Source: Flavobacterium aquaticum
GTDB lineage: Bacteria > Bacteroidota > Bacteroidia > Flavobacteriales > Flavobacteriaceae
Reading direction: 5' to 3'
Length of the DNA stretch: 64,000 nt
Assembly (NCBI RefSeq): GCF_003259835.1
Contig: NZ_QLMI01000002.1
Location: 62,001 to 126,000 of the forward strand
Made by a program: the position numbers and the translations under genes. Below the pieces are notes generated by a model. That model was not told the DNA's origin, searched no databases, and saw nothing but the letters and a program-made list of their open reading frames with translations. The first letter of the stretch is position 1. Each line of letters starts with the position of its first letter. Below are positions 1 through 64,000 of the stretch, piece after piece.

Positions 1-143
1 AAATGTAATTTCTATTTAAGGGCGTAAACCTATTCAATAATTTTGAAAAAAACAACATTTTTTTAAAAAACGTGCAAAAAATATTGAATTTTAGCATTAC
101 ACCTGTTTTAACAATGCTTTAACACTTTGAAAAATAACGACTT

Positions 144-1292
144 TTACAAAATATTCCTTCTTTGGGCTTTCCACCATCTTTCTGGAATTTCCTGCTCGCA
201 AGCTGCTAAATAATCTTCATGTGTGCAAGGTAATAACGTATTTCTTTTTAATTTATTGTTAACATTTGTTAAAAACGGTATTTCAATCCACCATCTTGCG
301 GTTTTATTACTCTTGTAAAAGATTAATTCTTCATCTTCTATAGGAACAATATACTTTATATAGTTCTCTTTTGTTCCAAATGGATACTCATTTGAACGAA
401 AACAAAATCCTTCAATAAAATACCACAGCATTTGAGCTGTTAAAACAACTTCATTTCCATTTGGATTAAAATTAAAAATTCCAAATGAAGTTACTTTATC
501 ACTAATTCCAGCATAACGTGTTAGAGCGCAAATTTCTTTTCCTGTAAATCCGTTTGGATTAAAAACAGCAAAATTTCCTGAATAAGACGATTGTACCGAA
601 TTCATATCGATACTTACCAAATCCGCATCTCTAAAAACAGGTTCTGCTACGGCAATGTTGTTTGAAACTTCTCCTAAACGATAGGCTTCAAAGTATAATT
701 TCTCGATTAAATCGATTTCTTCTTGCGAATTAAAATACGTTTGAAAACCTAAGTTACTGAAATTAAATAGATTATTAGGTTCTTCTACGATAATTTTCGA
801 CAAATAAGACTCCGAATCCAATTTATTCTCTTTAGAAAAATCAAATTGATTGTCTACGGAAACCAAATTTACCATTTGATCTAAATTATCATAACCGCGA
901 TACATTGGATAAGTTAAATCTTGACTTCCACCAATAACAACTGGAATAATTCTTTTCTTAATTAACTCAGCAATCAAACTTTTTACAACAAAATAGGTGT
1001 CTTCAATACTAGCCCCTGCCTCAATTGACCCTAAATCTACAATGGAAGCATTCCAATTACCAGGAAAAAGAATGTAAAATTGCTTTCTGAAATAGTCGAA
1101 AGAAAAATCATCATTGTCTTTTGCATTTCCTCTAAACTCATTTACTGTAAAAATCGCTATAGCAACATTATCTAAAACAGGAAAATCTGTCTGCGTATGA
1201 AACACCACTTTTTTTCCCAATGTTTGATTGGATAACTTAGAGATATATTCCTCTACAGAAGTTGAAATAGGTTGTAAAAAATCAAAAACCAT
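144..1292 (-). CDS. Arginase/formimidoylglutamase-fold protein, probably a pseudoenzyme
   Basis: Protein of 382 aa related to the ureohydrolase (arginase/agmatinase/HutG) fold. The three metal-binding signatures can be located but are degraded. GGSQD (121-125) replaces GG(D/N)H, so the first His is Gln124. DNQFD (147-151) replaces DAHxD, so its His is Gln149. SIDMN (227-231) replaces SxDxD, so the second Asp is Asn231. Three of the six manganese ligands are lost, so hydrolase activity is doubtful; automatic annotation would probably still say formimidoylglutamase. It lies 3 nt downstream of topA and is almost certainly co-transcribed. No hut genes are nearby. The fold assignment is fairly secure; the cellular role is unknown. 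Confidence 0.8.
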   Translation of the reverse strand: MVFDFLQPISTSVEEYISKLSNQTLGKKVVFHTQTDFPVLDNVAIAIFTVNEFRGNAKDNDDFSFDYFRKQFYILFPGNWNASIVDLGSIEAGASIEDTYFVVKSLIAELIKKRIIPVVIGGSQDLTYPMYRGYDNLDQMVNLVSVDNQFDFSKENKLDSESYLSKIIVEEPNNLFNFSNLGFQTYFNSQEEIDLIEKLYFEAYRLGEVSNNIAVAEPVFRDADLVSIDMNSVQSSYSGNFAVFNPNGFTGKEICALTRYAGISDKVTSFGIFNFNPNGNEVVLTAQMLWYFIEGFCFRSNEYPFGTKENYIKYIVPIEDEELIFYKSNKTARWWIEIPFLTNVNNKLKRNTLLPCTHEDYLAACEQEIPERWWKAQRRNIL

Positions 1293-1295
1293 TGC

Positions 1296-3797
1296 TTATT
1301 TCTTTTTAGCGGTTGTTTTCTTAGCTGGTGCTTTTTTTGTCGCTGTCTTTTTAGCTGGTGTTTTCTTTTCAATCATTTCCTGAACTTGCACCAATGTTAA
1401 TTTACTTGCATCAACATCTTTACTCAATTCAATTTTGATTTTACCTTTGGTAATTACAGAACGACCCCAACGTGCTTTTTCCACTTTAATTCCTTCCTCT
1501 TTCCAATCGTGTATTACTTTATCAATGTCTTTTTGTTGTTTTTCTTCAATTAACTCATTCAAATCTGACTGCGATAAATTATCGAAGTTGTATTTCTTAT
1601 TTACATTAATAAACATTCCATTCCATTTAATGAAAGGTCCAAAACGACCAACACCTTTTTGAATTGGTAATCCATCATAAGTTCCAATTGGTGCATCAGC
1701 CTGAACTTTCTCATCAATTAAACCTTGAGCGGTTTCCATAGTAACATCCATTGGATCTACTCCTTTTGGTAAGGAAATAAACTGAGAACCGAAACGAACA
1801 TAAGGACCAAAACGACCATTATTCACTTCAATTTCTTCTCCTTTATATGTACCTAATTGTTTTGGAAGTAAAAATAAGTTCAATACTTCTTCCAAAGTGA
1901 TATTTCCAATATTTTGATCTTGACGCAAACTAGCAAACTGCTTGTTTTCATCTTCGGCATCTCCAATTTGAGCCATTGCTCCATATTTTCCTAAACGAAC
2001 CGAAACTTGTTTTCCAGAAACAGGATGTACTCCTAATATTCTTTCACCGCTTTCTCTATCTGCATTTTTCTCTACATCGACTACATTGGGATGGAAGTGT
2101 TTGTAAAAATCGTTCATCATTTTAGCCCAATCTACTTTTCCTTCTGCAATTTCGTCGAAATCTTGCTCTACTTTTGCTGTGAAATTGTAATCTAAAATCG
2201 TGTTGAAGTTTTTCACTAAGAAATCATTCACGATAATTCCGATATCGGTTGGGACTAATTTTCCTTTATCTGAACCAACATTTTCAGTTAAAACTTGAGA
2301 TTTTACTTCTCCTCCTTTTAACATCAACTGGTTGTATTTTCTTTCTTGACCTTCGAAACTTCCTTTCTCTACATAAGTTCTAGCAATAATGGTAGAAATA
2401 GTTGGCGCATACGTTGATGGACGACCAATTCCTAATTCTTCCAATTTTTTTACCAAAGAAGCTTCTGTGTAACGACTTGGTGGACGCGAAAAACGCTCTG
2501 TTGCCGTGATATAATTATTGATAAGTTTTTCGTTTACTTTTAAAGCTGGCAACATTCCTTCTTGTTCCTCTTCGTCATCATCATGTCCTTCTAAATACAC
2601 TTTTAAGAAACCTTCAAATTTGATAACTTCTCCAGTTGCTGTAAAAGTTTCAGAATGATTACTAGCTTCAATTTTTACATTCGTTCTTTCTAATTCCGCA
2701 TCGCTCATTTGAGAAGCTAATGTTCTTTTCCAAATCAATTCATACAAACGTGCTTGATCTCTATCAATATCAACAGTATGTCTTGACATATCCGTTGGAC
2801 GAATCGCTTCGTGCGCTTCTTGTGCTCCTTTTGATTTGGTATTAAAATTTCTCGGTTTAGAAAACTCTTTTCCGTAATAACTGGTAATTTCAGCTTGAGC
2901 TGCTGTCATTGCTTCTTGCGATAAATTAACGCTATCCGTTCTCATATAAGTAATAAGTCCAGCTTCGTATAAACGTTGAGCAATCTGCATGGTAATCCCA
3001 ACAGGTAAATACAATTTTCTAGCTGCTTCTTGTTGCAACGTTGAAGTAGTAAATGGTGCTGCTGGTGATTTTTTTGTGGGTTTGGTTTCTAAATCTCCTA
3101 CTTTGTAAGAGGAACCTATATTTTTTGTTAAGAAATCTTCCGCTTCCTTTTTAGTTGCAAAGTTCTTAGGCAATTTTGCTTTGAATGTTTTTCCAGCCTC
3201 ATTAGTGAATTCTGCTGTAATACTGTAAGAAGCTTCTGGTTTGAAATTTTGAATTTCTCTTTCACGCTCCACAATCAAACGAACGGAAACCGATTGTACA
3301 CGACCAGCTGATAATCCTCCTTTTACTTTTTTCCAAAGTACTGGCGATAATTCGTAACCTACTAATCTATCTAAAACTCTACGAGCTTGTTGTGCGTTTA
3401 CTAAGTTGTAATCAATTCCTCTTGGATTTTCGATTGCTTTTTGAATAGCAGTTTTCGTAATCTCATGAAAAACAATACGCTTTGTTTTTTCTGGTTTTAA
3501 ATTTAATTCTTCAGATAAGTGCCAAGAAATTGCTTCTCCCTCACGGTCCTCATCGGAAGCCAACCAAACCATTTCGGCATTTTTAGCTAATCCTTTTAAT
3601 TTGGTCACTAATGCTTTTTTATCAGCCGAAACTTCATATTTAGGTTTAAAACCATTCTCTACATCTACCCCAATTTCTCTCGAAGGCAAGTCGGCAATAT
3701 GTCCATAACTCGACTCTACTTGATACTCACTTCCTAGAAATTTCTCGATGGTTTTTGCTTTTGCAGGTGACTCAACGATTACTAAATTCTTTGCCAT
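1296..3797 (-). CDS. topA: DNA topoisomerase I
   Basis: Type IA topoisomerase (833 aa) that relaxes negative supercoils by cutting one strand through a 5'-phosphotyrosine. The N-terminal TOPRIM domain starts with NLVIVESPAKAKTIEKFLG and includes the acidic DEDREGEAI motif. The catalytic tyrosine is Tyr284 in LITYMRTDS. GGLSAGRVQSVSVRLIVERE is typical of the family. The C-terminus carries topoisomerase C-terminal repeats (GPYVRFG, GPFIKWNG) and ends in a Lys/Ala tail of AKK/TKK repeats instead of zinc ribbons. I chose the ATG at 3797 (MAKNLV); a longer in-frame reading to 3848 adds 17 unconserved residues and runs through the likely promoter at 3817-3824. Confidence 0.97.
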   Translation of the reverse strand: MAKNLVIVESPAKAKTIEKFLGSEYQVESSYGHIADLPSREIGVDVENGFKPKYEVSADKKALVTKLKGLAKNAEMVWLASDEDREGEAISWHLSEELNLKPEKTKRIVFHEITKTAIQKAIENPRGIDYNLVNAQQARRVLDRLVGYELSPVLWKKVKGGLSAGRVQSVSVRLIVEREREIQNFKPEASYSITAEFTNEAGKTFKAKLPKNFATKKEAEDFLTKNIGSSYKVGDLETKPTKKSPAAPFTTSTLQQEAARKLYLPVGITMQIAQRLYEAGLITYMRTDSVNLSQEAMTAAQAEITSYYGKEFSKPRNFNTKSKGAQEAHEAIRPTDMSRHTVDIDRDQARLYELIWKRTLASQMSDAELERTNVKIEASNHSETFTATGEVIKFEGFLKVYLEGHDDDEEEQEGMLPALKVNEKLINNYITATERFSRPPSRYTEASLVKKLEELGIGRPSTYAPTISTIIARTYVEKGSFEGQERKYNQLMLKGGEVKSQVLTENVGSDKGKLVPTDIGIIVNDFLVKNFNTILDYNFTAKVEQDFDEIAEGKVDWAKMMNDFYKHFHPNVVDVEKNADRESGERILGVHPVSGKQVSVRLGKYGAMAQIGDAEDENKQFASLRQDQNIGNITLEEVLNLFLLPKQLGTYKGEEIEVNNGRFGPYVRFGSQFISLPKGVDPMDVTMETAQGLIDEKVQADAPIGTYDGLPIQKGVGRFGPFIKWNGMFINVNKKYNFDNLSQSDLNELIEEKQQKDIDKVIHDWKEEGIKVEKARWGRSVITKGKIKIELSKDVDASKLTLVQVQEMIEKKTPAKKTATKKAPAKKTTAKKK

Positions 3798-3816
3798 TTC
3801 ACATTTTTTTGAATCG

Positions 3817-3824
3817 CAAAAGTA
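3817..3824 (-). promoter_or_regulatory. Likely -7 element of the topA promoter
   Basis: On the minus strand the sequence reads TACTTTTG, matching the Bacteroidota -7 consensus TAnnTTTG. It lies 20 nt before the topA ATG and would give a leader of about 15 nt. No clear -33 TTTG is seen at the usual spacing. Confidence 0.5.
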
Positions 3825-3991
3825 TAGGTTTTTTTTAAATTTTAACATCCCGAGTATTTTTTTACCTATAATTAACCAAAATATCAGTCAAATTACTCCT
3901 ATATATATAGGTATAAAATCCACGAAAAACAGCTACTTAGAAATAGAGAAAAAAATAATTTAAAATTTCATGTTAAACCTTTTCTGCCATC

Positions 3992-4023
3992 TTGTCAGAT
4001 TTTATAATTTAGTATTATCTTTG
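3992..4023 (+). promoter_or_regulatory. Likely miaB promoter
   Basis: TTG at 3992-3994 is followed after 21 nt by TATCTTTG (4016-4023), matching the Bacteroidota -33 TTTG / -7 TAnnTTTG pattern. Transcription would begin near 4029, leaving a short leader before miaB. Confidence 0.6.
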
Positions 4024-4062
4024 CGTTCCGAAACTTCGGAATGATTAATGGAAATCTTTGAT

Positions 4063-5511
4063 ATGGAAAAGGTAATTGATGAAAACAAACAAGGTCAAAG
4101 TTTAGTGCTTGACCAAAAAGAAGGAAATACAAAAAAACTTTTTATAGAGAGTTATGGTTGCCAAATGAATTTTTCGGACAGCGAAATCGTGGCGTCTATT
4201 CTTTATGAAAACGGATATAATACCACTCAAAATCTAGAAGACGCTGATTTGGTTTTGGTAAATACTTGTTCTATTCGCGATAAAGCGGAACAAACGATTC
4301 GTAAACGTTTAGAAAAATACAACGCAGTAAAGAAAATCAATCCAACCATGAAAGTTGGGGTTTTAGGTTGTATGGCGGAACGTTTGAAAAGTCAGTTTTT
4401 AGAAGAAGAGAAAATTGTAGACATGGTGGTTGGACCAGATGCTTACAAAGATTTACCAAATTTATTAGCTGAAGTTGAAGAGGGAAGAGATGCTATCAAT
4501 GTAATTCTTTCAAAGGAAGAAACGTATGGAGACATTTCACCTGTTCGTTTGAATAGTAATGGAGTAAATGCTTTTGTTTCGATTACAAGAGGTTGCGATA
4601 ATATGTGTACATTTTGCGTTGTTCCTTTTACACGTGGTCGTGAGCGTAGCCGTGAGCCACAAAGTATTATTGACGAAATTCAAGATTTATACGATAGAGG
4701 TTTCAAAGAAGTAACCTTGTTAGGACAAAATGTTGATAGTTACCTTTGGTATGGTGGTGGTTTGAAAAAAGACTACGACAAAGCTACAGAAATGCAAAAA
4801 GCTACAGCTATGGATTTTGCGCAATTGTTAGACAAATGTGCGATGTTGTTTCCGAAAATGCGTTTTAGATTTTCTACTTCGAATCCGCAAGATATGCACG
4901 AAGAAGTATTGCATGTTATTGCGAAACACCACAATATTTGTAACTACATTCACTTACCCGTTCAAAGTGGAAGTACTCGAATTTTAAAAGAAATGAATCG
5001 TCAACACACCCGTGAAGAATACATCGCGTTGATTGACAAAATATATGCAATTATTCCAGATATTTCTTTGTCGCAAGATATGATTGCTGGTTTCCCAACA
5101 GAAACAGAAGAAGATCATCAAGATACTTTAAGTTTGATGGAATATGTAAAATATGATTTCGGATTTATGTTTGCGTATTCAGAACGTCCAGGAACTTTAG
5201 CTGCTAGAAAAATGGAAGACGACGTTCCAGAAGAAGTGAAGAAAAGACGTTTAAATGAAATCATCGACTTACAACAAAGAATTGGTTTAGAAAGAACGCA
5301 ACGTTTCATTGGTCAAGAAGTAGAAGTATTAATCGAAAAAGAATCAAAACGTTCAGATGCTCACTGGAGCGGAAGAAATTCTCAAAATACCGTAGTGGTT
5401 TTCCCAAAAGAAAATTACAAAGTAGGTGAATTCGTAATGGTAAAAATCACAGATTGTACCGCTGCAACATTGATAGGTGAAGCAGTTGGTTATTCTGAAA
5501 TAATGAATTAA
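4063..5511 (+). CDS. miaB: tRNA-2-methylthio-N6-dimethylallyladenosine synthase
   Basis: Radical-SAM methylthiotransferase that adds a methylthio group to i6A37 of tRNAs reading UNN codons. The N-terminal UPF0004 domain has ESYGCQMNFSDSE, VNTCSIRDKAE and GCMAERL, giving the three Cys of the auxiliary [4Fe-4S] cluster. The radical SAM motif CxxxCxxC is in RGCDNMCTFCVVP, followed by PFTRGRERSR. A TRAM-like RNA-binding domain occupies roughly the last 70 residues. Length (482 aa) is normal. I prefer the ATG at 4063 (MEKVIDENK) as the family-like N-terminus; an in-frame ATG at 4048 adds five residues and cannot be excluded. Confidence 0.96.
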   Translation: MEKVIDENKQGQSLVLDQKEGNTKKLFIESYGCQMNFSDSEIVASILYENGYNTTQNLEDADLVLVNTCSIRDKAEQTIRKRLEKYNAVKKINPTMKVGVLGCMAERLKSQFLEEEKIVDMVVGPDAYKDLPNLLAEVEEGRDAINVILSKEETYGDISPVRLNSNGVNAFVSITRGCDNMCTFCVVPFTRGRERSREPQSIIDEIQDLYDRGFKEVTLLGQNVDSYLWYGGGLKKDYDKATEMQKATAMDFAQLLDKCAMLFPKMRFRFSTSNPQDMHEEVLHVIAKHHNICNYIHLPVQSGSTRILKEMNRQHTREEYIALIDKIYAIIPDISLSQDMIAGFPTETEEDHQDTLSLMEYVKYDFGFMFAYSERPGTLAARKMEDDVPEEVKKRRLNEIIDLQQRIGLERTQRFIGQEVEVLIEKESKRSDAHWSGRNSQNTVVVFPKENYKVGEFVMVKITDCTAATLIGEAVGYSEIMN

Positions 5512-5519
5512 TTTTTTTG

Positions 5520-5583
5520 TTTCAAGTTTCAAGTTTAAAAGTTTCAAGTTAACTTTCTAAACCTGAAACTTGAAACCTGAAAC
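5520..5583. repeat. Palindromic array of 7-nt units between miaB and the next gene
   Basis: TTTCAAG units at 5520-5526, 5527-5533 and 5542-5548 (with one 8-nt TTTAAAAG between) are followed by reverse-oriented CCTGAAA, CTTGAAA, CCTGAAA at 5562-5582. The two halves can pair as a long imperfect hairpin. It fills the gap after miaB and may act as a terminator or attenuator. The same unit recurs at 32989, 38749 and 29937. Confidence 0.75.
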
Positions 5584-5590
5584 AAAATAT

Positions 5591-6850
5591 ATGGAATCAG
5601 TACAAGCTATAAAACAACGATTTGAAATTATTGGGAACGACCCAAAACTCAATCGTGCCGTGGAGAAAGCCATTCAGGTTGCTCCAACGGATATTTCGGT
5701 ATTGGTAACAGGTGAAAGTGGTGTTGGAAAAGAAAGTATTCCAAAAATTATTCACGCACTTTCGCACAGAAAACATGGAAAATATATTGCGGTAAACTGT
5801 GGTGCTATTCCGGAAGGAACTATTGATAGTGAACTTTTCGGGCATGAAAAAGGTTCGTTTACTGGAGCAACTAATACGCGTGAAGGTTACTTTGAAGTTG
5901 CCGATGGCGGAACTATATTTTTAGACGAAGTTGGTGAATTACCTTTAACCACTCAAGTACGTTTATTACGTGTTTTGGAAAATGGCGAATTCATAAAAGT
6001 AGGTTCATCTCAAGTACAAAAAACGAATGTTAGAATTGTAGCAGCTACGAATGTCAATATGTTTGATGCTATTGAAAAAGGTAAATTCCGTGAGGATTTA
6101 TTTTATCGATTGAGTACGGTTGATATTATGCTGCCACCACTTCGCGAACGCAAAGACGACATTCATTTGTTGTTTAGAAAATTTGCTTCGGATTTTGCAC
6201 ATAAATACAAAATGCCTGCTATCAAATTAGATGACAGCGCAGTCGAAATACTTTTAAAATATCGCTGGAGCGGAAATATTCGTCAATTGCGAAATGTTGC
6301 CGAACAAATTTCGGTTTTAGAAACAAAACGCGAGATTTCATCGCAAACGCTTCTCTCCTATTTACCCATGGAAAATCCGAATTTACCTTCGGTCATTGGA
6401 ACAAAAAAATCGGAAAGTGATTTCAGTAACGAAAGAGAAATTTTGTACAAAGTCCTTTTTGATATGAAGAGCGATTTGAACGATTTGAAAAAGCTTACGA
6501 TGGAATTAATGCAAAACGGAAGTTCAAAAGTTCAAGAAGCCAATAAAGGATTAATTCAGAAAATTTACGGTAAACCCGAAGAAAATGCTATTTTTGAAGA
6601 ACAACCAAGAGTTGAAATGCTTCCAAATCAAAATAATTTGATTCAAGAAGAGTTTGAAGATGATGACGATGAAAATTATTTATTCGCAGAAACCGTTGAC
6701 GAAGAAGAAACTTTGAGTTTAGAAGCCAAAGAAATTGAATTAATCAAAAAATCTTTGGATAGAAACAAAGGAAAACGAAAAGCGGCTGCTGACGAATTAG
6801 GAATTTCGGAACGAACACTTTATAGAAAAATAAAACAATACGATTTATAA
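5591..6850 (+). CDS. Sigma-54-interacting transcriptional regulator (AAA+ plus Fis-type HTH)
   Basis: Protein of 419 aa with the central AAA+ domain of enhancer-binding activators of RpoN RNA polymerase. It has Walker A GESGVGKE, the sigma-54 contact loop as GSFTGA (canonical GAFTGA), and Walker B with DGGTIFLDEVGELPL. A C-terminal Fis-type helix-turn-helix is seen in KRKAAADELGISERTLYRKI. There is no receiver or GAF domain before the AAA+ module, only about 20 residues, so it is not phosphorylated as an NtrC protein is. An acidic linker (about 330-380) precedes the HTH. I chose the ATG at 5591; a TTG-started reading from 5570 falls inside the repeat array. It overlaps lptE by one base. Confidence 0.93.
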   Translation: MESVQAIKQRFEIIGNDPKLNRAVEKAIQVAPTDISVLVTGESGVGKESIPKIIHALSHRKHGKYIAVNCGAIPEGTIDSELFGHEKGSFTGATNTREGYFEVADGGTIFLDEVGELPLTTQVRLLRVLENGEFIKVGSSQVQKTNVRIVAATNVNMFDAIEKGKFREDLFYRLSTVDIMLPPLRERKDDIHLLFRKFASDFAHKYKMPAIKLDDSAVEILLKYRWSGNIRQLRNVAEQISVLETKREISSQTLLSYLPMENPNLPSVIGTKKSESDFSNEREILYKVLFDMKSDLNDLKKLTMELMQNGSSKVQEANKGLIQKIYGKPEENAIFEEQPRVEMLPNQNNLIQEEFEDDDDENYLFAETVDEEETLSLEAKEIELIKKSLDRNKGKRKAAADELGISERTLYRKIKQYDL

Positions 6851-7353
6851 TGAGATATTTCATCATAGCAATAACTATAACTTTTTCCTTTCTATTAAAT
6901 GGTTGTGGCGTTTATAATTTCACAGGAACTCAACCTATAGATGCTAAAACTTTTCAAGTAAACTACTTTCAAAACAATGCACCGTTGGTAGAGCCTGGAA
7001 TTGAAAGAACTTTTACTTTAGAATTGCAAGACATTATTCAAAGTCAAACCAATCTAAATTTAGTTTCTCAAGGTGGCGAATTACTTTACGAAGGAGAAAT
7101 TGTAGATTATCGTATCACACCAATGACAGCAACTGCAGATCAAAGAGCAGCACAAAACAGATTAACAGTAACAGTAATGGTTCGATTTACAAATCGAAAT
7201 AAAGAAGACGATAATTTTGAAAAACGTTTTTCATTCTTCTATGATTTTGACGCCAATCAACAATTAGTAGGTTCCCAATTAACAACAGCATTAGATGTGA
7301 TTTTTGAACGAATAACACAAGATGTTTTCAACGAATCATTAGCAAAATGGTAA
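6850..7353 (+). CDS. LptE-like outer-membrane lipoprotein
   Basis: Lipoprotein of 167 aa with a hydrophobic signal peptide ending in the lipobox LLNGC (Cys19). The body matches what I know of Bacteroidota LptE-type proteins annotated for LPS assembly: a GTQPIDAKTFQV start, a central GELLYEGEIVDYRITP strand pair, and a LTVTVMVRFTNR strand. In the Lpt system LptE plugs the LptD barrel at the outer membrane. Its ATG overlaps the stop of the upstream regulator (TAATG), so translation is probably coupled. Assignment as LptE rests on recalled family features and context, not a strong catalytic motif. Confidence 0.75.
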   Translation: MRYFIIAITITFSFLLNGCGVYNFTGTQPIDAKTFQVNYFQNNAPLVEPGIERTFTLELQDIIQSQTNLNLVSQGGELLYEGEIVDYRITPMTATADQRAAQNRLTVTVMVRFTNRNKEDDNFEKRFSFFYDFDANQQLVGSQLTTALDVIFERITQDVFNESLAKW

Positions 7354-7367
7354 TTAATTTGTAAATT

Positions 7368-8165
7368 TTGAACATATCCGATTTAACATATCTTTTAAAT
7401 AAGCCCGAAACTATAAACGAAAAGCAAACCATTGCTTTAGAAAATGTAGTTTTGCAGTTTCCGTATTTTCAGGCAGCACGAGCTTTACATTTAAAAGGAT
7501 TGTACAATCAGGAAAGTTTTAGATACAATTACGAATTAAAAAAAACAGCCGCTTACACAACAGATCGAACGATTTTATTTGAATTTATTACTTCAGATAA
7601 TTTCACAGCGATTCAACAGGAAAAGATAGATGAAATTCAAAGATCATTGTTAGATATTGAAGTACATCACATGGAAGAAGTAATAGTTTTACCTGAAATT
7701 GAAACCATTACCCCTGAAGAAGAAATTAAAGAGATAGAACCAACTTTAGAGGAAAAATTAGAAATTGGTAAACCTTTGCCATTTACTCCTTCAGAAAGAC
7801 ATTCGTTTCAAGAATGGTTACAATTGACAAAATTTAGTCCAATTGAACGTGAAATTGAAGAAAAAACCATTCAAAACGACCCCGAAAAACAAAAAAAATT
7901 AGACATAATCGATAAATTTATTGAAGCCAATCCAAAAATTGCTCCAGTAAAAGAAACGACGAAACCGCCTGCAAATATTAGCAAAAGTATTGAAGAACCA
8001 ACACACTTAATGACCGAAACTTTAGCAAAAGTCTATTTGGAACAAAAAAAATATACAAAAGCCATACAAGCTTATGAAATATTAATTTTGAAATATCCAG
8101 AAAAAAGTAGTTTCTTTGCAGACCGAATAAATGAAATCAAAAATTTACAACAAAATAATAATTAA
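7368..8165 (+). CDS. Hypothetical protein with C-terminal TPR-like motif (TTG start)
   Basis: Protein of 265 aa between lptE and secG, 2 nt before secG. The start appears to be TTG at 7368 (MNISDLTYLLNKPE); no ATG lies near, and the following segment looks like genuine protein (FPYFQAARALHLKGLYNQ). The middle is Glu/Pro/Ile-rich and probably disordered. The C-terminus, MTETLAKVYLEQKKYTKAIQ onward, looks like one tetratricopeptide unit. It has no signal peptide or membrane segment, so it should be cytoplasmic. Function is unknown; position suggests a link to envelope biogenesis or secretion. Confidence 0.82.
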   Translation: MNISDLTYLLNKPETINEKQTIALENVVLQFPYFQAARALHLKGLYNQESFRYNYELKKTAAYTTDRTILFEFITSDNFTAIQQEKIDEIQRSLLDIEVHHMEEVIVLPEIETITPEEEIKEIEPTLEEKLEIGKPLPFTPSERHSFQEWLQLTKFSPIEREIEEKTIQNDPEKQKKLDIIDKFIEANPKIAPVKETTKPPANISKSIEEPTHLMTETLAKVYLEQKKYTKAIQAYEILILKYPEKSSFFADRINEIKNLQQNNN

Positions 8166-8167
8166 TT

Positions 8168-8530
8168 ATGGGATTCACAGGTTTTTTAATTGCGATAACA
8201 ATTGTTTGTTTTTTATTAATCTTAGCTATTATGGTTCAAAACCCTAAAGGTGGAGGTTTATCTTCTTCATTTGGTGGTTCTCAACAATTAGGTGGAGTTC
8301 AAAAAACAACCGATTTCTTAGATAAAAGTACTTGGACATTAGGAGGAATTTTAATTGCTTTAATTTTACTTTCTAGTTTGAGTTTTAATGGCGCTGCATC
8401 TGGTTCTAAAGTTTTAGGTAATGATGACACAACAGTTCCTACAACTACAGTTCCAACTACACCAGAAGCTACAAAACAAGCTGCTCCTACTGCTACACCA
8501 GCACCAGTTGCAACAGATTCTACAAAATAA
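8168..8530 (+). CDS. secG: Preprotein translocase subunit SecG
   Basis: Small inner-membrane subunit (120 aa) of the SecYEG channel. It has two hydrophobic helices, FLIAITIVCFLLILAIMVQ (about 5-23) and GGILIALILLSSL (about 58-70). Between them lies the cytoplasmic loop with the family signature NPKGGGLSSSFGG. The tail after about residue 75 is a low-complexity Thr/Pro/Ala stretch, longer than in E. coli and commonly seen in Flavobacteriaceae. It is followed at once by a strong intrinsic terminator, so it ends the operon that begins upstream with miaB or the sigma-54 regulator. Confidence 0.92.
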   Translation: MGFTGFLIAITIVCFLLILAIMVQNPKGGGLSSSFGGSQQLGGVQKTTDFLDKSTWTLGGILIALILLSSLSFNGAASGSKVLGNDDTTVPTTTVPTTPEATKQAAPTATPAPVATDSTK

Positions 8531-8550
8531 GAATTGACAAAATAGATAAA

Positions 8551-8581
8551 ATGCCAGCACTGACATGCTGGCATTTTTTTT
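8551..8581 (+). terminator. Rho-independent terminator after secG
   Basis: A 9-bp perfect stem, ATGCCAGCA / TGCTGGCAT, with a 6-nt loop is followed by a run of eight T. It separates secG from groES. Confidence 0.92.
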
Positions 8582-8593
8582 ACCGAAAAATTG

Positions 8594-8622
8594 TCAGAAA
8601 ATTGCTTTGGCACAATTTCTGA
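8594..8622 (+). promoter_or_regulatory. Inverted repeat with sigma-54-like -24 element before groES
   Basis: TCAGAAAATTG (8594-8604) and CAATTTCTGA (8613-8622) form a near-perfect inverted repeat, differing by one A, around the spacer CTTTGGCA. The right side includes TTGGCAC (8607-8613), which matches the -24 box of RpoN promoters; 10 nt after the GG the sequence is GA where GC is expected. No CIRCE element is present. The site is about 50 nt before the groES ATG and is probably its control region. Confidence 0.5.
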
Positions 8623-8670
8623 AAAACAACAAGCAACAAATTAATTTTAATAAACAAAATATATACAATT

Positions 8671-8946
8671 ATGTCATTAAACATTAAACCTATTTCAGAT
8701 CGTGTAGTAATTGCTCCATTAGCAGCAGAAACTACAACAGCTTCAGGAATTATTATTCCAGACACTGCAAAAGAAAAACCACAAAAAGGTACTGTAGTAG
8801 CCGTGGGAAATGGCAAAAAAGATTACACCATGTCTGTAAAAGTTGGAGATACCGTTTTATATGGTAAATATTCAGGAACAGAATTCAAATATGAAGGTAA
8901 AGATTACCTAATTATGAGAGAAGACGAAATTTACGCAATTCTTTAA
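8671..8946 (+). CDS. groES: Co-chaperonin GroES
   Basis: The 10-kDa lid of the GroEL chaperonin (91 aa). It has the family start [16 protein letters not shown] and a mobile-loop region at about 17-32 ([19 protein letters not shown]) whose hydrophobic GIIIP tripeptide region binds the GroEL apical domain. The C-terminal signature [19 protein letters not shown] is also present. It precedes groEL by 61 nt, a gap that contains an array of TTTAAAC units. Expression is probably controlled by the hairpin at 8594-8622. Confidence 0.97.
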
Positions 8947-8966
8947 TCATAGATTAAACAGCAACT

Positions 8967-10633
<1,667 letters not shown>

Positions 10634-10668
10634 TTCAAAGTTGAAAGTACGAAGTTCAAAGTACGAAG
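10634..10668. repeat. Five tandem degenerate heptamers after groEL
   Basis: TTCAAAG, TTGAAAG, TACGAAG, TTCAAAG and TACGAAG lie head to tail with exact 7-nt register. The array starts right after the groEL stop codon and ends a few bases before the terminator stem. Confidence 0.75.
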
Positions 10669-10673
10669 TAATA

Positions 10674-10707
10674 AAAACCCCGATTTGAAATTTCAAATCG
10701 GGGTTTT
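10674..10707. terminator. Bidirectional terminator between groEL and the DUF2490 gene
   Basis: A perfect 34-bp palindrome with 17-nt arms, AAAACCCCGATTTGAAA and its complement. The A and T tails at its ends allow it to work on both strands, which fits the convergent genes on each side. Confidence 0.9.
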
Positions 10708-10711
10708 GTTT

Positions 10712-11473
10712 TTATTTTCTCCAATCAAAATTGGTAACATAAGTTAAACGAACTGTAGGATTACTTTCCTGAAATGTGTTCGTGTAATTCCAAATATTTT
10801 GATGAATATAACTCAATTGAATTTGATGATTTTTATCAAAATTATAACCAACTCCACCAATCAATCGATTTTGATTTAGAAACGTTTTTCCTGCATTCGA
10901 ACCTAAATTCACAAAAACCTCATCGCCAAACAAAGCAAACAACTTTGTTGCGTCTTCTTTTTTTATCAAAGGATAATTGAATAATAACATATAACGCATT
11001 CGATTTCTATAATCGTAATGATCTATTTCTAAATCGCCATTCGATTGTGCTTTTGCTATTCCAACATATCGAAATTCATCTCGTAATCGATGTGTGATTT
11101 TTAATTGTCCACTAGTATGAACAAACGTTCCTTGAACCCAAAAATGATTTTCGGGAATACTAATTTTATTCATTGCCGGATTTCCGTAGGAATAGGTGTT
11201 ATAATGACTAAATCCAACACTTCCCATAAACTTTTTAGTAAATTGATAATCTACTGATGGACGAATAAAATACTGTTGTTTTTCTGAAAATCCGTTGGCA
11301 TATCGCATAGTGGCTTCAAATGAAAAGGAGAATTTTTCCGTAATCATATTCTTTCCAAAATAGTGCAACCAAATATCGTTGTTACTTTCTTTTACTTGTG
11401 CGAAACTAGTATTCACAGCAAGAAAGCTCGCTATTCCAACTAAGAATAGCAAGCGTATTTTTATATGTTTCAT
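10712..11473 (-). CDS. DUF2490 family outer-membrane protein
   Basis: Protein of 253 aa with a cleavable signal peptide ending near NTSFAQ (about residue 26). The rest has alternating aromatic strands (FSFSFEATMRYANGF, YFIRPSVDYQF, ITHRLRDEFRYVG) and ends RLTYVTNFDWRK, typical of a small outer-membrane beta-barrel. It matches what I recall of the DUF2490 family. It is the last gene of the dabA-dabB-sulP operon, only 2 nt after the SulP gene. It may provide an outer-membrane path for the anion handled by that operon; this is inference from position. Confidence 0.85.
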   Translation of the reverse strand: MKHIKIRLLFLVGIASFLAVNTSFAQVKESNNDIWLHYFGKNMITEKFSFSFEATMRYANGFSEKQQYFIRPSVDYQFTKKFMGSVGFSHYNTYSYGNPAMNKISIPENHFWVQGTFVHTSGQLKITHRLRDEFRYVGIAKAQSNGDLEIDHYDYRNRMRYMLLFNYPLIKKEDATKLFALFGDEVFVNLGSNAGKTFLNQNRLIGGVGYNFDKNHQIQLSYIHQNIWNYTNTFQESNPTVRLTYVTNFDWRK

Positions 11474-11475
11474 AC

Positions 11476-13086
11476 TTATTGAACGATTAGATTTTTTCTA
11501 GATGCTTTAGGATGCGAAGATAAGGCTTTATGATTTTCTAAACCAATAATTGTAACCGTTCCACCGTCTTCATTAGCTTCATAATCGTGTTTGAAATGCT
11601 CTAAATTTTCCATTACAGAATGGTCAACCAACTTGGTTTTTTTCAAACAAATACGCACTTGATAGCCTGGTGGAATTTCTTCTAATTTTCTTTTGATACC
11701 CAAATAATTCGAAAAAATAGCGGCTTTACTAATTTCAACTTTGTATTCGTTATTTACAAAGGAAACAACTGTAGGCGCTTTAAAGAAAGAGGAAATTGGC
11801 GTGCCATTAACAACGTGAATAATCATTTTAACCAACATTCCTGCAGCAATTCCAAGTAATAAATCTTCAAATAAAGTTACCAAAACTGTCACCGTGAAAA
11901 TAAATAATTGTTCTTTTCCAATGTGCAACATGTGAATGAATTCTTTTGGATGCGCTAATTTTATTCCCACACTAATTAACATGGCTGCAAGTGCTGCATT
12001 TGGAATCATCTCTAACAAAGGAGCTGCTAACAATACAAAAACTAAGATGAAAAATCCGTGAAAGAAGTTAGCCCAACGTGTTTTTGCACCATTATTTACA
12101 TTAGATGATGAACGAGCTACTTCTGAAATCATTGGTAAACCACCTAAAATTGCAGCTAAAGTATTTCCTATTCCAACTGCAATTAAATCTTTATTTGTGT
12201 TGGATTTTCTTTTGAAAGGATCCAATAAATCGATGGCTTTTACAGTTAACAAAGATTCTAAGGTTCCCACCAAAGCAAACATAATCACATATTTTATAAA
12301 TAATCCTGTTTGATTGATTCCTGAAAAATCGACATTCCAATTAATATTATCTACTAAATTTCCGATTTTCACTAAAGCATAAGGTGGTTCTGTGTGTGCA
12401 AAATCCATAAATAATTCACATGGAATAGCAAATAACAACACAACCAAAGGAGCCGGAATCATTTTAATCGATTTATTTTTGATGTAAGGCCAACCCAACA
12501 TAATTGCCAAACTCACTACTCCAATAATCGAAGCTTTTGCATCTAAATTGATGATGAATTTCGGAATATTCAACAGTAATTCTATTGGTCCCATTCCTTT
12601 TGCTAAAGCGGGATTATCATTCAATAAAACCGGAATTTGTTTCGCAATAATGATAATTCCAATAGCCGCTAACATTCCGTGAATAGTAGAAAGTGGAAAA
12701 AAATCGGCTAATTTACCCAATTTTAAAACTCCGAAAAGAATTTGGATAATTCCGGCAACAACCATTGCTCCAAGCGCTAATTTCCAACCCAATTCGTTGT
12801 TTCCTTGACCAAATTCGGCAACTGCTCCTGCTACGATTACAATTAAACCCGCCGCTGGTCCTTTAATCGTTAAGCGAGAACCCATGAAAAATGAAACTAC
12901 TAAACCTCCAATAATAGCTGTGATTAATCCCATAATTGGTGGAAAATCAGAAGCTTTTGCGATTCCTAAACTTAATGGCAATGCCAATAAAAACACGATG
13001 AAACCAGAAATAGCATCGGTTTTAAAATTTTCTTTTAAACCTGCTAAACCATCAGCAGGAATGTATTTTTTTATATTTGCATTCAT
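11476..13086 (-). CDS. SulP family anion transporter (sulfate/bicarbonate type)
   Basis: Membrane transporter of 536 aa of the SulP/SLC26 family. The hydrophobic part (about 25-430) contains the family segment LALPLSLGIAKASDFPPIMGLITA and GSRLTIKGPAAGLIVIVAGAV, with about a dozen helices. The C-terminal part has a short STAS-like cytoplasmic domain (VRICLKKTKLVDHSVMENLE). SulP members carry sulfate, bicarbonate or dicarboxylates. Its place 15 nt after dabB in a DAB operon suggests bicarbonate (BicA-like, sodium-coupled) as substrate, but the sequence cannot prove this. Confidence 0.9.
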   Translation of the reverse strand: MNANIKKYIPADGLAGLKENFKTDAISGFIVFLLALPLSLGIAKASDFPPIMGLITAIIGGLVVSFFMGSRLTIKGPAAGLIVIVAGAVAEFGQGNNELGWKLALGAMVVAGIIQILFGVLKLGKLADFFPLSTIHGMLAAIGIIIIAKQIPVLLNDNPALAKGMGPIELLLNIPKFIINLDAKASIIGVVSLAIMLGWPYIKNKSIKMIPAPLVVLLFAIPCELFMDFAHTEPPYALVKIGNLVDNINWNVDFSGINQTGLFIKYVIMFALVGTLESLLTVKAIDLLDPFKRKSNTNKDLIAVGIGNTLAAILGGLPMISEVARSSSNVNNGAKTRWANFFHGFFILVFVLLAAPLLEMIPNAALAAMLISVGIKLAHPKEFIHMLHIGKEQLFIFTVTVLVTLFEDLLLGIAAGMLVKMIIHVVNGTPISSFFKAPTVVSFVNNEYKVEISKAAIFSNYLGIKRKLEEIPPGYQVRICLKKTKLVDHSVMENLEHFKHDYEANEDGGTVTIIGLENHKALSSHPKASRKNLIVQ

Positions 13087-13101
13087 ATATTTTCTAATAA
13101 A

Positions 13102-14970
13102 TTAAGATGATTTGTAAGGCAACTCATGATACGTTTTAACATGAGGTCCTAAGAAAAGACGAGCATAAATTCGGATTCCAGCAATACCCGAAACCACAAA
13201 ACTTGATGCTACAAAAAAGGCTAAGAAAAGTTGATTACTATCGATATGACTAAAAATCAAATCTTCGCCGATGAAAGTTGTTGTAATTGGAAAACCCGTG
13301 ATTCCTAATGTTGCTAACAAGAAAAAGAAAGCAAACTTAGGATGTTCGTAAACATGTCCTAAATACTGATTAATCAGAATTTTTCTTTCTAATTTTCGAA
13401 GTTGCAATAAAGCTATGTAACCAATGATTCCTGCAACAATAATTCCTGCTAAGTAATAAGCAATTTCACTTACACTAACTTTGTCATTAAACACTATGGC
13501 TAAGGCTATCCAAAAATGATTCATTACGATTAAAATCCATGCTAAAAACGGACTTCTTCGTTCTGAAAACGATTTGAATACGAATACCAATCCGATAAAG
13601 GCAAATAATTCAGGAAGAATATTCGTCAACTGATAAGGTAAATGCAACTTGAATTTATACGTGATGAATCCCATTAAATAAATTGGAATAAAGAAGAAAT
13701 AAATTCTCTTGATATTCAAGAAATCTAGCGATTTACCTATGATTTTCAATGGTTTCCATAACACCATATTTAGGAAACCTTCCAAATTGAATTCTTTCAA
13801 AGCTAAAATGTAAAGCGTGTATTCGATTTTCTTTGGATAGGAATCTTCGATTGCTTTTTCTCTTGGTTTGAAATTGTAAAATTGGTCGCGAATTAAATAG
13901 CTCACTACCGAAGGAGAAACCAATAATTGATACGTTCTCAAGAAAGCATTTCCAGCAAAGTGAATTAATGCTAAAGTTTCAAAACCTAAAGCAATTTCAA
14001 TAAATATTATTCCAATTTGAGAAATAGAACTATACGCAACTTGACTTTTAACCGAAGACTGCACTCTCGCCATAACTGATGCTGCTAAACTTGTTGTTAA
14101 TCCCATTAATCCAATGGCAAATCGCATGGTGGTTTGATGTTCCCAAAATGGAAACGTTCTCAACATCAAGAAAACGCCTAAATGCACTGATAACGAACCA
14201 TAGAAAATAGCACTCGAAGGCGTTGGTCCTTCCATAGCTCTTGGCAACCATGACGAAAACGGAATTTGAGCCGATTTTGCCGCAGCCGCACAAGCCAAAC
14301 AAAGCGCAATAAATATTCCGATAATAGAATGATTTTGCAAATGTTCGTTAACCAATTCGTAATTATTCAACTTCATGAAGGTAATATTCTCATGAAATAA
14401 ATGGTGACTAGCCCACATGGCTAATAATAATCCAACATCGCCAATTCTATAAATTGAAAATACTTTGAAAGCATTTTTAACAGGTAAATAACGTTCTCTA
14501 TAAAAAGCGATTAAAAGGAATGAGGAAATTCCAATGATTTCCCAACCAATGAATAAGGTTTCAAAGTTTCCTGATAAAATAGCTAAGTTATATCCGAAAA
14601 AGAAAAACAAAACCGTATTAAAAAAACGTTTATATCCTTTTTCTCTATGTAAGTAATAGCGACTATAAGTAGTTATCATCGAAGTTAATAAGGCTCCAAT
14701 GAATAAATAAACGGCAGAAATTTGGTCAAAATAGAAATCGATAAAAAACTCATAATGAGCTGTTTTTAATATCGATAATTCAACTAAATTCAAATCTTTT
14801 GCACCATCAATTATCCAAAAAATGATAAAAGCTACTAATCCTACTAATTGTAAAAAAACCGTTCCAAAAGCCGTCCATGATATGGCTTTTTCTTTAGATT
14901 CAGGCAAAAACAAACTAATGATAAAGCCTAAAAACGGTAACAGTATAAAATATTGCAATAACTCGTTCAT
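13102..14970 (-). CDS. dabB: DabB-type proton-conducting membrane subunit (NuoL-like)
   Basis: Protein of 622 aa with about 14-16 transmembrane helices, related to NADH-quinone oxidoreductase subunit 5/NuoL. It carries the antiporter core with GWEIIGISSFLLIAFY, AAAKSAQIPFSSWLPRAMEGPTP (the Lys and Pro of this helix are typical) and SQVAYSSISQIG. No other complex I subunits are nearby. It lies directly downstream of a DUF2309/DabA gene (3-nt gap), which marks it as the membrane partner of a DAB complex. In known DABs the pair uses the proton gradient to drive CO2 hydration to bicarbonate. Confidence 0.9.
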   Translation of the reverse strand: MNELLQYFILLPFLGFIISLFLPESKEKAISWTAFGTVFLQLVGLVAFIIFWIIDGAKDLNLVELSILKTAHYEFFIDFYFDQISAVYLFIGALLTSMITTYSRYYLHREKGYKRFFNTVLFFFFGYNLAILSGNFETLFIGWEIIGISSFLLIAFYRERYLPVKNAFKVFSIYRIGDVGLLLAMWASHHLFHENITFMKLNNYELVNEHLQNHSIIGIFIALCLACAAAAKSAQIPFSSWLPRAMEGPTPSSAIFYGSLSVHLGVFLMLRTFPFWEHQTTMRFAIGLMGLTTSLAASVMARVQSSVKSQVAYSSISQIGIIFIEIALGFETLALIHFAGNAFLRTYQLLVSPSVVSYLIRDQFYNFKPREKAIEDSYPKKIEYTLYILALKEFNLEGFLNMVLWKPLKIIGKSLDFLNIKRIYFFFIPIYLMGFITYKFKLHLPYQLTNILPELFAFIGLVFVFKSFSERRSPFLAWILIVMNHFWIALAIVFNDKVSVSEIAYYLAGIIVAGIIGYIALLQLRKLERKILINQYLGHVYEHPKFAFFFLLATLGITGFPITTTFIGEDLIFSHIDSNQLFLAFFVASSFVVSGIAGIRIYARLFLGPHVKTYHELPYKSS

Positions 14971-14973
14971 GAC

Positions 14974-17469
14974 TTAAATGGTATTAGTGATTATTCCTAC
15001 CGGAAGATTCTCTTTTGTAGTTTCAACCAACTGCATTTCATCTTTAATGAAATTCACAGTTTGAATAGGTTGATAGGGAACAAACTTTTCGTCTTCAAAA
15101 ACAAAAAGTTCTTTAGTTTCAGGTTGAACTGCCACTAATTTCACCCAATCATTTTTAAACCATTCGTAAGTAGCTGGATTTTTTGAAATCGCATATAGTA
15201 CTTTCTCTGGAAAATGCTCTGCAATGACTAACAAACGAACTGGGTCATGAACTTCAATCATTTGACTTGGTAAACCTGGGCGTAAATCGCCATCGATTCC
15301 ATTCGCAACTCCGATTAATCCCATTACGTTATGAGGTAATTTAGAGCCAGCTCCTAATTTTTGATTATCAACTCTTGAGAAATAGTATTCCAAATTAATT
15401 CCGCCACCCACTGGAGCAACTGCGCCTAAAATAATGGCTAAATAATCTCCTGTTGGATCAACTTCATAGTCATACGAATTCAAAAACGAACGTCGGTCTA
15501 AGAACAATTGCTTTGACAAACTTCTTCTTCCTACAATACACATCGCGTTCGTTGCATGATTTAGCTCAGGACGAGGCTCAAATAAAGATAATGAACGACG
15601 CTTTACTTTTTCATGTACTTTTTCTAAAGTATCTGTAGTATCAATCGTATCAAAACGTCTTGAACGTTCTTTTGCATTGTTATCTAAGGCTTTAGTAAAC
15701 GTGATTACATTTTGTTGGTGTAATGCTTTATTATTTTCCGACAAAGTATCTTCATCATAAAAAGCAATTTCATCTCGAGTCGTATCATGTAAAGCTGGTA
15801 AAAATTGAGTTGCATTTGGAATATCAATTCCTCTTTCTTTCAAAATAGCTCTAACTTCTGGATGATTCGCAGCAAACGAAGCTACTTTTGCGTTTACCGA
15901 ACTTGGTCGACCTGAACAAGCACCGCAATCATAACCTGCATAATGCGTATTGTTTATACTTGTAGCTCCGTGTCCAACCACATAAACTATCGGAGAAAAA
16001 TTTGAAACTAATCCGATACTTTTCAGAAGACCTTCTACTCTATTGGTCATTTCTTCTACTGAAAAACCAATTTGTAAATCATTCTCTTTTAGATTGGCAT
16101 CTTTGTTTTCGATAACCAATTTCGATTTTTTATGTAAATGTTTGAAAGAAGCCGTTGTAGCAGGTGACATCGATGGTTTAAAAATATTCAAAAACAATTT
16201 CAAAGCCGAGGAAAAACCTAACGTTTGACTAATGATCCAACCAAATAATAATGAATGAGATTGCTTATGATAATGCAAATCTTTAGCCTGTTTTTTCTTT
16301 CTATGTTCTTCTTTGATTAAGAATTTTGGTGTAACAGGTGCTGGACATAATTTGGTATAAAATTTTCCATTTACCGGTTGATAGAAAAACTCGAAGTTAA
16401 AGAAAGCGGCCGTTCCATAAGTAGAAACATTTTTATCGATGTGTTCAATATGTCTTCTGAACGAACATTCTCTGTCGTCCATACAAAACATCCCTTGAAA
16501 ACTTGGTGTTTGCTCTATCTTTTCTTCTTTTACATTTTGAACATTTGATAGAACAGCATCGTAAAAATTCCATTCGAATGCCTGTTGCCAAAGCGATAAA
16601 ACATCGAATAATTCACTATAACTTATTTTTTCAAAAAGTGAAAAATTGGTATTTTCAACTTTAAATCCTAATGGAGACCAAATATTGTTGAACTTGGTAT
16701 CTAAAGTGTCAATCTCAAGAAGTAATTCAAATTTTATTAATTCCTCTAAAGTAATTTGCTTTGAATCTAACAAAGAACTTGGATTATTTTCGATAGTTGC
16801 AATCATGCCGCTCCAACCAGGATGTCCAAATTGTTGGTCAAATAAATATTGTTCGAATAATTCTTCTTTACCAACAATTAATTCTAATAATTGTGTGATG
16901 GAAGCGTCTTCTTGTAATAGTTTTTTGGCTCTATCGGAAGAAAAAATTCCTTTAAACGTATTTTTTTCTAACTCTTTTATTGAAACTAAAAAACCTTTGT
17001 CGTGAATAGGGAAATTCCAAATAGCAATTCCTTGATCTAAATAACTACACAATACGCGAAACAACAAACTATGTGTTGATTTTTCAAGATTTATTGCATA
17101 GTATTTTTTCCAATTAGAACGTAAACTTCCAATTCTTGGAGAAACCGATTCATCATAATTGGCTTTCAGTAATTTCTCTTTCCAAGTTTGAAGATTTTCA
17201 GCTCCTTTTGCTTTTGTAATAATAGCATCTAAAACAGTTTCATTGATTTCTTTATTAGCAAATCGTTGTCTAAAATCGGATATTGATAAATAGGTTTTAT
17301 ATCCAAAAATAGTAGAAGCCTCTAAAAGTGCCTCATGAAATTTTTTATTTTGAAAAGCGTGTAATGTATTGTGGTGCACAAAGTCTTTCAATGGATTTTG
17401 TGCTGGTAAATAATGGGTTAAGTGATGAAGAACTTCGTGTTCGTCAAAACCAACGGTATGTGTTTTCAT
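14974..17469 (-). CDS. dabA: DabA-type inorganic carbon transporter subunit (DUF2309)
   Basis: Large soluble protein (831 aa) of the DUF2309/DabA family, distantly related to beta-carbonic anhydrases. The predicted zinc site is intact: Cys329 and Asp331 in GMFCMDDREC, His500 in VVGHGA and Cys515 in DCGACSG. The spacings C-x-D and H-x14-C equal those of the characterised Halothiobacillus DabA. The C-terminal half has the conserved NHATNAMCIVGRR and LPSQMIEVHDPVRLL segments. It heads the dabA-dabB-sulP-DUF2490 operon. An inverted repeat covers its start codon (17464-17481). Function in a heterotroph is likely CO2/bicarbonate supply for anaplerosis. Confidence 0.92.
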   Translation of the reverse strand: MKTHTVGFDEHEVLHHLTHYLPAQNPLKDFVHHNTLHAFQNKKFHEALLEASTIFGYKTYLSISDFRQRFANKEINETVLDAIITKAKGAENLQTWKEKLLKANYDESVSPRIGSLRSNWKKYYAINLEKSTHSLLFRVLCSYLDQGIAIWNFPIHDKGFLVSIKELEKNTFKGIFSSDRAKKLLQEDASITQLLELIVGKEELFEQYLFDQQFGHPGWSGMIATIENNPSSLLDSKQITLEELIKFELLLEIDTLDTKFNNIWSPLGFKVENTNFSLFEKISYSELFDVLSLWQQAFEWNFYDAVLSNVQNVKEEKIEQTPSFQGMFCMDDRECSFRRHIEHIDKNVSTYGTAAFFNFEFFYQPVNGKFYTKLCPAPVTPKFLIKEEHRKKKQAKDLHYHKQSHSLLFGWIISQTLGFSSALKLFLNIFKPSMSPATTASFKHLHKKSKLVIENKDANLKENDLQIGFSVEEMTNRVEGLLKSIGLVSNFSPIVYVVGHGATSINNTHYAGYDCGACSGRPSSVNAKVASFAANHPEVRAILKERGIDIPNATQFLPALHDTTRDEIAFYDEDTLSENNKALHQQNVITFTKALDNNAKERSRRFDTIDTTDTLEKVHEKVKRRSLSLFEPRPELNHATNAMCIVGRRSLSKQLFLDRRSFLNSYDYEVDPTGDYLAIILGAVAPVGGGINLEYYFSRVDNQKLGAGSKLPHNVMGLIGVANGIDGDLRPGLPSQMIEVHDPVRLLVIAEHFPEKVLYAISKNPATYEWFKNDWVKLVAVQPETKELFVFEDEKFVPYQPIQTVNFIKDEMQLVETTKENLPVGIITNTI

Positions 17470-17542
17470 TGATTAATGAAATAGATTAATACACAGTGAA
17501 CATTCACAATCAAATTAATGACGTGAAAAAAATAAATGTGTA

Positions 17543-17911
17543 TTAAGAAAGATGAAACTTCCAATTACAATACAAATCGTAAAGTGGAATAGTTTCTTTT
17601 GAAGAAAATAATTGGGCAGAATAAGAATTTGAACTTTCTTTAAACTTAGTGCTTTTAAAGTTTATAGATTTTGACGGAATAGAAAACCAATCCAACTCCA
17701 CTTCAAATTCAGGTTCTGATTCAATTGTTATAAATTCTCCTTCTTCAACCTCAACAGTATGAAAATGAGAAAAATCAGCAGGTGTATATTTTTGTTGGAA
17801 TTCAGACTGAGATACCAAAGTAACATCATCCGAGATATTGAATGAAACACCAATAGCCCACATGAAAAATGTGAGCATAAAAACTGGAAATAATTGTAGT
17901 AATCTTTTCAA
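17543..17911 (-). CDS. Small membrane-anchored or secreted hypothetical protein
   Basis: Protein of 122 aa. The N-terminus, MKRLLQLFPVFMLTFFMWAI, is a signal peptide or anchor. The middle is acidic (VEVEEGEFITIESEPEFEVELD). The C-terminus, IPLYDLYCNWKFHLS, resembles the end of the protein at 20753-21160 (APPLYKLYCQLVFYA), so it may be a diverged relative that lost the HYC and CC motifs. It has its own likely -7 element at 17942-17949. It lies between the dabA promoter region and the metal-module terminator. Function unknown. Confidence 0.7.
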   Translation of the reverse strand: MKRLLQLFPVFMLTFFMWAIGVSFNISDDVTLVSQSEFQQKYTPADFSHFHTVEVEEGEFITIESEPEFEVELDWFSIPSKSINFKSTKFKESSNSYSAQLFSSKETIPLYDLYCNWKFHLS

Positions 17912-17941
17912 ATTGAATTCACTTGCTACCTAAAAGCAATA

Positions 17942-17949
17942 CAAATGTA
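17942..17949 (-). promoter_or_regulatory. Likely -7 element for the 122-aa hypothetical gene
   Basis: The minus strand reads TACATTTG, matching TAnnTTTG, 30 nt before the ATG at 17911. A TTG lies 15 nt upstream of it, shorter spacing than usual. Confidence 0.45.
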
Positions 17950-17996
17950 TGTTATATTTCTATTCAATAAATTAAAATTGAATTAATTTTAAAAAA

Positions 17997-18026
17997 AAAT
18001 CCGATTAGAGTTTCTAATCGGATTTT
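17997..18026 (-). terminator. Terminator after the HMA gene
   Basis: AAATCCGATTAGA pairs with TCTAATCGGATTT around a 3-nt loop. On the minus strand the stem is followed by a run of nine T, as expected for the end of the operon 21160-18030. Confidence 0.9.
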
Positions 18027-18029
18027 TTA

Positions 18030-18374
18030 CTATTTCATTCGTTCATAATTACAACAACCATGAAGCTTTTCGTAAACCGCGTCATCCGCTTTTATTTTTC
18101 CTGTATCATGTCCTACAGCAGCGATAGCTTTAGCTACATCATCCGCTGAACATTTAGTTTCATCAATTACTAAATGAATGTCTTGACAATCCACATGCCA
18201 TTCTGCATCTTTAACTCCTTTTACAGAATACGCTGCCTTTTCGATGCGCTTTTCGCACATACCACAATTTCCAGCTACTTTGATTACAACTTTTTTGTTT
18301 TTACTTTTCTTCTCTTGCGCTACCATTGTTAGTGAAAAAAGGCAGGCTAATACTAATAAAACTAATCTTTTCAT
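18030..18374 (-). CDS. Secreted heavy-metal-associated (HMA) domain protein
   Basis: Protein of 114 aa with a signal peptide (MKRLVLLVLACLFSLTMVAQ) and one ferredoxin-like HMA domain. The metal-binding loop is GNCGMCEKRIE, a CxxC motif of the Atx1/CopZ class, here with Asn before the first Cys. Extra cysteines occur downstream (VDCQD, ETKCS, HGCCNYE), an unusually high number. Export through the Sec pathway suggests a periplasmic metallochaperone or metal-sequestering protein. It is the third gene of an operon with a TonB-dependent receptor and a Cys-rich protein; copper or another soft metal is the likely ligand. Confidence 0.88.
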   Translation of the reverse strand: MKRLVLLVLACLFSLTMVAQEKKSKNKKVVIKVAGNCGMCEKRIEKAAYSVKGVKDAEWHVDCQDIHLVIDETKCSADDVAKAIAAVGHDTGKIKADDAVYEKLHGCCNYERMK

Positions 18375-18395
18375 TTTTCTATTATTTCAAATTAA

Positions 18396-20696
18396 TTAAT
18401 GATCGTGAGCTTCTCCTTCAATATGATTATGCTCTTCTATTTTATGATTCTCTTTTTTATCTTTAATTTTAAATCGCAATCCAGCATAATACATGGCACC
18501 AAAAGTGGGACCGTATATCATACTACTATCAAAATAAGTACCAAAAGGGTTTTCATTTTGAATAATTCCGTTTGTTTGTTTGTAATTTGTCATGTTCTCT
18601 CCTCCCACATACACTTCAAAAACACTTGAAAACGTTCTAGTAATTTGAGCATTTAATGTTCCGAAAGCGGGAGCATATTCATCCAAACGATATTGTACTG
18701 GATTTGATTGCGTATAAGGTAAACGTTGTTCGCCTAACCAATTATATGTTACATCAAACTTCCATTGTTGTCCTTTGTCTTTGATATGTGTTTCGTAGGC
18801 TAAATTTCCAAAAACTCTATGTTTTGCTTGCAATGCCTTTTCCAATTGTCCTCTTGTGAATTGCGTTTGAACATCGTAATATTTGTAAGCCGTTTTAAAC
18901 GTCAAATGTGTCATCAAATCAATAGAAAATTCCGCTTGAAATGAATTCGCAAAACTGTTTCCGTTTAAGTTATAAAACAATACTTCTTGTGGTGAATGAT
19001 CCACATCAACAACAGCTTGATTTTGGAAATCTGTTCTGTAGTAATCTAAAATTACCTCAGCATCTTTTCCTGCCAATTTGAATTTTTGGATAAAACTTAA
19101 ACCGTAATTCCATGCGATTTCTGGGTTTAATCCGTATAATTTTCCATCCGTATTCAAGATTGAGAAATTTCTGTTAGATGCGAATAACTGTTGGTTTTCA
19201 GCAAAAATATTAGCAGCACGTTTTCCTCTTCCAGCTGAAGCTCTAATTACAGCTTCTTTCCAAGGATTGTAACGAATATGTAATCTTGGCGTGATAAAAG
19301 TTCCTAAACGATTATGATTATCTACACGTGCTCCAGCCACTAAACTGAAATTATCGGTATTGTCATACGTGTATTCAAAAAAAGCACCAACTGAGTTATC
19401 AATTCTTGAAAAATCACGACTAAAATTCACTGCTACGAATTCATTATAATCGTCGTAAGTAAAATTCAAACCAGTTGTGAATTTATTTTTGGTATTGTTA
19501 ATAATCGAATTGAATAATAAATTCGAGTAAAAACTTTTTTGATGAATGTCATACTGACTCAAACCAAAATACGAATCTTGTTTGTGCGATTGAAACGAAT
19601 TCTGAAATCCAAAACTTTGATACGGCATATCTGGAAAAACGTAACCTGTCTTGTTTGAAATCTCAATTTTCTCGGTGTTGATTTCGCTTCCCCAAGCGTT
19701 CATTGTTAATCTATCTGTATCGGGATTAAAGTCCATTTCTCCCGCTTGCTTTTCATCGTTCATGTAGCGAACATTTAAAAAACTCACCAATCCTTTTTCA
19801 GCGTCAGCATACTGCCAACGATTTAAAATATTGACTTGTTTTCCAATTGGACCATCTAAAAATCCGTCGTTGTTCATATCATTTTTTCCCACACGAGTAT
19901 TTCCGTGCAAAAACAAAGTAGAACTCAATTTATCAGTAAATTTATTATTAAAATGCGTGTTGATTTCATAACGTTCATCTTGAGAAGCATAAGCATTTAA
20001 GAAAAACGGTATATCATTAGCTGGTTTTAAAACTTCATAATTGATTTGCCCTGAAATACTTTCATAACCGTTAATTACACTTCCTGCACCTTTGGTAATT
20101 TGGATACTTTCCACCCAAGTTCCAGGCACAAAAGATAAACCATAAGCTTGTGAAGCACCACGAACCGAAGGAATATTCTCTTCCGCAATTAAAATATACG
20201 GGCTTGTTAATCCCAACATTTTAATTTGACGATTTCCAGTAACGGCATCCGAAAAATTCACATCGATGGATGGATTCGTGCTAAAACTTTCCGACAAATT
20301 ACAACAAGCCGCTTTAAGCAACTCTTTTTGTCCCATTACTTGAATGTTTTGGACTTTATATAAAGAATGCTCGGTTCCTTTTTTTGTTTTAGAAACTACG
20401 ACTTCTTTTAATGTATTTACTTCTTTTAAAACTACTGAAATTGTATTTGAAGTAACTTCGATTTTCTTAGTTTCAAATCCAATGTAACTCACTACTAAAA
20501 AAATAGTTTCGGGAGATTTTTTTATGGAGAAATTCCCATTTTCATCTGTTGTGGTTCCAATAGCGGTATTGAACCAAAACACATTAGCTCCTAATAAAGG
20601 TTGATTATTTTCGTCTTTTACTGTTCCTTTTATAGTTTCTTGTGAATAAATAAATTGAGAAACAAAGAATAGCAAAAAAGCTATATTTTTAAACAT
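18396..20696 (-). CDS. TonB-dependent receptor with carboxypeptidase-like domain, His-rich tail
   Basis: Outer-membrane active transporter (766 aa). A signal peptide (to about 18) is followed by a CarboxypepD_reg-like beta-sandwich (about 20-95, KGTVKDENNQPLLGANVFW). The plug domain is next (about 105-230), containing an AACCNLSESFSTNPSIDV segment with a Cys pair. A 22-strand-type barrel continues to the C-terminus. The last 20 residues are His-rich (EEHNHIEGEAHDH), which suggests metal binding. Downstream by 21 nt is a secreted HMA protein and upstream a Cys-rich protein, so uptake or sensing of a metal, perhaps copper, is the best guess. Substrate unproven. Confidence 0.92.
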   Translation of the reverse strand: MFKNIAFLLFFVSQFIYSQETIKGTVKDENNQPLLGANVFWFNTAIGTTTDENGNFSIKKSPETIFLVVSYIGFETKKIEVTSNTISVVLKEVNTLKEVVVSKTKKGTEHSLYKVQNIQVMGQKELLKAACCNLSESFSTNPSIDVNFSDAVTGNRQIKMLGLTSPYILIAEENIPSVRGASQAYGLSFVPGTWVESIQITKGAGSVINGYESISGQINYEVLKPANDIPFFLNAYASQDERYEINTHFNNKFTDKLSSTLFLHGNTRVGKNDMNNDGFLDGPIGKQVNILNRWQYADAEKGLVSFLNVRYMNDEKQAGEMDFNPDTDRLTMNAWGSEINTEKIEISNKTGYVFPDMPYQSFGFQNSFQSHKQDSYFGLSQYDIHQKSFYSNLLFNSIINNTKNKFTTGLNFTYDDYNEFVAVNFSRDFSRIDNSVGAFFEYTYDNTDNFSLVAGARVDNHNRLGTFITPRLHIRYNPWKEAVIRASAGRGKRAANIFAENQQLFASNRNFSILNTDGKLYGLNPEIAWNYGLSFIQKFKLAGKDAEVILDYYRTDFQNQAVVDVDHSPQEVLFYNLNGNSFANSFQAEFSIDLMTHLTFKTAYKYYDVQTQFTRGQLEKALQAKHRVFGNLAYETHIKDKGQQWKFDVTYNWLGEQRLPYTQSNPVQYRLDEYAPAFGTLNAQITRTFSSVFEVYVGGENMTNYKQTNGIIQNENPFGTYFDSSMIYGPTFGAMYYAGLRFKIKDKKENHKIEEHNHIEGEAHDH

Positions 20697-20752
20697 AATA
20701 AGGTTATTTATTGTTATTAATTCTTTGATTTACAGAATAAAAAACAATAAAC

Positions 20753-21160
20753 TTATGCGTAAAAAACCAATTGACAATAGAGTTTGTAGAGTGGTGGCGC
20801 GTGAGAATCGCAATAAAAAGTCACTTCATTTGAAACGAATTTTTCTGATTCAAATGCAACGAAATTTGGTTTCCAATTAGCTGTAAAAACAGTTGGTTCT
20901 AAATCTAATTGAAAGGTTTTAACCAATATATCATCGGTCTTTTTTTCAACTTTGATTAATTTGTTGGAACAACAAGAATCATGTGAATCTGCTGTTGCGC
21001 AACAAGATTTTACATCCTCAACACAAGGTTCCTCTTCTTGATATTGAAAGGAAACCGATGCAATTTCATCTTTACAATAATGCACAGCAAAACTCAACCC
21101 TAAATTGGCAAGCAATACTAAGGAAGCTAAAACGATACTTATGTGTTTTCTGAAATTCAT
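20753..21160 (-). CDS. HYC_CC_PP-type small Cys-rich secreted protein
   Basis: Protein of 135 aa with a signal peptide (MNFRKHISIVLASLVLLANL). It carries the motifs HYC (FAVHYCKDE), a CC-rich centre (CVEDVKSCCATADSHDSCCS) and a PP motif near the end (SHAPPLYKLYC), matching the HYC_CC_PP family known from Bacteroidota. I chose the ATG at 21160; a longer reading from 21217 would overlap the MBL gene and run through the likely promoter at 21166-21173. It heads the operon with the TonB receptor and HMA protein. The clustered Cys and His suggest metal binding. Function unproven. Confidence 0.85.
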   Translation of the reverse strand: MNFRKHISIVLASLVLLANLGLSFAVHYCKDEIASVSFQYQEEEPCVEDVKSCCATADSHDSCCSNKLIKVEKKTDDILVKTFQLDLEPTVFTANWKPNFVAFESEKFVSNEVTFYCDSHAPPLYKLYCQLVFYA

Positions 21161-21165
21161 CGGAA

Positions 21166-21173
21166 CAAAAGTA
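21166..21173 (-). promoter_or_regulatory. Likely -7 element of the metal-module operon
   Basis: The minus strand reads TACTTTTG (TAnnTTTG), only 6 nt before the ATG at 21160. The transcript would be leaderless or nearly so. Confidence 0.45.
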
Positions 21174-21206
21174 GGAAATTGAATTTTAATTTGCGTTAAT
21201 TTTGTT

Positions 21207-22562
21207 CTAAATTTCAATGACTTGACCTAAAAATGGCACTTGAGCGTCAAAACCATATTGTTCTTGTATTTTTAAACGCAATTCATCGGCTGCTTCATTT
21301 TCACCGTGAACTAGGAATACTTTTTTAGGTTTAGTTTCCAATTCGGATAACCAATTCAGTAAATCTTTTTGGTCGCCATGAGCGGATAAACTTTCGATTA
21401 AAAGAATATTTGCTACAACGGGATAATAATTTCCATAGATTTTAATTTCTTGAGCTCCTTCTAATAATTTTCTACCACGGGTTCCTTCTGCTTGATAACC
21501 AACTAAAGTTACAGTGGTTTCAGGTTTATCAATTAATCGCTCTAAATACGACAGAACTCTTCCTCCTGTAATCATTCCGCTTGCTGCGATGACTACTTTT
21601 GGTTTTTTATCATAAACGGCATTCATGCTATCTTTGTAATCGGAAATTAGAGTGAAAACTTTGCACATTTCATCGCAATCTTCAATGGAAAGTTTATGCC
21701 AAGCATGATTATCTTGAAAAACATCTAAAACGCTAATTCCCATTGGTGTATCGATGATATAAGGCATACTTGGAATACGTTCTTCTTTTTTCAATTGCCA
21801 AATCAAGTACATCATCGTTTGTACTCGTTCCACTGCAAAACTTGGAATTACAACGGTTCCGCCTTTGTTGAACGTATTGTTGATGATGGTTTCCAATTCA
21901 AACAAAGCATCTGTTTGTGGATGAAGACGATTTCCATAGGTACTTTCTAAAAAAACATAATCAGCTTTCTTCGGTTTTTGAGGTGGAAACATTAGTACGT
22001 CATCGTCTTGACCAATATCTCCAGAAAAAACCAAAACTTTTCCATCAATCGTTAATTCAATCGAGCAAGCGCCTAAAATATGACTTGCATAAAAGAATTT
22101 GAATGAAACATCATCATCCAATTTCACGTCCAAATCTTTATCAACCACTCGAAACTTCGGAATTACAGCATCGACTTCGGATTCTGTGTATAAAGGTTCG
22201 GCTGGATCGTGTTTTGAAAAGTGTTCTTCATTGGCTTTTTTAGCTTCTTCTTCCTGAATTTTCGCACTATCGTATAAAATCAATCGCGAAATTTCTTTCG
22301 TTGGTCGGGTGCAGAAAATTTTTCCGTTAAACCCTTCATTTACCAATTTGGGCAACCAACCACAATGATCTAAATGTCCGTGTGTAAGAATTACAAAATC
22401 AATCGTTTCAGGTAAAATGGAAAGTGGCTCCCGATTTAATTCGCGCAACGATTTGATACCTTGGAACATTCCGCAATCAATTAAAATTCGAAGATTATTG
22501 TGTTCGATTAACGTTTTGGAACCTGTTACAGTTCCGGCACCGCCTAAAAAATGAATTTTCAT
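21207..22562 (-). CDS. Beta-CASP metallo-beta-lactamase-fold RNase-like protein
   Basis: Protein of 451 aa of the MBL/beta-CASP group (CPSF73/Ysh1-like). It has the zinc motif THGHLDHCGW, further ligand strands SGDIGQ and SASHILGACS-type segments, the beta-CASP signature VIAASGMITGGRVLSYLERL, and the C-terminal SAHGDQKDL and HGENEA motifs of the RNA-specificity domain. Such proteins are endo- and 5' exoribonucleases acting in the cytoplasm. It follows the ATP-cone/nuclease gene by 10 nt. It is distinct from RNase J (shorter, Ysh1-type architecture). The exact substrate is unknown. Confidence 0.92.
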   Translation of the reverse strand: MKIHFLGGAGTVTGSKTLIEHNNLRILIDCGMFQGIKSLRELNREPLSILPETIDFVILTHGHLDHCGWLPKLVNEGFNGKIFCTRPTKEISRLILYDSAKIQEEEAKKANEEHFSKHDPAEPLYTESEVDAVIPKFRVVDKDLDVKLDDDVSFKFFYASHILGACSIELTIDGKVLVFSGDIGQDDDVLMFPPQKPKKADYVFLESTYGNRLHPQTDALFELETIINNTFNKGGTVVIPSFAVERVQTMMYLIWQLKKEERIPSMPYIIDTPMGISVLDVFQDNHAWHKLSIEDCDEMCKVFTLISDYKDSMNAVYDKKPKVVIAASGMITGGRVLSYLERLIDKPETTVTLVGYQAEGTRGRKLLEGAQEIKIYGNYYPVVANILLIESLSAHGDQKDLLNWLSELETKPKKVFLVHGENEAADELRLKIQEQYGFDAQVPFLGQVIEI

Positions 22563-22572
22563 GATTTTGCTT

Positions 22573-23397
22573 TTAATTGGTTAATTGATTGGCTTCTTTC
22601 AGTACGTTTTTAATTCGATTATGACTTAACTCAATGGTTTTCAAATAATCAGAATACAGAATTAAATCTTTTATAGTGATACAATCTAAAATAAGTAATT
22701 GGTCTTTTTCTGCCTTCGTTAAAGTCGTCAAACAAGTTATAGGATAGACTCGATAACGATCAACCAATTCTTTGATGCCATTTTTTTGCGGATAATCCCA
22801 ACTCAACATACTCAAACCCGAACATTCTCCAAACTGAATGGCATCTGTAGTAAACTTGTTATTGGTTACAATGATACATTTTGAAATATTTCGCTTCGCC
22901 GAAAACAAATCGTACTTTTTATCTTTCAAATCATTAAATCGAGAGAGGATATACATTGGAACTTTTACATCACTTTTTGCATCTTGACCAGAGTGAAATT
23001 TACATTCAATCATGGAAACCACATCGTTTTTGAGAAGCAAAATATCAATCTCGTGTGAAATACATTTACCAGTAAGCGTAACACTAACTTTTGTTTTATA
23101 ATTCTGTTCTTGCATTACTTTTGCCATGAACTTTTCAAAGAAAAATCCGGCTGGACCAAGACCTAACAAAGCGGTTCTCAGATTGTAGCGAGCAGCATGA
23201 ACATTGGAAATGTTTTTCAGTAATTGATAAGCACGCTTGTAGATTTTTTTTGAAGAAATGCCTTCATACATTTCGCTTTCAATTTCTTTAACGATGGTTT
23301 CAGCCATAGCTTTGTCAGCTCCTGATTTTCGAAGCGAATTGATTAATTTTTGTTCGTCGTAATGAACTAGCTCACCGGAATATTTAGTAACTTTCAT
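22573..23397 (-). CDS. ATP-cone domain fused to a PD-(D/E)XK (Mrr-like) endonuclease
   Basis: Protein of 274 aa. The N-terminal 90 residues form an ATP-cone (VTKYSGELVHYDEQKLINSL, VHAARYNLRTALLGLG), the nucleotide-binding module usually found in ribonucleotide reductase and NrdR. The following region has the nuclease core HEIDILL-x7-MIECKFH, that is D-(x)n-ExK of the PD-(D/E)XK/Mrr type. The C-terminus is helical. There is no methylase nearby, so it is not an ordinary restriction system. It is directly upstream of the beta-CASP gene and probably co-transcribed. The combination suggests a nucleotide-controlled nuclease; role unknown. Confidence 0.85.
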   Translation of the reverse strand: MKVTKYSGELVHYDEQKLINSLRKSGADKAMAETIVKEIESEMYEGISSKKIYKRAYQLLKNISNVHAARYNLRTALLGLGPAGFFFEKFMAKVMQEQNYKTKVSVTLTGKCISHEIDILLLKNDVVSMIECKFHSGQDAKSDVKVPMYILSRFNDLKDKKYDLFSAKRNISKCIIVTNNKFTTDAIQFGECSGLSMLSWDYPQKNGIKELVDRYRVYPITCLTTLTKAEKDQLLILDCITIKDLILYSDYLKTIELSHNRIKNVLKEANQLTN

Positions 23398-23430
23398 TTC
23401 GCTATAAATAACACCTAAAGGTACGAAAAT

Positions 23431-23874
23431 TTAGCGAGAAATTTGCTGATAATAAAAAGCTGGGATAAAAAGCACTAAAAAAAGTGGTTGAATTAAAAAT
23501 CGTCGGATGTAGAATAAAATCAAATAATCAGGTTCTTCTGAAAAATGAAGCAATCCAAAGAAAACGATAACCAAAACCACAAACAAGACAAGAAAAAGAT
23601 AACCTGAAAAAATCATTAAATTCCTTTCATTAAAAAGCAATAGAATGATAATTAGTGAGAAAAATGTGTTTACCGCATATCGTAAAAACAGATTTCCAAA
23701 AAGCAAATAACAATTCAAATCGGGTAATGGTTTATTTTGATAATCTGTCTTAAAAAAGGACAGAAAAGGATCGTAAAACAAATTATCTTCGAAGGCTCTG
23801 ACTAAAATTAACCCTAACAAAGCCAATCCTATGAAGAAAAGTCTTTTCTTATTTTGTAGTAGTTCTTTTAACAT
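23431..23874 (-). CDS. Exosortase F system-associated membrane protein
   Basis: Integral membrane protein of 147 aa with four or five hydrophobic helices (LFFIGLALLGLILV, YAVNTFFSLIIILLLF, and others) and the conserved EDNLFYDPF segment. It matches the small partner protein that always follows exosortase XrtF in Flavobacteriaceae. Its first 26 nt overlap the end of the exosortase gene, so translation is coupled. Role in sorting is unknown. Confidence 0.88.
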   Translation of the reverse strand: MLKELLQNKKRLFFIGLALLGLILVRAFEDNLFYDPFLSFFKTDYQNKPLPDLNCYLLFGNLFLRYAVNTFFSLIIILLLFNERNLMIFSGYLFLVLFVVLVIVFFGLLHFSEEPDYLILFYIRRFLIQPLFLVLFIPAFYYQQISR

Positions 23875-24406
23875 AGCCCGAAAATTTGGTTACCCATAAA
23901 ATCCACAAAATAAAAACGACTCCATAAATGAAAAGCGGAAAAATTGTTCCGTGCAAAAGCTCTTCGTATTTTGGATAATAATAAAGTGCAAAAGACAATA
24001 ATGCAATTCGAATCACATTTAAAACGTGAATCAAAACAACTCCAAAAACAATAAAAAGCAATGTTTTTTTCCATTGAGTTGAAAATGCGAACACAAAAGC
24101 AGCAAATAAAATCATTACACTAACGGCATTACATCCTTCAATTACTCTTGCTACATATTTTTCTTTGAATAAAATTTTCAAAGATGGTTCTTCAGAATGT
24201 TTTATGGATTGAGCAGCATCGGTAAATAGTAACATAAATTGCTTTGTTTGATGTGCAACAACTTCTGTAAAGCAATCTACTTCATTTTTTTCTACATCAT
24301 ATTGCTCCAAATACATTTTGTATACAAATGCAAAAACCACATAAAAAAGTAAAAACTTAATTAAAAAGGTAAAAAAAGGTTTGTATTGACTTATCGTATT
24401 TTCCAA
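23849..24406 (-). CDS. xrtF: Exosortase F (XrtF)
   Basis: Membrane cysteine transpeptidase-like enzyme (185 aa) that processes proteins with C-terminal sorting tags. The catalytic triad is visible: Cys in VIEGCNAVSV, Arg in NVIRIALL and His in LLHGTIFPLFIY, each in or near a membrane helix. I chose the TTG at 24406 (LENTISQYKPFF): no ATG lies in the first 50 codons, a -7 element (24422-24429) lies just upstream, and a longer reading to 24517 would cross this promoter and overlap the divergent GAF gene. The overlap with the downstream partner gene is typical of the locus. Confidence 0.88.
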   Translation of the reverse strand: MENTISQYKPFFTFLIKFLLFYVVFAFVYKMYLEQYDVEKNEVDCFTEVVAHQTKQFMLLFTDAAQSIKHSEEPSLKILFKEKYVARVIEGCNAVSVMILFAAFVFAFSTQWKKTLLFIVFGVVLIHVLNVIRIALLSFALYYYPKYEELLHGTIFPLFIYGVVFILWILWVTKFSGYVKRTTTK

Positions 24407-24421
24407 AATATAGATTTTTAA

Positions 24422-24429
24422 CAAAAATA
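24422..24429 (-). promoter_or_regulatory. Likely -7 element of the xrtF promoter
   Basis: The minus strand reads TATTTTTG (TAnnTTTG), 16 nt before the TTG start at 24406. It lies back to back with the GAF-gene element at 24456-24463. Confidence 0.5.
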
Positions 24430-24455
24430 TAGATTTTTTAATACGAAGGAATAAA

Positions 24456-24463
24456 TACTTTTG
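24456..24463 (+). promoter_or_regulatory. Likely -7 element of the GAF/fRMsr gene
   Basis: TACTTTTG matches TAnnTTTG and lies 16 nt before the ATG at 24480. Confidence 0.55.
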
Positions 24464-24479
24464 CAAAAAAAATACAATT

Positions 24480-24935
24480 ATGACATTTGAAGAATTAAAA
24501 CCGATTGTTTCGAGCATTATTGAAAAAGAAAATGCTACTCGCGATGAAAAGCTTAAAGAAATTTGCCAATTACTAAGTGATAACGTAAGTTATTATGATT
24601 GGGTAGGATTTTATTTTGCTAATCACGAAGCTAGAACTTTGCATTTAGGTCCGTATGTAGGAGCTGAAACTGACCATACCGTAATTCCGTTTGGAAAAGG
24701 AATTTGCGGACAAGTAGCCGAATCGAATACTAATTTTGTAGTTCCTGATGTGAAAGCGCAAGACAATTACATTGCTTGTAGTTTTACAGTAAAATCTGAG
24801 ATTGTAGTTCCATTATTCGTTAACGGAATTAATATTGGACAAATCGACATCGATTCTCACATTATAGACCCTTTTACAGAAGAAGACGAACGCTTTTTAG
24901 AATTTGTAAATGAGCAAGTTTCAAAATTATTTTAA
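24480..24935 (+). CDS. GAF domain protein, free methionine-R-sulfoxide reductase type
   Basis: Cytoplasmic single-domain GAF protein (151 aa). It carries the fRMsr hallmarks YDWVGFYF, FGKGICGQVAES, NFVVPDV and YIACSFTVKSEIVVPL, followed by IGQIDIDSH and FTEEDERFLE. The Cys of GICG and of IACS correspond to resolving and catalytic Cys of the E. coli enzyme; a third Cys used there is absent. The enzyme reduces free methionine-R-sulfoxide with thioredoxin. It is divergent from xrtF, an arrangement I recall as common in Flavobacterium. Family call is firm, activity likely. Confidence 0.88.
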   Translation: MTFEELKPIVSSIIEKENATRDEKLKEICQLLSDNVSYYDWVGFYFANHEARTLHLGPYVGAETDHTVIPFGKGICGQVAESNTNFVVPDVKAQDNYIACSFTVKSEIVVPLFVNGINIGQIDIDSHIIDPFTEEDERFLEFVNEQVSKLF

Positions 24936-24963
24936 GTTATAAATAAAGTTTGCCTCTTTTTTA

Positions 24964-24971
24964 TACATTTG
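24964..24971 (+). promoter_or_regulatory. Likely -7 element of the antiporter gene
   Basis: TACATTTG matches TAnnTTTG and lies 33 nt before the ATG at 25005. The nearest TTTG (24949-24952) is only 11 nt upstream. Confidence 0.5.
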
Positions 24972-25004
24972 TCGTGATTATAACCAACACGACTCTCTAC
25001 ATTT

Positions 25005-26237
25005 ATGGAATTTAACGTCCCAAGTTTAGAACTTCCTTTCTTTGCTAATTTATTGCTATTATTAGTACTAGCAAGATTTTTTGGCGAAATCATGGAGCGT
25101 TTTAAACAACCTGCTATGATAGGTGAAATTTTAGCTGGTGTTCTTTTAGGACCAACGATTTTAAATTTTATTCATCGTACCGAAGAATTAAAAGTAATTT
25201 CTGAGTTAGGAGTTTTTTTATTGGTTATCATAGCAGGTCTAGAAATAAATTTAGATGAAATCGTGAAATCGATGAAGGGTCGAAATATTGTGATTTCACT
25301 TTTAGCTTTTTTTATCCCTATTGTTTCAGGTTTTTTCGTAGGAAGGTATTTTGAGTTGGATGTAATGACGACCATCTTCATTGGATTATGTGTCGCTATT
25401 ACCGCTTTACCCGTGAGTATTCGAATTCTGATGGATTTAGGCAAACTAAATTCTTCTGTAGGGCAAAAAATTATTTCTGTTGCTATTTTTGATGATGTTA
25501 TTGCGCTAACAATTTTAGGAATTTTATTAGACATTAAAGATGTTGAACAAACATTTGCAAACATTACTAATGCTACATTAATAACCCTTTTAAAACTAAG
25601 TTGCTTCTTAATTTTAGTAATTGCCACCTATCGCGTTATTAGAAACGTATCTAGAGAAGAAAATTTAATAGAAAACAAACTAAACAAAATACTTTCTGTA
25701 CTAAAAGGAAAAGAATCGCTTTTTGCTGTTTTCTTTGTGTTTATTTTAATTTTTGCCACCATTACAGAGAGTATAGGATTGCATTTTATTATTGGTGCTT
25801 TTTTTGCTTCCATGCTAATTTCAAAAGAATTGGTTGGCGAAAAACATTTAAACACATTTCACAACACCACAAATAGTATGGCAATGGGATTCTTAGCTCC
25901 AATTTTCTTTGCAGGAATAGGATTGGAATTTCAGTTTTCGTCAATTCAAAATTATCCTTTATTATTTGCCATAATTGCCGTTTCTTTCTTATCGAAAATT
26001 ATTGGTGGATATGCTGGAGGCCGTTTTGCACGATTAGATCATAAAATTTCGCTTGCATTAGGTTTTGGATTAAACGCAAGAGGGATAATGGAATTAGTAA
26101 TTGCTAACATTGCTTACAAAGCCGGAATTATCAATACCGAAATTTTCTCGATGTTAGTTATTATGGGACTTATTACCACATTAGCGACTCCTCTTTTATT
26201 AAAAAGAGCCTTTAAATCGATTGATAAAGTTGCTTAA
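25005..26237 (+). CDS. Cation:proton antiporter, CPA2 (Kef/NapA) family
   Basis: Inner-membrane antiporter of 410 aa with about 12-13 helices and no RCK/TrkA-N domain, so it is not a full KefB/C. It shows QPAMIGEILAGVLLGPTIL, SELGVFLLVIIAGLEINL and the ion-binding helix ISVAIFDDVIALTILG with the Asp pair. The Arg-containing LALGFGLNARGIMELVI near the C-terminus is typical. It exchanges Na+ or K+ for H+. It stands alone between the fRMsr gene and rpsO. Ion choice cannot be told from the sequence. Confidence 0.9.
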   Translation: MEFNVPSLELPFFANLLLLLVLARFFGEIMERFKQPAMIGEILAGVLLGPTILNFIHRTEELKVISELGVFLLVIIAGLEINLDEIVKSMKGRNIVISLLAFFIPIVSGFFVGRYFELDVMTTIFIGLCVAITALPVSIRILMDLGKLNSSVGQKIISVAIFDDVIALTILGILLDIKDVEQTFANITNATLITLLKLSCFLILVIATYRVIRNVSREENLIENKLNKILSVLKGKESLFAVFFVFILIFATITESIGLHFIIGAFFASMLISKELVGEKHLNTFHNTTNSMAMGFLAPIFFAGIGLEFQFSSIQNYPLLFAIIAVSFLSKIIGGYAGGRFARLDHKISLALGFGLNARGIMELVIANIAYKAGIINTEIFSMLVIMGLITTLATPLLLKRAFKSIDKVA

Positions 26238-26256
26238 GTTTTAAATTCGGGAAAAT

Positions 26257-26291
26257 AATTCATAATTTATAATTCATAATTCACAATTATT
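26257..26291. repeat. Five tandem degenerate heptamers before the rpsO promoter
   Basis: AATTCAT, AATTTAT, AATTCAT, AATTCAC and AATTATT follow in exact 7-nt register, ending 2 nt before the rpsO -7 element. The array occupies the place where a -33 element would be. Confidence 0.7.
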
Positions 26292-26293
26292 TT

Positions 26294-26301
26294 TATCTTT
26301 G
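26294..26301 (+). promoter_or_regulatory. Likely -7 element of the rpsO promoter
   Basis: TATCTTTG matches TAnnTTTG. No TTTG is found at -33; the heptamer array lies there instead. The leader would be about 50 nt. Confidence 0.55.
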
Positions 26302-26357
26302 CACCCGAATTGCAACCATACAATTCATACATAAAAATCATTTAAAATAATATTGGC

Positions 26358-26627
26358 ATGTACTTGACAAAAGAAACGAAAGCTGAAATCTTCGCTAAAC
26401 ACGGAGGAAAAGCTGAAAACACTGGATCTGCTGAAGGGCAAATCGCATTATTTACATTTAGAATTTCTCACTTAACTGAGCACTTGAAAAAAAATCGTCA
26501 TGATTTTAACACTGAGCGTTCGTTAGTACTTTTAGTAGGTAAAAGAAGAAGTCTTCTTGACTACTTAAAAAAGAAAGATATCAACAGATATCGTGAGATT
26601 ATTAAAGAATTAGGTATTAGAAAATAA
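26358..26627 (+). CDS. rpsO: 30S ribosomal protein S15
   Basis: Ribosomal protein of 89 aa that binds 16S rRNA in the platform and organises S6/S18 assembly. The family signature is complete: GSAEGQIALFTFRISHLTEHLK, KNRHDF and the LVGKRRSLLDYLKKKD motif. Length is normal. It has its own promoter and a strong terminator, so in this genome pnp, which follows, is not simply read through from rpsO as in E. coli. Confidence 0.97.
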   Translation: MYLTKETKAEIFAKHGGKAENTGSAEGQIALFTFRISHLTEHLKKNRHDFNTERSLVLLVGKRRSLLDYLKKKDINRYREIIKELGIRK

Positions 26628-26633
26628 TCAACT

Positions 26634-26656
26634 AAAGGGGCTTCGTGCCCCTTTTT
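26634..26656 (+). terminator. Rho-independent terminator after rpsO
   Basis: AAAGGGGC and GCCCCTTT form an 8-bp stem around the 5-nt loop TTCGT, followed by T residues. Confidence 0.92.
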
Positions 26657-26764
26657 GTTTTATTTATATTGACAGAAAAAGTTTGGTTTTTCATTGGGTT
26701 ACAAACAACTACACACACAACAACAACACAACTGACCCTTTGTTTAATTTAGAATTAAAAATTT

Positions 26765-28924
26765 ATGATTCCAAAAGTATTCCAAGAAGTTATCGATTTA
26801 GGTGACGGAAGAAGCATCACAATCGAAACTGGAAAATTAGCCAAACAAGCAGATGGATCTGTTGTTGTTCGTATGGGCGATGCCATGTTATTAGCAACAG
26901 CAGTATCTGCAAGAACATCAAATCCTGGTGTTGATTTTTTACCTTTAACGGTTGATTATCGCGAAAAATTTGCAGCAGCAGGTCGTTTTCCTGGTGGTTT
27001 CTTCAAAAGAGAAGCTCGTCCAAGTGACAGCGAAGTATTAACAATGAGATTAGTAGACCGTGTATTACGTCCACTTTTCCCAGACGATTACCATGCTGAA
27101 ACACAAGTTATGATTCAATTAATGAGTCACGACGAAAATGTTATGCCAGATGCATTAGCTGGATTAGCAGCTTCTGCAGCATTAGCAGTTTCAGACATTC
27201 CTTTTTATAACTTAATTTCCGAGGTTCGTGTTGCACGTATTGACGGAAAATTCGTTATCAACCCAAGTAGAGAAGAATTAGAGCAATCAGATATCGACAT
27301 GATGATTGGAGCTTCTATGGATTCTGTTGCCATGGTAGAAGGAGAAATGAAAGAAATTTCAGAAGCAGAAATGGTAGAAGCTATCAAATTTGCTCACGAA
27401 GCCATCAAAGTTCAAATTCAAGCTCAAGAGCGCTTAAGAGCTGCTATTGGTTCTCCTGCTTATAGAGAATATGAAGGTGAAAAAGAAGACGAAGCTATTT
27501 ACGCTAAAGTAAAAGCTGCTGCGTATGACAAATGTTATGCAATTGCTCAAGAAGCTTCAGGAAAAAGTGAAAGAGGCGAAAAATTTGCAGCTGTAAAAGA
27601 AGAAGTAAAAGCTTTATTTACAGAAGAAGAATTAGCTGAAAACGGAGATTTAGTAGGGAAATATTTCTACAAAACCAATAAAGAAGCAGTTCGTAATGTA
27701 ATCTTAGAAAAAGGTTTACGTTTAGACGGAAGAAAAACAACTGAAATCAGACCAATTTGGTGTGAAACAGATTATTTACCTTCTGTTCATGGCTCGTCTT
27801 TATTTACACGTGGAGAAACTCAAGCTTTAGCAACAGTTACTTTAGGAACTTCAAGAGAAGCTAACCAAATAGATTCTCCATCTGAACAAGGTGAAGAAAA
27901 ATTCTATTTACATTACAACTTCCCTCCTTTCTCAACTGGTGAAGCAAAACCTTTAAGAGGAACTTCAAGAAGAGAAGTAGGTCACGGAAACTTAGCTCAA
28001 AGAGCGTTAAAAAACATGATTCCTTCAGATTGTCCTTATACAATTCGTATTGTTTCTGAAGTATTAGAATCGAATGGTTCTTCTTCAATGGCAACGGTTT
28101 GTGCTGGTACAATGGCATTAATGGATGCTGGAATTCAAATGGTAAAACCAGTTTCTGGTATTGCGATGGGATTAATTACTGATGGTGAAAAATTTGCTGT
28201 ATTGTCAGATATCTTAGGAGATGAAGATCACTTAGGAGATATGGACTTTAAAGTAACTGGAACTGCTGACGGTATTACGGCATGTCAAATGGACATCAAA
28301 ATTGATGGTTTACGTTATGACATCATGGAACAAGCTTTAGGTCAAGCAAGAGATGGACGTATGCATATTTTAGGAAAAATCACTGAAACTATTGCAACTC
28401 CAAGAGCTGAAGTAAAACCAAAAGCACCAAAAATTATTACAAGAACAATCCCTGGAGCTTTCATTGGAGCCTTAATTGGTCCTGGTGGAAAAGTAATTCA
28501 AGAATTACAAAAAGCAACTGGAACTACTATCGTAATTAATGAAGTAGACGAGCAAGGTGTAGTTGAAATCTTAGGAACAAGTCCAGAAGGAATTGCAACT
28601 GTTTTAGCTAAAATTGACTCTATTATCTTCAAACCAGTAATGGGAGAAGCTTACGAAGTAAAAGTAATAAAAATGCTAGATTTTGGAGCTGTTGTAGAAT
28701 ATACACAAGCACCAGGAAACGAAGTTTTATTACACGTATCAGAACTAGCTTGGGAAAGAACAGAAAATGTTACTGATGTAGTAAATATGGGAGATGTATT
28801 TATGGTGAAATACTTAGGTGTAGACCCTAAAACTCGTAAAGAAAAAGTGTCAAGAAAAGCACTTTTACCTAGACCTCCAAGAGAAGAGAAACCTATCGAG
28901 AAAAAAGATAAACCTCAAGGTTAA
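26765..28924 (+). CDS. pnp: Polyribonucleotide nucleotidyltransferase (PNPase)
   Basis: 3'-to-5' phosphorolytic exoribonuclease of 719 aa, active as a trimer. Two RNase PH domains are separated by a helical linker (second core: [38 protein letters not shown]). Then come a KH domain ([19 protein letters not shown]) and an S1 domain ([20 protein letters not shown]). The C-terminus is a short basic tail. Its 5' leader has a long A/C-only run (about 26701-26739) without obvious structure, and no Shine-Dalgarno. Confidence 0.98.
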
Positions 28925-28944
28925 TTTAGTTACGTTAATTCATA

Positions 28945-28979
28945 AAAAGCCCCGATTTTAATTTAAAATCGGGGCTTTT
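28945..28979. terminator. Strong terminator after pnp
   Basis: A 16-bp perfect stem (AAAAGCCCCGATTTTA with its complement) around a 3-nt loop ends in TTTT. It could work on both strands. Confidence 0.92.
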
Positions 28980-29051
28980 GAAATTTATTTTATTTTTTTG
29001 TAACTTTTTTGAAACCTCTTACGTATAACAATAAGAACTTTTAAAAAAGTA

Positions 29052-29056
29052 AGGAG
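29052..29056 (+). promoter_or_regulatory. Unusual Shine-Dalgarno site of rpoD
   Basis: AGGAG (in AAGGAGAAAT) lies 8 nt before the rpoD ATG. Most genes in this window have no Shine-Dalgarno, as is normal for Bacteroidota, so this stands out. Confidence 0.7.
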
Positions 29057-29064
29057 AAATTTAG

Positions 29065-29928
29065 ATGAGACAACTTAAAATTACCAAGCAGGTTACCAAT
29101 CGTGAAACTGCTTCCTTAGACAAGTACCTACAAGAAATTGGAAAAGTTGACCTTATTACTGCTGACGAAGAAGTAGAATTAGCACAAAGAATTAAAGCCG
29201 GAGATCAACGCGCTTTAGAGAAATTAACAAAAGCTAACTTACGTTTCGTAGTTTCAGTTGCAAAACAATATCAAAATCAAGGACTTACACTTCCTGATTT
29301 AATTAACGAAGGAAATTTAGGATTAATTAAAGCCGCACAACGTTTTGATGAAACGCGTGGATTCAAATTCATTTCATATGCTGTTTGGTGGATTCGTCAA
29401 TCGATTTTACAAGCTTTAGCAGAACAATCTCGTATTGTACGTTTACCGTTGAATAAAATTGGCTCTATCAATAAAATCAACAAAATGTATGCCTTATTAG
29501 AACAATCTAATGAGCGTGCGCCTTCAGCTGAAGAAATTGCTAAAGAGTTAGATATGACAGTAAATGACGTAAAAGAGTCAATGAAAAACTCTGGCCGTCA
29601 TTTATCAATGGATGCTCCTCTTGTTGAAGGAGAAGATTCAAACTTATACGACGTTTTACGTTCAGGTGAATCTCCAAATCCAGATAGAGAATTAATTCAC
29701 GAATCATTACAAACTGAAATCGAAAGAGCATTAGAAACCTTAACTCCAAGAGAAGCTGATGTAGTTCGTTTGTATTTTGGTTTAGGAGATCAACACCCAA
29801 TGACTTTAGAAGAAATTGGAGAAACTTTCGATTTAACTCGTGAGCGTGTTCGTCAGATTAAAGAAAAAGCGATCAGAAGATTAAAACACACTTCTAGAAG
29901 TAAAATATTAAAAACATATTTAGGATAA
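29065..29928 (+). CDS. rpoD: Primary RNA polymerase sigma factor (RpoD/SigA), short form
   Basis: Housekeeping sigma-70 factor of 287 aa. Region 1.2 ([27 protein letters not shown]), regions 2.1-2.4 ([47 protein letters not shown]), region 3 and region 4.2 ([27 protein letters not shown]) are all present. Region 1.1 is absent, the normal state in Bacteroidota. This factor reads the TTTG/TAnnTTTG promoters seen in the window. It has a clear AGGAG ribosome site, rare here. Two hairpins lie downstream. Confidence 0.96.
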
Positions 29929-29936
29929 TATATTTG

Positions 29937-29997
29937 TTTCAGGTTGAAAGTTTCACGTTACTCAGAATAACTTAAAACTTAAACTTGAAACTTGAAA
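29937..29997. repeat. Palindromic 7-nt unit array after rpoD
   Basis: TTTCAGG, TTGAAAG, TTTCACG on the left and CTTAAAA, CTTAAA, CTTGAAA, CTTGAAA on the right can pair over a central gap. Units resemble those after miaB and before ftsZ. Confidence 0.65.
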
Positions 29998-30002
29998 GCA
30001 AC

Positions 30003-30026
30003 AACAGTCTAAGACTGTTCGTTTTT
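30003..30026 (+). terminator. Possible first terminator after rpoD
   Basis: AACAGTC and GACTGTT pair around TAA, followed by CGTTTTTT. The stem is short (7 bp), and a better one follows. Confidence 0.55.
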
Positions 30027-30040
30027 TGATTGATGATTGA

Positions 30041-30070
30041 AACTCCGGCTGATTACCGGAGTTTTGTTTT
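30041..30070 (+). terminator. Second terminator after rpoD
   Basis: AACTCCGG and CCGGAGTT form an 8-bp stem with a 7-nt loop, followed by TTGTTTTT. Confidence 0.8.
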
Positions 30071-30086
30071 TAAAAGCAACTTCAAA

Positions 30087-30121
30087 ATTCATCATTCGTT
30101 ATTCATTGTTCATTGTTGAAT
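30087..30121. repeat. Five tandem degenerate heptamers upstream of rpe
   Basis: ATTCATC, ATTCGTT, ATTCATT, GTTCATT and GTTGAAT follow in exact 7-nt register. Related units occur inside the coding sequence at 57205-57239. Confidence 0.65.
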
Positions 30122-30159
30122 ACTAAAAATTTTGAATATTCAACTTGGAATTTTGAATG

Positions 30160-30187
30160 TTGAAATATTATAAATATTGTACATTTG
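30160..30187 (+). promoter_or_regulatory. Likely rpe promoter
   Basis: TTG (30160-30162) and TACATTTG (30180-30187) are separated by 17 nt and fit the Bacteroidota -33/-7 pattern. The leader would be about 23 nt. Confidence 0.65.
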
Positions 30188-30215
30188 CACTTAACAACAC
30201 ACACTTTACAAGTTT

Positions 30216-30875
30216 ATGAAAAACACACTTATTGCTCCATCAGTTCTTGCAGCTGATTTTGCTAATTTACAACGCGACATCGAAATGATTAATGCCAGTG
30301 AGGCCGATTGGTTTCACATTGATATTATGGATGGCGTTTTTGTTCCAAACATTTCTTTTGGAATGCCCGTTTTAGATGCCATCAACAAACATGCTAAAAA
30401 AACAATTGATGTTCACTTAATGATTGTTGATCCTGACCGATACATTGCAACATTCAAAAAATTAGGTGCTGATGTTTTAACGGTTCATTACGAAGCTTGT
30501 ACGCATTTACACCGAACACTTCAAGCTATTAAAGCAGAAGGAATGAAAGCAGGAGTTGCATTAAATCCACACACAAATGTAGATTTATTAGAAGATGTGA
30601 TTCAAGATATTGATTTGGTTTGTATCATGAGTGTAAATCCAGGTTTTGGAGGGCAATCATTCATTGAAAATACGTATTCAAAAGTTGAAAAACTAAAAGC
30701 ATTAATCAATAGAAAAAATGCTTCAACTTTAATTGAGATTGATGGCGGTGTCACAAATAAAAACGCAAAACAATTAGCTGATGCAGGTGCTGATGTGTTA
30801 GTTGCAGGAAGCTATGTTTTTGGAGCACAAGATCCAATTGCTACCATTTCAGATTTAAAATCAATTACGAAATAA
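30216..30875 (+). CDS. rpe: Ribulose-phosphate 3-epimerase
   Basis: Enzyme of 219 aa of the pentose phosphate pathway that interconverts ribulose 5-phosphate and xylulose 5-phosphate. TIM-barrel motifs are intact: IAPSVLAADFANL with the first catalytic region, WFHIDIMDGVFVPNISFG (metal-binding His and catalytic Asp), VHLMI (His), MSVNPGFGGQ (phosphate loop) and the C-terminal IEIDGGVT with the second catalytic Asp. Length is normal. It is a single-gene unit between its own promoter and a bidirectional terminator. Confidence 0.97.
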   Translation: MKNTLIAPSVLAADFANLQRDIEMINASEADWFHIDIMDGVFVPNISFGMPVLDAINKHAKKTIDVHLMIVDPDRYIATFKKLGADVLTVHYEACTHLHRTLQAIKAEGMKAGVALNPHTNVDLLEDVIQDIDLVCIMSVNPGFGGQSFIENTYSKVEKLKALINRKNASTLIEIDGGVTNKNAKQLADAGADVLVAGSYVFGAQDPIATISDLKSITK

Positions 30876-30883
30876 TACAAATT

Positions 30884-30916
30884 AAACCTGACAGGTTTTT
30901 GAAACCTGTCAGGTTT
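30884..30916. terminator. Bidirectional terminator made of two palindromic 15-mers
   Basis: AAACCTGACAGGTTT (30884-30898) and AAACCTGTCAGGTTT (30902-30916) pair perfectly over a 3-nt loop. Each arm is itself a palindrome around its central base. It lies between the convergent rpe and CBS genes. Confidence 0.85.
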
Positions 30917-30917
30917 A

Positions 30918-31337
30918 TTAATATTGATCAATTAAGTATTTTATTAAATCTGTTGTCGTAATTATACCTACCAATAACTCCTCTTCACAAACAGGAAGTG
31001 CATGAAATTCTTTTTTAGCTAAAATCTCAGCTGCTTCTTTAATTGTAGTATCAGGAGAAATAGCAACTATTTTTTTTGCCATTACTTGTTCAACGGTAAA
31101 CATATTATAAACCGTTGTATCTACCACATCTTCATCGTCGTCGATTGCATCTGCAAAGGAAATACGGAGTAAATCGGTATAACTCAACATCCCAACAATC
31201 TTATTGCTATAAACAACCGGAATGTGTCGTATATGATGCTTTTTGAATAGCATTTCAGCTTTAGTTAAATCATCTGATAAATTTAACTTTACTACATTTT
31301 TTGTCATTATTGTTGACACAGGAACCTTTTGTTTCAT
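30918..31337 (-). CDS. CBS-domain pair protein
   Basis: Small cytoplasmic protein of 139 aa consisting of two CBS motifs and little else. The first is PVSTIMTKNVVKLNLSDDL with HHIRHIPVV and VGMLSYTDLLR. The second is VEQVMAKKIVAISPDTTIKE with FHALPVCEEELLVGIITTTDL. Between them lies an acidic insert (DAIDDDEDVVDT). CBS pairs bind adenine nucleotides and usually act as energy sensors on other proteins; no partner is fused here. Neighbours do not suggest a target. Confidence 0.9.
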   Translation of the reverse strand: MKQKVPVSTIMTKNVVKLNLSDDLTKAEMLFKKHHIRHIPVVYSNKIVGMLSYTDLLRISFADAIDDDEDVVDTTVYNMFTVEQVMAKKIVAISPDTTIKEAAEILAKKEFHALPVCEEELLVGIITTTDLIKYLIDQY

Positions 31338-31413
31338 GACCTTGAATATTTATTGACATAAAGTTACTCAATATTCAAACATCAAAACATGATTTATGTC
31401 AGATATTTAACTC

Positions 31414-32268
31414 TTATTCGTTAATAAAATATCTTTCATTGTAATTAATCATGTGCTTAACCTTCAGAAATATAGAAGGAAATTTTAGCTTAAACTCATC
31501 TGGAGACTCAAAGAAATACTCTAATAAAACAGCAACAAATTCAAACTGATTTTCATAGGCATAATCACGTAAAAAACCTGATTCAACTAAACGTTGTTTG
31601 ACTTCAGGTTTTGAAACTACACGAAATAAATTTTGAAGGGATTCGTTGAACAAAACAAAAGTTGCTTTATCACTTTTTAATGCATAAATATGAAACGCAT
31701 GAGTAAATTCATGTAATCCTAAGTTAAGGTTGTCATTTGTAATATCAATTCCTTCTTTGAAATGTTTCCATGAAAAAACAACACATTCCATTCTTGGATT
31801 AAATTCTCCTTTGTGGTAATTATCATTTTGTGAAGAATAATAAATATCGGGATAAATAATAATTCGTTTGAACAATGGATTTAAATATTCACGCATTCCA
31901 AAAGTTAACATTACATATGTTGCTGATATAGTTACTTTCATTTCTTCGGTAATTTCTATATCTCTACCTTCAAAATTATAATGCAAAATTAACTTAGCTA
32001 CTCTATGTTCGAAATATCTTTTATACTTAGGTTTTAATCGATTGTAAAAATGAAAATTTGTTGTTAAGATATGCTTTCGAGAATCATTTAACTTTAAAAA
32101 ATTTACATTAGCAAATACCACTAAAGGTTTTTTATAATTACGCAGATAAACGATTTCTGTTACGTAAAAAGCAAAGACAAAAAAGATAGCTGCAAAAGGA
32201 GCCACCACAACAAACATAGCAATGTAGTCAGCTAAAAACAATTCGTATTCAACAGGTGGCGTTTGCAT
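31414..32268 (-). CDS. Membrane-anchored zinc peptidase, MtfA/M90-like
   Basis: Protein of 284 aa. One strong transmembrane segment is near the N-terminus (DYIAMFVVVAPFAAIFFVFAFYV), followed by a cytoplasmic domain with the zincin motif HEFTHAFH (HExxH). A Glu further on (LFNESLQNLF) may be the third ligand. This matches the MtfA (M90) peptidase group, which in E. coli binds the Mlc repressor; there the protein is soluble. I chose the ATG at 32268: the reading can extend to 32331 but that part lies inside the tRNA terminator. Confidence 0.82.
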   Translation of the reverse strand: MQTPPVEYELFLADYIAMFVVVAPFAAIFFVFAFYVTEIVYLRNYKKPLVVFANVNFLKLNDSRKHILTTNFHFYNRLKPKYKRYFEHRVAKLILHYNFEGRDIEITEEMKVTISATYVMLTFGMREYLNPLFKRIIIYPDIYYSSQNDNYHKGEFNPRMECVVFSWKHFKEGIDITNDNLNLGLHEFTHAFHIYALKSDKATFVLFNESLQNLFRVVSKPEVKQRLVESGFLRDYAYENQFEFVAVLLEYFFESPDEFKLKFPSIFLKVKHMINYNERYFINE

Positions 32269-32318
32269 AAGATTTTGAGACTGTTTTACAAATAACGTAA
32301 AATAATGTGTTTTAAAAA

Positions 32319-32350
32319 AAATAAACGTCAAGAAATCTTGACGTTTATTT
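32319..32350 (-). terminator. Terminator of the tRNA-Arg gene
   Basis: Near-perfect 32-nt palindrome (AAATAAACGTCAAGA on one arm) with a T-run on the minus strand (A-run at 32314-32320). It starts 2 nt after the mature tRNA end. Confidence 0.88.
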
Positions 32351-32351
32351 G

Positions 32352-32425
32352 TGACCTCGGCAGGGTTCGAACCTGCAACCCTCAGAGCCGAAATCTGATA
32401 TTCTATCCAGTTGAACTACGAAGCC
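32352..32425 (-). tRNA. tRNA-Arg (anticodon UCG)
   Basis: 74-nt cloverleaf on the minus strand. The acceptor arm is GGCTTCG with CGAGGTC (two wobble pairs) and the discriminator is A. The D arm is GTTC/GAAT. The anticodon stem is TCAGA/TCTGA with loop TTTCGGC, giving anticodon TCG (reads CGA and other CGN codons). The T arm is GCAGG-TTCGAAC-CCTGC. The CCA end is not encoded. An intrinsic terminator follows at once. Confidence 0.95.
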
Positions 32426-32440
32426 ATTTTTTAAGAGAAT

Positions 32441-32494
32441 AGAGCAAAGAAAAAAGAAGAAAGACCTCAATCTTTGCTCTTTTATCTTTGCTCT
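32441..32494 (-). terminator. Hairpin with repeated TCTTTGCTCT after the YqeY gene
   Basis: AGAGCAAAGA (32441-32450) can pair with either of two TCTTTGCTCT copies (32471-32480, 32485-32494). It lies just downstream of the YqeY gene, between it and the tRNA. It may be a terminator, but the loop is long (20 or more nt). Confidence 0.45.
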
Positions 32495-32504
32495 TTCTTC
32501 TTAT

Positions 32505-32954
32505 TTAAACTAAAAGTTTCTTTACAATTCCAGAAATTACTTTTCCTTCTGATTGCCCTCCAATTTGAGCTGTTGCTAAGCCCATTACTTTTCCCATTGA
32601 TGCAATTCCTGAAGCACCTGTTTCTGCAATGATTTTTGAAATGATTGCTTCCACTTCTTCTTCTGATAATTGTGCTGGTAAAAATTTTTCAATTACAGCA
32701 ATTTGCGCTAATTCTGGTTCTGCTAAATCAGGACGGTTTTGTGCTGTGAAAATTTCTGCACTATCCTTACGCATTTTTACCAAACGTTGTAACATTTTGA
32801 TTTCGTCTGCTTCTGATAAACCATCTGCTGCACCAGCTTCTGTTTTTGCTAAAATAATTGCTGATTTGATAGCTCTTAATGCTTCTAATGCAACTGAATC
32901 TTTTGCTTTCATGGCTTCTTTCATGTGATCCATGATTTTTACTTCTAAACTCAT
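32505..32954 (-). CDS. GatB/YqeY domain protein
   Basis: Protein of 149 aa matching the YqeY family, a free-standing version of the C-terminal helical domain of GatB (tRNA-dependent amidotransferase). It has the typical MKEAMKAKDSVALEALRAIKSAI start, a QRLVKMRKDSAEIF helix, EKFLPAQLSEEEVEAII, and the end SMGKVMGLATAQIGGQSEGKVIS. It probably binds the tRNA elbow, but its job is not known. It lies downstream of ftsZ but is separated by a terminator and the 7-nt array, so it is likely expressed on its own. Confidence 0.9.
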   Translation of the reverse strand: MSLEVKIMDHMKEAMKAKDSVALEALRAIKSAIILAKTEAGAADGLSEADEIKMLQRLVKMRKDSAEIFTAQNRPDLAEPELAQIAVIEKFLPAQLSEEEVEAIISKIIAETGASGIASMGKVMGLATAQIGGQSEGKVISGIVKKLLV

Positions 32955-32988
32955 ATATTTATGTTTATTGTTTAATTGTTATTTTTTG

Positions 32989-33030
32989 TTTCAAGTTTCA
33001 AGTTTCAAGTTTCAGGTTTCAGGTTTCAGG
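32989..33030. repeat. Six perfect tandem heptamers (3 x TTTCAAG, 3 x TTTCAGG)
   Basis: Units start at 32989, 32996, 33003, 33010, 33017 and 33024 with no break in register. It is the cleanest array in the window, located between ftsZ and the YqeY gene. Confidence 0.85.
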
Positions 33031-33243
33031 TTATGTCTAACTTTTACTCTCTACCCTCTCGTTTTTCTTTGCTACCCCAGATGGCAATGGAAAGCTTTTT
33101 TGAATTATTGTGCGAATTTTTCTTTTTTTAAAAAGCGACCCAAGAAGCTCTTTTAAAAAATTAGAAAAATGGCATGATAACCAAAAAACTTGAAATGAAC
33201 AGCTGGAAATAGGTTCTAAAAAATCTAATGCAAAAGTAATAAA
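33031..33243. other. Non-coding stretch, possible small RNA
   Basis: This stretch is the rest of a 341-nt gap. It holds no convincing gene: the only open frame here runs antisense into the YqeY gene start and through the heptamers. A patch at about 33070-33150 is less A/T-rich (CTTTGCTACCCCAGATGGCA) and has GCTTTTTT and AAAAAGC arms that could pair (33098-33105 with about 33130-33137). It could be a small RNA, but I cannot assign a family. Confidence 0.35.
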
Positions 33244-33271
33244 AAAACCCGAAAATTGCTCTTCGGGTTTT
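33244..33271 (-). terminator. Terminator of the dcw operon after ftsZ
   Basis: AAAACCCGAA and TTCGGGTTTT form a 10-bp stem with an 8-nt loop. On the minus strand it is followed by a T-run (A-run at 33241-33247). Confidence 0.9.
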
Positions 33272-33295
33272 AGGGGTAGGTTAGTTTGTAATAGA

Positions 33296-35284
33296 TTAAT
33301 CTACATTATCGTGAAGGAACGAATTGTTAGAACGAAGTTGGATATCATCGTTACTATCGATTCCTAATGACATTCTAGACTGATTGCTTGCGTTGTTTGG
33401 TGTAGAAGTTACATCAAACCCCATTCTTTTGTATGCCGGAACTCTTTCGAATTCATCAATTTGTGCATTGTTGTTGAATTTATGATTGAATTCTTTCATT
33501 TTTCTTTTACGTTCTTCAGCTCTAAATTTTAATGTTTCTTCGATTGACATTTCTAAAGGTGAAGTGTTATCTAATTGAGCTGCATCTTCAAACTTTTGAA
33601 CATTTGTTTTCATGGTAAAGTTCAATTCCTCATCGATTGGTTCGTTAACTACTTCGATAGGTTTTGATGCTACTAACTCTTCTTCTTTTTCTAAGTAATC
33701 TTCTAACGAATATTTGATAATTCCGTTTTGATTTACTTCCGTTACTGGAACTACGTTAATAGGATCTTTTACTTCCATTTGACGTGTTTCTGGAGTTAAC
33801 TCAAAAACAATAGTACTTTCTTGAGTTACTTCTTTTACTTCTTCTTTTGCAGCAAATAAATCAAATGAAAAACTGATTTCTTCTTCTTTAGCTACAACAA
33901 ATTCAGGATCTTTTACTTCAATTTCTCTGATTTGTGGTGTGATAATTTCGAATGTTGGCGCTACATTTGGCGTGATTACTTCAAACTGAACGTCAATATT
34001 TTTAATTAATTCAGAAGTTGGAACTAAATCCATTGCTGGAGCTACTGGAGTATGAATTTCAGACTTTGGCTGCTCAACTTCTTCCTCTAAAGTGAAAACA
34101 ATTTTTTGCTCTACCACTTCGTCACAAATTGGATTAATGATATCAGCTTTAACTTCTGTTTCAATTGGAGATTCAAAAATTGGCTCATTAACTGGAAGAC
34201 TTGCAATTGTTTTGTTTAACAATTCGTGCACAATTTTTTGTTCGTCTTCTAATGAATGAATAATTTTCTTTGGCTCTGTATTTACGATTTCAGCTTGTTG
34301 CTCAATGTTAAAACCTGTAGCAATTACTGTTACCGAAATAGCTTCTCCTAAAGCTTCTTCTTCACCAACACCCATAATGATGTTTGCGTTGTAACCTGCT
34401 TCAGACTGAATAAAATCATTGATTTCTCCGATTTCATCGATTGTAATTTCATTCGTTTCATCTGTTCCAGAAACGATTAACAATAACACGTTTTTCGCAC
34501 CTGTAATTTTATTATCGTTTAATAATGGAGAATCTAAAGCGCTTGAAATTGCTTGTTTTGCTCTATCAGAACCTGATGCTGTTGCAGAACCCATGATGGC
34601 TGTTCCGCTGTTTGACAACACGGTTTTAGCATCTTTAAGGTCGATATTTTGTGTATAGTGATGTGTAATTACTTCAGCAATTCCTCTTGACGCAGTAGCT
34701 AACACTTCGTCAGCCTTAGAGAAACCTGCTTTGAAACCTAAGTTTCCGTACACTTCACGTAATTTATTATTATTGATAACAACTAAAGAATCTACTTGCT
34801 TACGTAAACGTTCTACTCCGGCTAACGCTTGCTCAGAGCGAACTTTTCCTTCAAATTGAAAAGGAATCGTAACAATACCAACTGTTAAAATGTCGCGCTC
34901 TTTTGCTAATTGCGCAATTACAGGAGCCGCACCAGTACCAGTTCCTCCACCCATTCCTGCGGTGATGAAAACCATCTTGGTATTGCTATCCAACATTTTC
35001 TCAATTTCAGCGATACTCTCTATTGCAGATTGTTGACCTACTTCAGGATTTGCTCCAGCTCCTAAACCTTCAGTAAGATTAACACCTAACTGAATTTTAT
35101 TTGGTACTGGGCTATTTTGCAATGCCTGAGAATCAGTATTACAAACTATAAAATCAACACCTTTAATGCCTTGTTTAAACATGTGGTTTATGGCATTACT
35201 ACCTCCACCTCCAACGCCAATTACTTTAATTACGTTAGATTGGTTTTTAGGTAAATCGAATGAAATGTTTCCAAATTCTGACAT
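33296..35284 (-). CDS. ftsZ: Cell division protein FtsZ with long C-terminal extension
   Basis: Tubulin-like GTPase that forms the division ring. The GTPase part (about 1-320) has [15 protein letters not shown], the tubulin signature [16 protein letters not shown] and the T7-loop region NVDF-type residues. The protein has 662 aa, against about 380 in E. coli. The extra 300 or so residues are acidic, Val/Glu/Pro-rich and likely disordered, with an internal repeat ([24 protein letters not shown]). A conserved patch near the end ([13 protein letters not shown]) may be the partner-binding peptide. It is the last gene of the dcw operon. Confidence 0.97.
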
Positions 35285-35295
35285 AGTATCTCCTT

Positions 35296-36675
35296 TTATT
35301 CTGCGTTATCTAAAAATTCTTTAATCTTATCAATGTATTTATCAAAAAACGAACGTTTGATTTTGTCATCAGTTGTTTCGTGTTTGATAGGTTGAGTTGC
35401 TTTTGGCTCCTCTTTTTCTTCCTCAATAATTGGCTCTTCAACCACAATTTGAGGGCGAACCACCACTACTGGTTCTTCTTTTTTCATTTCTACAAACGGA
35501 GTAGCACTTTTAGTATTATTTCTAATACTGTTCATTACTAATCCAACCGCTGTAGCATATAAAGGACTTGACAATTCTTCGTCTGAATCTCCAGCTAAAT
35601 GCTCGTTTGGATAACCAATTCTAGTATCCATTCCAGTAATGTATTCAACCAATTGTTTGATGTGTTGCAATTGCGCTCCACCTCCAGTTAATACAATACC
35701 TGCAATTAGTTTTTTCTTAGGATCTTCGTGTCCGTATAATTTAATTTCAGCATATACTTGCTCAATGATTTCCACCACTCTTGCGTGAATAATTTTTGAC
35801 AAGTTTTTTAGCGAAATTTCTTTTGGTTCTCTACCTCTTAATCCCGGAATAGAAACAATTTCGTTGTCTTTATTTTCTCCAGGCCAAGCTGAACCAAAAC
35901 GAGTTTTTAATAACTCGGCTTGTTTTTCGATGATTGAACATCCTTCTTTAATATCTTCCGTAATAACGTTTCCTCCGAAAGGAATAACTGCTGTATGACG
36001 AATGATTCCATCTTTAAAAATGGCTAAATCAGTTGTTCCACCACCTATATCTATTAAAGCAACTCCTGCTTCTTTTTCTTCCTGACTCAATACTGCATCA
36101 GCCGAAGCTAATGGCTCTAATGTTAATCCAGATAATTCTAATCCGGCACTTTTGATGCATCTTCCTAAATTACGAATCGAAGCCGCTTGCCCTACCACTA
36201 CGTGAAAACTAGATTCTAATCTTCCACCGTACATTCCGATAGGTTCTTTAATTTCGGCTTGACCGTCTATTTTAAACTCTTGTGGCAATACGTGAATAAT
36301 CTCTTCACCTGGCAACATCGCTAATTTATGAACTTGTCCAATTAGCGTATCAATATCAGCATCACCAATTACTTCTTCCGCATTTGGGCGACTGATGTAA
36401 TCGCTATGTTGAATACTGCGAATGTGTTGCCCGGCAATACCTACAACTACGTCATTAATTTTATAACCCGAATCGTTTTCAGCATCAGTAACCGCTTGCT
36501 GAATCGACTGAATGGTTTGTGTAATATTATTTACAACACCTCTGTGAACACCTAAACTTTTTGATTTTCCTATTCCTAGAATCTCAAGCTTTCCGTATTC
36601 ATTCTTCTTCCCTATCATCGCTACAATCTTAGTTGTACCGATATCTAATCCTACTGCAATGTTGTCTTTGTTCAT
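35296..36675 (-). CDS. ftsA: Cell division protein FtsA
   Basis: Actin-like ATPase (459 aa) that ties FtsZ filaments to the membrane. It has the phosphate-1 motif VGLDIGTTKIVAMIGKK, the 1C/SHS2 region (KYGK-like DYISRPNAEEV to IHVLPQEFKIDG), phosphate-2 ALIDIGGGTTDLAIF, and the adenosine motif IVLTGGGAQLQHI. After about residue 390 comes a Glu/Pro/Val-rich linker. The end, IKRSFFDKYIDKIKEFLDN, is an amphipathic helix suited as membrane-targeting sequence. It is 11 nt upstream of ftsZ. Confidence 0.97.
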   Translation of the reverse strand: MNKDNIAVGLDIGTTKIVAMIGKKNEYGKLEILGIGKSKSLGVHRGVVNNITQTIQSIQQAVTDAENDSGYKINDVVVGIAGQHIRSIQHSDYISRPNAEEVIGDADIDTLIGQVHKLAMLPGEEIIHVLPQEFKIDGQAEIKEPIGMYGGRLESSFHVVVGQAASIRNLGRCIKSAGLELSGLTLEPLASADAVLSQEEKEAGVALIDIGGGTTDLAIFKDGIIRHTAVIPFGGNVITEDIKEGCSIIEKQAELLKTRFGSAWPGENKDNEIVSIPGLRGREPKEISLKNLSKIIHARVVEIIEQVYAEIKLYGHEDPKKKLIAGIVLTGGGAQLQHIKQLVEYITGMDTRIGYPNEHLAGDSDEELSSPLYATAVGLVMNSIRNNTKSATPFVEMKKEEPVVVVRPQIVVEEPIIEEEKEEPKATQPIKHETTDDKIKRSFFDKYIDKIKEFLDNAE

Positions 36676-36683
36676 AACTTCTC

Positions 36684-37406
36684 CTATTTCTTACAAACCA
36701 CTTGTTGTGTAAACATCAAGTTCACTTCTTTATAATTTTTAATCAATGTATCTTTAATAGCATGATGGTAAAAAGCTTTGTAATTCTTAAACTTTCTTTC
36801 CACATTTTTTGGTTGCCCAAACACTATTTTATAATCATAACTTCTGTTGGTTAATACCACATTTCCAGAAGGCAAAATCATAGCAGCCGTAATGTTTTTG
36901 CTTAAGAAATCGTCTTTTTTGATTTCGTTAAACAACTTCAAAAATGGCTTACAATTTTCTTCACTTATTGCGCCGACAACCAGCGGAACACGTGCCGAAA
37001 AATTTTCCGACAATGACATCCTATCTCCTTTTGAATCAAGATAGTAACTATCAGCATCAGTAACAACTCTTACGATTGGGGTCTTTTGAGTAATACGCGT
37101 ATTTAGAAATCCGTCTACTGTTGAAAAAACTTGTGCTTTTTCAATCATCTCGTGATCATCGAGAACAGTTTCTAAAGTATTCAAATCTAATTTATCTTTT
37201 TGGATTGTTGAAGCCCCTCCAAAATTTTGTATTAACAAGTTATTAACCATTTCATGTGTTAAAAACATATTCTCATTCGACTCAAATTTGATGTCTATCT
37301 TACTGATTTTGCGCTGACTATTTCGCTTTGACGAAAAAGAGTAAAGGAAAATCATTGTAAAAATGATTAACACCAAGCGAATAGTATGCCAATTAATTCT
37401 TCTCAT
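36684..37406 (-). CDS. ftsQ: FtsQ/DivIB-like cell division protein
   Basis: Bitopic membrane protein of 240 aa: a short basic N-terminus, one helix (about 8-25, TIRLVLIIFTMIFLYSF), then a periplasmic part. The POTRA-like segment spans KISKIDIKFESNENMFLTHEMV. The following beta domain contains LNTRITQKTPIVRVVTD and YYLDSKGDRM, which is typical of FtsQ (VR...YYLD). It links early and late division proteins in the FtsQLB complex. Its start overlaps the end of murC by 14 nt. Low general similarity but good context and motif fit. Confidence 0.88.
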   Translation of the reverse strand: MRRINWHTIRLVLIIFTMIFLYSFSSKRNSQRKISKIDIKFESNENMFLTHEMVNNLLIQNFGGASTIQKDKLDLNTLETVLDDHEMIEKAQVFSTVDGFLNTRITQKTPIVRVVTDADSYYLDSKGDRMSLSENFSARVPLVVGAISEENCKPFLKLFNEIKKDDFLSKNITAAMILPSGNVVLTNRSYDYKIVFGQPKNVERKFKNYKAFYHHAIKDTLIKNYKEVNLMFTQQVVCKK

Positions 37407-38739
37407 GAAGCGCTTTTTTTAGATCTTTTACAAGCTCACCAATGTCGCCCGCACCAATCGTTACAAACACATCGGCATCTGAATTTTCAAAAGCCGTGAA
37501 CAACTCGTCTTTGCTGACTAATTTCTTATTTGGATTATTAATTTTATTCAACAACCAAGTCGAATTTACTCCTTCCATTGGCAACTCGCGAGCCGGATAA
37601 ATTTCCAATAATAAAATCTCGTCGAATTGACTTAAACTTTCTGCAAAACCATCTACAAAATCTTTCGTTCTACTGAATAAATGCGGTTGAAAAGCAGCGA
37701 TGATTTTTTTACCCGGATACAATTCACGAACCGCTTGATGTACTGCGTTAATTTCCGTTGGATGATGTGCATAATCATCGATATAAACTAATTTTTCTTC
37801 TCTAATTTGGAAAGAAAAACGTCTTCTTACTCCTTTAAAACTTGCTAAAGCAGCAATGATTTTTTCATTGGAAACGCCATACGATTTCGCCATTGCAAAA
37901 GCTAATAATGCGTTAGTCAAATTATGATGACCTGGCAACCCAAATTTTACATTTTGAACTACTTCAGTTGGTGTTTTTACATCAAATGCATAAAACCCAT
38001 TTTCAATTCGGATGTTTTGAGCTGAAAAATCAGCATCGTTATTAACACCGATAGTATTTCCTTCTAATGGCAATCCTTTGATTACGTATAAATTTTCGCT
38101 TGGAGTTTTGGCTGCGAATTCTCTAAATGATTCTTCAATACTAGCTGCATCACCATAAATATCCAAATGATCAGCATCCATTGAAGTTACACAAGAAACG
38201 TTTGGATGTAAATGCAAAAACGAACGATCAAATTCATCCGCTTCAACAACCGTAACTGTTTTTCCTGAACCAATTAAGTTAGAGTTATAGTTCTCCACAA
38301 TTCCACCTAAAAAAGCGGTAACATCTACTCCACTTTCATATAAAACGTGACCTAAAATACTTGATGTTGTAGTTTTTCCGTGTGTTCCAGCAACAGCGAA
38401 GCAATAGGTGTCTTTTGTAATAATTCCTAAAACTTCCGCACGTTTTTTAATTGTAAATCCTCTTTCGATGAAATAATTCCATTCGGAATGTGAAACTGGA
38501 ACCGCTGGTGTTACGATTACCAATGTGTTTTCAACATAGAAATCGGTTGGAATTAAGCTGATATTATCTTCAAAATGAATTTCTAAACCAATTTCTTGCA
38601 ACTCATCTGTTAACTGCGTTGGTGTTTTGTCGTAACCCATTACTTTTTTTCCAATGTATTGAAAATAGCGAGCAAGAGCACTCATTCCGATGCCTCCGAT
38701 GCCGATGAAATAAACGTTATGTATTTGATTTAGATTCAT
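37393..38739 (-). CDS. murC: UDP-N-acetylmuramate-L-alanine ligase
   Basis: Mur ligase (448 aa) that adds L-Ala to UDP-MurNAc in the cytoplasm. It has the N-terminal Rossmann motif FIGIGGIGMSALARYF, the ATP-binding VAGTHGKTTTSSILGHVL, the VVEADEFDRSF and DADHLDIYG central-domain motifs, and the C-terminal YIDDYAHHPTEI signature and PHLFSRTKDF. Length is normal. It sits between murG and ftsQ in the dcw operon. Confidence 0.97.
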   Translation of the reverse strand: MNLNQIHNVYFIGIGGIGMSALARYFQYIGKKVMGYDKTPTQLTDELQEIGLEIHFEDNISLIPTDFYVENTLVIVTPAVPVSHSEWNYFIERGFTIKKRAEVLGIITKDTYCFAVAGTHGKTTTSSILGHVLYESGVDVTAFLGGIVENYNSNLIGSGKTVTVVEADEFDRSFLHLHPNVSCVTSMDADHLDIYGDAASIEESFREFAAKTPSENLYVIKGLPLEGNTIGVNNDADFSAQNIRIENGFYAFDVKTPTEVVQNVKFGLPGHHNLTNALLAFAMAKSYGVSNEKIIAALASFKGVRRRFSFQIREEKLVYIDDYAHHPTEINAVHQAVRELYPGKKIIAAFQPHLFSRTKDFVDGFAESLSQFDEILLLEIYPARELPMEGVNSTWLLNKINNPNKKLVSKDELFTAFENSDADVFVTIGAGDIGELVKDLKKALHEKN

Positions 38740-38748
38740 ATTATTTTG

Positions 38749-38776
38749 TTTCAGGTTTCAAGTTCCAAGTTTTAGA
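38749..38776. repeat. Heptamer array between murC and murG
   Basis: TTTCAGG, TTTCAAG, TTCCAAG and TTTTAGA follow in 7-nt register in the 49-nt gap inside the dcw operon. Confidence 0.65.
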
Positions 38777-38788
38777 AATTGAAAACAT

Positions 38789-39874
38789 TTAAACTAATTT
38801 CATTATTTCGTCTGCGATTTGCTTTGTAGCATTTGGCAGTGCTAATTTTTTTATGTTTTGACTTAATTCAGCTTGTTTGCTTTCGTTTGAAATTAAATCG
38901 GAAAAAACCGTTTCAAATTGAGATTCTAATTCTGATTCTCTTATCAAAATAGCTCCGTTTTTATCTGAAATTGCTTTAGCGTTTTTTGTTTGATGATCTT
39001 CGGCAACATTTGGTGATGGAATAAAAATCGTTGGTTTTCCCACAATACACAATTCCGAAACAGATGATGCTCCTGAACGTGAAATTACAACATCCGCAGC
39101 AGCGTAAACCAAATCCATTCTATCAATAAAAGCTACTACTTGAACGTTTTCTTTTTCATTATATTTTGAGTAATCGTTCAAATACAATTTTCCGCATTGC
39201 CATATGATTTGAATGTTTTGACTCAATAGAAAATCCAATTCTTTTTCAATCAATTGGTTAATTCTTCTAGCACCTAAACTTCCGCCTAAAACCAACAATG
39301 TTTTTTTATTTGCATCTAATTTAAAATAAGCGATAGCTTCACTTTTGCTTGCTTCGTTAATCAAATCTTGACGCACTGGATTTCCAGTTAAAATCATTTT
39401 ATCTTTTGGAAAAAATCGTTCCAAATTTTCGTAAGCGACACAAATTTTATTCGCTTTTTTAGCTAATAATTTATTCGTGATTCCAGGATACGAATTTTGC
39501 TCTTGAATAACCGTTGGAATATTTAACATCGAAGCCACTTTCAAAACGGCTCCGCTTGCAAAACCTCCCGTTCCAATTACAACATCAGGTTTAAAATTTT
39601 TGATAATTCGGAATGAATTCCACATACTTGAAAGTAGTTTGAATGGAAACATCGCATTATCTAAAGTCAATTTTCTTTGAATTCCTGAAATCCACAATCC
39701 TTTGATGGCGTAACCTGCTTGAGGTACTTTTTGCATTTCCATTTTATCTTTGGCACCTACAAAAAGAAACTCTGCTTCTGGAAAACGAGATTTTAATTCG
39801 TTTGCAATCGCAACAGCTGGATAAATATGCCCGCCAGTTCCGCCTCCGCTTATTATGAATCTTGGTTTTTTCAT
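38789..39874 (-). CDS. murG: Lipid II synthase MurG (GlcNAc transferase)
   Basis: Peripheral membrane GT28 glycosyltransferase (361 aa) that turns lipid I into lipid II. It has the N-terminal G-loop [43 protein letters not shown] and [14 protein letters not shown], and in the C-terminal domain [13 protein letters not shown] and the donor-binding [24 protein letters not shown]. Length is normal. Its start overlaps the ftsW stop by one base. Confidence 0.97.
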
Positions 39875-41229
39875 TACTTTTTATTTAAAACTGCGTTCAT
39901 CGGATTTTGTCCGTTTACTAACACATCTCCGTTTCCATCTTCGATTAAAGATTCTCTAATCGAACTTTTAATCTCGTTTATTTTTTGCTGATTTTCATCG
40001 GAATCTTTCTCTTCATTCAAAGCCACTTGCGCATCAATAATTTGCTGTAAAGCTTCATCACGTTTACGTTTTTCTTCTAAGTCTAAAGCAACTTCTTCTT
40101 CTTTCTTGGTAACACTTAAAATAATTCCAACAGCGATACATGTCATCCAAATGGAAGTTCCTCCACTACTTATCAAGGGTAAAGGTTGCCCTGTTACTGG
40201 CAATAATTCTACGGCAACTCCCATATTCACAAATGCTTGGAATATGATTGGGAATCCGAGTCCGATGATTAATAATTTTCCGAATAAACTCGAAGCTTTT
40301 TGAGCATTGATAACAAAACGAATTAACAATAACAAATACAATCCAATGATGGTTACTGCACCGACTAATCCCCATTCTTCCACAATAATTGCGAAAATAA
40401 AATCGGAAGAAGATTGCGGTAAGAAATTTTTCTGAACACTTTTTCCTGCTCCTAATCCAATTACACCACCAGAAGCGATAGCGATTTTTGCTTTTTCAAT
40501 TTGGTAATCGTCTTCATTTGGCGTGTCTTTGGTAAAACGTTCGATACGATTTTCCCAAGTACTAACTCTACTGAAGAATTTATTATCTGGAAATGCTTTT
40601 GCTAATAACAAGAATAACATTAAAGCTGCCAATCCCATTCCTAAAACATATCCTAAATATTTTAAAGGATATTGTCCGATGAAAATTAACATGCAAATCA
40701 TGGCAAAAATTAAGGCTGTTGTTGAAAAATTGGCGGGTAAAATCAGCACTAAAACCGCTCCAACAGGCACCCATAATTCTAAAAATGATTCCTTAAACGA
40801 ATATACTTTATCGCTAACTTTTGCCAAATAACGCGCCACGTAAACCATTATAACAATGAATGCTAAGGTAGACGTTTGGAAACTCACTCCTACAAACGGA
40901 ATTTGAATCCAACGACTAGCGTTTGCACCACCAATTTCTGTTCCTTTGAATAATGTGTAAACCAATAGCAATGCTACTAAAGGAATACCAAAAATGGATA
41001 AGGCTTTGAAATAATGATAAGGCATTTTGTGAATCCAATAAATGATTACAAAACCCAACAAAACATGAATAGCATGTTTAATTAAATGTCCGATTGTCGT
41101 TCCGTTTCCGATAACGTAAACTAAATTGGTACTAGCGCTATACACTGGCAAAAAAGAAACCAAAGCCAATAGAAAAACTATGGCCCATATGGTTTTATCT
41201 CCTCTTATTTTACCAATGATATCGAACAT
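39874..41229 (-). CDS. ftsW: Septal peptidoglycan polymerase FtsW
   Basis: SEDS-family glycosyltransferase with about 10 helices (451 aa). The motifs are [16 protein letters not shown] (the region of the catalytic loop), [45 protein letters not shown] and [17 protein letters not shown]. It works with the transpeptidase FtsI encoded upstream. The cytoplasmic tail after about residue 375 is long, charged and coiled-coil-like ([20 protein letters not shown]), an extension relative to E. coli. Upstream lies an array of TTTATTG units that separates it from murD. Confidence 0.95.
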
Positions 41230-41270
41230 TTTATTGTTTATTGTTTATTGTTTATTGTTTATTGTTTATT
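41230..41270. repeat. TTTATTG tandem repeat filling the murD-ftsW gap
   Basis: Five perfect TTTATTG units (41230-41264) plus six bases of a sixth fill the whole 39-nt gap; the last partial unit overlaps the murD stop codon. Copy number could vary by slippage without harming either reading frame. Confidence 0.92.
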
Positions 41271-42603
41271 ACAAATTGTGAACCGCTTGTTTGAATTGTT
41301 TTCCTCTGTCTTCGTAGTTTTCGAATAAATCGAAACTTGCACATGCTGGCGACAATAATACGCTATCTCCTTTTTCTGCTAAACGTTGCGCTAATTGAAC
41401 TGCTTCAGACATAGAAGTTGTTTCTACCATTACATCAACTACATTATTAAATGCGTTGATGATTTTTGTATTATCAACACCTAAACAAACGATAGCTTTA
41501 ACTTTTTCACGAACTAAAGGCATTAATTCATCATAATCATTTCCTTTATCAACACCACCTACAATCCAAACCGTTGGAGCATTCATACTATCCAAAGCAT
41601 AGAAAACTGAATTTACATTCGTAGCTTTAGAATCGTTGATGTATTGTACCCCTTGAATTTTCAATACTTTTTCTAATCTATGTTCTACTCCTTGGAAATT
41701 AGTCAAACTTTCTCTGATGGTTTGTTTTCTAATGTTCAACAATTGCGCTACAGCTGTTGCTGCCATTGCATTTTTAATGTTGTGTTTTCCTTCTAGTGCT
41801 AGTTCGTTGATTGGCATAGTAAATAATTCGTTTTTAATAGTACTGTTGATGTTGTTGTCTTCTATAAATCCTCCGTCAATTTCAGGTTTTCCTGTTAATG
41901 AAAAAGGAACTTTATTTGCTTTTATCTTATTGTTTTTTAACCAATTTTGAATCGCTTCGTCTTCATTGTCATATATCAAATAATCGGCTTCTGTTTGATT
42001 TTTTGTAATTCTAAATTTAGAATTGATGTATAAACTGTAATCGTAATTGTATCTGTCTAAATGATCTGGGCTAATATTCGTAATAATTGCAATGTGTGGC
42101 TTGTAGTTTATGATTCCGTCTAATTGAAAACTGCTCAATTCCAATACATAAATATCGTGCTTGTTTTCGGCCACTTGCCAAGCGAAGCTTTTTCCAATAT
42201 TTCCTGCTAATCCTACATTTAAACCACCTTGTTTTAACAAATGATACGTCAAAAGCGTTGTGGTTGTTTTTCCGTTACTTCCAGTGATTCCGACTGTTGT
42301 TGCATCTGTAAATTGAATAGCAAACTCGATTTCAGAAATTACTGGAATTCCTTTTTCGATAAGCTTTTTTACGATGGGAGCTTTTTCGGGAATTCCTGGA
42401 CTTTTCATTACTACATCGGCATTCAGAATTAATTCTTCTGTGTGCTTTTCATCTTCCCAAGCGATTCCATTAATGGTAAGAACTTCTTTATAATTTTCTT
42501 TTATTTTTCCAAAATCCGATACAAAAACATCGTATCCTTTTTTCTTTCCTAATATGGCGGTTCCTACTCCACTTTCGCCTCCGCCTAAAACTACCAGTCG
42601 CAT
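41269..42603 (-). CDS. murD: UDP-N-acetylmuramoyl-L-alanine-D-glutamate ligase
   Basis: Mur ligase (444 aa) adding D-Glu to UDP-MurNAc-L-Ala. It has the N-terminal LGGGESGVGTAILGKK motif, ATP-loop VGITGSNGKTTTTLLTYHLL, ELSSFQLD, ITNISPDHLDRY, the domain-3 motif YINDSKATNVNSVFYAL, and the C-terminal WIVGGVDKGNDY and LLSPACASFDLFENYEDRG. All are typical. It lies 1 nt after mraY in the operon. Confidence 0.97.
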   Translation of the reverse strand: MRLVVLGGGESGVGTAILGKKKGYDVFVSDFGKIKENYKEVLTINGIAWEDEKHTEELILNADVVMKSPGIPEKAPIVKKLIEKGIPVISEIEFAIQFTDATTVGITGSNGKTTTTLLTYHLLKQGGLNVGLAGNIGKSFAWQVAENKHDIYVLELSSFQLDGIINYKPHIAIITNISPDHLDRYNYDYSLYINSKFRITKNQTEADYLIYDNEDEAIQNWLKNNKIKANKVPFSLTGKPEIDGGFIEDNNINSTIKNELFTMPINELALEGKHNIKNAMAATAVAQLLNIRKQTIRESLTNFQGVEHRLEKVLKIQGVQYINDSKATNVNSVFYALDSMNAPTVWIVGGVDKGNDYDELMPLVREKVKAIVCLGVDNTKIINAFNNVVDVMVETTSMSEAVQLAQRLAEKGDSVLLSPACASFDLFENYEDRGKQFKQAVHNL

Positions 42604-42604
42604 C

Positions 42605-43825
42605 TTATCTTAATTTTAAAGAAACGAGTGAAAAAATTGCTAACAGAATTCCAACAATCCAAAAGCGGGTTACGATTCTACTTTCGTGATAACCTTTTTT
42701 CTGATAGTGGTGATGCAATGGTGACATTAGGAAAATTCGTCTTCCTTCACCATATTTCTTTTTGGTATATTTGAAATAACTCACTTGAATCATAACCGAT
42801 AAATTTTCAGCTAAGAAAATACCACAAACCACCGGAATCATTAATTCTTTACGAATAGCAATTGCAATTACTGCGATAATTCCACCAATAGTTAAACTTC
42901 CTGTATCTCCCATGAATACTGATGCTGGATAAGCGTTGTACCAAAGAAATCCTACTAAAGCTCCAACAAATGCTGCGATGTAAACCGTCATTTCACCCGA
43001 ATTTGGAATGTACATGATGTTCAAATAATCTGAGAAAATGATGTTTCCCGAAACGAAAGTGAACAATCCGAGAGTGAGCACGGAAATTGCGGAAGTTCCT
43101 GCAGCTAATCCATCAATTCCATCAGTTAAATTAGCACCGTTTGAAACTGCTGTGATGATTAAAATTACCATTGGAATAAAAATCAGCCAAGCGTAATCTT
43201 TGTAATTATCACCCATAAATGATAATACTTCAGCGTAATCGAATTCATTATTCTTGAAAAAAGGAATTGTTGTTGCTGTTGATTTTTCTTCTAAATCGGC
43301 TGGTTTTATGTTGTTTTCAATTTTTACTCTTGATGTTAAAGTATCTTTACGAACCGTTACATCTGGACTCAAATACAAAACAGTTCCAACGATTAAACCC
43401 AAACCAACTTGACCAATTACTTTGAAAATCCCTTTTAAACCTTGTTTGTCTTTTTTGAAAATTTTGATATAGTCATCAATAAAACCGATTGTTCCCATCC
43501 AAAGTGTGGTTACAATCAACAAAATGATGTAAATGTTATTCAACTTCGCCAATAACAAAACTGGAATTAAAGTCGCCAAAATGATAATAATTCCACCCAT
43601 TGTTGGCGTTCCTGCTTTTGCGGTTTGTCCTTCTAAACCAAGTTCACGAACCGTTTCACCTACTTGTTGGTTTCTCAAATAATTGATAATTTTTTTACCA
43701 TAAATCGTAGCAATTAACAACGACAAAATAAAAGCTAATGCCGAGCGAAAAGTAATGTATTGAAAAACTCCTGCTCCAGGAACATCAAAGGCTTTGTCTA
43801 AGTATTGAAAGATGTAATATAACAT
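42605..43825 (-). CDS. mraY: Phospho-N-acetylmuramoyl-pentapeptide-transferase
   Basis: Integral membrane enzyme (406 aa, about 10 helices) making lipid I from UDP-MurNAc-pentapeptide and undecaprenyl phosphate. It has [17 protein letters not shown], the acidic pair GFIDDYIKI, the [12 protein letters not shown] signature and [11 protein letters not shown], and the C-terminal [15 protein letters not shown]. It is longer than the E. coli enzyme (360 aa) because of an extra periplasmic loop of about 50 residues after [10 protein letters not shown], as often seen in Bacteroidota. Confidence 0.97.
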
Positions 43826-43827
43826 AG

Positions 43828-43859
43828 TTTAAAAGTTTATGTGTTTAAAAGTTTAAGAG
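43828..43859. repeat. 8-nt unit array between mraY and murE
   Basis: TTTAAAAG, TTTATGTG, TTTAAAAG and TTTAAGAG follow in 8-nt register in the 59-nt gap. Confidence 0.6.
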
Positions 43860-43884
43860 TTAGCTCTTGAAAACTTTACTGCTA

Positions 43885-45348
43885 CTATTTATTCAATTGT
43901 TTTAATAACTCAGTTACTATTTGTAAATCGTCGAAATCATGACGAACTCCGTTAATTTCTTGATACGTTTCATGACCTTTTCCTGCGATAAGAATAATAT
44001 CGTTTGGATTTGCCAATTGACAAGCGGTTTTAATGGCTTGTTTTCTATCTAAAATCGAAACAGTTTTCTTAAAATTTTGAGGTTCTACTCCTTTTTCCAT
44101 TTCTTCGATAATCGTTTCCGGATTTTCGGTTCTAGGATTATCGGATGTAAAAATGGCTTTGTCGCTCATTGATGAAGCGATGTTTGCCATAATTGGTCTT
44201 TTCGTTTTATCTCTATCGCCACCACAACCTACAACTGTAATTAATTGTTCGTTTTTAGTGCGGATATCTTCTATCGTTTTTAATACATTTTCCAATGCAT
44301 CAGGTGTGTGAGCATAATCTACAATTGCCGTAATTTTAGAATCTGAAACAATAAATTGAAAACGTCCAGAAACACTTTCTAACTCAGAAAGTAAACGTAA
44401 CGCTTCTACTTTTTCAATTCCTAATTCTACTGCAACTCCGTAAATCGCTAATAAATTATATGCGTTGAACGAGCCAATTAATTTCACCCAAACTTCGTTA
44501 TCATTGATTTTTAATAACAATCCTGATAATTGGTTTTCTAAAATTTGGGCTTTGTAATCAGCATACGATTTTAATGCGTAAGTCAATTTCTTAGCTTTTG
44601 TATTTTGAAGCATTACCAATCCGTTTTTGTCATCGATATTAGTAATTGCAAAAGCTGATTTAGGTAAATTATCGAAGAACGATTTTTTTACATCTCTATA
44701 TTCAGCAAACGTATTGTGGTAATCTAAATGATCGTGTGATAAATTGGTGAAAACACCACCTTCAAAGTGTAACGCTTCTGTTCTTTTTTGATGAACGCCG
44801 TGCGAAGAAACTTCCATAAAGCAAAATTCGCAACCTTCTTGCACCATCAAATCTAAATACTTGTTAATAGTTAAAGAATCTGGAGTGGTATGCGTTGCTT
44901 TGAATTCTTGTTCGTCAACCATGATTTTAACGGTTGATAACAATCCAACTTTATAACCTGCTTTTTTAAATAATTGATACAATAAAGAGGCGATTGTAGT
45001 TTTACCATTCGTTCCTGTTACACCAACTAATCTGATATTTTCTGAAGGATTTTCGTAGTAATTAGCTGCTAAAAAAGCTAACGCTTCGTTAGAATCTTTT
45101 ACTTTAATATAAGTAACACCGTTTACAATTACACTTGGGAATTCTTCACAAATTACTGCAATAGCACCTAGACTTAGTGCTTTTTCAATATAATCATGAC
45201 CATCAGAAAGCGTTCCTCTAATCGCCACGAAAACATCATTCAATTCAATTTTTCTCGAATCGAATTCAATTTTTGAAACAGTAATATCGGTAGCTCCATG
45301 AACTGCTTCAATGTGTACTTTATATAATATGTCTTTTAATTGCTTCAC
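43885..45348 (-). CDS. murE: UDP-N-acetylmuramoyl-tripeptide synthetase
   Basis: Mur ligase (487 aa) adding the third residue, expected to be meso-diaminopimelate. The N-terminal domain has VSKIEFDSRKIELNDVFVAIRG; the ATP loop is GVTGTNGKTTIASLLYQL; the central motif is EVSSHGVHQKR and the TNLSHDHLDYH segment holds the carbamylated-Lys neighbourhood. The C-terminal signature is TSDNPRTENPETII, where DNPR is the DAP-recognising motif. The start overlaps the ftsI stop by 4 nt. No murF follows. Confidence 0.97.
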   Translation of the reverse strand: MKQLKDILYKVHIEAVHGATDITVSKIEFDSRKIELNDVFVAIRGTLSDGHDYIEKALSLGAIAVICEEFPSVIVNGVTYIKVKDSNEALAFLAANYYENPSENIRLVGVTGTNGKTTIASLLYQLFKKAGYKVGLLSTVKIMVDEQEFKATHTTPDSLTINKYLDLMVQEGCEFCFMEVSSHGVHQKRTEALHFEGGVFTNLSHDHLDYHNTFAEYRDVKKSFFDNLPKSAFAITNIDDKNGLVMLQNTKAKKLTYALKSYADYKAQILENQLSGLLLKINDNEVWVKLIGSFNAYNLLAIYGVAVELGIEKVEALRLLSELESVSGRFQFIVSDSKITAIVDYAHTPDALENVLKTIEDIRTKNEQLITVVGCGGDRDKTKRPIMANIASSMSDKAIFTSDNPRTENPETIIEEMEKGVEPQNFKKTVSILDRKQAIKTACQLANPNDIILIAGKGHETYQEINGVRHDFDDLQIVTELLKQLNK

Positions 45349-47327
45349 GATAATTCGATTATGATAGTTTGATTCTTGTTAAAAGCTTGTCCCGATGTTA
45401 GTGATTGTTTTTTCACTCTTCCAACACCAATAACCTTTACTTTTAATCCTAAATTTTCTAGTAAAGCTACAGCGTCCATTCCGTCCATTCCTTTTACATT
45501 TGGAATAATTCGCTCTTCTTTTTCTACTTTTTTATAATACTCTGAATATTTTTTTTCTTGAGAAACTACTTTTGCATTGATATTTTTAACATGATTTGTT
45601 GATGGAGAATCAGTAAATATTTTTTGTGCGATTCTTTTAAAAACGGGTCCAGCAACATCGGCTCCGTAATATCCAGCCGCAACATTTGGTTTGTGAACTA
45701 CTACAATACAAGAATATTTTGGTTCGTCTGCTGGAAAATATCCAACAAAAGAAGAAGCATAATATAATTTTGATTTGTCTTTATAATTTACTTGAGCCGT
45801 TCCCGTTTTTCCTGCCATTGAGAAATCTTTCGAATACAATTTAGAACCCGTTCCCTTCTTTACTACATTTTCTAAAACGGCATGAACTTTATCTAAAGTT
45901 TCTTGTGAACAGATTTTCGGATTGATGACCTGGGTATCAAATTTCTTGATGGTTTTATTCCATTCTTTGATTTCGCTTACGAAAATTGGTTTTACCATTA
46001 CACCATCATTGGCAACCGCATTATATAATGTCAAAGTTTGCAACGGAGTTACAGATAATCCATAACCAAAAGCCATCCATGGCAATGCCACTCCCGACCA
46101 ACGATTTGTTCCTGGCTGAGGAATAACTGGAATTCCTTCTCCTTTTATTGGCAAACCAAGTGGCTTATTTAATCCGTAACTATTGATTCTATCTACAAAT
46201 TGTTTTGGATTACTCTTGTAACTATCATATACTGATTGTACTAAAATGGTGTTAGATGACAACTCAAATCCTCTTGCTAAAGAAATTTTTCCGTAACCTT
46301 TCCCATTAGAATCTTTAACAGATCTTCCGTAATATTGAATTCTACCTCCTTTTGAATCATAAACAGTACTCGTATCTGCTTTTTTGTCATCTAAAACCGC
46401 AATCAAATCCATTAATTTGAATGTTGAACCTGGTTCATGAGATTCTGCAATTGCATAATTTTGCGTTTCATAATACGAACCATCATCTGCTCTTCCTAAA
46501 TTTGAAATGGCTTTAATGTGTCCTGTTTTGGTTTCCATTACCACCACACAACCGTGATCAGCGCTGTAATGTTCTAATTGTTTTAACAAAGCATGATGTG
46601 CAATATCTTGAATGTAAACATCAATAGTTGAAATAATATCATAACCATCTTGTGGCTCTTTTTCATTTACATCGCTAATAGGTTTCCACTGATTCTTTGC
46701 AATTTTTTGCATCATTCTGTGGCCATTTTTCCCGTTTAAATAATCGCGAAAAGCGTATTCCAAACCTTTTCCATCTTCGTTTGAGCGCTCATAACCGATG
46801 GTTCTTTTTGCCACCAAACCAATTGGGTGTTCTCTTACTATTTTTTGTTCAATGATGATTCCGCCTTTGTTTGCTCCTTTATTAAATAATGGAAACGATT
46901 TCAAACGCATTTGTTCGGTATAGCTCAATTTTTTGGCGATAAAAACGTAGCGACTTTTATTAGCTCTTGCCTTTTGTAATTTTGCTTGATAATGTCCGGA
47001 TGACTTTCCAAACATAACCGATAACGAATCTGAAAGTGCTTGAATATTTTCTTTGAAATGCTCTGAAGATGGCGCCACCGCATCAAAATAAATAGTGTAT
47101 TCTGGAATTGATGTTGCTAACAAACTTCCGTCCGCAGAATATACATTTCCTTTATTTGCTGGAATAGTAAAATTCTTAACTGTTCTTTCTTTTGCTAATT
47201 TTCTGTAATACGGACCTTCAACCCATTGAATATTGTTGAGTTTTATCAAAATAAATACAGCCATTATGAAAAACATAACAGCTACAAAATACATGCGATA
47301 CGATATTTTTTTATCTTCTATTGCCAT
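45345..47327 (-). CDS. ftsI: Septal penicillin-binding protein FtsI/PBP2b-type with PASTA domain
   Basis: Class B PBP (660 aa) that cross-links septal peptidoglycan. A short cytoplasmic tail and one helix (about 12-29) come first, then the pedestal domain. The transpeptidase domain has the serine motif EPGSTFKLMD (SxxK), SSNT (SxN) and AGKTGTAQ (KTG). The last 65 residues form one PASTA domain (IIPNVKGMDGMDAVALLENL). PASTA is absent from E. coli FtsI but usual in Gram-positive enzymes and many Bacteroidota. Overlaps the ftsL gene by 10 nt and murE by 4 nt. Confidence 0.95.
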   Translation of the reverse strand: MAIEDKKISYRMYFVAVMFFIMAVFILIKLNNIQWVEGPYYRKLAKERTVKNFTIPANKGNVYSADGSLLATSIPEYTIYFDAVAPSSEHFKENIQALSDSLSVMFGKSSGHYQAKLQKARANKSRYVFIAKKLSYTEQMRLKSFPLFNKGANKGGIIIEQKIVREHPIGLVAKRTIGYERSNEDGKGLEYAFRDYLNGKNGHRMMQKIAKNQWKPISDVNEKEPQDGYDIISTIDVYIQDIAHHALLKQLEHYSADHGCVVVMETKTGHIKAISNLGRADDGSYYETQNYAIAESHEPGSTFKLMDLIAVLDDKKADTSTVYDSKGGRIQYYGRSVKDSNGKGYGKISLARGFELSSNTILVQSVYDSYKSNPKQFVDRINSYGLNKPLGLPIKGEGIPVIPQPGTNRWSGVALPWMAFGYGLSVTPLQTLTLYNAVANDGVMVKPIFVSEIKEWNKTIKKFDTQVINPKICSQETLDKVHAVLENVVKKGTGSKLYSKDFSMAGKTGTAQVNYKDKSKLYYASSFVGYFPADEPKYSCIVVVHKPNVAAGYYGADVAGPVFKRIAQKIFTDSPSTNHVKNINAKVVSQEKKYSEYYKKVEKEERIIPNVKGMDGMDAVALLENLGLKVKVIGVGRVKKQSLTSGQAFNKNQTIIIELS

Positions 47328-47674
47328 ATTTTTAATTTATCCCAAAAACTTTTTTTACTTTCTTTATCTTCAACAACGATTTTTACAGGCGGAACTTCGG
47401 AAGGCAAAATATTTCGTGATTCCATTTTCTTTGCTACCGTAGATTCCATTTTTAATTTCATCAATTCCGAACGACGGTCTACAAATTCAGAACGCAATTC
47501 TTTAACTTGATTGCTTAATTCAGTAATTCGGTAATTTTTTTCATCGTATTGATGATTATTTGCAATAGCAACCATTCCTAAAACCACAAGAAAAACAATA
47601 AATTTCCAGTTCTTAAGAGCGTCATCACTAACAAGAAACTTGGCTTTTAATAAACTGTAAATTCCGTCTTTCAT
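47318..47674 (-). CDS. ftsL: FtsL-like division protein
   Basis: Bitopic protein of 118 aa with one helix (about 24-39, WKFIVFLVVLGMVAIA) followed by a coiled-coil segment (KNYRITELSNQVKELRSEFVDRRSELMKL). This is the FtsL architecture, and position between rsmH and ftsI is the usual ftsL site. Sequence identity is low in this family, so the call rests on topology and place. It should pair with the FtsQ homolog and a FtsB-like protein encoded elsewhere. Confidence 0.85.
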   Translation of the reverse strand: MKDGIYSLLKAKFLVSDDALKNWKFIVFLVVLGMVAIANNHQYDEKNYRITELSNQVKELRSEFVDRRSELMKLKMESTVAKKMESRNILPSEVPPVKIVVEDKESKKSFWDKLKIWQ

Positions 47675-47677
47675 ACT

Positions 47678-48586
47678 TTATAATTTTTCGGCTACTCTTA
47701 ATTTTGCGCTTCGTGCTCTATTGTTTATTGCAATTTCTTCTTCGGTTGGTACGATTAGTTTTTCAATGGTTTTGAAAGGAACTTCAAAATTTCCGAAGAA
47801 ATCACGTTCTGGCTCTCCTTCAAACATGCCGTTTTTTACAAAACGCTTTACCAATCTATCTTCTAATGAGTGATATGAGATAACACTCAATCTTCCGCCT
47901 GGTTTTAGAATTTCTAATGATTGCTCTAAAAATTCTTTCAAAACATCCATTTCTTGATTGACTTCAATACGAATGGCTTGGTATATTTGGGCTAAAATTT
48001 TATTGCTTTTATGTCCTGGTAAAAATTTTGCCAACACTTTTTTCAATTCGTCAGAATTTCGGATTTCTTTATCTTTTCGAGCGGTTACGATTACATTTGC
48101 CATCGCTCTAGCGTTTTTTAATTCGCCGTAATCAAACAAAACTCTTGCAATATCTTGTTCATCATATTCATTAACCACATGATACGCACTGATATCTCCT
48201 TTTTGATTCATTCGCATATCCAATTCAGCATCAAATCGGGTTGAAAAACCTCTTTCCGCCACATCAAATTGGTGTGATGAAACACCTAAATCAGCCAAAA
48301 TTCCATCCACTTGTTTGATTCCGTGGAAACGTAAAAATCGTTTAATGAATCTGAAATTTTCATTAATTAAAGTAAATCGCTCGTCATCAATTGCGTTTTT
48401 TAAAGCATCTAAATCTTGGTCGAAAGCGAATAATTTTCCTTTTTCTCCCAAACGACTCATAATTTCTCTCGAGTGACCGCCACCACCAAAAGTAACATCC
48501 ACATATACACCATCAGGATGAATATTCAATCCATCAACTGTTTCTTTTAACAATACTGGATTATGATATTCCATCTTCGTCGTCAT
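47678..48586 (-). CDS. rsmH: 16S rRNA (cytosine1402-N4)-methyltransferase
   Basis: SAM-dependent enzyme (302 aa) methylating C1402 in the ribosomal P site. The motifs are HNPVLLKETVDGL, VDVTFGGGGHSREIM (SAM loop), DGILADLGVSSHQFD, MRMNQKGDIS and the C-terminal LSVISYHSLEDRLVKRF, all typical. The start overlaps mraZ by 26 nt; an alternative ATG at 48574 (MEYHNPV) is four codons inside and may be the true one. Confidence 0.96.
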   Translation of the reverse strand: MTTKMEYHNPVLLKETVDGLNIHPDGVYVDVTFGGGGHSREIMSRLGEKGKLFAFDQDLDALKNAIDDERFTLINENFRFIKRFLRFHGIKQVDGILADLGVSSHQFDVAERGFSTRFDAELDMRMNQKGDISAYHVVNEYDEQDIARVLFDYGELKNARAMANVIVTARKDKEIRNSDELKKVLAKFLPGHKSNKILAQIYQAIRIEVNQEMDVLKEFLEQSLEILKPGGRLSVISYHSLEDRLVKRFVKNGMFEGEPERDFFGNFEVPFKTIEKLIVPTEEEIAINNRARSAKLRVAEKL

Positions 48587-49031
48587 TAAAATTACCCATT
48601 ACTTCTTCTGCCAAATCCGCGAAATCACCCACAGCGTTTTCAATCGCATTTTCGTATTTATCTTTATCCCAAATTTCAATGATATTGATAGCTGAATTCA
48701 ATACAATATCTTTATCAATTTGAGCAAAAACCACTAAATCTTTCGGAATTAAAAGTCGCCCTGTTGCATCAATCTCAATCATTTTAACTCCTGCTGTAAA
48801 TCTTCTGATAAAATCGTCATTCTTTTTATTGAAACGATTTAGTTTATTGATTTTCAACATCATTTTATTCCATTCCGCCATTGGAAATAATTCCAAACAC
48901 GGCTGAAAAACCGAACGTTTTAACACGAAACCTTCCTCTAAAGAACCCAATTGTTTCTTTAGTGACGTAGGTAGCATCAGCCTTCCTTTGGCATCCACCT
49001 TACACTCGTATGTCCCGATTAATGTTTTCAA
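48561..49031 (-). CDS. mraZ: Transcriptional regulator MraZ (TTG start)
   Basis: DNA-binding protein (156 aa) with two tandem AbrB-like MraZ domains, each with the DAKGRLMLP / DATGRLLIP signature. It forms ring oligomers and controls the dcw operon it heads. The start codon reads TTG at 49031 (then AAA ACA TTA); the next Met would remove the first beta-strand. A three-repeat GTGGTA box with 10-bp period (49074-49099) and a -7 element (49057-49064) lie just upstream, so autoregulation is likely. Confidence 0.95.
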   Translation of the reverse strand: MKTLIGTYECKVDAKGRLMLPTSLKKQLGSLEEGFVLKRSVFQPCLELFPMAEWNKMMLKINKLNRFNKKNDDFIRRFTAGVKMIEIDATGRLLIPKDLVVFAQIDKDIVLNSAINIIEIWDKDKYENAIENAVGDFADLAEEVMGNFNDDEDGIS

Positions 49032-49056
49032 CTTTTTCTTTCGATTAGAATATGGA

Positions 49057-49064
49057 CAAATTTA
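49057..49064 (-). promoter_or_regulatory. Likely -7 element of the dcw operon promoter
   Basis: The minus strand reads TAAATTTG (TAnnTTTG), 26 nt before the mraZ start. A TTTG (49089-49092, minus) lies 24 nt further upstream, within the MraZ box, slightly beyond normal spacing. Confidence 0.6.
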
Positions 49065-49073
49065 GAAAAATTT

Positions 49074-49099
49074 TACCACTTTTTACCACAAACTACCAC
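49074..49099 (-). promoter_or_regulatory. MraZ box: three GTGGTA repeats at 10-bp period
   Basis: On the plus strand TACCAC occurs at 49074-49079, 49084-49089 and 49094-49099. On the mraZ strand this is GTGGTA repeated three times with exactly 10-bp spacing, two of them preceded by AAA and one by TTT. It corresponds to the MraZ operators known from other phyla (GTGG-type direct repeats). It overlaps the -33 region of the mraZ promoter, which suits repression. Confidence 0.8.
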
Positions 49100-49324
49100 T
49101 TTGTTAATAAGTTTTTAGATTTTAAAACCCTGTTTTCCACTTTTAACAAAATATTATTTGCAAAATCAAGAATTGAGAAGATTTGGAGCTTTAAAATCAA
49201 CTAAGCCGATTTACACTATTTTAGTTAAAATTTTAATAAAATTGTTGATAACTAACATTTTACAAGCAGTAAAAGCACAAAAATTAGCCTTTCATTTTTT
49301 TCTTTACTTTCTTCAATAAAATAG
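49100..49324. other. A/T-rich non-coding stretch between mraZ and the hydrolase gene
   Basis: The gap between the divergent genes is 335 nt. Outside the MraZ box and the two -7 elements I see no gene, no strong hairpin and no DnaA boxes. The stretch has many TTTT/AAAA runs. Confidence 0.5.
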
Positions 49325-49332
49325 TATATTTG
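49325..49332 (+). promoter_or_regulatory. Likely -7 element of the hydrolase gene
   Basis: TATATTTG matches TAnnTTTG, 34 nt before the ATG at 49367. Confidence 0.55.
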
Positions 49333-49366
49333 TCAATCATTAGAACTAATACCTTAAGTGGAATTT

Positions 49367-50122
49367 ATGTTAAGAAAAGAAAAAAAATACACCTATTTTG
49401 AAGCTGGCGAAGGAACCCCAATAATCATTCTTCATGGTTTAATGGGCGGCCTTAGTAATTTTGATGGTGTGGCTAATTTTTTTCCTCCTAAAGGATATAA
49501 AGTGGTAATTCCAGAATTACCAATTTACACACAAAATATTTTAAAAACCAATGTTAAAGCCTTTTCAAAATTTGTTAAAGACTTTATTGTTCACAAAGGA
49601 TTTGATCAAGTAATTCTTGTTGGAAATTCGTTAGGCGGACATATTGGTTTGTATTTTACTAAAATGTATCCGGAACTTGTAAAAGCATTAGTAATTACAG
49701 GAAGTTCAGGTTTATATGAAAGCGGAATGGGAGAAAGTTACCCAAAACGTGGTGATTATGAATACATTAAAAAGAAAGCCGAAGACGTTTTTTACAATCC
49801 AGAAATAGCAACTAAAGAAATTGTTGACGAAGTTTTTGCAACAGTTAATGATAGAATCAAATTGATTAAAACTTTAACGATTGCTAAGAGCGCTATTCGT
49901 CATAATATGGCGAAAGATTTACCAAAAATGACTACTCCAACTTGTATTATTTGGGGAAGAAATGACAAGGTAACGCCACCAAATGTAGCTGAAGAGTTTG
50001 ATAAATTATTACCAAATTCTGAGTTATTTTGGATTGACAAATGTGGACACGCTGCCATGATGGAGCACCCAGAAGAGTTCAATCAAATTTTGTTTGATTG
50101 GTTACAAAAGAAGAATTTATAA
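49367..50122 (+). CDS. Alpha/beta-fold hydrolase
   Basis: Protein of 251 aa. The nucleophile elbow is VGNSLGGH (GxSxG variant G-N-S-L-G) with Ser in place. An oxyanion-hole HGLMGG lies near residue 24; the acid is probably the Asp in WGRNDKVTP; and the His is in DKCGHAAMMEHPEEF. This is the MhpC/BioH-like group; the substrate is unknown. I chose the ATG at 49367 (MLRKEKK); a GTG at 49358 is also in frame. It is followed after 36 nt by yihA. Confidence 0.88.
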   Translation: MLRKEKKYTYFEAGEGTPIIILHGLMGGLSNFDGVANFFPPKGYKVVIPELPIYTQNILKTNVKAFSKFVKDFIVHKGFDQVILVGNSLGGHIGLYFTKMYPELVKALVITGSSGLYESGMGESYPKRGDYEYIKKKAEDVFYNPEIATKEIVDEVFATVNDRIKLIKTLTIAKSAIRHNMAKDLPKMTTPTCIIWGRNDKVTPPNVAEEFDKLLPNSELFWIDKCGHAAMMEHPEEFNQILFDWLQKKNL

Positions 50123-50158
50123 TAGTTCCCCTTTTTGGGGAATTTTATTTTATAGCTT

Positions 50159-50779
50159 ATGAAAATTAATACCGCCGAATTCGTAATTAGTAATTCAGAA
50201 GTAGACAAATGCCCGAAAGACCGCTTACCTGAATACGCATTTATTGGTCGTTCCAATGTTGGAAAATCATCGTTGATTAACATGTTGACGAATCATAAAA
50301 ATTTGGCAAAAACCTCATCAAAACCAGGAAAGACACAGTTAATCAATCACTTTAAAATCAACAACAATTGGTTTTTAGTGGATTTACCAGGTTATGGTTA
50401 TGCCCGAGTTTCTAAGAAAACCAAAGCGGTTTTCCAACAATTTATCATGGATTATTTTGAGCAAAGAGAGCAATTAGTTTGCGCCTTTGTTTTAATCGAC
50501 ATTAGATTAGAAGCTCAAAAAATTGATTTGGAATTCATGGAATATTTAGGAGAAAGCGAAATTCCGTTTGCGATTATTTTTACTAAATCAGATAAATTAG
50601 GGAAAAACAAAGTCAACAATCATGTGGAAGCTTATAAGAAACAATTGTTAGCTGGTGACTGGGCTGAAATGCCTCCTTATTTTGTTACTTCATCATTAGA
50701 AGCTATTGGTAGAGAAGGAATTTTAGAATATATCGGTCAAATTAATGAAGATATTTTTAAAGATAATGGATTTGTTTAA
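50159..50779 (+). CDS. yihA: Ribosome biogenesis GTPase YihA/YsxC (EngB)
   Basis: TrmE-Era-EngA-like GTPase (206 aa) needed for large-subunit assembly. The G motifs are GRSNVGKSS (G1), a Thr in the SKPGKTQ segment (G2), DLPGYG (G3), TKSDK (G4) and SSLE (G5). The N-terminal EFVISNSEVDKCPKDRLPEYAFIGRS is the family pattern. Length is normal. A bidirectional terminator separates it from the convergent gldC. Confidence 0.96.
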   Translation: MKINTAEFVISNSEVDKCPKDRLPEYAFIGRSNVGKSSLINMLTNHKNLAKTSSKPGKTQLINHFKINNNWFLVDLPGYGYARVSKKTKAVFQQFIMDYFEQREQLVCAFVLIDIRLEAQKIDLEFMEYLGESEIPFAIIFTKSDKLGKNKVNNHVEAYKKQLLAGDWAEMPPYFVTSSLEAIGREGILEYIGQINEDIFKDNGFV

Positions 50780-50793
50780 AAAATAAATCAAAC

Positions 50794-50824
50794 AAAAAAG
50801 TCGCTATTTCTAGCGACTTTTTTT
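50794..50824. terminator. Bidirectional terminator between yihA and gldC
   Basis: AAAAAAGTCGCTA and TAGCGACTTTTTT form a 13-bp stem with a 4-nt loop. Its end overlaps the gldC stop codon region by 2 nt. Confidence 0.92.
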
Positions 50825-51149
50825 ATGCTTTTAAATCCATTTTTTCGGCGAAGTAATCACAAAAATCTCGCATGGTATCTGACATTTTCTCATCAGCAGT
50901 TGCGCGTTGAAATGTATCCGCCATTGCAACTAAAGTTTGATGAAAGAATTGTTTCATTTCGTCTACAGGCATATCTTTTGTCCATAAATCTATACGAAGG
51001 GTTTCTTTTGCTTTGCTATCCCAAACTGATAACAACATTGCTTTTGCTTCTTCTTGCTCTACGCCACCATCTTGTGCTGTCCATAATAATTTATCAGGAA
51101 CGTTATTTTCATCTAAACCTACGGTAATTTTTATATCTGATGTTTTCAT
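50823..51149 (-). CDS. gldC: Gliding motility protein GldC
   Basis: Small soluble protein of 108 aa without signal peptide or membrane helix. It matches GldC of F. johnsoniae: a SDIKITVGLDENNVPDKLLW start, a DGGVEQEEAKAMLLSVWD core and DFCDYFAEKMDLKA end. GldC helps efficient gliding, but its biochemical role is not known. It lies 2 nt after gldB and is co-transcribed with it. Confidence 0.94.
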   Translation of the reverse strand: MKTSDIKITVGLDENNVPDKLLWTAQDGGVEQEEAKAMLLSVWDSKAKETLRIDLWTKDMPVDEMKQFFHQTLVAMADTFQRATADEKMSDTMRDFCDYFAEKMDLKA

Positions 51150-51151
51150 AT

Positions 51152-52114
51152 TTATTGCTTCTTTGGTTTGTATTTTGAATTATCGAAGATGGTTTTAGCA
51201 TCCATTGCTAATAACTGTTCTAAAGTTATATCTTCGTTGTTTTCCATGTAGCTTCTTACGATTTGCCAGCCTAACCATTGCCCAACTCTTCCAGGAGTTT
51301 GATTGTCAATTTCAATATAAAATCTTGAAAACGGAGCTGGTTTAATAAATCGTAATTCATTCTTAGGATTGGAATCGAATAATAATTTATTTTCAACCAA
51401 ATTACTCCACATGTAATATTCATTTTCTTGACAGAATTTGATTTGCATATCGGTATAACCAATTTTATCAGCATCTGAATATTCTGGAATTAACTTATCT
51501 TTCATGTACAATTCTTTTCCATAATAAATCATAGCAGACAATAAAGTTCTATCTGTTGGCGAAGCGATTTTTCCGTAACAAAAACTAGTTACTAAATTTG
51601 GTAAAATTTGATTTCGCTCCATTTCTGGCTTTTTAAATTCTGGAAAATCCACGTAAAAACGGTGGTCTTTTCCTAAATAACAATCTAACGAAATTAATGC
51701 CAGCGTATCAGTATAAAAAACTCTTCCATCTGTATCTACCTCATTAATTAAAGTAATAACGCGAGGTGTTTTGTACTTTGGAAAATAATATTGTACATGC
51801 GCAAATAGCTTTTCTAAGTCGGTTTCAATTTTTCCTAATTCAGGATATTGCATTTGAACTTCACTGTAAAGCTCTTTCAACAATGGATCCTTTAATTTAT
51901 TAATTAATATTGAATCTGGAATATGCGATGGGAAAAAATAAGGATATTGTGCTTTTACTTTTTGTAAATCTTCAGGTTTTGAAGTCCAAAAAATTCTATC
52001 AAAACGTTCCACTTTAAATTCAATTGGAATTTTAGCTACTGCCTCTTCTACTTTACTCTCTTCTTTGCATGAAAATAGAGAAATTGCTACAAGGACAAAT
52101 AATAATTTCTTCAT
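51152..52114 (-). CDS. gldB: Gliding motility lipoprotein GldB
   Basis: Lipoprotein of 320 aa with signal peptide MKKLLFVLVAISLFSC and lipobox Cys16. In F. johnsoniae GldB is needed for gliding. The body shows the family segments FDRIFWTSKPEDLQ, VITLINEVDTDGRVFYTDT, ISLDCYLGKDHRFYV and RFYIEIDNQTPGRVGQWLGWQIVRSY. It resembles a degraded zinc-protease-like fold in annotations, but I see no HExxH. It is divergent from nadE, with a -7 element at 52157-52164. Confidence 0.95.
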   Translation of the reverse strand: MKKLLFVLVAISLFSCKEESKVEEAVAKIPIEFKVERFDRIFWTSKPEDLQKVKAQYPYFFPSHIPDSILINKLKDPLLKELYSEVQMQYPELGKIETDLEKLFAHVQYYFPKYKTPRVITLINEVDTDGRVFYTDTLALISLDCYLGKDHRFYVDFPEFKKPEMERNQILPNLVTSFCYGKIASPTDRTLLSAMIYYGKELYMKDKLIPEYSDADKIGYTDMQIKFCQENEYYMWSNLVENKLLFDSNPKNELRFIKPAPFSRFYIEIDNQTPGRVGQWLGWQIVRSYMENNEDITLEQLLAMDAKTIFDNSKYKPKKQ

Positions 52115-52156
52115 ATAGTGTATTTTTTATACTTTTATCGAACCAAAATTAGTTTG

Positions 52157-52164
52157 CAAATATA
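52157..52164 (-). promoter_or_regulatory. Likely -7 element of the gldB-gldC promoter
   Basis: The minus strand reads TATATTTG (TAnnTTTG), 43 nt before the gldB ATG. Confidence 0.5.
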
Positions 52165-52195
52165 CAGTTATCGACTTATAAATTTTCATAAAAAA

Positions 52196-53002
52196 ATGAC
52201 AAATTCCAACAACTTTCAAGCCGAGAAAATCAACCAACATATTGTAAAATGGTTACTCGATTATGCTACTAACGCAAAAGTAAAGGGTTTTGTTGTGGGA
52301 ATTTCGGGTGGAATTGATAGCGCACTAACATCTACCTTGTGTGCACAAACAGGTTTACCAACACTTTGTGTTGAAATGCCAATTCACCAAGCAGAAAGTC
52401 ATGTAAATAGAGCCAACGAACATATTGACCAATTAAAAAAACGTTTCCCAAATGTTTTTAACGAAAGAGCCGATTTGACTCCCGTTTTTGAAACGTTTAA
52501 AAACCAAGTTCCGTCTTCAGAAAATGAAGCTGTTTTGAATTTATCGTTAGCCAATACTCGTGCGCGTTTGCGAATGACAACTTTATATTATTTTGCAGGA
52601 ATTCACGGCTTATTAGTTGCAGGAACTGGGAATAAAGTAGAAGATTTTGGCGTAGGATTTTTTACAAAATATGGCGACGGCGGCGTTGATATTAGTCCGA
52701 TTGCAGATTTAGTAAAAAGCGAAGTACGATTACTTGCCGAATTTTTACAAGTTCCAGATAGTATCTTAAAAGCCAAACCAACAGATGGTTTGTTTGGAGA
52801 CGACAGAAGTGACGAAGATCAGATTGGTGCTGATTACAACGAGCTGGAATGGGCTATGAATCAAGTAGAAAACGGAAAAACTATTGAAAATTTTTCGGGA
52901 AGAGAAGCCGAAGTTTTTAAAATTTACAAAAGGCTTAATACGATCAATCAACACAAAATGAATCCTATCCCAATTTGTCAAATTCCGAAAAATCTTAAAT
53001 AA
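52196..53002 (+). CDS. nadE: NH3-dependent NAD(+) synthase
   Basis: Enzyme of 268 aa that amidates nicotinate adenine dinucleotide to NAD+. The PP-loop is VVGISGGIDSALTS; other motifs are ANTRARLRMTTLYY, VAGTGNKVEDFGVGFFTKYG and GGVDISPIADLVKSEV. No N-terminal glutaminase (CN hydrolase) domain is present, so it uses ammonia. I chose the ATG at 52196 (MTNSNNF); the reading is open 26 codons further up, but that part lacks similarity and covers the gldB promoter. Confidence 0.95.
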   Translation: MTNSNNFQAEKINQHIVKWLLDYATNAKVKGFVVGISGGIDSALTSTLCAQTGLPTLCVEMPIHQAESHVNRANEHIDQLKKRFPNVFNERADLTPVFETFKNQVPSSENEAVLNLSLANTRARLRMTTLYYFAGIHGLLVAGTGNKVEDFGVGFFTKYGDGGVDISPIADLVKSEVRLLAEFLQVPDSILKAKPTDGLFGDDRSDEDQIGADYNELEWAMNQVENGKTIENFSGREAEVFKIYKRLNTINQHKMNPIPICQIPKNLK

Positions 53003-53041
53003 TTATCTTCATAATTAACAAGTATTTACATTTTTTTTTAG

Positions 53042-53072
53042 TAACTTTGACCTTATATTACGAATAATATAA
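53042..53072 (+). promoter_or_regulatory. -7 element and inverted repeat before the response regulator
   Basis: TAACTTTG (53042-53049) matches TAnnTTTG. TTATATTA-CGAA-TAATATAA (53053-53072), a perfect 8-bp inverted repeat, starts 4 nt later, covering the expected start of transcription. It could be an operator or a 5' stem-loop. Confidence 0.55.
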
Positions 53073-53082
53073 TTTTTTAGTT

Positions 53083-53712
53083 ATGATCAAAATAGGTATA
53101 GCAGACAGTTTACCTGTTGTAAGCCATGGATTACAGTCGTATTTTCATGGTAACAGCAGAATGGAAGTTATTGCATCGGCTAAAAACTTAGAATCTTTAC
53201 TTTCACTTTTAGAAGCAAAACGTTGTGACATTCTTATTCTCGATGTAGAATTAGATGGTTTGTCGAGCATTAGAGACATCAAAAGCTTGCTGAAAGATTT
53301 TCCTGAAACAAAAATTGTTTTGTTTACAAATGTTTCCGAACAAATGTATGCCCCAACAGCAATTAAAGCGGGAGTCTCAGCTTACGTTTCCAAAAAAAGT
53401 GATTTAAAAGATCTAGAGGCTACAATAACAAAAGTAACAGAAGGCAAAGTCATCTTTAGCGAAACTGTTAAGAAAAGCATTGAAATGCTTAGTAAAGGGA
53501 AAAAATCGGAGCGTTTGTTCAAGAAATTATCTACTAGAGAAATCGAAGTACTACGCTACCTTAACGACGGTAAGAAAAACAAAGAAGTTGCTCAAATTCT
53601 TGGTTTGGATGAAAAAACAATCAGTACGTACAAGTTGCGCTTGTTGGCAAAATTAAATGTTACCAACTTAGTAGACTTATTAAAAAAAGCAAAAGATTTA
53701 GATGTAATTTAA
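53083..53712 (+). CDS. Response regulator, NarL/LuxR type
   Basis: Protein of 209 aa with a receiver domain (1-120) and a LuxR-type HTH (about 145-205: LSTREIEVLRYLNDGKKNKE, LDEKTISTYKLRLLAKLNV). Phospho-acceptor Asp is in ILILDVELDG; Thr (LFTNVSE) and Lys (YVSKKSD) are in place. The N-terminal acidic pair is reduced to one residue (GIADSLPVV where DD is usual), so metal binding may be altered. No histidine kinase lies near. The gene ends overlapping the dnaG stop by 4 nt (convergent). Confidence 0.93.
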   Translation: MIKIGIADSLPVVSHGLQSYFHGNSRMEVIASAKNLESLLSLLEAKRCDILILDVELDGLSSIRDIKSLLKDFPETKIVLFTNVSEQMYAPTAIKAGVSAYVSKKSDLKDLEATITKVTEGKVIFSETVKKSIEMLSKGKKSERLFKKLSTREIEVLRYLNDGKKNKEVAQILGLDEKTISTYKLRLLAKLNVTNLVDLLKKAKDLDVI

Positions 53713-55685
53713 TTGTATCTTGATAAAACTCTACCCAAGTTTTTAGAAAAGATATGTGTTAACCCCAAATAAGCCATTACCATTTCCAGAGTTTCTGAGT
53801 TATCAGAGTCTTCATCGGTTGAAATTGAATTTTTCAAATCGTCGATAATGTTATTGACTAAATACCATCGCAATGTGATAATCGTCTCGGTTACGTATTG
53901 GCTTATCGTGGTTTCTTTTTGTTTTACATAGATTTGTTGTACTTCCCAATTGTGTAATACCTCACGTTCTTCGTTCATAAGAATCGTGGTGACTTCTTGC
54001 GCTAATTCCTCAGGCAATTGCATTAAGTATTTATCCAATTCAAAAACCTCATTTTCATTAAAATACGCAATTAAATGATTAAAAATTGCTTTAAAAATTG
54101 GGTTAGCTAATTCTACCTCATCTTCTTGTAAACTCAAATAAACACGTTGATATACTTTGTAATTATTTTGCTCTTTTACTTCAACCATTTCTCCATCTTC
54201 ATTTTGAGCTAAAATAGTATCCTCAAACTCAACTTCTTTGTCACCATACAACAACAAAATCTGAATGATTTTATGTTCCAATTCGTATTGAATATCTATT
54301 TTAGTTGTTGGCTGAGCAATATCGTTTCTTACAACTTCAAAAGCTTTTTGTTCCTCTTTGTATTGTTTATTTGCTTCCGATACATCTTTCTTAACTAATT
54401 GCGCTAAGGTATTAAAAAGCACATCTTCGGAAATATCCATGATTCGGGAACATTCCTTAATGTAAACTTCTCTTTTAATTCGGTCTGGAATTTTTGAAAT
54501 ACTGATAACCATATCTCGAATCAAATCGGCTTTTTTAATTGGATCATTCTTGGCTTCTTGCATCAATAAAGACGCTTTAAACTGAATGAAATCTTTGGCG
54601 TTATCTTCGAAATATTGCAACAAATCTTCATACGAAGTTTTTCTTGCAAAACTATCTGGGTCATCGCCATCAGGAAACGTACACACTTTTACGTTCATTC
54701 CAGCTTCCAAAATCAAATCGATTCCACGAATCGAAGCACGAAGTCCGGCAGCATCACCATCAAAAAGCACGGTAATATTTGGCGTTAAGCGATTAATTAA
54801 ACGAATTTGATCAGGCGTTAAAGCTGTTCCTGAAGAAGCCACAACGTTCTCAATACCCGCTTGATGCATTTGAATTACATCGGTATAACCTTCCACCAAA
54901 TAACAATTGTTTAGTTTGGCGATAGATTGCTTTGCATGGAAAATTCCGTACAAAACTTTACTCTTATGGTAAATATCACTTTCGGGCGAATTCAGGTATT
55001 TTGCAGCTTTTTTATCATTGGTCAAAATACGACCACCAAAACCCAAAACACGTCCGCTCATACTTTGAATTGGAAACATAACACGACCTTTGAATCGGTC
55101 GAATTGTTTGTCTTCCTTAACAATTGAGAGTCCGGTTTTGTCTAAATATTCTAATTTATATCCTTTTCCTAATGCTTCTTTTGTAAAAGCATCCCAAGAT
55201 TCTGGCGAATATCCTAATCCGAATTTTTTTATCGTATCAGATGTAAAACCACGTTCTTTAAAATACGATAGTCCGATAGCTTTTCCTTCTTCGGTTTCTA
55301 ATAAAGTGTGATGAAAATATTTCTGAGCAAATTCGGAAACCAAATACATACTTTCCTTTTCATTCGCTTGTGCTACATCTTCATCGGACTGAACCGTTTC
55401 TTCGATTTCGATATTGTATTTTACTGCTAAATATTTGATAGCTTCTGGATAAGTAAAATGTTCGTGTTCCATTAAAAACGTCACGGCATTTCCGCCTTTT
55501 CCAGAGGAAAAATCTTTCCAAATTTGTTTCACAGGCGACACCATAAACGAAGGCGATTTCTCGTTTACAAACGGAGACAATCCTTTCAAGTTACTTCCGG
55601 CGCGTTTGAGTTGTACAAAATCACCTATAACCTCCTCAACTCGGGCGGTTTCAAATACTTTTTCTATGGTGTCTTTTGATATCAA
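53709..55685 (-). CDS. dnaG: DNA primase DnaG with zinc ligands lost
   Basis: Replication primase (658 aa). The N-terminal domain follows the CHC2 fold (KGLSPFVNEKSPSF, VKQIWKDFSSGKGGNAV), but the four zinc ligands are Ser37, Val40, Asp58 and Ser61 in place of Cys, His, Cys, Cys. The RNA-polymerase part is intact: RFKGRVMFPI, the TOPRIM motifs LVEGYTDV and LFDGDAAGLRASIRG, then TFPDGDDPDSF. The C-terminal helicase-binding part is long and divergent. It keeps the primase fold, so it should be active. Convergent overlap with the response regulator. Confidence 0.96.
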   Translation of the reverse strand: MISKDTIEKVFETARVEEVIGDFVQLKRAGSNLKGLSPFVNEKSPSFMVSPVKQIWKDFSSGKGGNAVTFLMEHEHFTYPEAIKYLAVKYNIEIEETVQSDEDVAQANEKESMYLVSEFAQKYFHHTLLETEEGKAIGLSYFKERGFTSDTIKKFGLGYSPESWDAFTKEALGKGYKLEYLDKTGLSIVKEDKQFDRFKGRVMFPIQSMSGRVLGFGGRILTNDKKAAKYLNSPESDIYHKSKVLYGIFHAKQSIAKLNNCYLVEGYTDVIQMHQAGIENVVASSGTALTPDQIRLINRLTPNITVLFDGDAAGLRASIRGIDLILEAGMNVKVCTFPDGDDPDSFARKTSYEDLLQYFEDNAKDFIQFKASLLMQEAKNDPIKKADLIRDMVISISKIPDRIKREVYIKECSRIMDISEDVLFNTLAQLVKKDVSEANKQYKEEQKAFEVVRNDIAQPTTKIDIQYELEHKIIQILLLYGDKEVEFEDTILAQNEDGEMVEVKEQNNYKVYQRVYLSLQEDEVELANPIFKAIFNHLIAYFNENEVFELDKYLMQLPEELAQEVTTILMNEEREVLHNWEVQQIYVKQKETTISQYVTETIITLRWYLVNNIIDDLKNSISTDEDSDNSETLEMVMAYLGLTHIFSKNLGRVLSRYN

Positions 55686-55710
55686 ATTACAGTTTTATTT
55701 TGGAAAGTTT

Positions 55711-55718
55711 CAAAGATA
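55711..55718 (-). promoter_or_regulatory. Likely -7 element of dnaG
   Basis: The minus strand reads TATCTTTG (TAnnTTTG), 26 nt before the dnaG ATG. Confidence 0.55.
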
Positions 55719-55758
55719 CAAAGTTGTAAAGTTAATCCATAAAAAAATGCAGGAAAAC

Positions 55759-55793
55759 AAAAAAAGCACTTCATATGACTGAAGTGCTTTTTT
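55759..55793 (-). terminator. Terminator after the barrel-protein gene
   Basis: AAAAAAGCACTTCA pairs with TGAAGTGCTTTTTT over a 6-nt loop; A and T tails on both sides. It ends the sigma/anti-sigma/OMP operon ahead of dnaG. Confidence 0.92.
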
Positions 55794-55821
55794 AAACAGA
55801 GAACTTAACTTAACCCTAAAT

Positions 55822-56937
55822 TTAATTAAAATCAAAGCGTAATCCTAATGAAACGTTGTTTTGATCTATATTATTGTTCTTGAACATTGGATTTAAGTCA
55901 TATTTAACATATAGACTGGTTTGACCATATCCTAAATAAGCACTTAAGCCGTAAGTAAAGTCAGAAACATTGAAATCTCCTTTTTGTTTTTCTTTTACTT
56001 TAATGTCGTCTGCTTCGTATTTTAAAATTTGTTTTGATTTGATGCGAACACCTCCATAACCTCCAATTCCTAAACGAACCGACTCGTGTGTTCTGAAATA
56101 CGTCTTAGTTCCATCTTTTGAAAGTTTTTTTGGCGTAAAATCGAATTCTAAATGCAATGGCGCAGTTAAATACACGTTTCTAAAACGAGAATCATCTAAT
56201 TTTATAGTTGATGTAACTAAATCTGTTTGATTACCATTTTTTATGAAATAACGATTATCCGTTGGACGAAGATTGTTATACATTAATGAAAGTCCGTACT
56301 TAGCGTGAAGCAAATTATTGTTTTTGAAAATTCTTGAATTATAAGTAACTCCCCATTCATAAAAATGCGACCCCCAAACTCTGTAATCTGAATCTTCTAA
56401 ATTTTCTCCATCAGTAATTACGTTATTTAAACCAAAGGCAAAAACAAATTGTGATGTTGTTCTTTTTGATTTTCTTTCAGCTTTGTCTTTTTCACCATTG
56501 TAAATTTTCATGGAACCTAAGTTGATTTCGGTTCTATTTTCTCCAATTGAATCCTTTGAATTACTACCCAAAACAATCATTGTGCCTCCTCTTTTTGGTT
56601 TTTCATCAGAATTTAAAACTTTTCCGTCTACTTTGTCTTGAACCAATTGCGCTAATTTAGCTTCTTCAATAGCTACTTTAGTTTCGATATTTTTTGCGCG
56701 CTCTTCTGCAATTTTCAATTTTAATTCTTGTGCATTTTCAGCTGTAATTTTACCTTCTTTCACCTGTAAATCGATAGCTTCAACTTCTTTTTTTAAAGCG
56801 TTTTTCTCTTCAGTGGTAATCATTTCAATGTTATTCGCGATTTCTTTGGCTTGTTGCTCAAATGTTTTTTCTTGCGCAACTGCTTTCGTTAGTAAACTAA
56901 ACACAATAATAATTGTGTACAAAATAATTTTTTGCAT
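55822..56937 (-). CDS. Outer-membrane beta-barrel protein with coiled-coil N-terminus
   Basis: Protein of 371 aa. A signal peptide (to about 21, KAVAQ) is followed by about 75 residues of charged helix, TEEKNALKKEVEAIDLQVKE to EEAKLAQLVQDKV, likely a coiled coil. The last 230 residues look like an 8-stranded barrel (FVFAFGLNNVI, YGLSLMYNNLR, RLGIGGYGGVRIK), ending SLGLRFDFN, with a terminal aromatic. It lies 33 nt downstream of the anti-sigma-like gene, so it may be a target or envelope reporter of that ECF system. Function unknown. Confidence 0.82.
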   Translation of the reverse strand: MQKIILYTIIIVFSLLTKAVAQEKTFEQQAKEIANNIEMITTEEKNALKKEVEAIDLQVKEGKITAENAQELKLKIAEERAKNIETKVAIEEAKLAQLVQDKVDGKVLNSDEKPKRGGTMIVLGSNSKDSIGENRTEINLGSMKIYNGEKDKAERKSKRTTSQFVFAFGLNNVITDGENLEDSDYRVWGSHFYEWGVTYNSRIFKNNNLLHAKYGLSLMYNNLRPTDNRYFIKNGNQTDLVTSTIKLDDSRFRNVYLTAPLHLEFDFTPKKLSKDGTKTYFRTHESVRLGIGGYGGVRIKSKQILKYEADDIKVKEKQKGDFNVSDFTYGLSAYLGYGQTSLYVKYDLNPMFKNNNIDQNNVSLGLRFDFN

Positions 56938-56970
56938 GACTGTTTGATTTTTGATTAATGATGATTTTTA

Positions 56971-57654
56971 TTATTCGTAATTTCTATTGGCTAATGCCGA
57001 TTTGGCATCTTTAAACTTTCTATTTAATTTATCTAAAGTAGTTTCTCTGTGATTTTCGTCTAATTCTTTTTCAACGTTTGTTAGCAATGAATTAGCATCT
57101 ACTTTCATTTTAGCTTTTGGACTTGTTTTTTTATCTGATGTGATTACTTTCTCTCCTGTTTGAACTTCGGCTAATAAATTTTCTGGCAAAACGTATTTGT
57201 ATGAGTTGGGTGATGGATGATGGATAATGGATGATGAATTATCTTTAGTCAAACTCTCCTCTTTTATCAACTCCTTTCTTTCTTCTGATTTTTTATTTTT
57301 TTGCGTTTTTGAAAAGTTTACTTCATTTTGAACTAAAATGGGTTGCTCTTTTTCAACTGAAATTTCATCTATTTTATTGGTTTCAACCGTATCAATTTCT
57401 TCGTTAATAGTTGTTACAATTGGTGTTGAATTATTAATTTCTGTTGTTTCGTTTGAATTGAAAAGGAAAAATCCCAATCCTAAAAAAAGTATTGTAGAAG
57501 CGGCTACAAAAAACCATCCGTAACCTTTCTTTGGCTTTTTTTCTTCTGAAACCGTAAGCATCGCATCTAATCGGCCCCAAGCTTGAGCAGAAGGCTGAAT
57601 TTCTCTAGTATTCAGCTTTTCTCTTATTTGATTATCTATTTTATTTGGTTCCAT
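56971..57654 (-). CDS. Putative anti-sigma membrane protein
   Basis: Protein of 227 aa. A cytoplasmic N-terminus of about 43 residues (KIDNQIREKLNTREIQPSAQ, AWGRLDAML) precedes one helix (GWFFVAASTILFLGLGFFLF), followed by a periplasmic, low-complexity part rich in Glu/Lys/Ser. The start overlaps the ECF sigma gene by 14 nt, the classic sigma/anti-sigma layout, though no ZAS zinc motif is visible. Within the linker, 57205-57239 encodes SSSIIHHPSP-type residues through a heptamer array, a sign of repeat insertion. Confidence 0.75.
   Translation of the reverse strand: MEPNKIDNQIREKLNTREIQPSAQAWGRLDAMLTVSEEKKPKKGYGWFFVAASTILFLGLGFFLFNSNETTEINNSTPIVTTINEEIDTVETNKIDEISVEKEQPILVQNEVNFSKTQKNKKSEERKELIKEESLTKDNSSSIIHHPSPNSYKYVLPENLLAEVQTGEKVITSDKKTSPKAKMKVDANSLLTNVEKELDENHRETTLDKLNRKFKDAKSALANRNYE
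57205..57239. repeat. Heptamer array inside a coding sequence
   Basis: GTTGGGT, GATGGAT, GATGGAT, AATGGAT and GATGAAT follow in exact 7-nt register (reverse strand ATTCATC, ATCCATT, ATCCATC, ATCCATC, ACCCAAC). It lies in the linker of the anti-sigma-like gene. The reverse unit ATTCATC also begins the array at 30087. Confidence 0.7.
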
Positions 57655-58210
57655 TTAATTTGTTTTTTAAGTCGGTGATTTGTTGTTGCAATAACTTTCG
57701 GGCGTGTGATAATTGTGATTTTGATGTTCCTTCACTTATTTTGAGCATTTCGGCTATTTCCTGATGTTTGTAACCTTCAATCGCATATAAATTAAACACC
57801 ATTTTATAACCATCGGGCAAATTATCAATCATATTTTGAATGTCATCTACCGAAAAATCTTCCATTTCATACACCGATTCATTCTCGCTTACCGTAACAT
57901 CATCTATATCTTGGTGATTGAAATTATTCTTTTTCACCCGAATAAAATCGATACATTCATAGATCATAATTCTTCGTATCCAACCTTCAAAACTACCTTT
58001 GTGTTCAAAATTTTTCAGATTGGTAAACACTTTCATAAATCCGGTAATCATGACATCTTCTGCGTGGTGAATGTCTTTTATGTATTGGCGACACACACTT
58101 AACATTTTAGAAGAAAACTTGGCATAAATCTGCTGTTGTGCTTGTCGATTGTTTTCGACAGCCAACTTAATGAGTTGTTTTTCTTCTTGATGTAACTGGA
58201 TAACTTTCAT
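57641..58210 (-). CDS. ECF-type sigma factor
   Basis: Extracytoplasmic-function sigma-70 factor of 189 aa. Region 2 spans AVENNRQAQQQIYAKFSSKMLSV to EGWIRRIMIYECIDFIR, and region 4 is LPDGYKMVFNLYAIEGYKHQ followed by EIAEMLKISEGTSKSQLSHA. I chose the ATG at 58210 (MKVIQLHQ); the reading is open to 58246 but that part is encoded by the repeat array. It is followed by a membrane protein, probably its anti-sigma, with a 14-nt overlap. Confidence 0.93.
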   Translation of the reverse strand: MKVIQLHQEEKQLIKLAVENNRQAQQQIYAKFSSKMLSVCRQYIKDIHHAEDVMITGFMKVFTNLKNFEHKGSFEGWIRRIMIYECIDFIRVKKNNFNHQDIDDVTVSENESVYEMEDFSVDDIQNMIDNLPDGYKMVFNLYAIEGYKHQEIAEMLKISEGTSKSQLSHARKLLQQQITDLKNKLNGTK

Positions 58211-58303
58211 TTTCAAGTTCAATGTCAAGTTCAATATCAAACTCAAATTTATACTAATTGAAATTGATTTTTGCTCTTGCTCTTGTTATTGAATTATTGC
58301 TTC
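58211..58303. repeat. Region of 6-nt units upstream of the ECF sigma gene
   Basis: AAGTTC/AATGTC/AAGTTC/AATATC/AAACTC units are followed by TTGCTC/TTGCTC/TTGTTA/TTGAAT. A second group, TTGTCC/TTGAAA/TTGAAA/TTGTTT, is at about 58428-58451. The period here is 6 nt. Confidence 0.5.
58244..58251 (-). promoter_or_regulatory. Likely -7 element of the ECF sigma gene
   Basis: The minus strand reads TAAATTTG (TAnnTTTG), 34 nt before the ATG at 58210. It lies within the repeat region. Confidence 0.4.
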
Positions 58304-58449
58304 TAATTATATAGACGAGAATGATTTTAAAATGGTTGTATGAATCTTTAAAAAAATAAAAAAACTTCTAATTAAGGAACACAGATTGAAATAATTAAAG
58401 AAATTTTAAAAATTGAAATTGACTTTTGTCCTTGAAATTGAAATTGTTT

Positions 58450-59430
58450 TTATTTTTTTCTTTCAATCACATAATTTACCATTAAAATAAGGGAATCTTT
58501 ATACGGAGATGTTGGGAAATCTTGTAATAATGAAAGTGCTTCTTGTTGAAATTGCACCATTTTTTCTTCGGCGTACGTTAATCCGTTTTTGTCTTTTACG
58601 AATTGGATTACTTCTTTTACGCGCTTTTTATCTTTGTTATGATTCTTAACCGAATTGATTACCCAACTTTTTTCTTTTGAGGAACAATTATTCAAAGCGT
58701 AAATCAATGGTAAAGTCATTTTTTGTTCTTTGATGTCGATTCCGGTTGGTTTTCCAATGGCATCATCGGTATAATCAAATAAATCGTCTTTAATTTGGAA
58801 CGCCATTCCGATTAATTCTCCGAATTTACGCATTTTTTCAACCACATCTTTATCTTCTGGAGCCACAGAACAAGCGCCAAGCGAACAACATGCCGCTATT
58901 AAAGTAGCGGTTTTTTGTCGGATGATTTCGTAGTAAATATCTTCGGTGATATCTAATCTTCTGGCTTTTTCGATTTGAAGTAATTCCCCTTCACTCATTT
59001 CGCGAACGGCTACAGAAATGATTTTTAGTAAATCGAAATCATTATTATCAATAGAAAGCAACAATCCTTTCGAAAGTAAATAATCGCCAACTAAAACGGC
59101 AATTTTGTTTTTCCAAAGGGCATTTAAGGAGAAAAAACCACGACGTTTATTACTGTCATCAACTACATCATCATGCACTAAAGTTGCGGTATGAATTAAT
59201 TCAATAACCGAAGCACCGCGATAGGTTCGTTCATTAACAGCACCACCAGAAACCATTTTAGCGGTCAAGAAAACAAACATCGGTCGCATTTGTTTTCCTT
59301 TTCGGTTTACTATATAATGTGTAATTCTGTTTAATAAAGCCACTTTTGAAGACATGGAATCGCGAAACTTCTCTTCAAAGAGTTCCATTTCATTTGCGAT
59401 GGGGAGCTTTATTTGTTCGGTTATTTTCAT
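58450..59430 (-). CDS. Long-chain polyprenyl diphosphate synthase
   Basis: Trans-isoprenyl diphosphate synthase of 326 aa. The two Asp-rich motifs are LVHDDVVDDSNKRRG (first, DDxxD) and QIKDDLFDYTDD (second). The residues before the first motif (HTATLVHDD) lack bulky aromatics close to DDxxD, which fits a long product, probably the side chain of menaquinone or a related quinone (IspB/HepT-type). The sequence GKPTGIDIKEQKMTLPLIYAL is standard. It has a clear promoter (59439-59469). Exact chain length cannot be told. Confidence 0.93.
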   Translation of the reverse strand: MKITEQIKLPIANEMELFEEKFRDSMSSKVALLNRITHYIVNRKGKQMRPMFVFLTAKMVSGGAVNERTYRGASVIELIHTATLVHDDVVDDSNKRRGFFSLNALWKNKIAVLVGDYLLSKGLLLSIDNNDFDLLKIISVAVREMSEGELLQIEKARRLDITEDIYYEIIRQKTATLIAACCSLGACSVAPEDKDVVEKMRKFGELIGMAFQIKDDLFDYTDDAIGKPTGIDIKEQKMTLPLIYALNNCSSKEKSWVINSVKNHNKDKKRVKEVIQFVKDKNGLTYAEEKMVQFQQEALSLLQDFPTSPYKDSLILMVNYVIERKK

Positions 59431-59438
59431 TGAGGTAT

Positions 59439-59469
59439 CAAAAATACAAAAACAAACTCGTTAGTCAAA
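59439..59469 (-). promoter_or_regulatory. Promoter of the polyprenyl synthase gene
   Basis: On the minus strand TTTG (59466-59469) and TATTTTTG (59439-59446) are separated by exactly 19 nt, a textbook Bacteroidota promoter. It is the best full match in this window. Confidence 0.75.
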
Positions 59470-59491
59470 AGTTTAGCAAAAGATTATAAAA

Positions 59492-59523
59492 AAAGAGACT
59501 TCGAACTTTATCGAAATCTCTTT
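59492..59523 (-). terminator. Terminator after the 385-aa protein gene
   Basis: AAAGAGACTTCGA and TCGAAATCTCTTT pair with one mismatch around a 6-nt loop. A T-run follows on the minus strand (A-run at 59488-59494). Confidence 0.7.
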
Positions 59524-59549
59524 ACTTTTTTTTTAGAATGAAGAATAAA

Positions 59550-60707
59550 TTAATTTTTAATAGAATCAACAAATCGTTGCTCGCTTTCTTTTAAAGGAAA
59601 AACATTATTCATTTCCCAAAATTTCTGAGTGTAATTTGTTCCTGCTTCAAAAATAGTATCGCCACCAAAACCTTTTTCAGGTATCTCAACATCGTTTTTA
59701 ACATCTAAAACTAATAAATCAAAAGTACTGCTAACATTATCGTGTACTTTTTTACCCATTTGAATGTAAAGACTGAAGCTGTTTTTATAGTAAACCAATT
59801 CATATTGGTTATTTACAAACTTAAACTTACACCAAACCGATTGATCATTAAGTTTTAATTTGGCAATTAATATATTTTTAAGTTTTGAGTTTTTCTTATG
59901 TGAATCCGCTATTTCAACTTTAAATTCAATTATTTTATTAGATTTATTATCTACGATAACATAACCTTCGTACAATAATTCATCGCTTTCTGCATTAGGA
60001 ATTATTTTAATGTATTCGTATTCAAATCCAGAAGCATCTCTTCTTAAATAGCGATCAAAAGTGTATTCTTTACTCTTGATAAGATTTTCAATACCATCAA
60101 AATTATAAGCATATTTCACATAATCCCTTACATTGTAAGCTGAATTCATACCATTTAAAACAGAACTTGTAGAATCTTGTAAATTAGATTTTATAGCTCT
60201 ACTTTGATTTATTTGCAAAACCGATTTGCCATTACCTTTTTTAATAAAATAATCCATTTTTGCATCGGAATACTTGGTGTATTGATTGTTTATTTTTACA
60301 ATCTCCCTTCCATAAGTACTTAATTTACTGTTTTTAACCGCACGAACTTTTGCATCTTTTATCAACGATTTTAAAAAATCTCTTCCCGAAACGTTTGAAA
60401 TTATTAATTCATCTAAAATATACACTTTTGGAGTTAAATAAATTTCAACTTCCTTGTTTTCAAATACAACTTTCTTAGTTTCGTAATTGATGTGGCTAAT
60501 TTCAACCTCTTTGATACGATGTAACGAAAATTCTCCATCTTCGTTTGTCATCGTACCAGTCAAATTACCTGAATTATCTTTACAAATAATATTTACAAAC
60601 GGAATAGTTTCTTTTGTTTCTGCATCTTTAACAATTCCTTTCGTGCTATTTTCCTGAGAAAAACTAAATGTAAAAAAAAGTAGAAATAATAAAGTGTGCT
60701 TAATCAT
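59550..60707 (-). CDS. Secreted protein with carboxypeptidase-like regulatory domain
   Basis: Protein of 385 aa with a signal peptide (to about 17, FTFSFSQ). A CarboxypepD_reg-like beta-sandwich follows (about 22-95: KGIVKDAETKETIPFVNIIC, GEFSLHRIKEVEISHINYET). The rest is a long beta-rich part resembling the DUF5686-like or outer-membrane carrier part of Bacteroidota proteins, but too short for a TonB receptor. No plug is present. It probably lies at the outer membrane. Its function is unknown. Confidence 0.82.
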   Translation of the reverse strand: MIKHTLLFLLFFTFSFSQENSTKGIVKDAETKETIPFVNIICKDNSGNLTGTMTNEDGEFSLHRIKEVEISHINYETKKVVFENKEVEIYLTPKVYILDELIISNVSGRDFLKSLIKDAKVRAVKNSKLSTYGREIVKINNQYTKYSDAKMDYFIKKGNGKSVLQINQSRAIKSNLQDSTSSVLNGMNSAYNVRDYVKYAYNFDGIENLIKSKEYTFDRYLRRDASGFEYEYIKIIPNAESDELLYEGYVIVDNKSNKIIEFKVEIADSHKKNSKLKNILIAKLKLNDQSVWCKFKFVNNQYELVYYKNSFSLYIQMGKKVHDNVSSTFDLLVLDVKNDVEIPEKGFGGDTIFEAGTNYTQKFWEMNNVFPLKESEQRFVDSIKN

Positions 60708-60852
60708 AATTTAGATGTGTGTTAGTTAAACTGAATTTATTTTTCACCAAAGCATTCAGCTGCACGAAGATACTGTTTCTTACAAAAGAACACGTATTTC
60801 TTACATCTTTTTTTATGATTCTGAAACTAGAAAAAGTAAATTATTGAATAAA

Positions 60853-61893
60853 TTAAGATTTATTAGCTAATTGACCACAAGCGGCATCAATATCTTTACC
60901 GCGACTTCTTCTTACTTTAGCCACGATATTATTTTTTTCTAAAGCCATTATGTAAGCATTTGTAGCTTCTTCCGAAGCTTGTTGAAACATGCCATCATCA
61001 ATGGGATTGTATTCAATCAAATTTACTTTACAAGGGACATATTTACAGAATTTCACCAAAGCATCAATCGATCTTTTATCGTCGTTGATTCCTTTCCAAA
61101 CCACGTATTCGTAAGTAATTTTACTTTTGGTTTTTCTGTACCAATATTCCAAACTTTCACGCAAGTCGGTTAAAGGAAAATTCTTCGTAAATGGCATGAT
61201 TTCGTTTCGAATTTCTTCAACAGCTGAATGTAAAGAAACTGCTAGTTTGAATTTCACCTCATCATCTGCCATTTTTTTAATCATTTTTGGAATTCCAGAA
61301 GTGGAAACTGTGATGCGTTTTGGTGACATTCCCAAACCTTCATTCGAAGTAATCATGTCAATCGCTTTCATTACGTTTGGATAATTCATCAAAGGCTCAC
61401 CCATTCCCATAAAAACGATGTTTGATAAAGGTCGGTCGTAATATAAACGACTTTCGTTATCAATTGCGGCAACTTGGTCATAGATTTCTCCTGGTTCCAA
61501 GTTTCTCATGCGTTTTAATCGAGCTGTAGCACAAAAATTACAATCTAAACTACAACCTACCTGCGAAGAAACACAAGCTGTAGTTCGAGTTTCAGTAGGA
61601 ATCAAAACCGATTCTACGATTAAGTCATCGTGCAAACGAACGGCATTCTTAACAGTTCCATCTTCACTACGTTGTAAAGTATCGACCTTGATGTGATTGA
61701 TTACAAAGTTAGCTTCTAACATAGCGCGTGTTTCTTTAGACACATTAGTCATGTCTTCAAAAGTATGCGCGCGTTTTTGCCATAACCATTCGTAAACTTG
61801 ATTGCCACGAAACGCTTTGTCTCCGTTAGAAACAAAAAAGTTACGCAATTGTTCTTTAGTTAGTGCTCGTATGTCTTTTTTCTCGATTTGCAT
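60853..61893 (-). CDS. rlmN: Dual-specificity RNA methyltransferase RlmN
   Basis: Radical-SAM enzyme (346 aa) that methylates C2 of A2503 in 23S rRNA and A37 of some tRNAs. The CxxxCxxC cluster motif is in VGCSLDCNFCATA; other motifs are FMGMGEPLMNY, TVSTSGIPKMI, KLAVSLHSAVEEIRNEIMP and NLIEYNP. The methyl-carrying Cys near the end is in DAACGQLA. A likely -7 element (61898-61905) ends only 5 nt before the ATG, which points to a leaderless mRNA. Confidence 0.97.
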   Translation of the reverse strand: MQIEKKDIRALTKEQLRNFFVSNGDKAFRGNQVYEWLWQKRAHTFEDMTNVSKETRAMLEANFVINHIKVDTLQRSEDGTVKNAVRLHDDLIVESVLIPTETRTTACVSSQVGCSLDCNFCATARLKRMRNLEPGEIYDQVAAIDNESRLYYDRPLSNIVFMGMGEPLMNYPNVMKAIDMITSNEGLGMSPKRITVSTSGIPKMIKKMADDEVKFKLAVSLHSAVEEIRNEIMPFTKNFPLTDLRESLEYWYRKTKSKITYEYVVWKGINDDKRSIDALVKFCKYVPCKVNLIEYNPIDDGMFQQASEEATNAYIMALEKNNIVAKVRRSRGKDIDAACGQLANKS

Positions 61894-61897
61894 GATG

Positions 61898-61905
61898 CAA
61901 AAGTA
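61898..61905 (-). promoter_or_regulatory. Likely -7 element of rlmN
   Basis: The minus strand reads TACTTTTG (TAnnTTTG). With normal spacing the start of transcription would fall at or next to the rlmN ATG (61893). Confidence 0.45.
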
Positions 61906-61940
61906 ATGATTTTAGAAATTAGAATTCAGAAATTAGAAAA

Positions 61941-61966
61941 TTGGATGAATTCTTTTTGTATTTTTG
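61941..61966 (+). promoter_or_regulatory. Likely promoter of the toxin-antitoxin pair
   Basis: TTG (61941-61943) and TATTTTTG (61959-61966, TAnnTTTG) are 15 nt apart, slightly short. The leader would be about 10 nt. Confidence 0.45.
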
Positions 61967-61980
61967 TTAAAAAGAATTTT

Positions 61981-62232
61981 ATGGGAATTCCTGAATTAAA
62001 AGAAATTATCAAATTAAAACTTGAAAATGCCGATGAGCGTGTGCTTCGCATTGTAGATTCGGTTTTAAATGAATATTCGAAAGAAACTATTGCTTTTGAT
62101 TCGAAAGGATATGCCTTAAATTTAGAAGAATACCATTTAAAAGTTGAAGAAGGTTTTGAAGACATTAAAAACAATAAAACTTTTTCTAATGACGAAATGG
62201 CCTCAAAAATTCAGCAATTAAAAAAGCAATAA
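61981..62232 (+). CDS. Putative antitoxin of a ParE-type module
   Basis: Small acidic protein of 83 aa, start at ATG 61981 (MGIPELKEIIKLKLENADER); the open frame extends further up to 61888 but that part is leader. It is mainly helical: ADERVLRIVDSVLNEYSKET, then EEYHLKVEEGFEDIKNNKTF and FSNDEMASKIQQLKK. This matches the small antitoxins paired with ParE/RelE toxins in Bacteroidota. No classical DNA-binding fold can be named with confidence. Its stop is directly next to the toxin start (no gap). Confidence 0.78.
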   Translation: MGIPELKEIIKLKLENADERVLRIVDSVLNEYSKETIAFDSKGYALNLEEYHLKVEEGFEDIKNNKTFSNDEMASKIQQLKKQ

Positions 62233-62520
62233 ATGATGTTTTCGGTTATTTGGACTTCAAAATCTTTCGAAGATATTTCAAACATACATCATTATCTCAC
62301 AAACAAAATTTCTATTGAAACTGCAAATAAAATCGTTGACGAGATTTATCAAGCTCCTAATTCGATTACTTTTGTAGAACAATTTCAAATAGATGAATTT
62401 CGAAAGGATTGTAGAAGAATTATTGTTAGAAATTATAAAATTCTTTACCATATAAAAGATTCTGAAATATTCATAATTAGAATTTTTAATACATTTCAAG
62501 ACCCAATAAAAAGTTTATAA
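62233..62520 (+). CDS. ParE/RelE-family toxin
   Basis: Protein of 95 aa with the RelE/ParE fold: FSVIWTSKSFEDISNIHHYL at the start, then ETANKIVDEIYQAPNSI, FRKDCRRIIVRNYKILYHIK and FIIRIFNTFQDP near the end. The typical C-terminal Arg/His region is present (CRRIIVRNYK). ParE-type toxins poison gyrase, RelE-type cleave mRNA; the sequence favours ParE but does not decide. It starts directly at the antitoxin stop and is followed 1 nt later by the methyltransferase gene. Confidence 0.85.
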   Translation: MMFSVIWTSKSFEDISNIHHYLTNKISIETANKIVDEIYQAPNSITFVEQFQIDEFRKDCRRIIVRNYKILYHIKDSEIFIIRIFNTFQDPIKSL

Positions 62521-62521
62521 A

Positions 62522-63163
62522 ATGCATTTTATATCAGAAGATTTAGAAGATTACGTTGCCAATCATTCCCAAGCGGAACCTGAATTATTAGCGAAATTAA
62601 ACAAAGAAACCTATCAAAAAATCATGCAACCACGAATGTTAAGTGGTCATTTTCAAGGTAGAGTTTTGAGTATGCTTTCAAAAATCATTCGCCCGAAACA
62701 TATTTTGGAAATTGGAACGTATACGGGTTATGCTGCGTTATGTTTAGCAGAAGGATTAGCTGAAAACGGAACTTTAGATACGATTGATATTGAAGAAGAA
62801 TTAGTGGATTTTCAAAGAAAATATTTTGACGCTTCGCCTTGGAAAGACCAAATTTTTCAACATTTAGGTGATGCGGTTGATATTATCCCAACTTTAAATA
62901 AAAAATTTGATTTGGTTTTTATTGATGCTGATAAAGAAAATTATGTAAATTACTTTCACTTAATCGTTCCCATGATGAACAAAGGCGGAATTATCCTATC
63001 AGACAATGTTTTGTGGAGCGGAAAAGTACTGGAAGAAGTTAAAACAAATGATAAAAGCACACCCGTTTTATTAGAATACAATCAACTATTGAATACTGAC
63101 CCAAGAGTAGAAACGGTTTTATTGCCTATTCGTGATGGTTTGACGGTTAGTCGTGTTTTGTAA
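62522..63163 (+). CDS. Class I SAM-dependent O-methyltransferase
   Basis: Protein of 213 aa of the caffeoyl-CoA/catechol O-methyltransferase group. The SAM motif is HILEIGTYTGYAALCLAEGL; acidic IDADKENYVNYF holds metal-ligand Asp; GGIILSDNVLWSGKV is the third motif. It probably methylates a small hydroxylated compound; the substrate is unknown. It lies 1 nt after the ParE-type toxin and may be co-transcribed with it, an odd pairing. Its end overlaps the convergent PAP2 gene by 17 nt. Confidence 0.92.
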   Translation: MHFISEDLEDYVANHSQAEPELLAKLNKETYQKIMQPRMLSGHFQGRVLSMLSKIIRPKHILEIGTYTGYAALCLAEGLAENGTLDTIDIEEELVDFQRKYFDASPWKDQIFQHLGDAVDIIPTLNKKFDLVFIDADKENYVNYFHLIVPMMNKGGIILSDNVLWSGKVLEEVKTNDKSTPVLLEYNQLLNTDPRVETVLLPIRDGLTVSRVL

Positions 63164-63833
63164 TGAAATTGTATTTTTTACCAAAGAACAAATACAATTT
63201 ATAACATCCAAATCCGAAAATTGCTCCAAATACATAACCCGTAAGAATATCTCCCGGAAAATGCAATCCTAAGTAAATTCTGCTAAAAGCAAAAATTAGT
63301 GGAAACAAAAACAACAAATAAGTATGTTTGTAATATTTACGAAGAATTAATACAACAAAAGTTGTTGTTGCGAAAGAATTAGAAGCGTGTCCTGAGAAAA
63401 AGCTGAATGAGCTTCTCTTTTCTACTATTCGAGCTATTTGATTAACTTCCAAATCATTACATGGTCGTAAACGTTCGAAAGAATATTTGAATAGATTGGT
63501 AATTTGGTCTGTAAACGTAATTAAAGCAGCCAAGAAAAGAATGATGATAAATACATTTTTAGCTTTTTTTAGAAATATTTCATCATTATAATAGGAACGG
63601 TAAAAAAATAAAACTATAAATATTCCAATAGGTAAGAAAAGAGCAGATAAAAAATATCTCCAGAAACTAACATTAAAACCTTCTTTTTTAATTACAAGAT
63701 AAAAAACTGCAATAAAAAAAGGGATCCAATAAATTTGTTTTGTGATAATCATCCAAAAACCATCAAATGGTTCAGAGCCTAATCCGTTTAAAAAAAGGAA
63801 TAATTCTTTATCTAAGTTAATTAACTGCTCCAA
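63147..63833 (-). CDS. PAP2-family membrane phosphatase (TTG start)
   Basis: Integral membrane protein of 228 aa with about six helices and the three PAP2 motifs: KYSFERLRP (KX6RP), FFSGHAS (PSGH-type) and SRIYLGLHFPGD (SRX5HX3D). This family removes phosphate from lipid phosphates such as undecaprenyl diphosphate, phosphatidate or the lipid A phosphate. Start is TTG at 63833, next to the stop of the upstream partial gene (1-nt gap), so translation is likely coupled. Confidence 0.9.
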   Translation of the reverse strand: MEQLINLDKELFLFLNGLGSEPFDGFWMIITKQIYWIPFFIAVFYLVIKKEGFNVSFWRYFLSALFLPIGIFIVLFFYRSYYNDEIFLKKAKNVFIIILFLAALITFTDQITNLFKYSFERLRPCNDLEVNQIARIVEKRSSFSFFSGHASNSFATTTFVVLILRKYYKHTYLLFLFPLIFAFSRIYLGLHFPGDILTGYVFGAIFGFGCYKLYLFFGKKYNFITKHD

Positions 63834-63834
63834 A

Positions 63835-64000
63835 TTACAATTGTCTTTTTACAGGTCCGGTAATACTTTCAATATCTTCTTTTACTTTTTCAATCGGATT
63901 TTGAACGTCTAAATTAATGTTTTCCATAGGATTTACCATTTTTGTAATTCCTTCTTTAGCTTTTGCTATTTCTTCAGAAACACCACCCGTTAAAGTATTC
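63835..64000 (-). CDS. 3' end of a gene, possible TatA/TatB-type subunit (partial)
   Basis: The last 54 codons of a minus-strand gene run from the window edge to a TAA at 63835-63837. The translation is charged and helical (SEEIAKAKEGITKMV, NPIEKVKEDIESITGPVKRQ). The SEEI-AKAK-type amphipathic segment and the GPVKRQ end recall the C-terminus of flavobacterial Tat (twin-arginine translocation) subunits, and I recall a Tat gene next to a PAP2 phosphatase in this group. The membrane helix that would prove it lies outside the window. Confidence 0.5.
   Translation of the reverse strand, partial: NTLTGGVSEEIAKAKEGITKMVNPMENINLDVQNPIEKVKEDIESITGPVKRQL

Follow-up and report, generated by a model that had tools for sequence, protein, structure and literature searches.

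A conserved form of the DnaG primase N-terminal domain without zinc ligands in Flavobacterium aquaticum, with probably several origins across the phylum

The primase gene of Flavobacterium aquaticum that lies in the window (the whole stretch of 64,000 nucleotides analysed here) encodes a CHC2-type N-terminal domain in which every zinc ligand has been replaced. Judged from sequence comparison, the variant is genuine and conserved, a familiar enzyme domain that lacks the residues for binding zinc; it arose several times in the phylum, as a recurrent change rather than through a single old loss. We consider it probable that the domain still works and reads the template without zinc, a cluster of polar residues holding it together, and that this form had several origins and spread in part by intragenic exchange.

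The dnaG gene forms a complete open reading frame of 658 amino acids on the minus strand (53709..55685; TTG start, TAA stop), at the position proposed by an initial annotation of this DNA, which had given no strand. Its product scored 422.3 bits against NCBIfam TIGR01391 (above the curated cut-off of 283.6) and 89 bits against Pfam Zn_ribbon_DnaG (cut-off 24.9), and these family scores leave no doubt that it is a DnaG-type bacterial primase. The zinc-less CHC2-type domain occupies residues 1–97 (55395..55685; PF01807 over residues 3–97) and is followed by the N-terminal part of the DNAG_N catalytic core (residues 124–252, 54930..55316; PF08275, 132.7 bits), the TOPRIM domain (residues 262–346, 54648..54902; PF13155, 71.6 bits, above cut-off) and a DnaB_bind region (residues 380–421, 54423..54548; PF10410, 32.6 bits against a cut-off of 20.6), all on the minus strand. 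The TOPRIM acidic residues E265, D269, D309 and D311, which we take to be catalytic, were invariant in 45 aligned rows, in agreement with the earlier statement that the TOPRIM core is intact. A convergent plus-strand reading frame (53083-53712), which looks like a LuxR-type response regulator, overlaps dnaG by four bases, 3' end to 3' end (53709-53712). Further away, two minus-strand reading frames within 50823-52114, presumably the gliding genes gldC and gldB, adjoin a nadE-like gene.

At the positions of the Cys-His-Cys-Cys ligands, the window DnaG carries Ser37, Val40, Asp58 and Ser61, encoded by TCT (55575..55577), GTA (55566..55568), GAT (55512..55514) and TCT (55503..55505), respectively, and a pairwise alignment placed these four residues opposite the C-H-C-C of the Aquifex primase (2au3). 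The claim that all four ligands are replaced thus holds for this protein on translation, codons and alignment; it does not extend to all of its zinc-less relatives, as will be seen below. Cysteine-to-serine changes are known to inactivate T7 primase. Compared with DnaGs that possess a CHC2 zinc ribbon (Bacillus stearothermophilus, 1d0q, and Aquifex, 2au3), the window DnaG has the same domain order, predicted N-terminal fold, catalytic core, TOPRIM residues and DnaB-binding region, but lacks the zinc ligands and has a Ser-[Asp/Cys]-Ser-[Ser/Thr] cluster instead.

When the 2.82-Mb genome (rated 100% complete) was searched with the DnaG-family profiles PF01807 and PF08275 at E ≤ 10, each profile matched once and the single DnaG found was the zinc-less one, so that a second, intact DnaG was ruled out at this sensitivity. 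Being the sole DnaG found and having an intact TOPRIM core, the product is most likely the cell's replicative primase, as had been suggested. Two other zinc proteins of the same genome, both acting in DNA metabolism, were examined: LigA keeps its zinc cysteines (402, 405, 420 and 426) and PriA keeps eight cysteines, and zinc loss of DnaG is therefore not common to these two. This bears on the possibility of whole-cell zinc sparing or adaptation to metal stress, by which many zinc proteins would have become zinc-free. Such a process would fit the recurrent loss of a zinc site from a protein that should be essential, but it is weakened by the intact LigA and PriA, and we regard it as improbable.

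In the window's own family (f1, taken to be Flavobacteriaceae), 296 of the 299 genomes and 201 of the 203 genera carried the zinc-less motif with Asp, which makes sequencing errors at the ligand codons very unlikely; at residue level, all 15 chromosomal dnaG rows of the family were zinc-less. The three genomes of f1 without the motif were G707, G773 and G828. The survey was then widened to named records and to DnaGs of genomes sampled at order, class and phylum level, after leaving out the duplicate of the window gene (L001) and L112-L115, L216-L221 and L225 (mobile, broken or partial, and one non-DnaG). Among 218 readable rows (220 were aligned, two being unreadable at the ligand sites), 117 had C-H-C-C and 101 had S-x-[D/C]-[S/T], proportions that are not frequencies, since low-scoring loci were picked on purpose and the sample was not random. 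No intermediates were seen, a partial set of two or three ligands being kept in 0/218 rows. A lone ligand did persist in some of the 101 zinc-less rows (Cys58 in 27, His40 in eight), and to this extent the replacement of all four is not general. Two low-scoring genomes (G475, G640) proved to have C-H-C-C with ambiguous bases, an apparent deletion in G366 was in fact a run of unknown bases, and in G056 and G153 (f18), whose completeness is rated at 99%, a search with PF01807 at E 0.001 found nothing. The dnaG of G179 (L216/L220) is split over two frames across the zinc domain, through either a frameshift or an assembly error.

For residue-level comparison, the rows were reduced to a set of 141, comprising 67 zinc-less and 74 zinc forms. 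Ser37, Lys57 and Phe59 were each found in 67/67 zinc-less rows; position 58 was always Asp (44) or Cys (23), position 61 always Ser (54) or Thr (13), and Ser60 (55506..55508) occurred in 64 rows, with Ala in the other three, against Gly in 68/74 of the zinc forms. Position 40, in contrast, varied freely. Zinc-less DnaGs also differ from zinc forms at Ala29 (55599..55601; Ala/Ser in 51/67 against Arg in 54/74) and at Lys34 (55584..55586; Lys/Arg in 58/67 against Ile/Leu/Val in 52/74). The columns that change most with zinc state (Arg29 to Ala/Ser, hydrophobic 34 to Lys/Arg, and Gly60 to Ser) all sit inside the domain, the best core column showing a frequency difference between states of only 0.33. 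The fixed character of Ser37, Asp/Cys58 and Ser/Thr61, together with the retention of His40 in a few rows, could be taken to mean that the Ser and Asp residues bind another metal, for instance through Asp58 and water. However, position 40 is free, position 58 may be either Asp or Cys, and neither Ser nor Thr generally coordinates zinc well; we therefore consider such a site quite improbable.

At equal core identity, the domain was conserved among zinc-less pairs at least as well as among zinc pairs in 6/6 bins (domain identity 0.588 vs 0.549 at core identity 0.4-0.5, and 0.678 vs 0.648 at 0.5-0.6), in a comparison that excluded the ligand columns and whose pairs are not independent. Random decay of the domain was rejected on this basis. 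An AlphaFold model built from 32 zinc-less sequences only reached pLDDT 93-96 over residues 11-90 and superposed on 1d0q with an rmsd of 1.1 Å over 92 columns, and a full-length predicted model agreed with it. The zinc-ribbon fold is thus present as a predicted fold, in line with the earlier proposal that the fold is maintained; since AlphaFold is prone to reproduce the fold of a family even where that fold depends on a metal, the model supports stability only weakly and says little about the need for metal.

These observations weigh on the alternative that the domain is vestigial, zinc binding and template reading having both been lost, with another protein or the core alone picking start sites. 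Metazoan TWINKLE, whose primase function has passed to another polymerase, offers a parallel: passages of PMC7231222 describe a degenerate primase half whose primase-type zinc domain has likewise lost most of its cysteines (three of the four conserved ones) and whose primase activity is gone, and TWINKLE structures appeared among the weaker fold matches. The window DnaG differs from TWINKLE in that its catalytic core is, by sequence, apparently intact and that no other DnaG was found in its genome. With the domain conserved at least as well as the zinc form and the TOPRIM residues invariant, we find a vestigial role very improbable and prefer the reading of a domain that still works.

The initial annotation had also suggested an old, clade-wide loss. 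The near-universal presence of the motif in the family bears out the clade-wide part, whereas a single old loss is contradicted by phylogeny and by mosaic genes. In a tree of the core (residues 105–425, domain excluded), neighbouring genera differed in zinc state; 184 rows, including the mobile primase L112, required at least 17 changes of state and the reduced set of 141 rows required 18, each being a count on one topology, as deep nodes were weakly supported and family code f61 was scattered over the core tree. When all zinc-less rows were constrained to a single origin, the log-likelihood of the core fell by 610 (p 5e-102), and one old loss was rejected on this basis. The domain without its motif columns (79 columns) gave 10 state changes and failed to reject one origin (log-likelihood 54 lower, p 0.09), a failure to reject with 79 columns that is no proof of one clade; the corresponding tree grouped 43 zinc-less rows from many families with a support of 79. 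A single random draw of 79 core columns, which served as a control, gave 21 changes and rejected one origin (136 lower, p 0.01). The history of the domain thus differs from that of the core, unless its residues are co-adapted; in so small a domain, co-adaptation could look like common descent. In both trees, several nested differences in zinc state had a support of 87-100, namely f3/g33 within f3, f8/g27 and g37 beside f8/g30, f101/g254 and g285 beside g276, as well as a gene of f65/g201 next to its zinc-type sister. Codon usage at positions 37/58/60/61 also differed between groups, with TCN-TGY-TCN-AGY/ACN in those resembling a Chloroherpetonaceae record, AGY-GAY/TGY-AGY-TCN in many others and AGC-GAT-AGC-AGC in f8, which argues for several origins.

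Several origins could have come about through point mutation only, each lineage losing zinc in place and one set of residues being tolerated, with no exchange of DNA. The variety of codon patterns favours this, as does the recurrence of co-varying residues, such as Glu73, in independent pairs. Mosaic scores, calculated with the motif columns removed, favour it as well for most genes: 60 of the 62 zinc-less rows tested stayed within the range of the controls, where the highest score was 7.4 among 52 rows of zinc forms only and 8.5 among 57 rows of zinc-less forms only. The two exceptions, L087 (f65/g201; score 12.0) and L167 (f3/g33; 11.7), look by sequence like zinc-type genes with a zinc-less patch or domain, each being one genome at residue level. 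The best mosaic segment fell in the N-terminal domain in 34/62 tested rows, against 14/52 and 9/57 in the two controls. L087 is the best case for exchange actually happening. Its residues 35-82 are 88-100% identical, per alignment window, to those of the zinc-less L067 of another family (f60), to which it is 40-68% identical over residues 1-34 and 13-60% over 101-410, while its flanks match the zinc-type sister L055 (80-95% over residues 1-34 and 67-88% over 101-410). Inside those flanks, L087 and L067 have in common Arg54 and Asp75 (each in 3/67 zinc-less rows), Gly76-Cys77, and identical codons (AGT GAT AGT TCG) at positions 37/58/60/61. Such sharing speaks against parallel mutation as the only process, as do the lack of intermediates and the grouping of zinc-less rows of many families by the domain without its motif columns; we judge purely parallel mutation unlikely, if with an appreciable chance of being right.

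The preferred explanation, a working zinc-free domain, can be set out as follows. The N-terminal domain of the window DnaG would bind no zinc and yet would still be folded and still be needed. The polar cluster Ser37-[Asp/Cys]58-Ser60-[Ser/Thr]61 would replace the zinc knuckle, accompanied close by through the gain of Lys34 and the loss of Arg29, and hydrogen bonds may hold the two loops that are otherwise held by zinc. The domain would in this way still present single-stranded template DNA to the polymerase domain. The initial annotation had likewise expected zinc binding to be lost, and template recognition may have changed with it, as it proposed. In at least two lineages, a dnaG of the zinc type seems to have acquired the zinc-less form through exchange of a patch or of the domain.

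No description of a zinc-less replicative DnaG was found among the matches listed in a literature search covering titles and abstract openings. Passages of PMC6163395 attribute sequence recognition to the zinc-binding domain and describe the precise role of zinc as unresolved. Related genera whose DnaGs differ in the zinc site, and the two genes with a seemingly swapped domain or part, provide near-matched natural pairs, and their comparison would directly test the role of zinc in template recognition. The zinc-less DnaG also qualifies the assumption, in annotation or in ideas for drugs, that the primase zinc site is universal in bacteria. A scan for the motif in one genome per species returned 10 matches, nine of them DnaG in records titled Bacteroides, Bacteroidetes, Flavobacteriales or Chloroherpetonaceae; its pattern was restricted to exact matches in GC-rich codons, and other phyla may therefore still carry the motif. 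The remaining match, from Myxococcales, was not a DnaG.

A further, tentative idea, which we hold to be possible though not probable, is that the zinc-less domain acts as an exchangeable recognition cassette. Transfers from one family's dnaG to another's, perhaps via phage primases, would have involved anything from a patch of ~140 bp to the whole domain, and a primase carrying the cassette would differ in some trait open to selection, for instance its choice of start sites or its resistance to a zinc-site inhibitor. Zinc-less primases, with the same type of motif as the window DnaG, were found in Duneviridae phages of Flavobacterium (laban6-1, 1H, FPSV-D15) and Cellulophaga (Ingeline_1), whose four records carry SVDS, STDS, STDS and SVCS; these putative primases are phage-encoded and larger (1064-1185 aa from CDS coordinates). 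C-H-C-C was read in the primases of three fecal records and of two phages of Porphyromonas gingivalis. The phage sample comprised 9 of 172 matching records, the four zinc-less ones coming from one phage family, and a match between the zinc state of the phage primases (L235-L237 and L242 vs L238 and L241) and that of their hosts' groups is offered as a lead. Three putative mobile primases (L113-L115) keep zinc-type residues in zinc-less hosts, which goes against a simple host-matching rule. Searches of plasmids gave 202 and 176 matching records, as record counts only. L112 (G174:C16:160900-164292), an apparently mobile, primase-like reading frame of 1089 aa with S-N-C-S in a zinc-less genome, is no exception to such a rule, and its length resembles that of the Cellulophaga phage Ingeline_1 primase (1086 aa).
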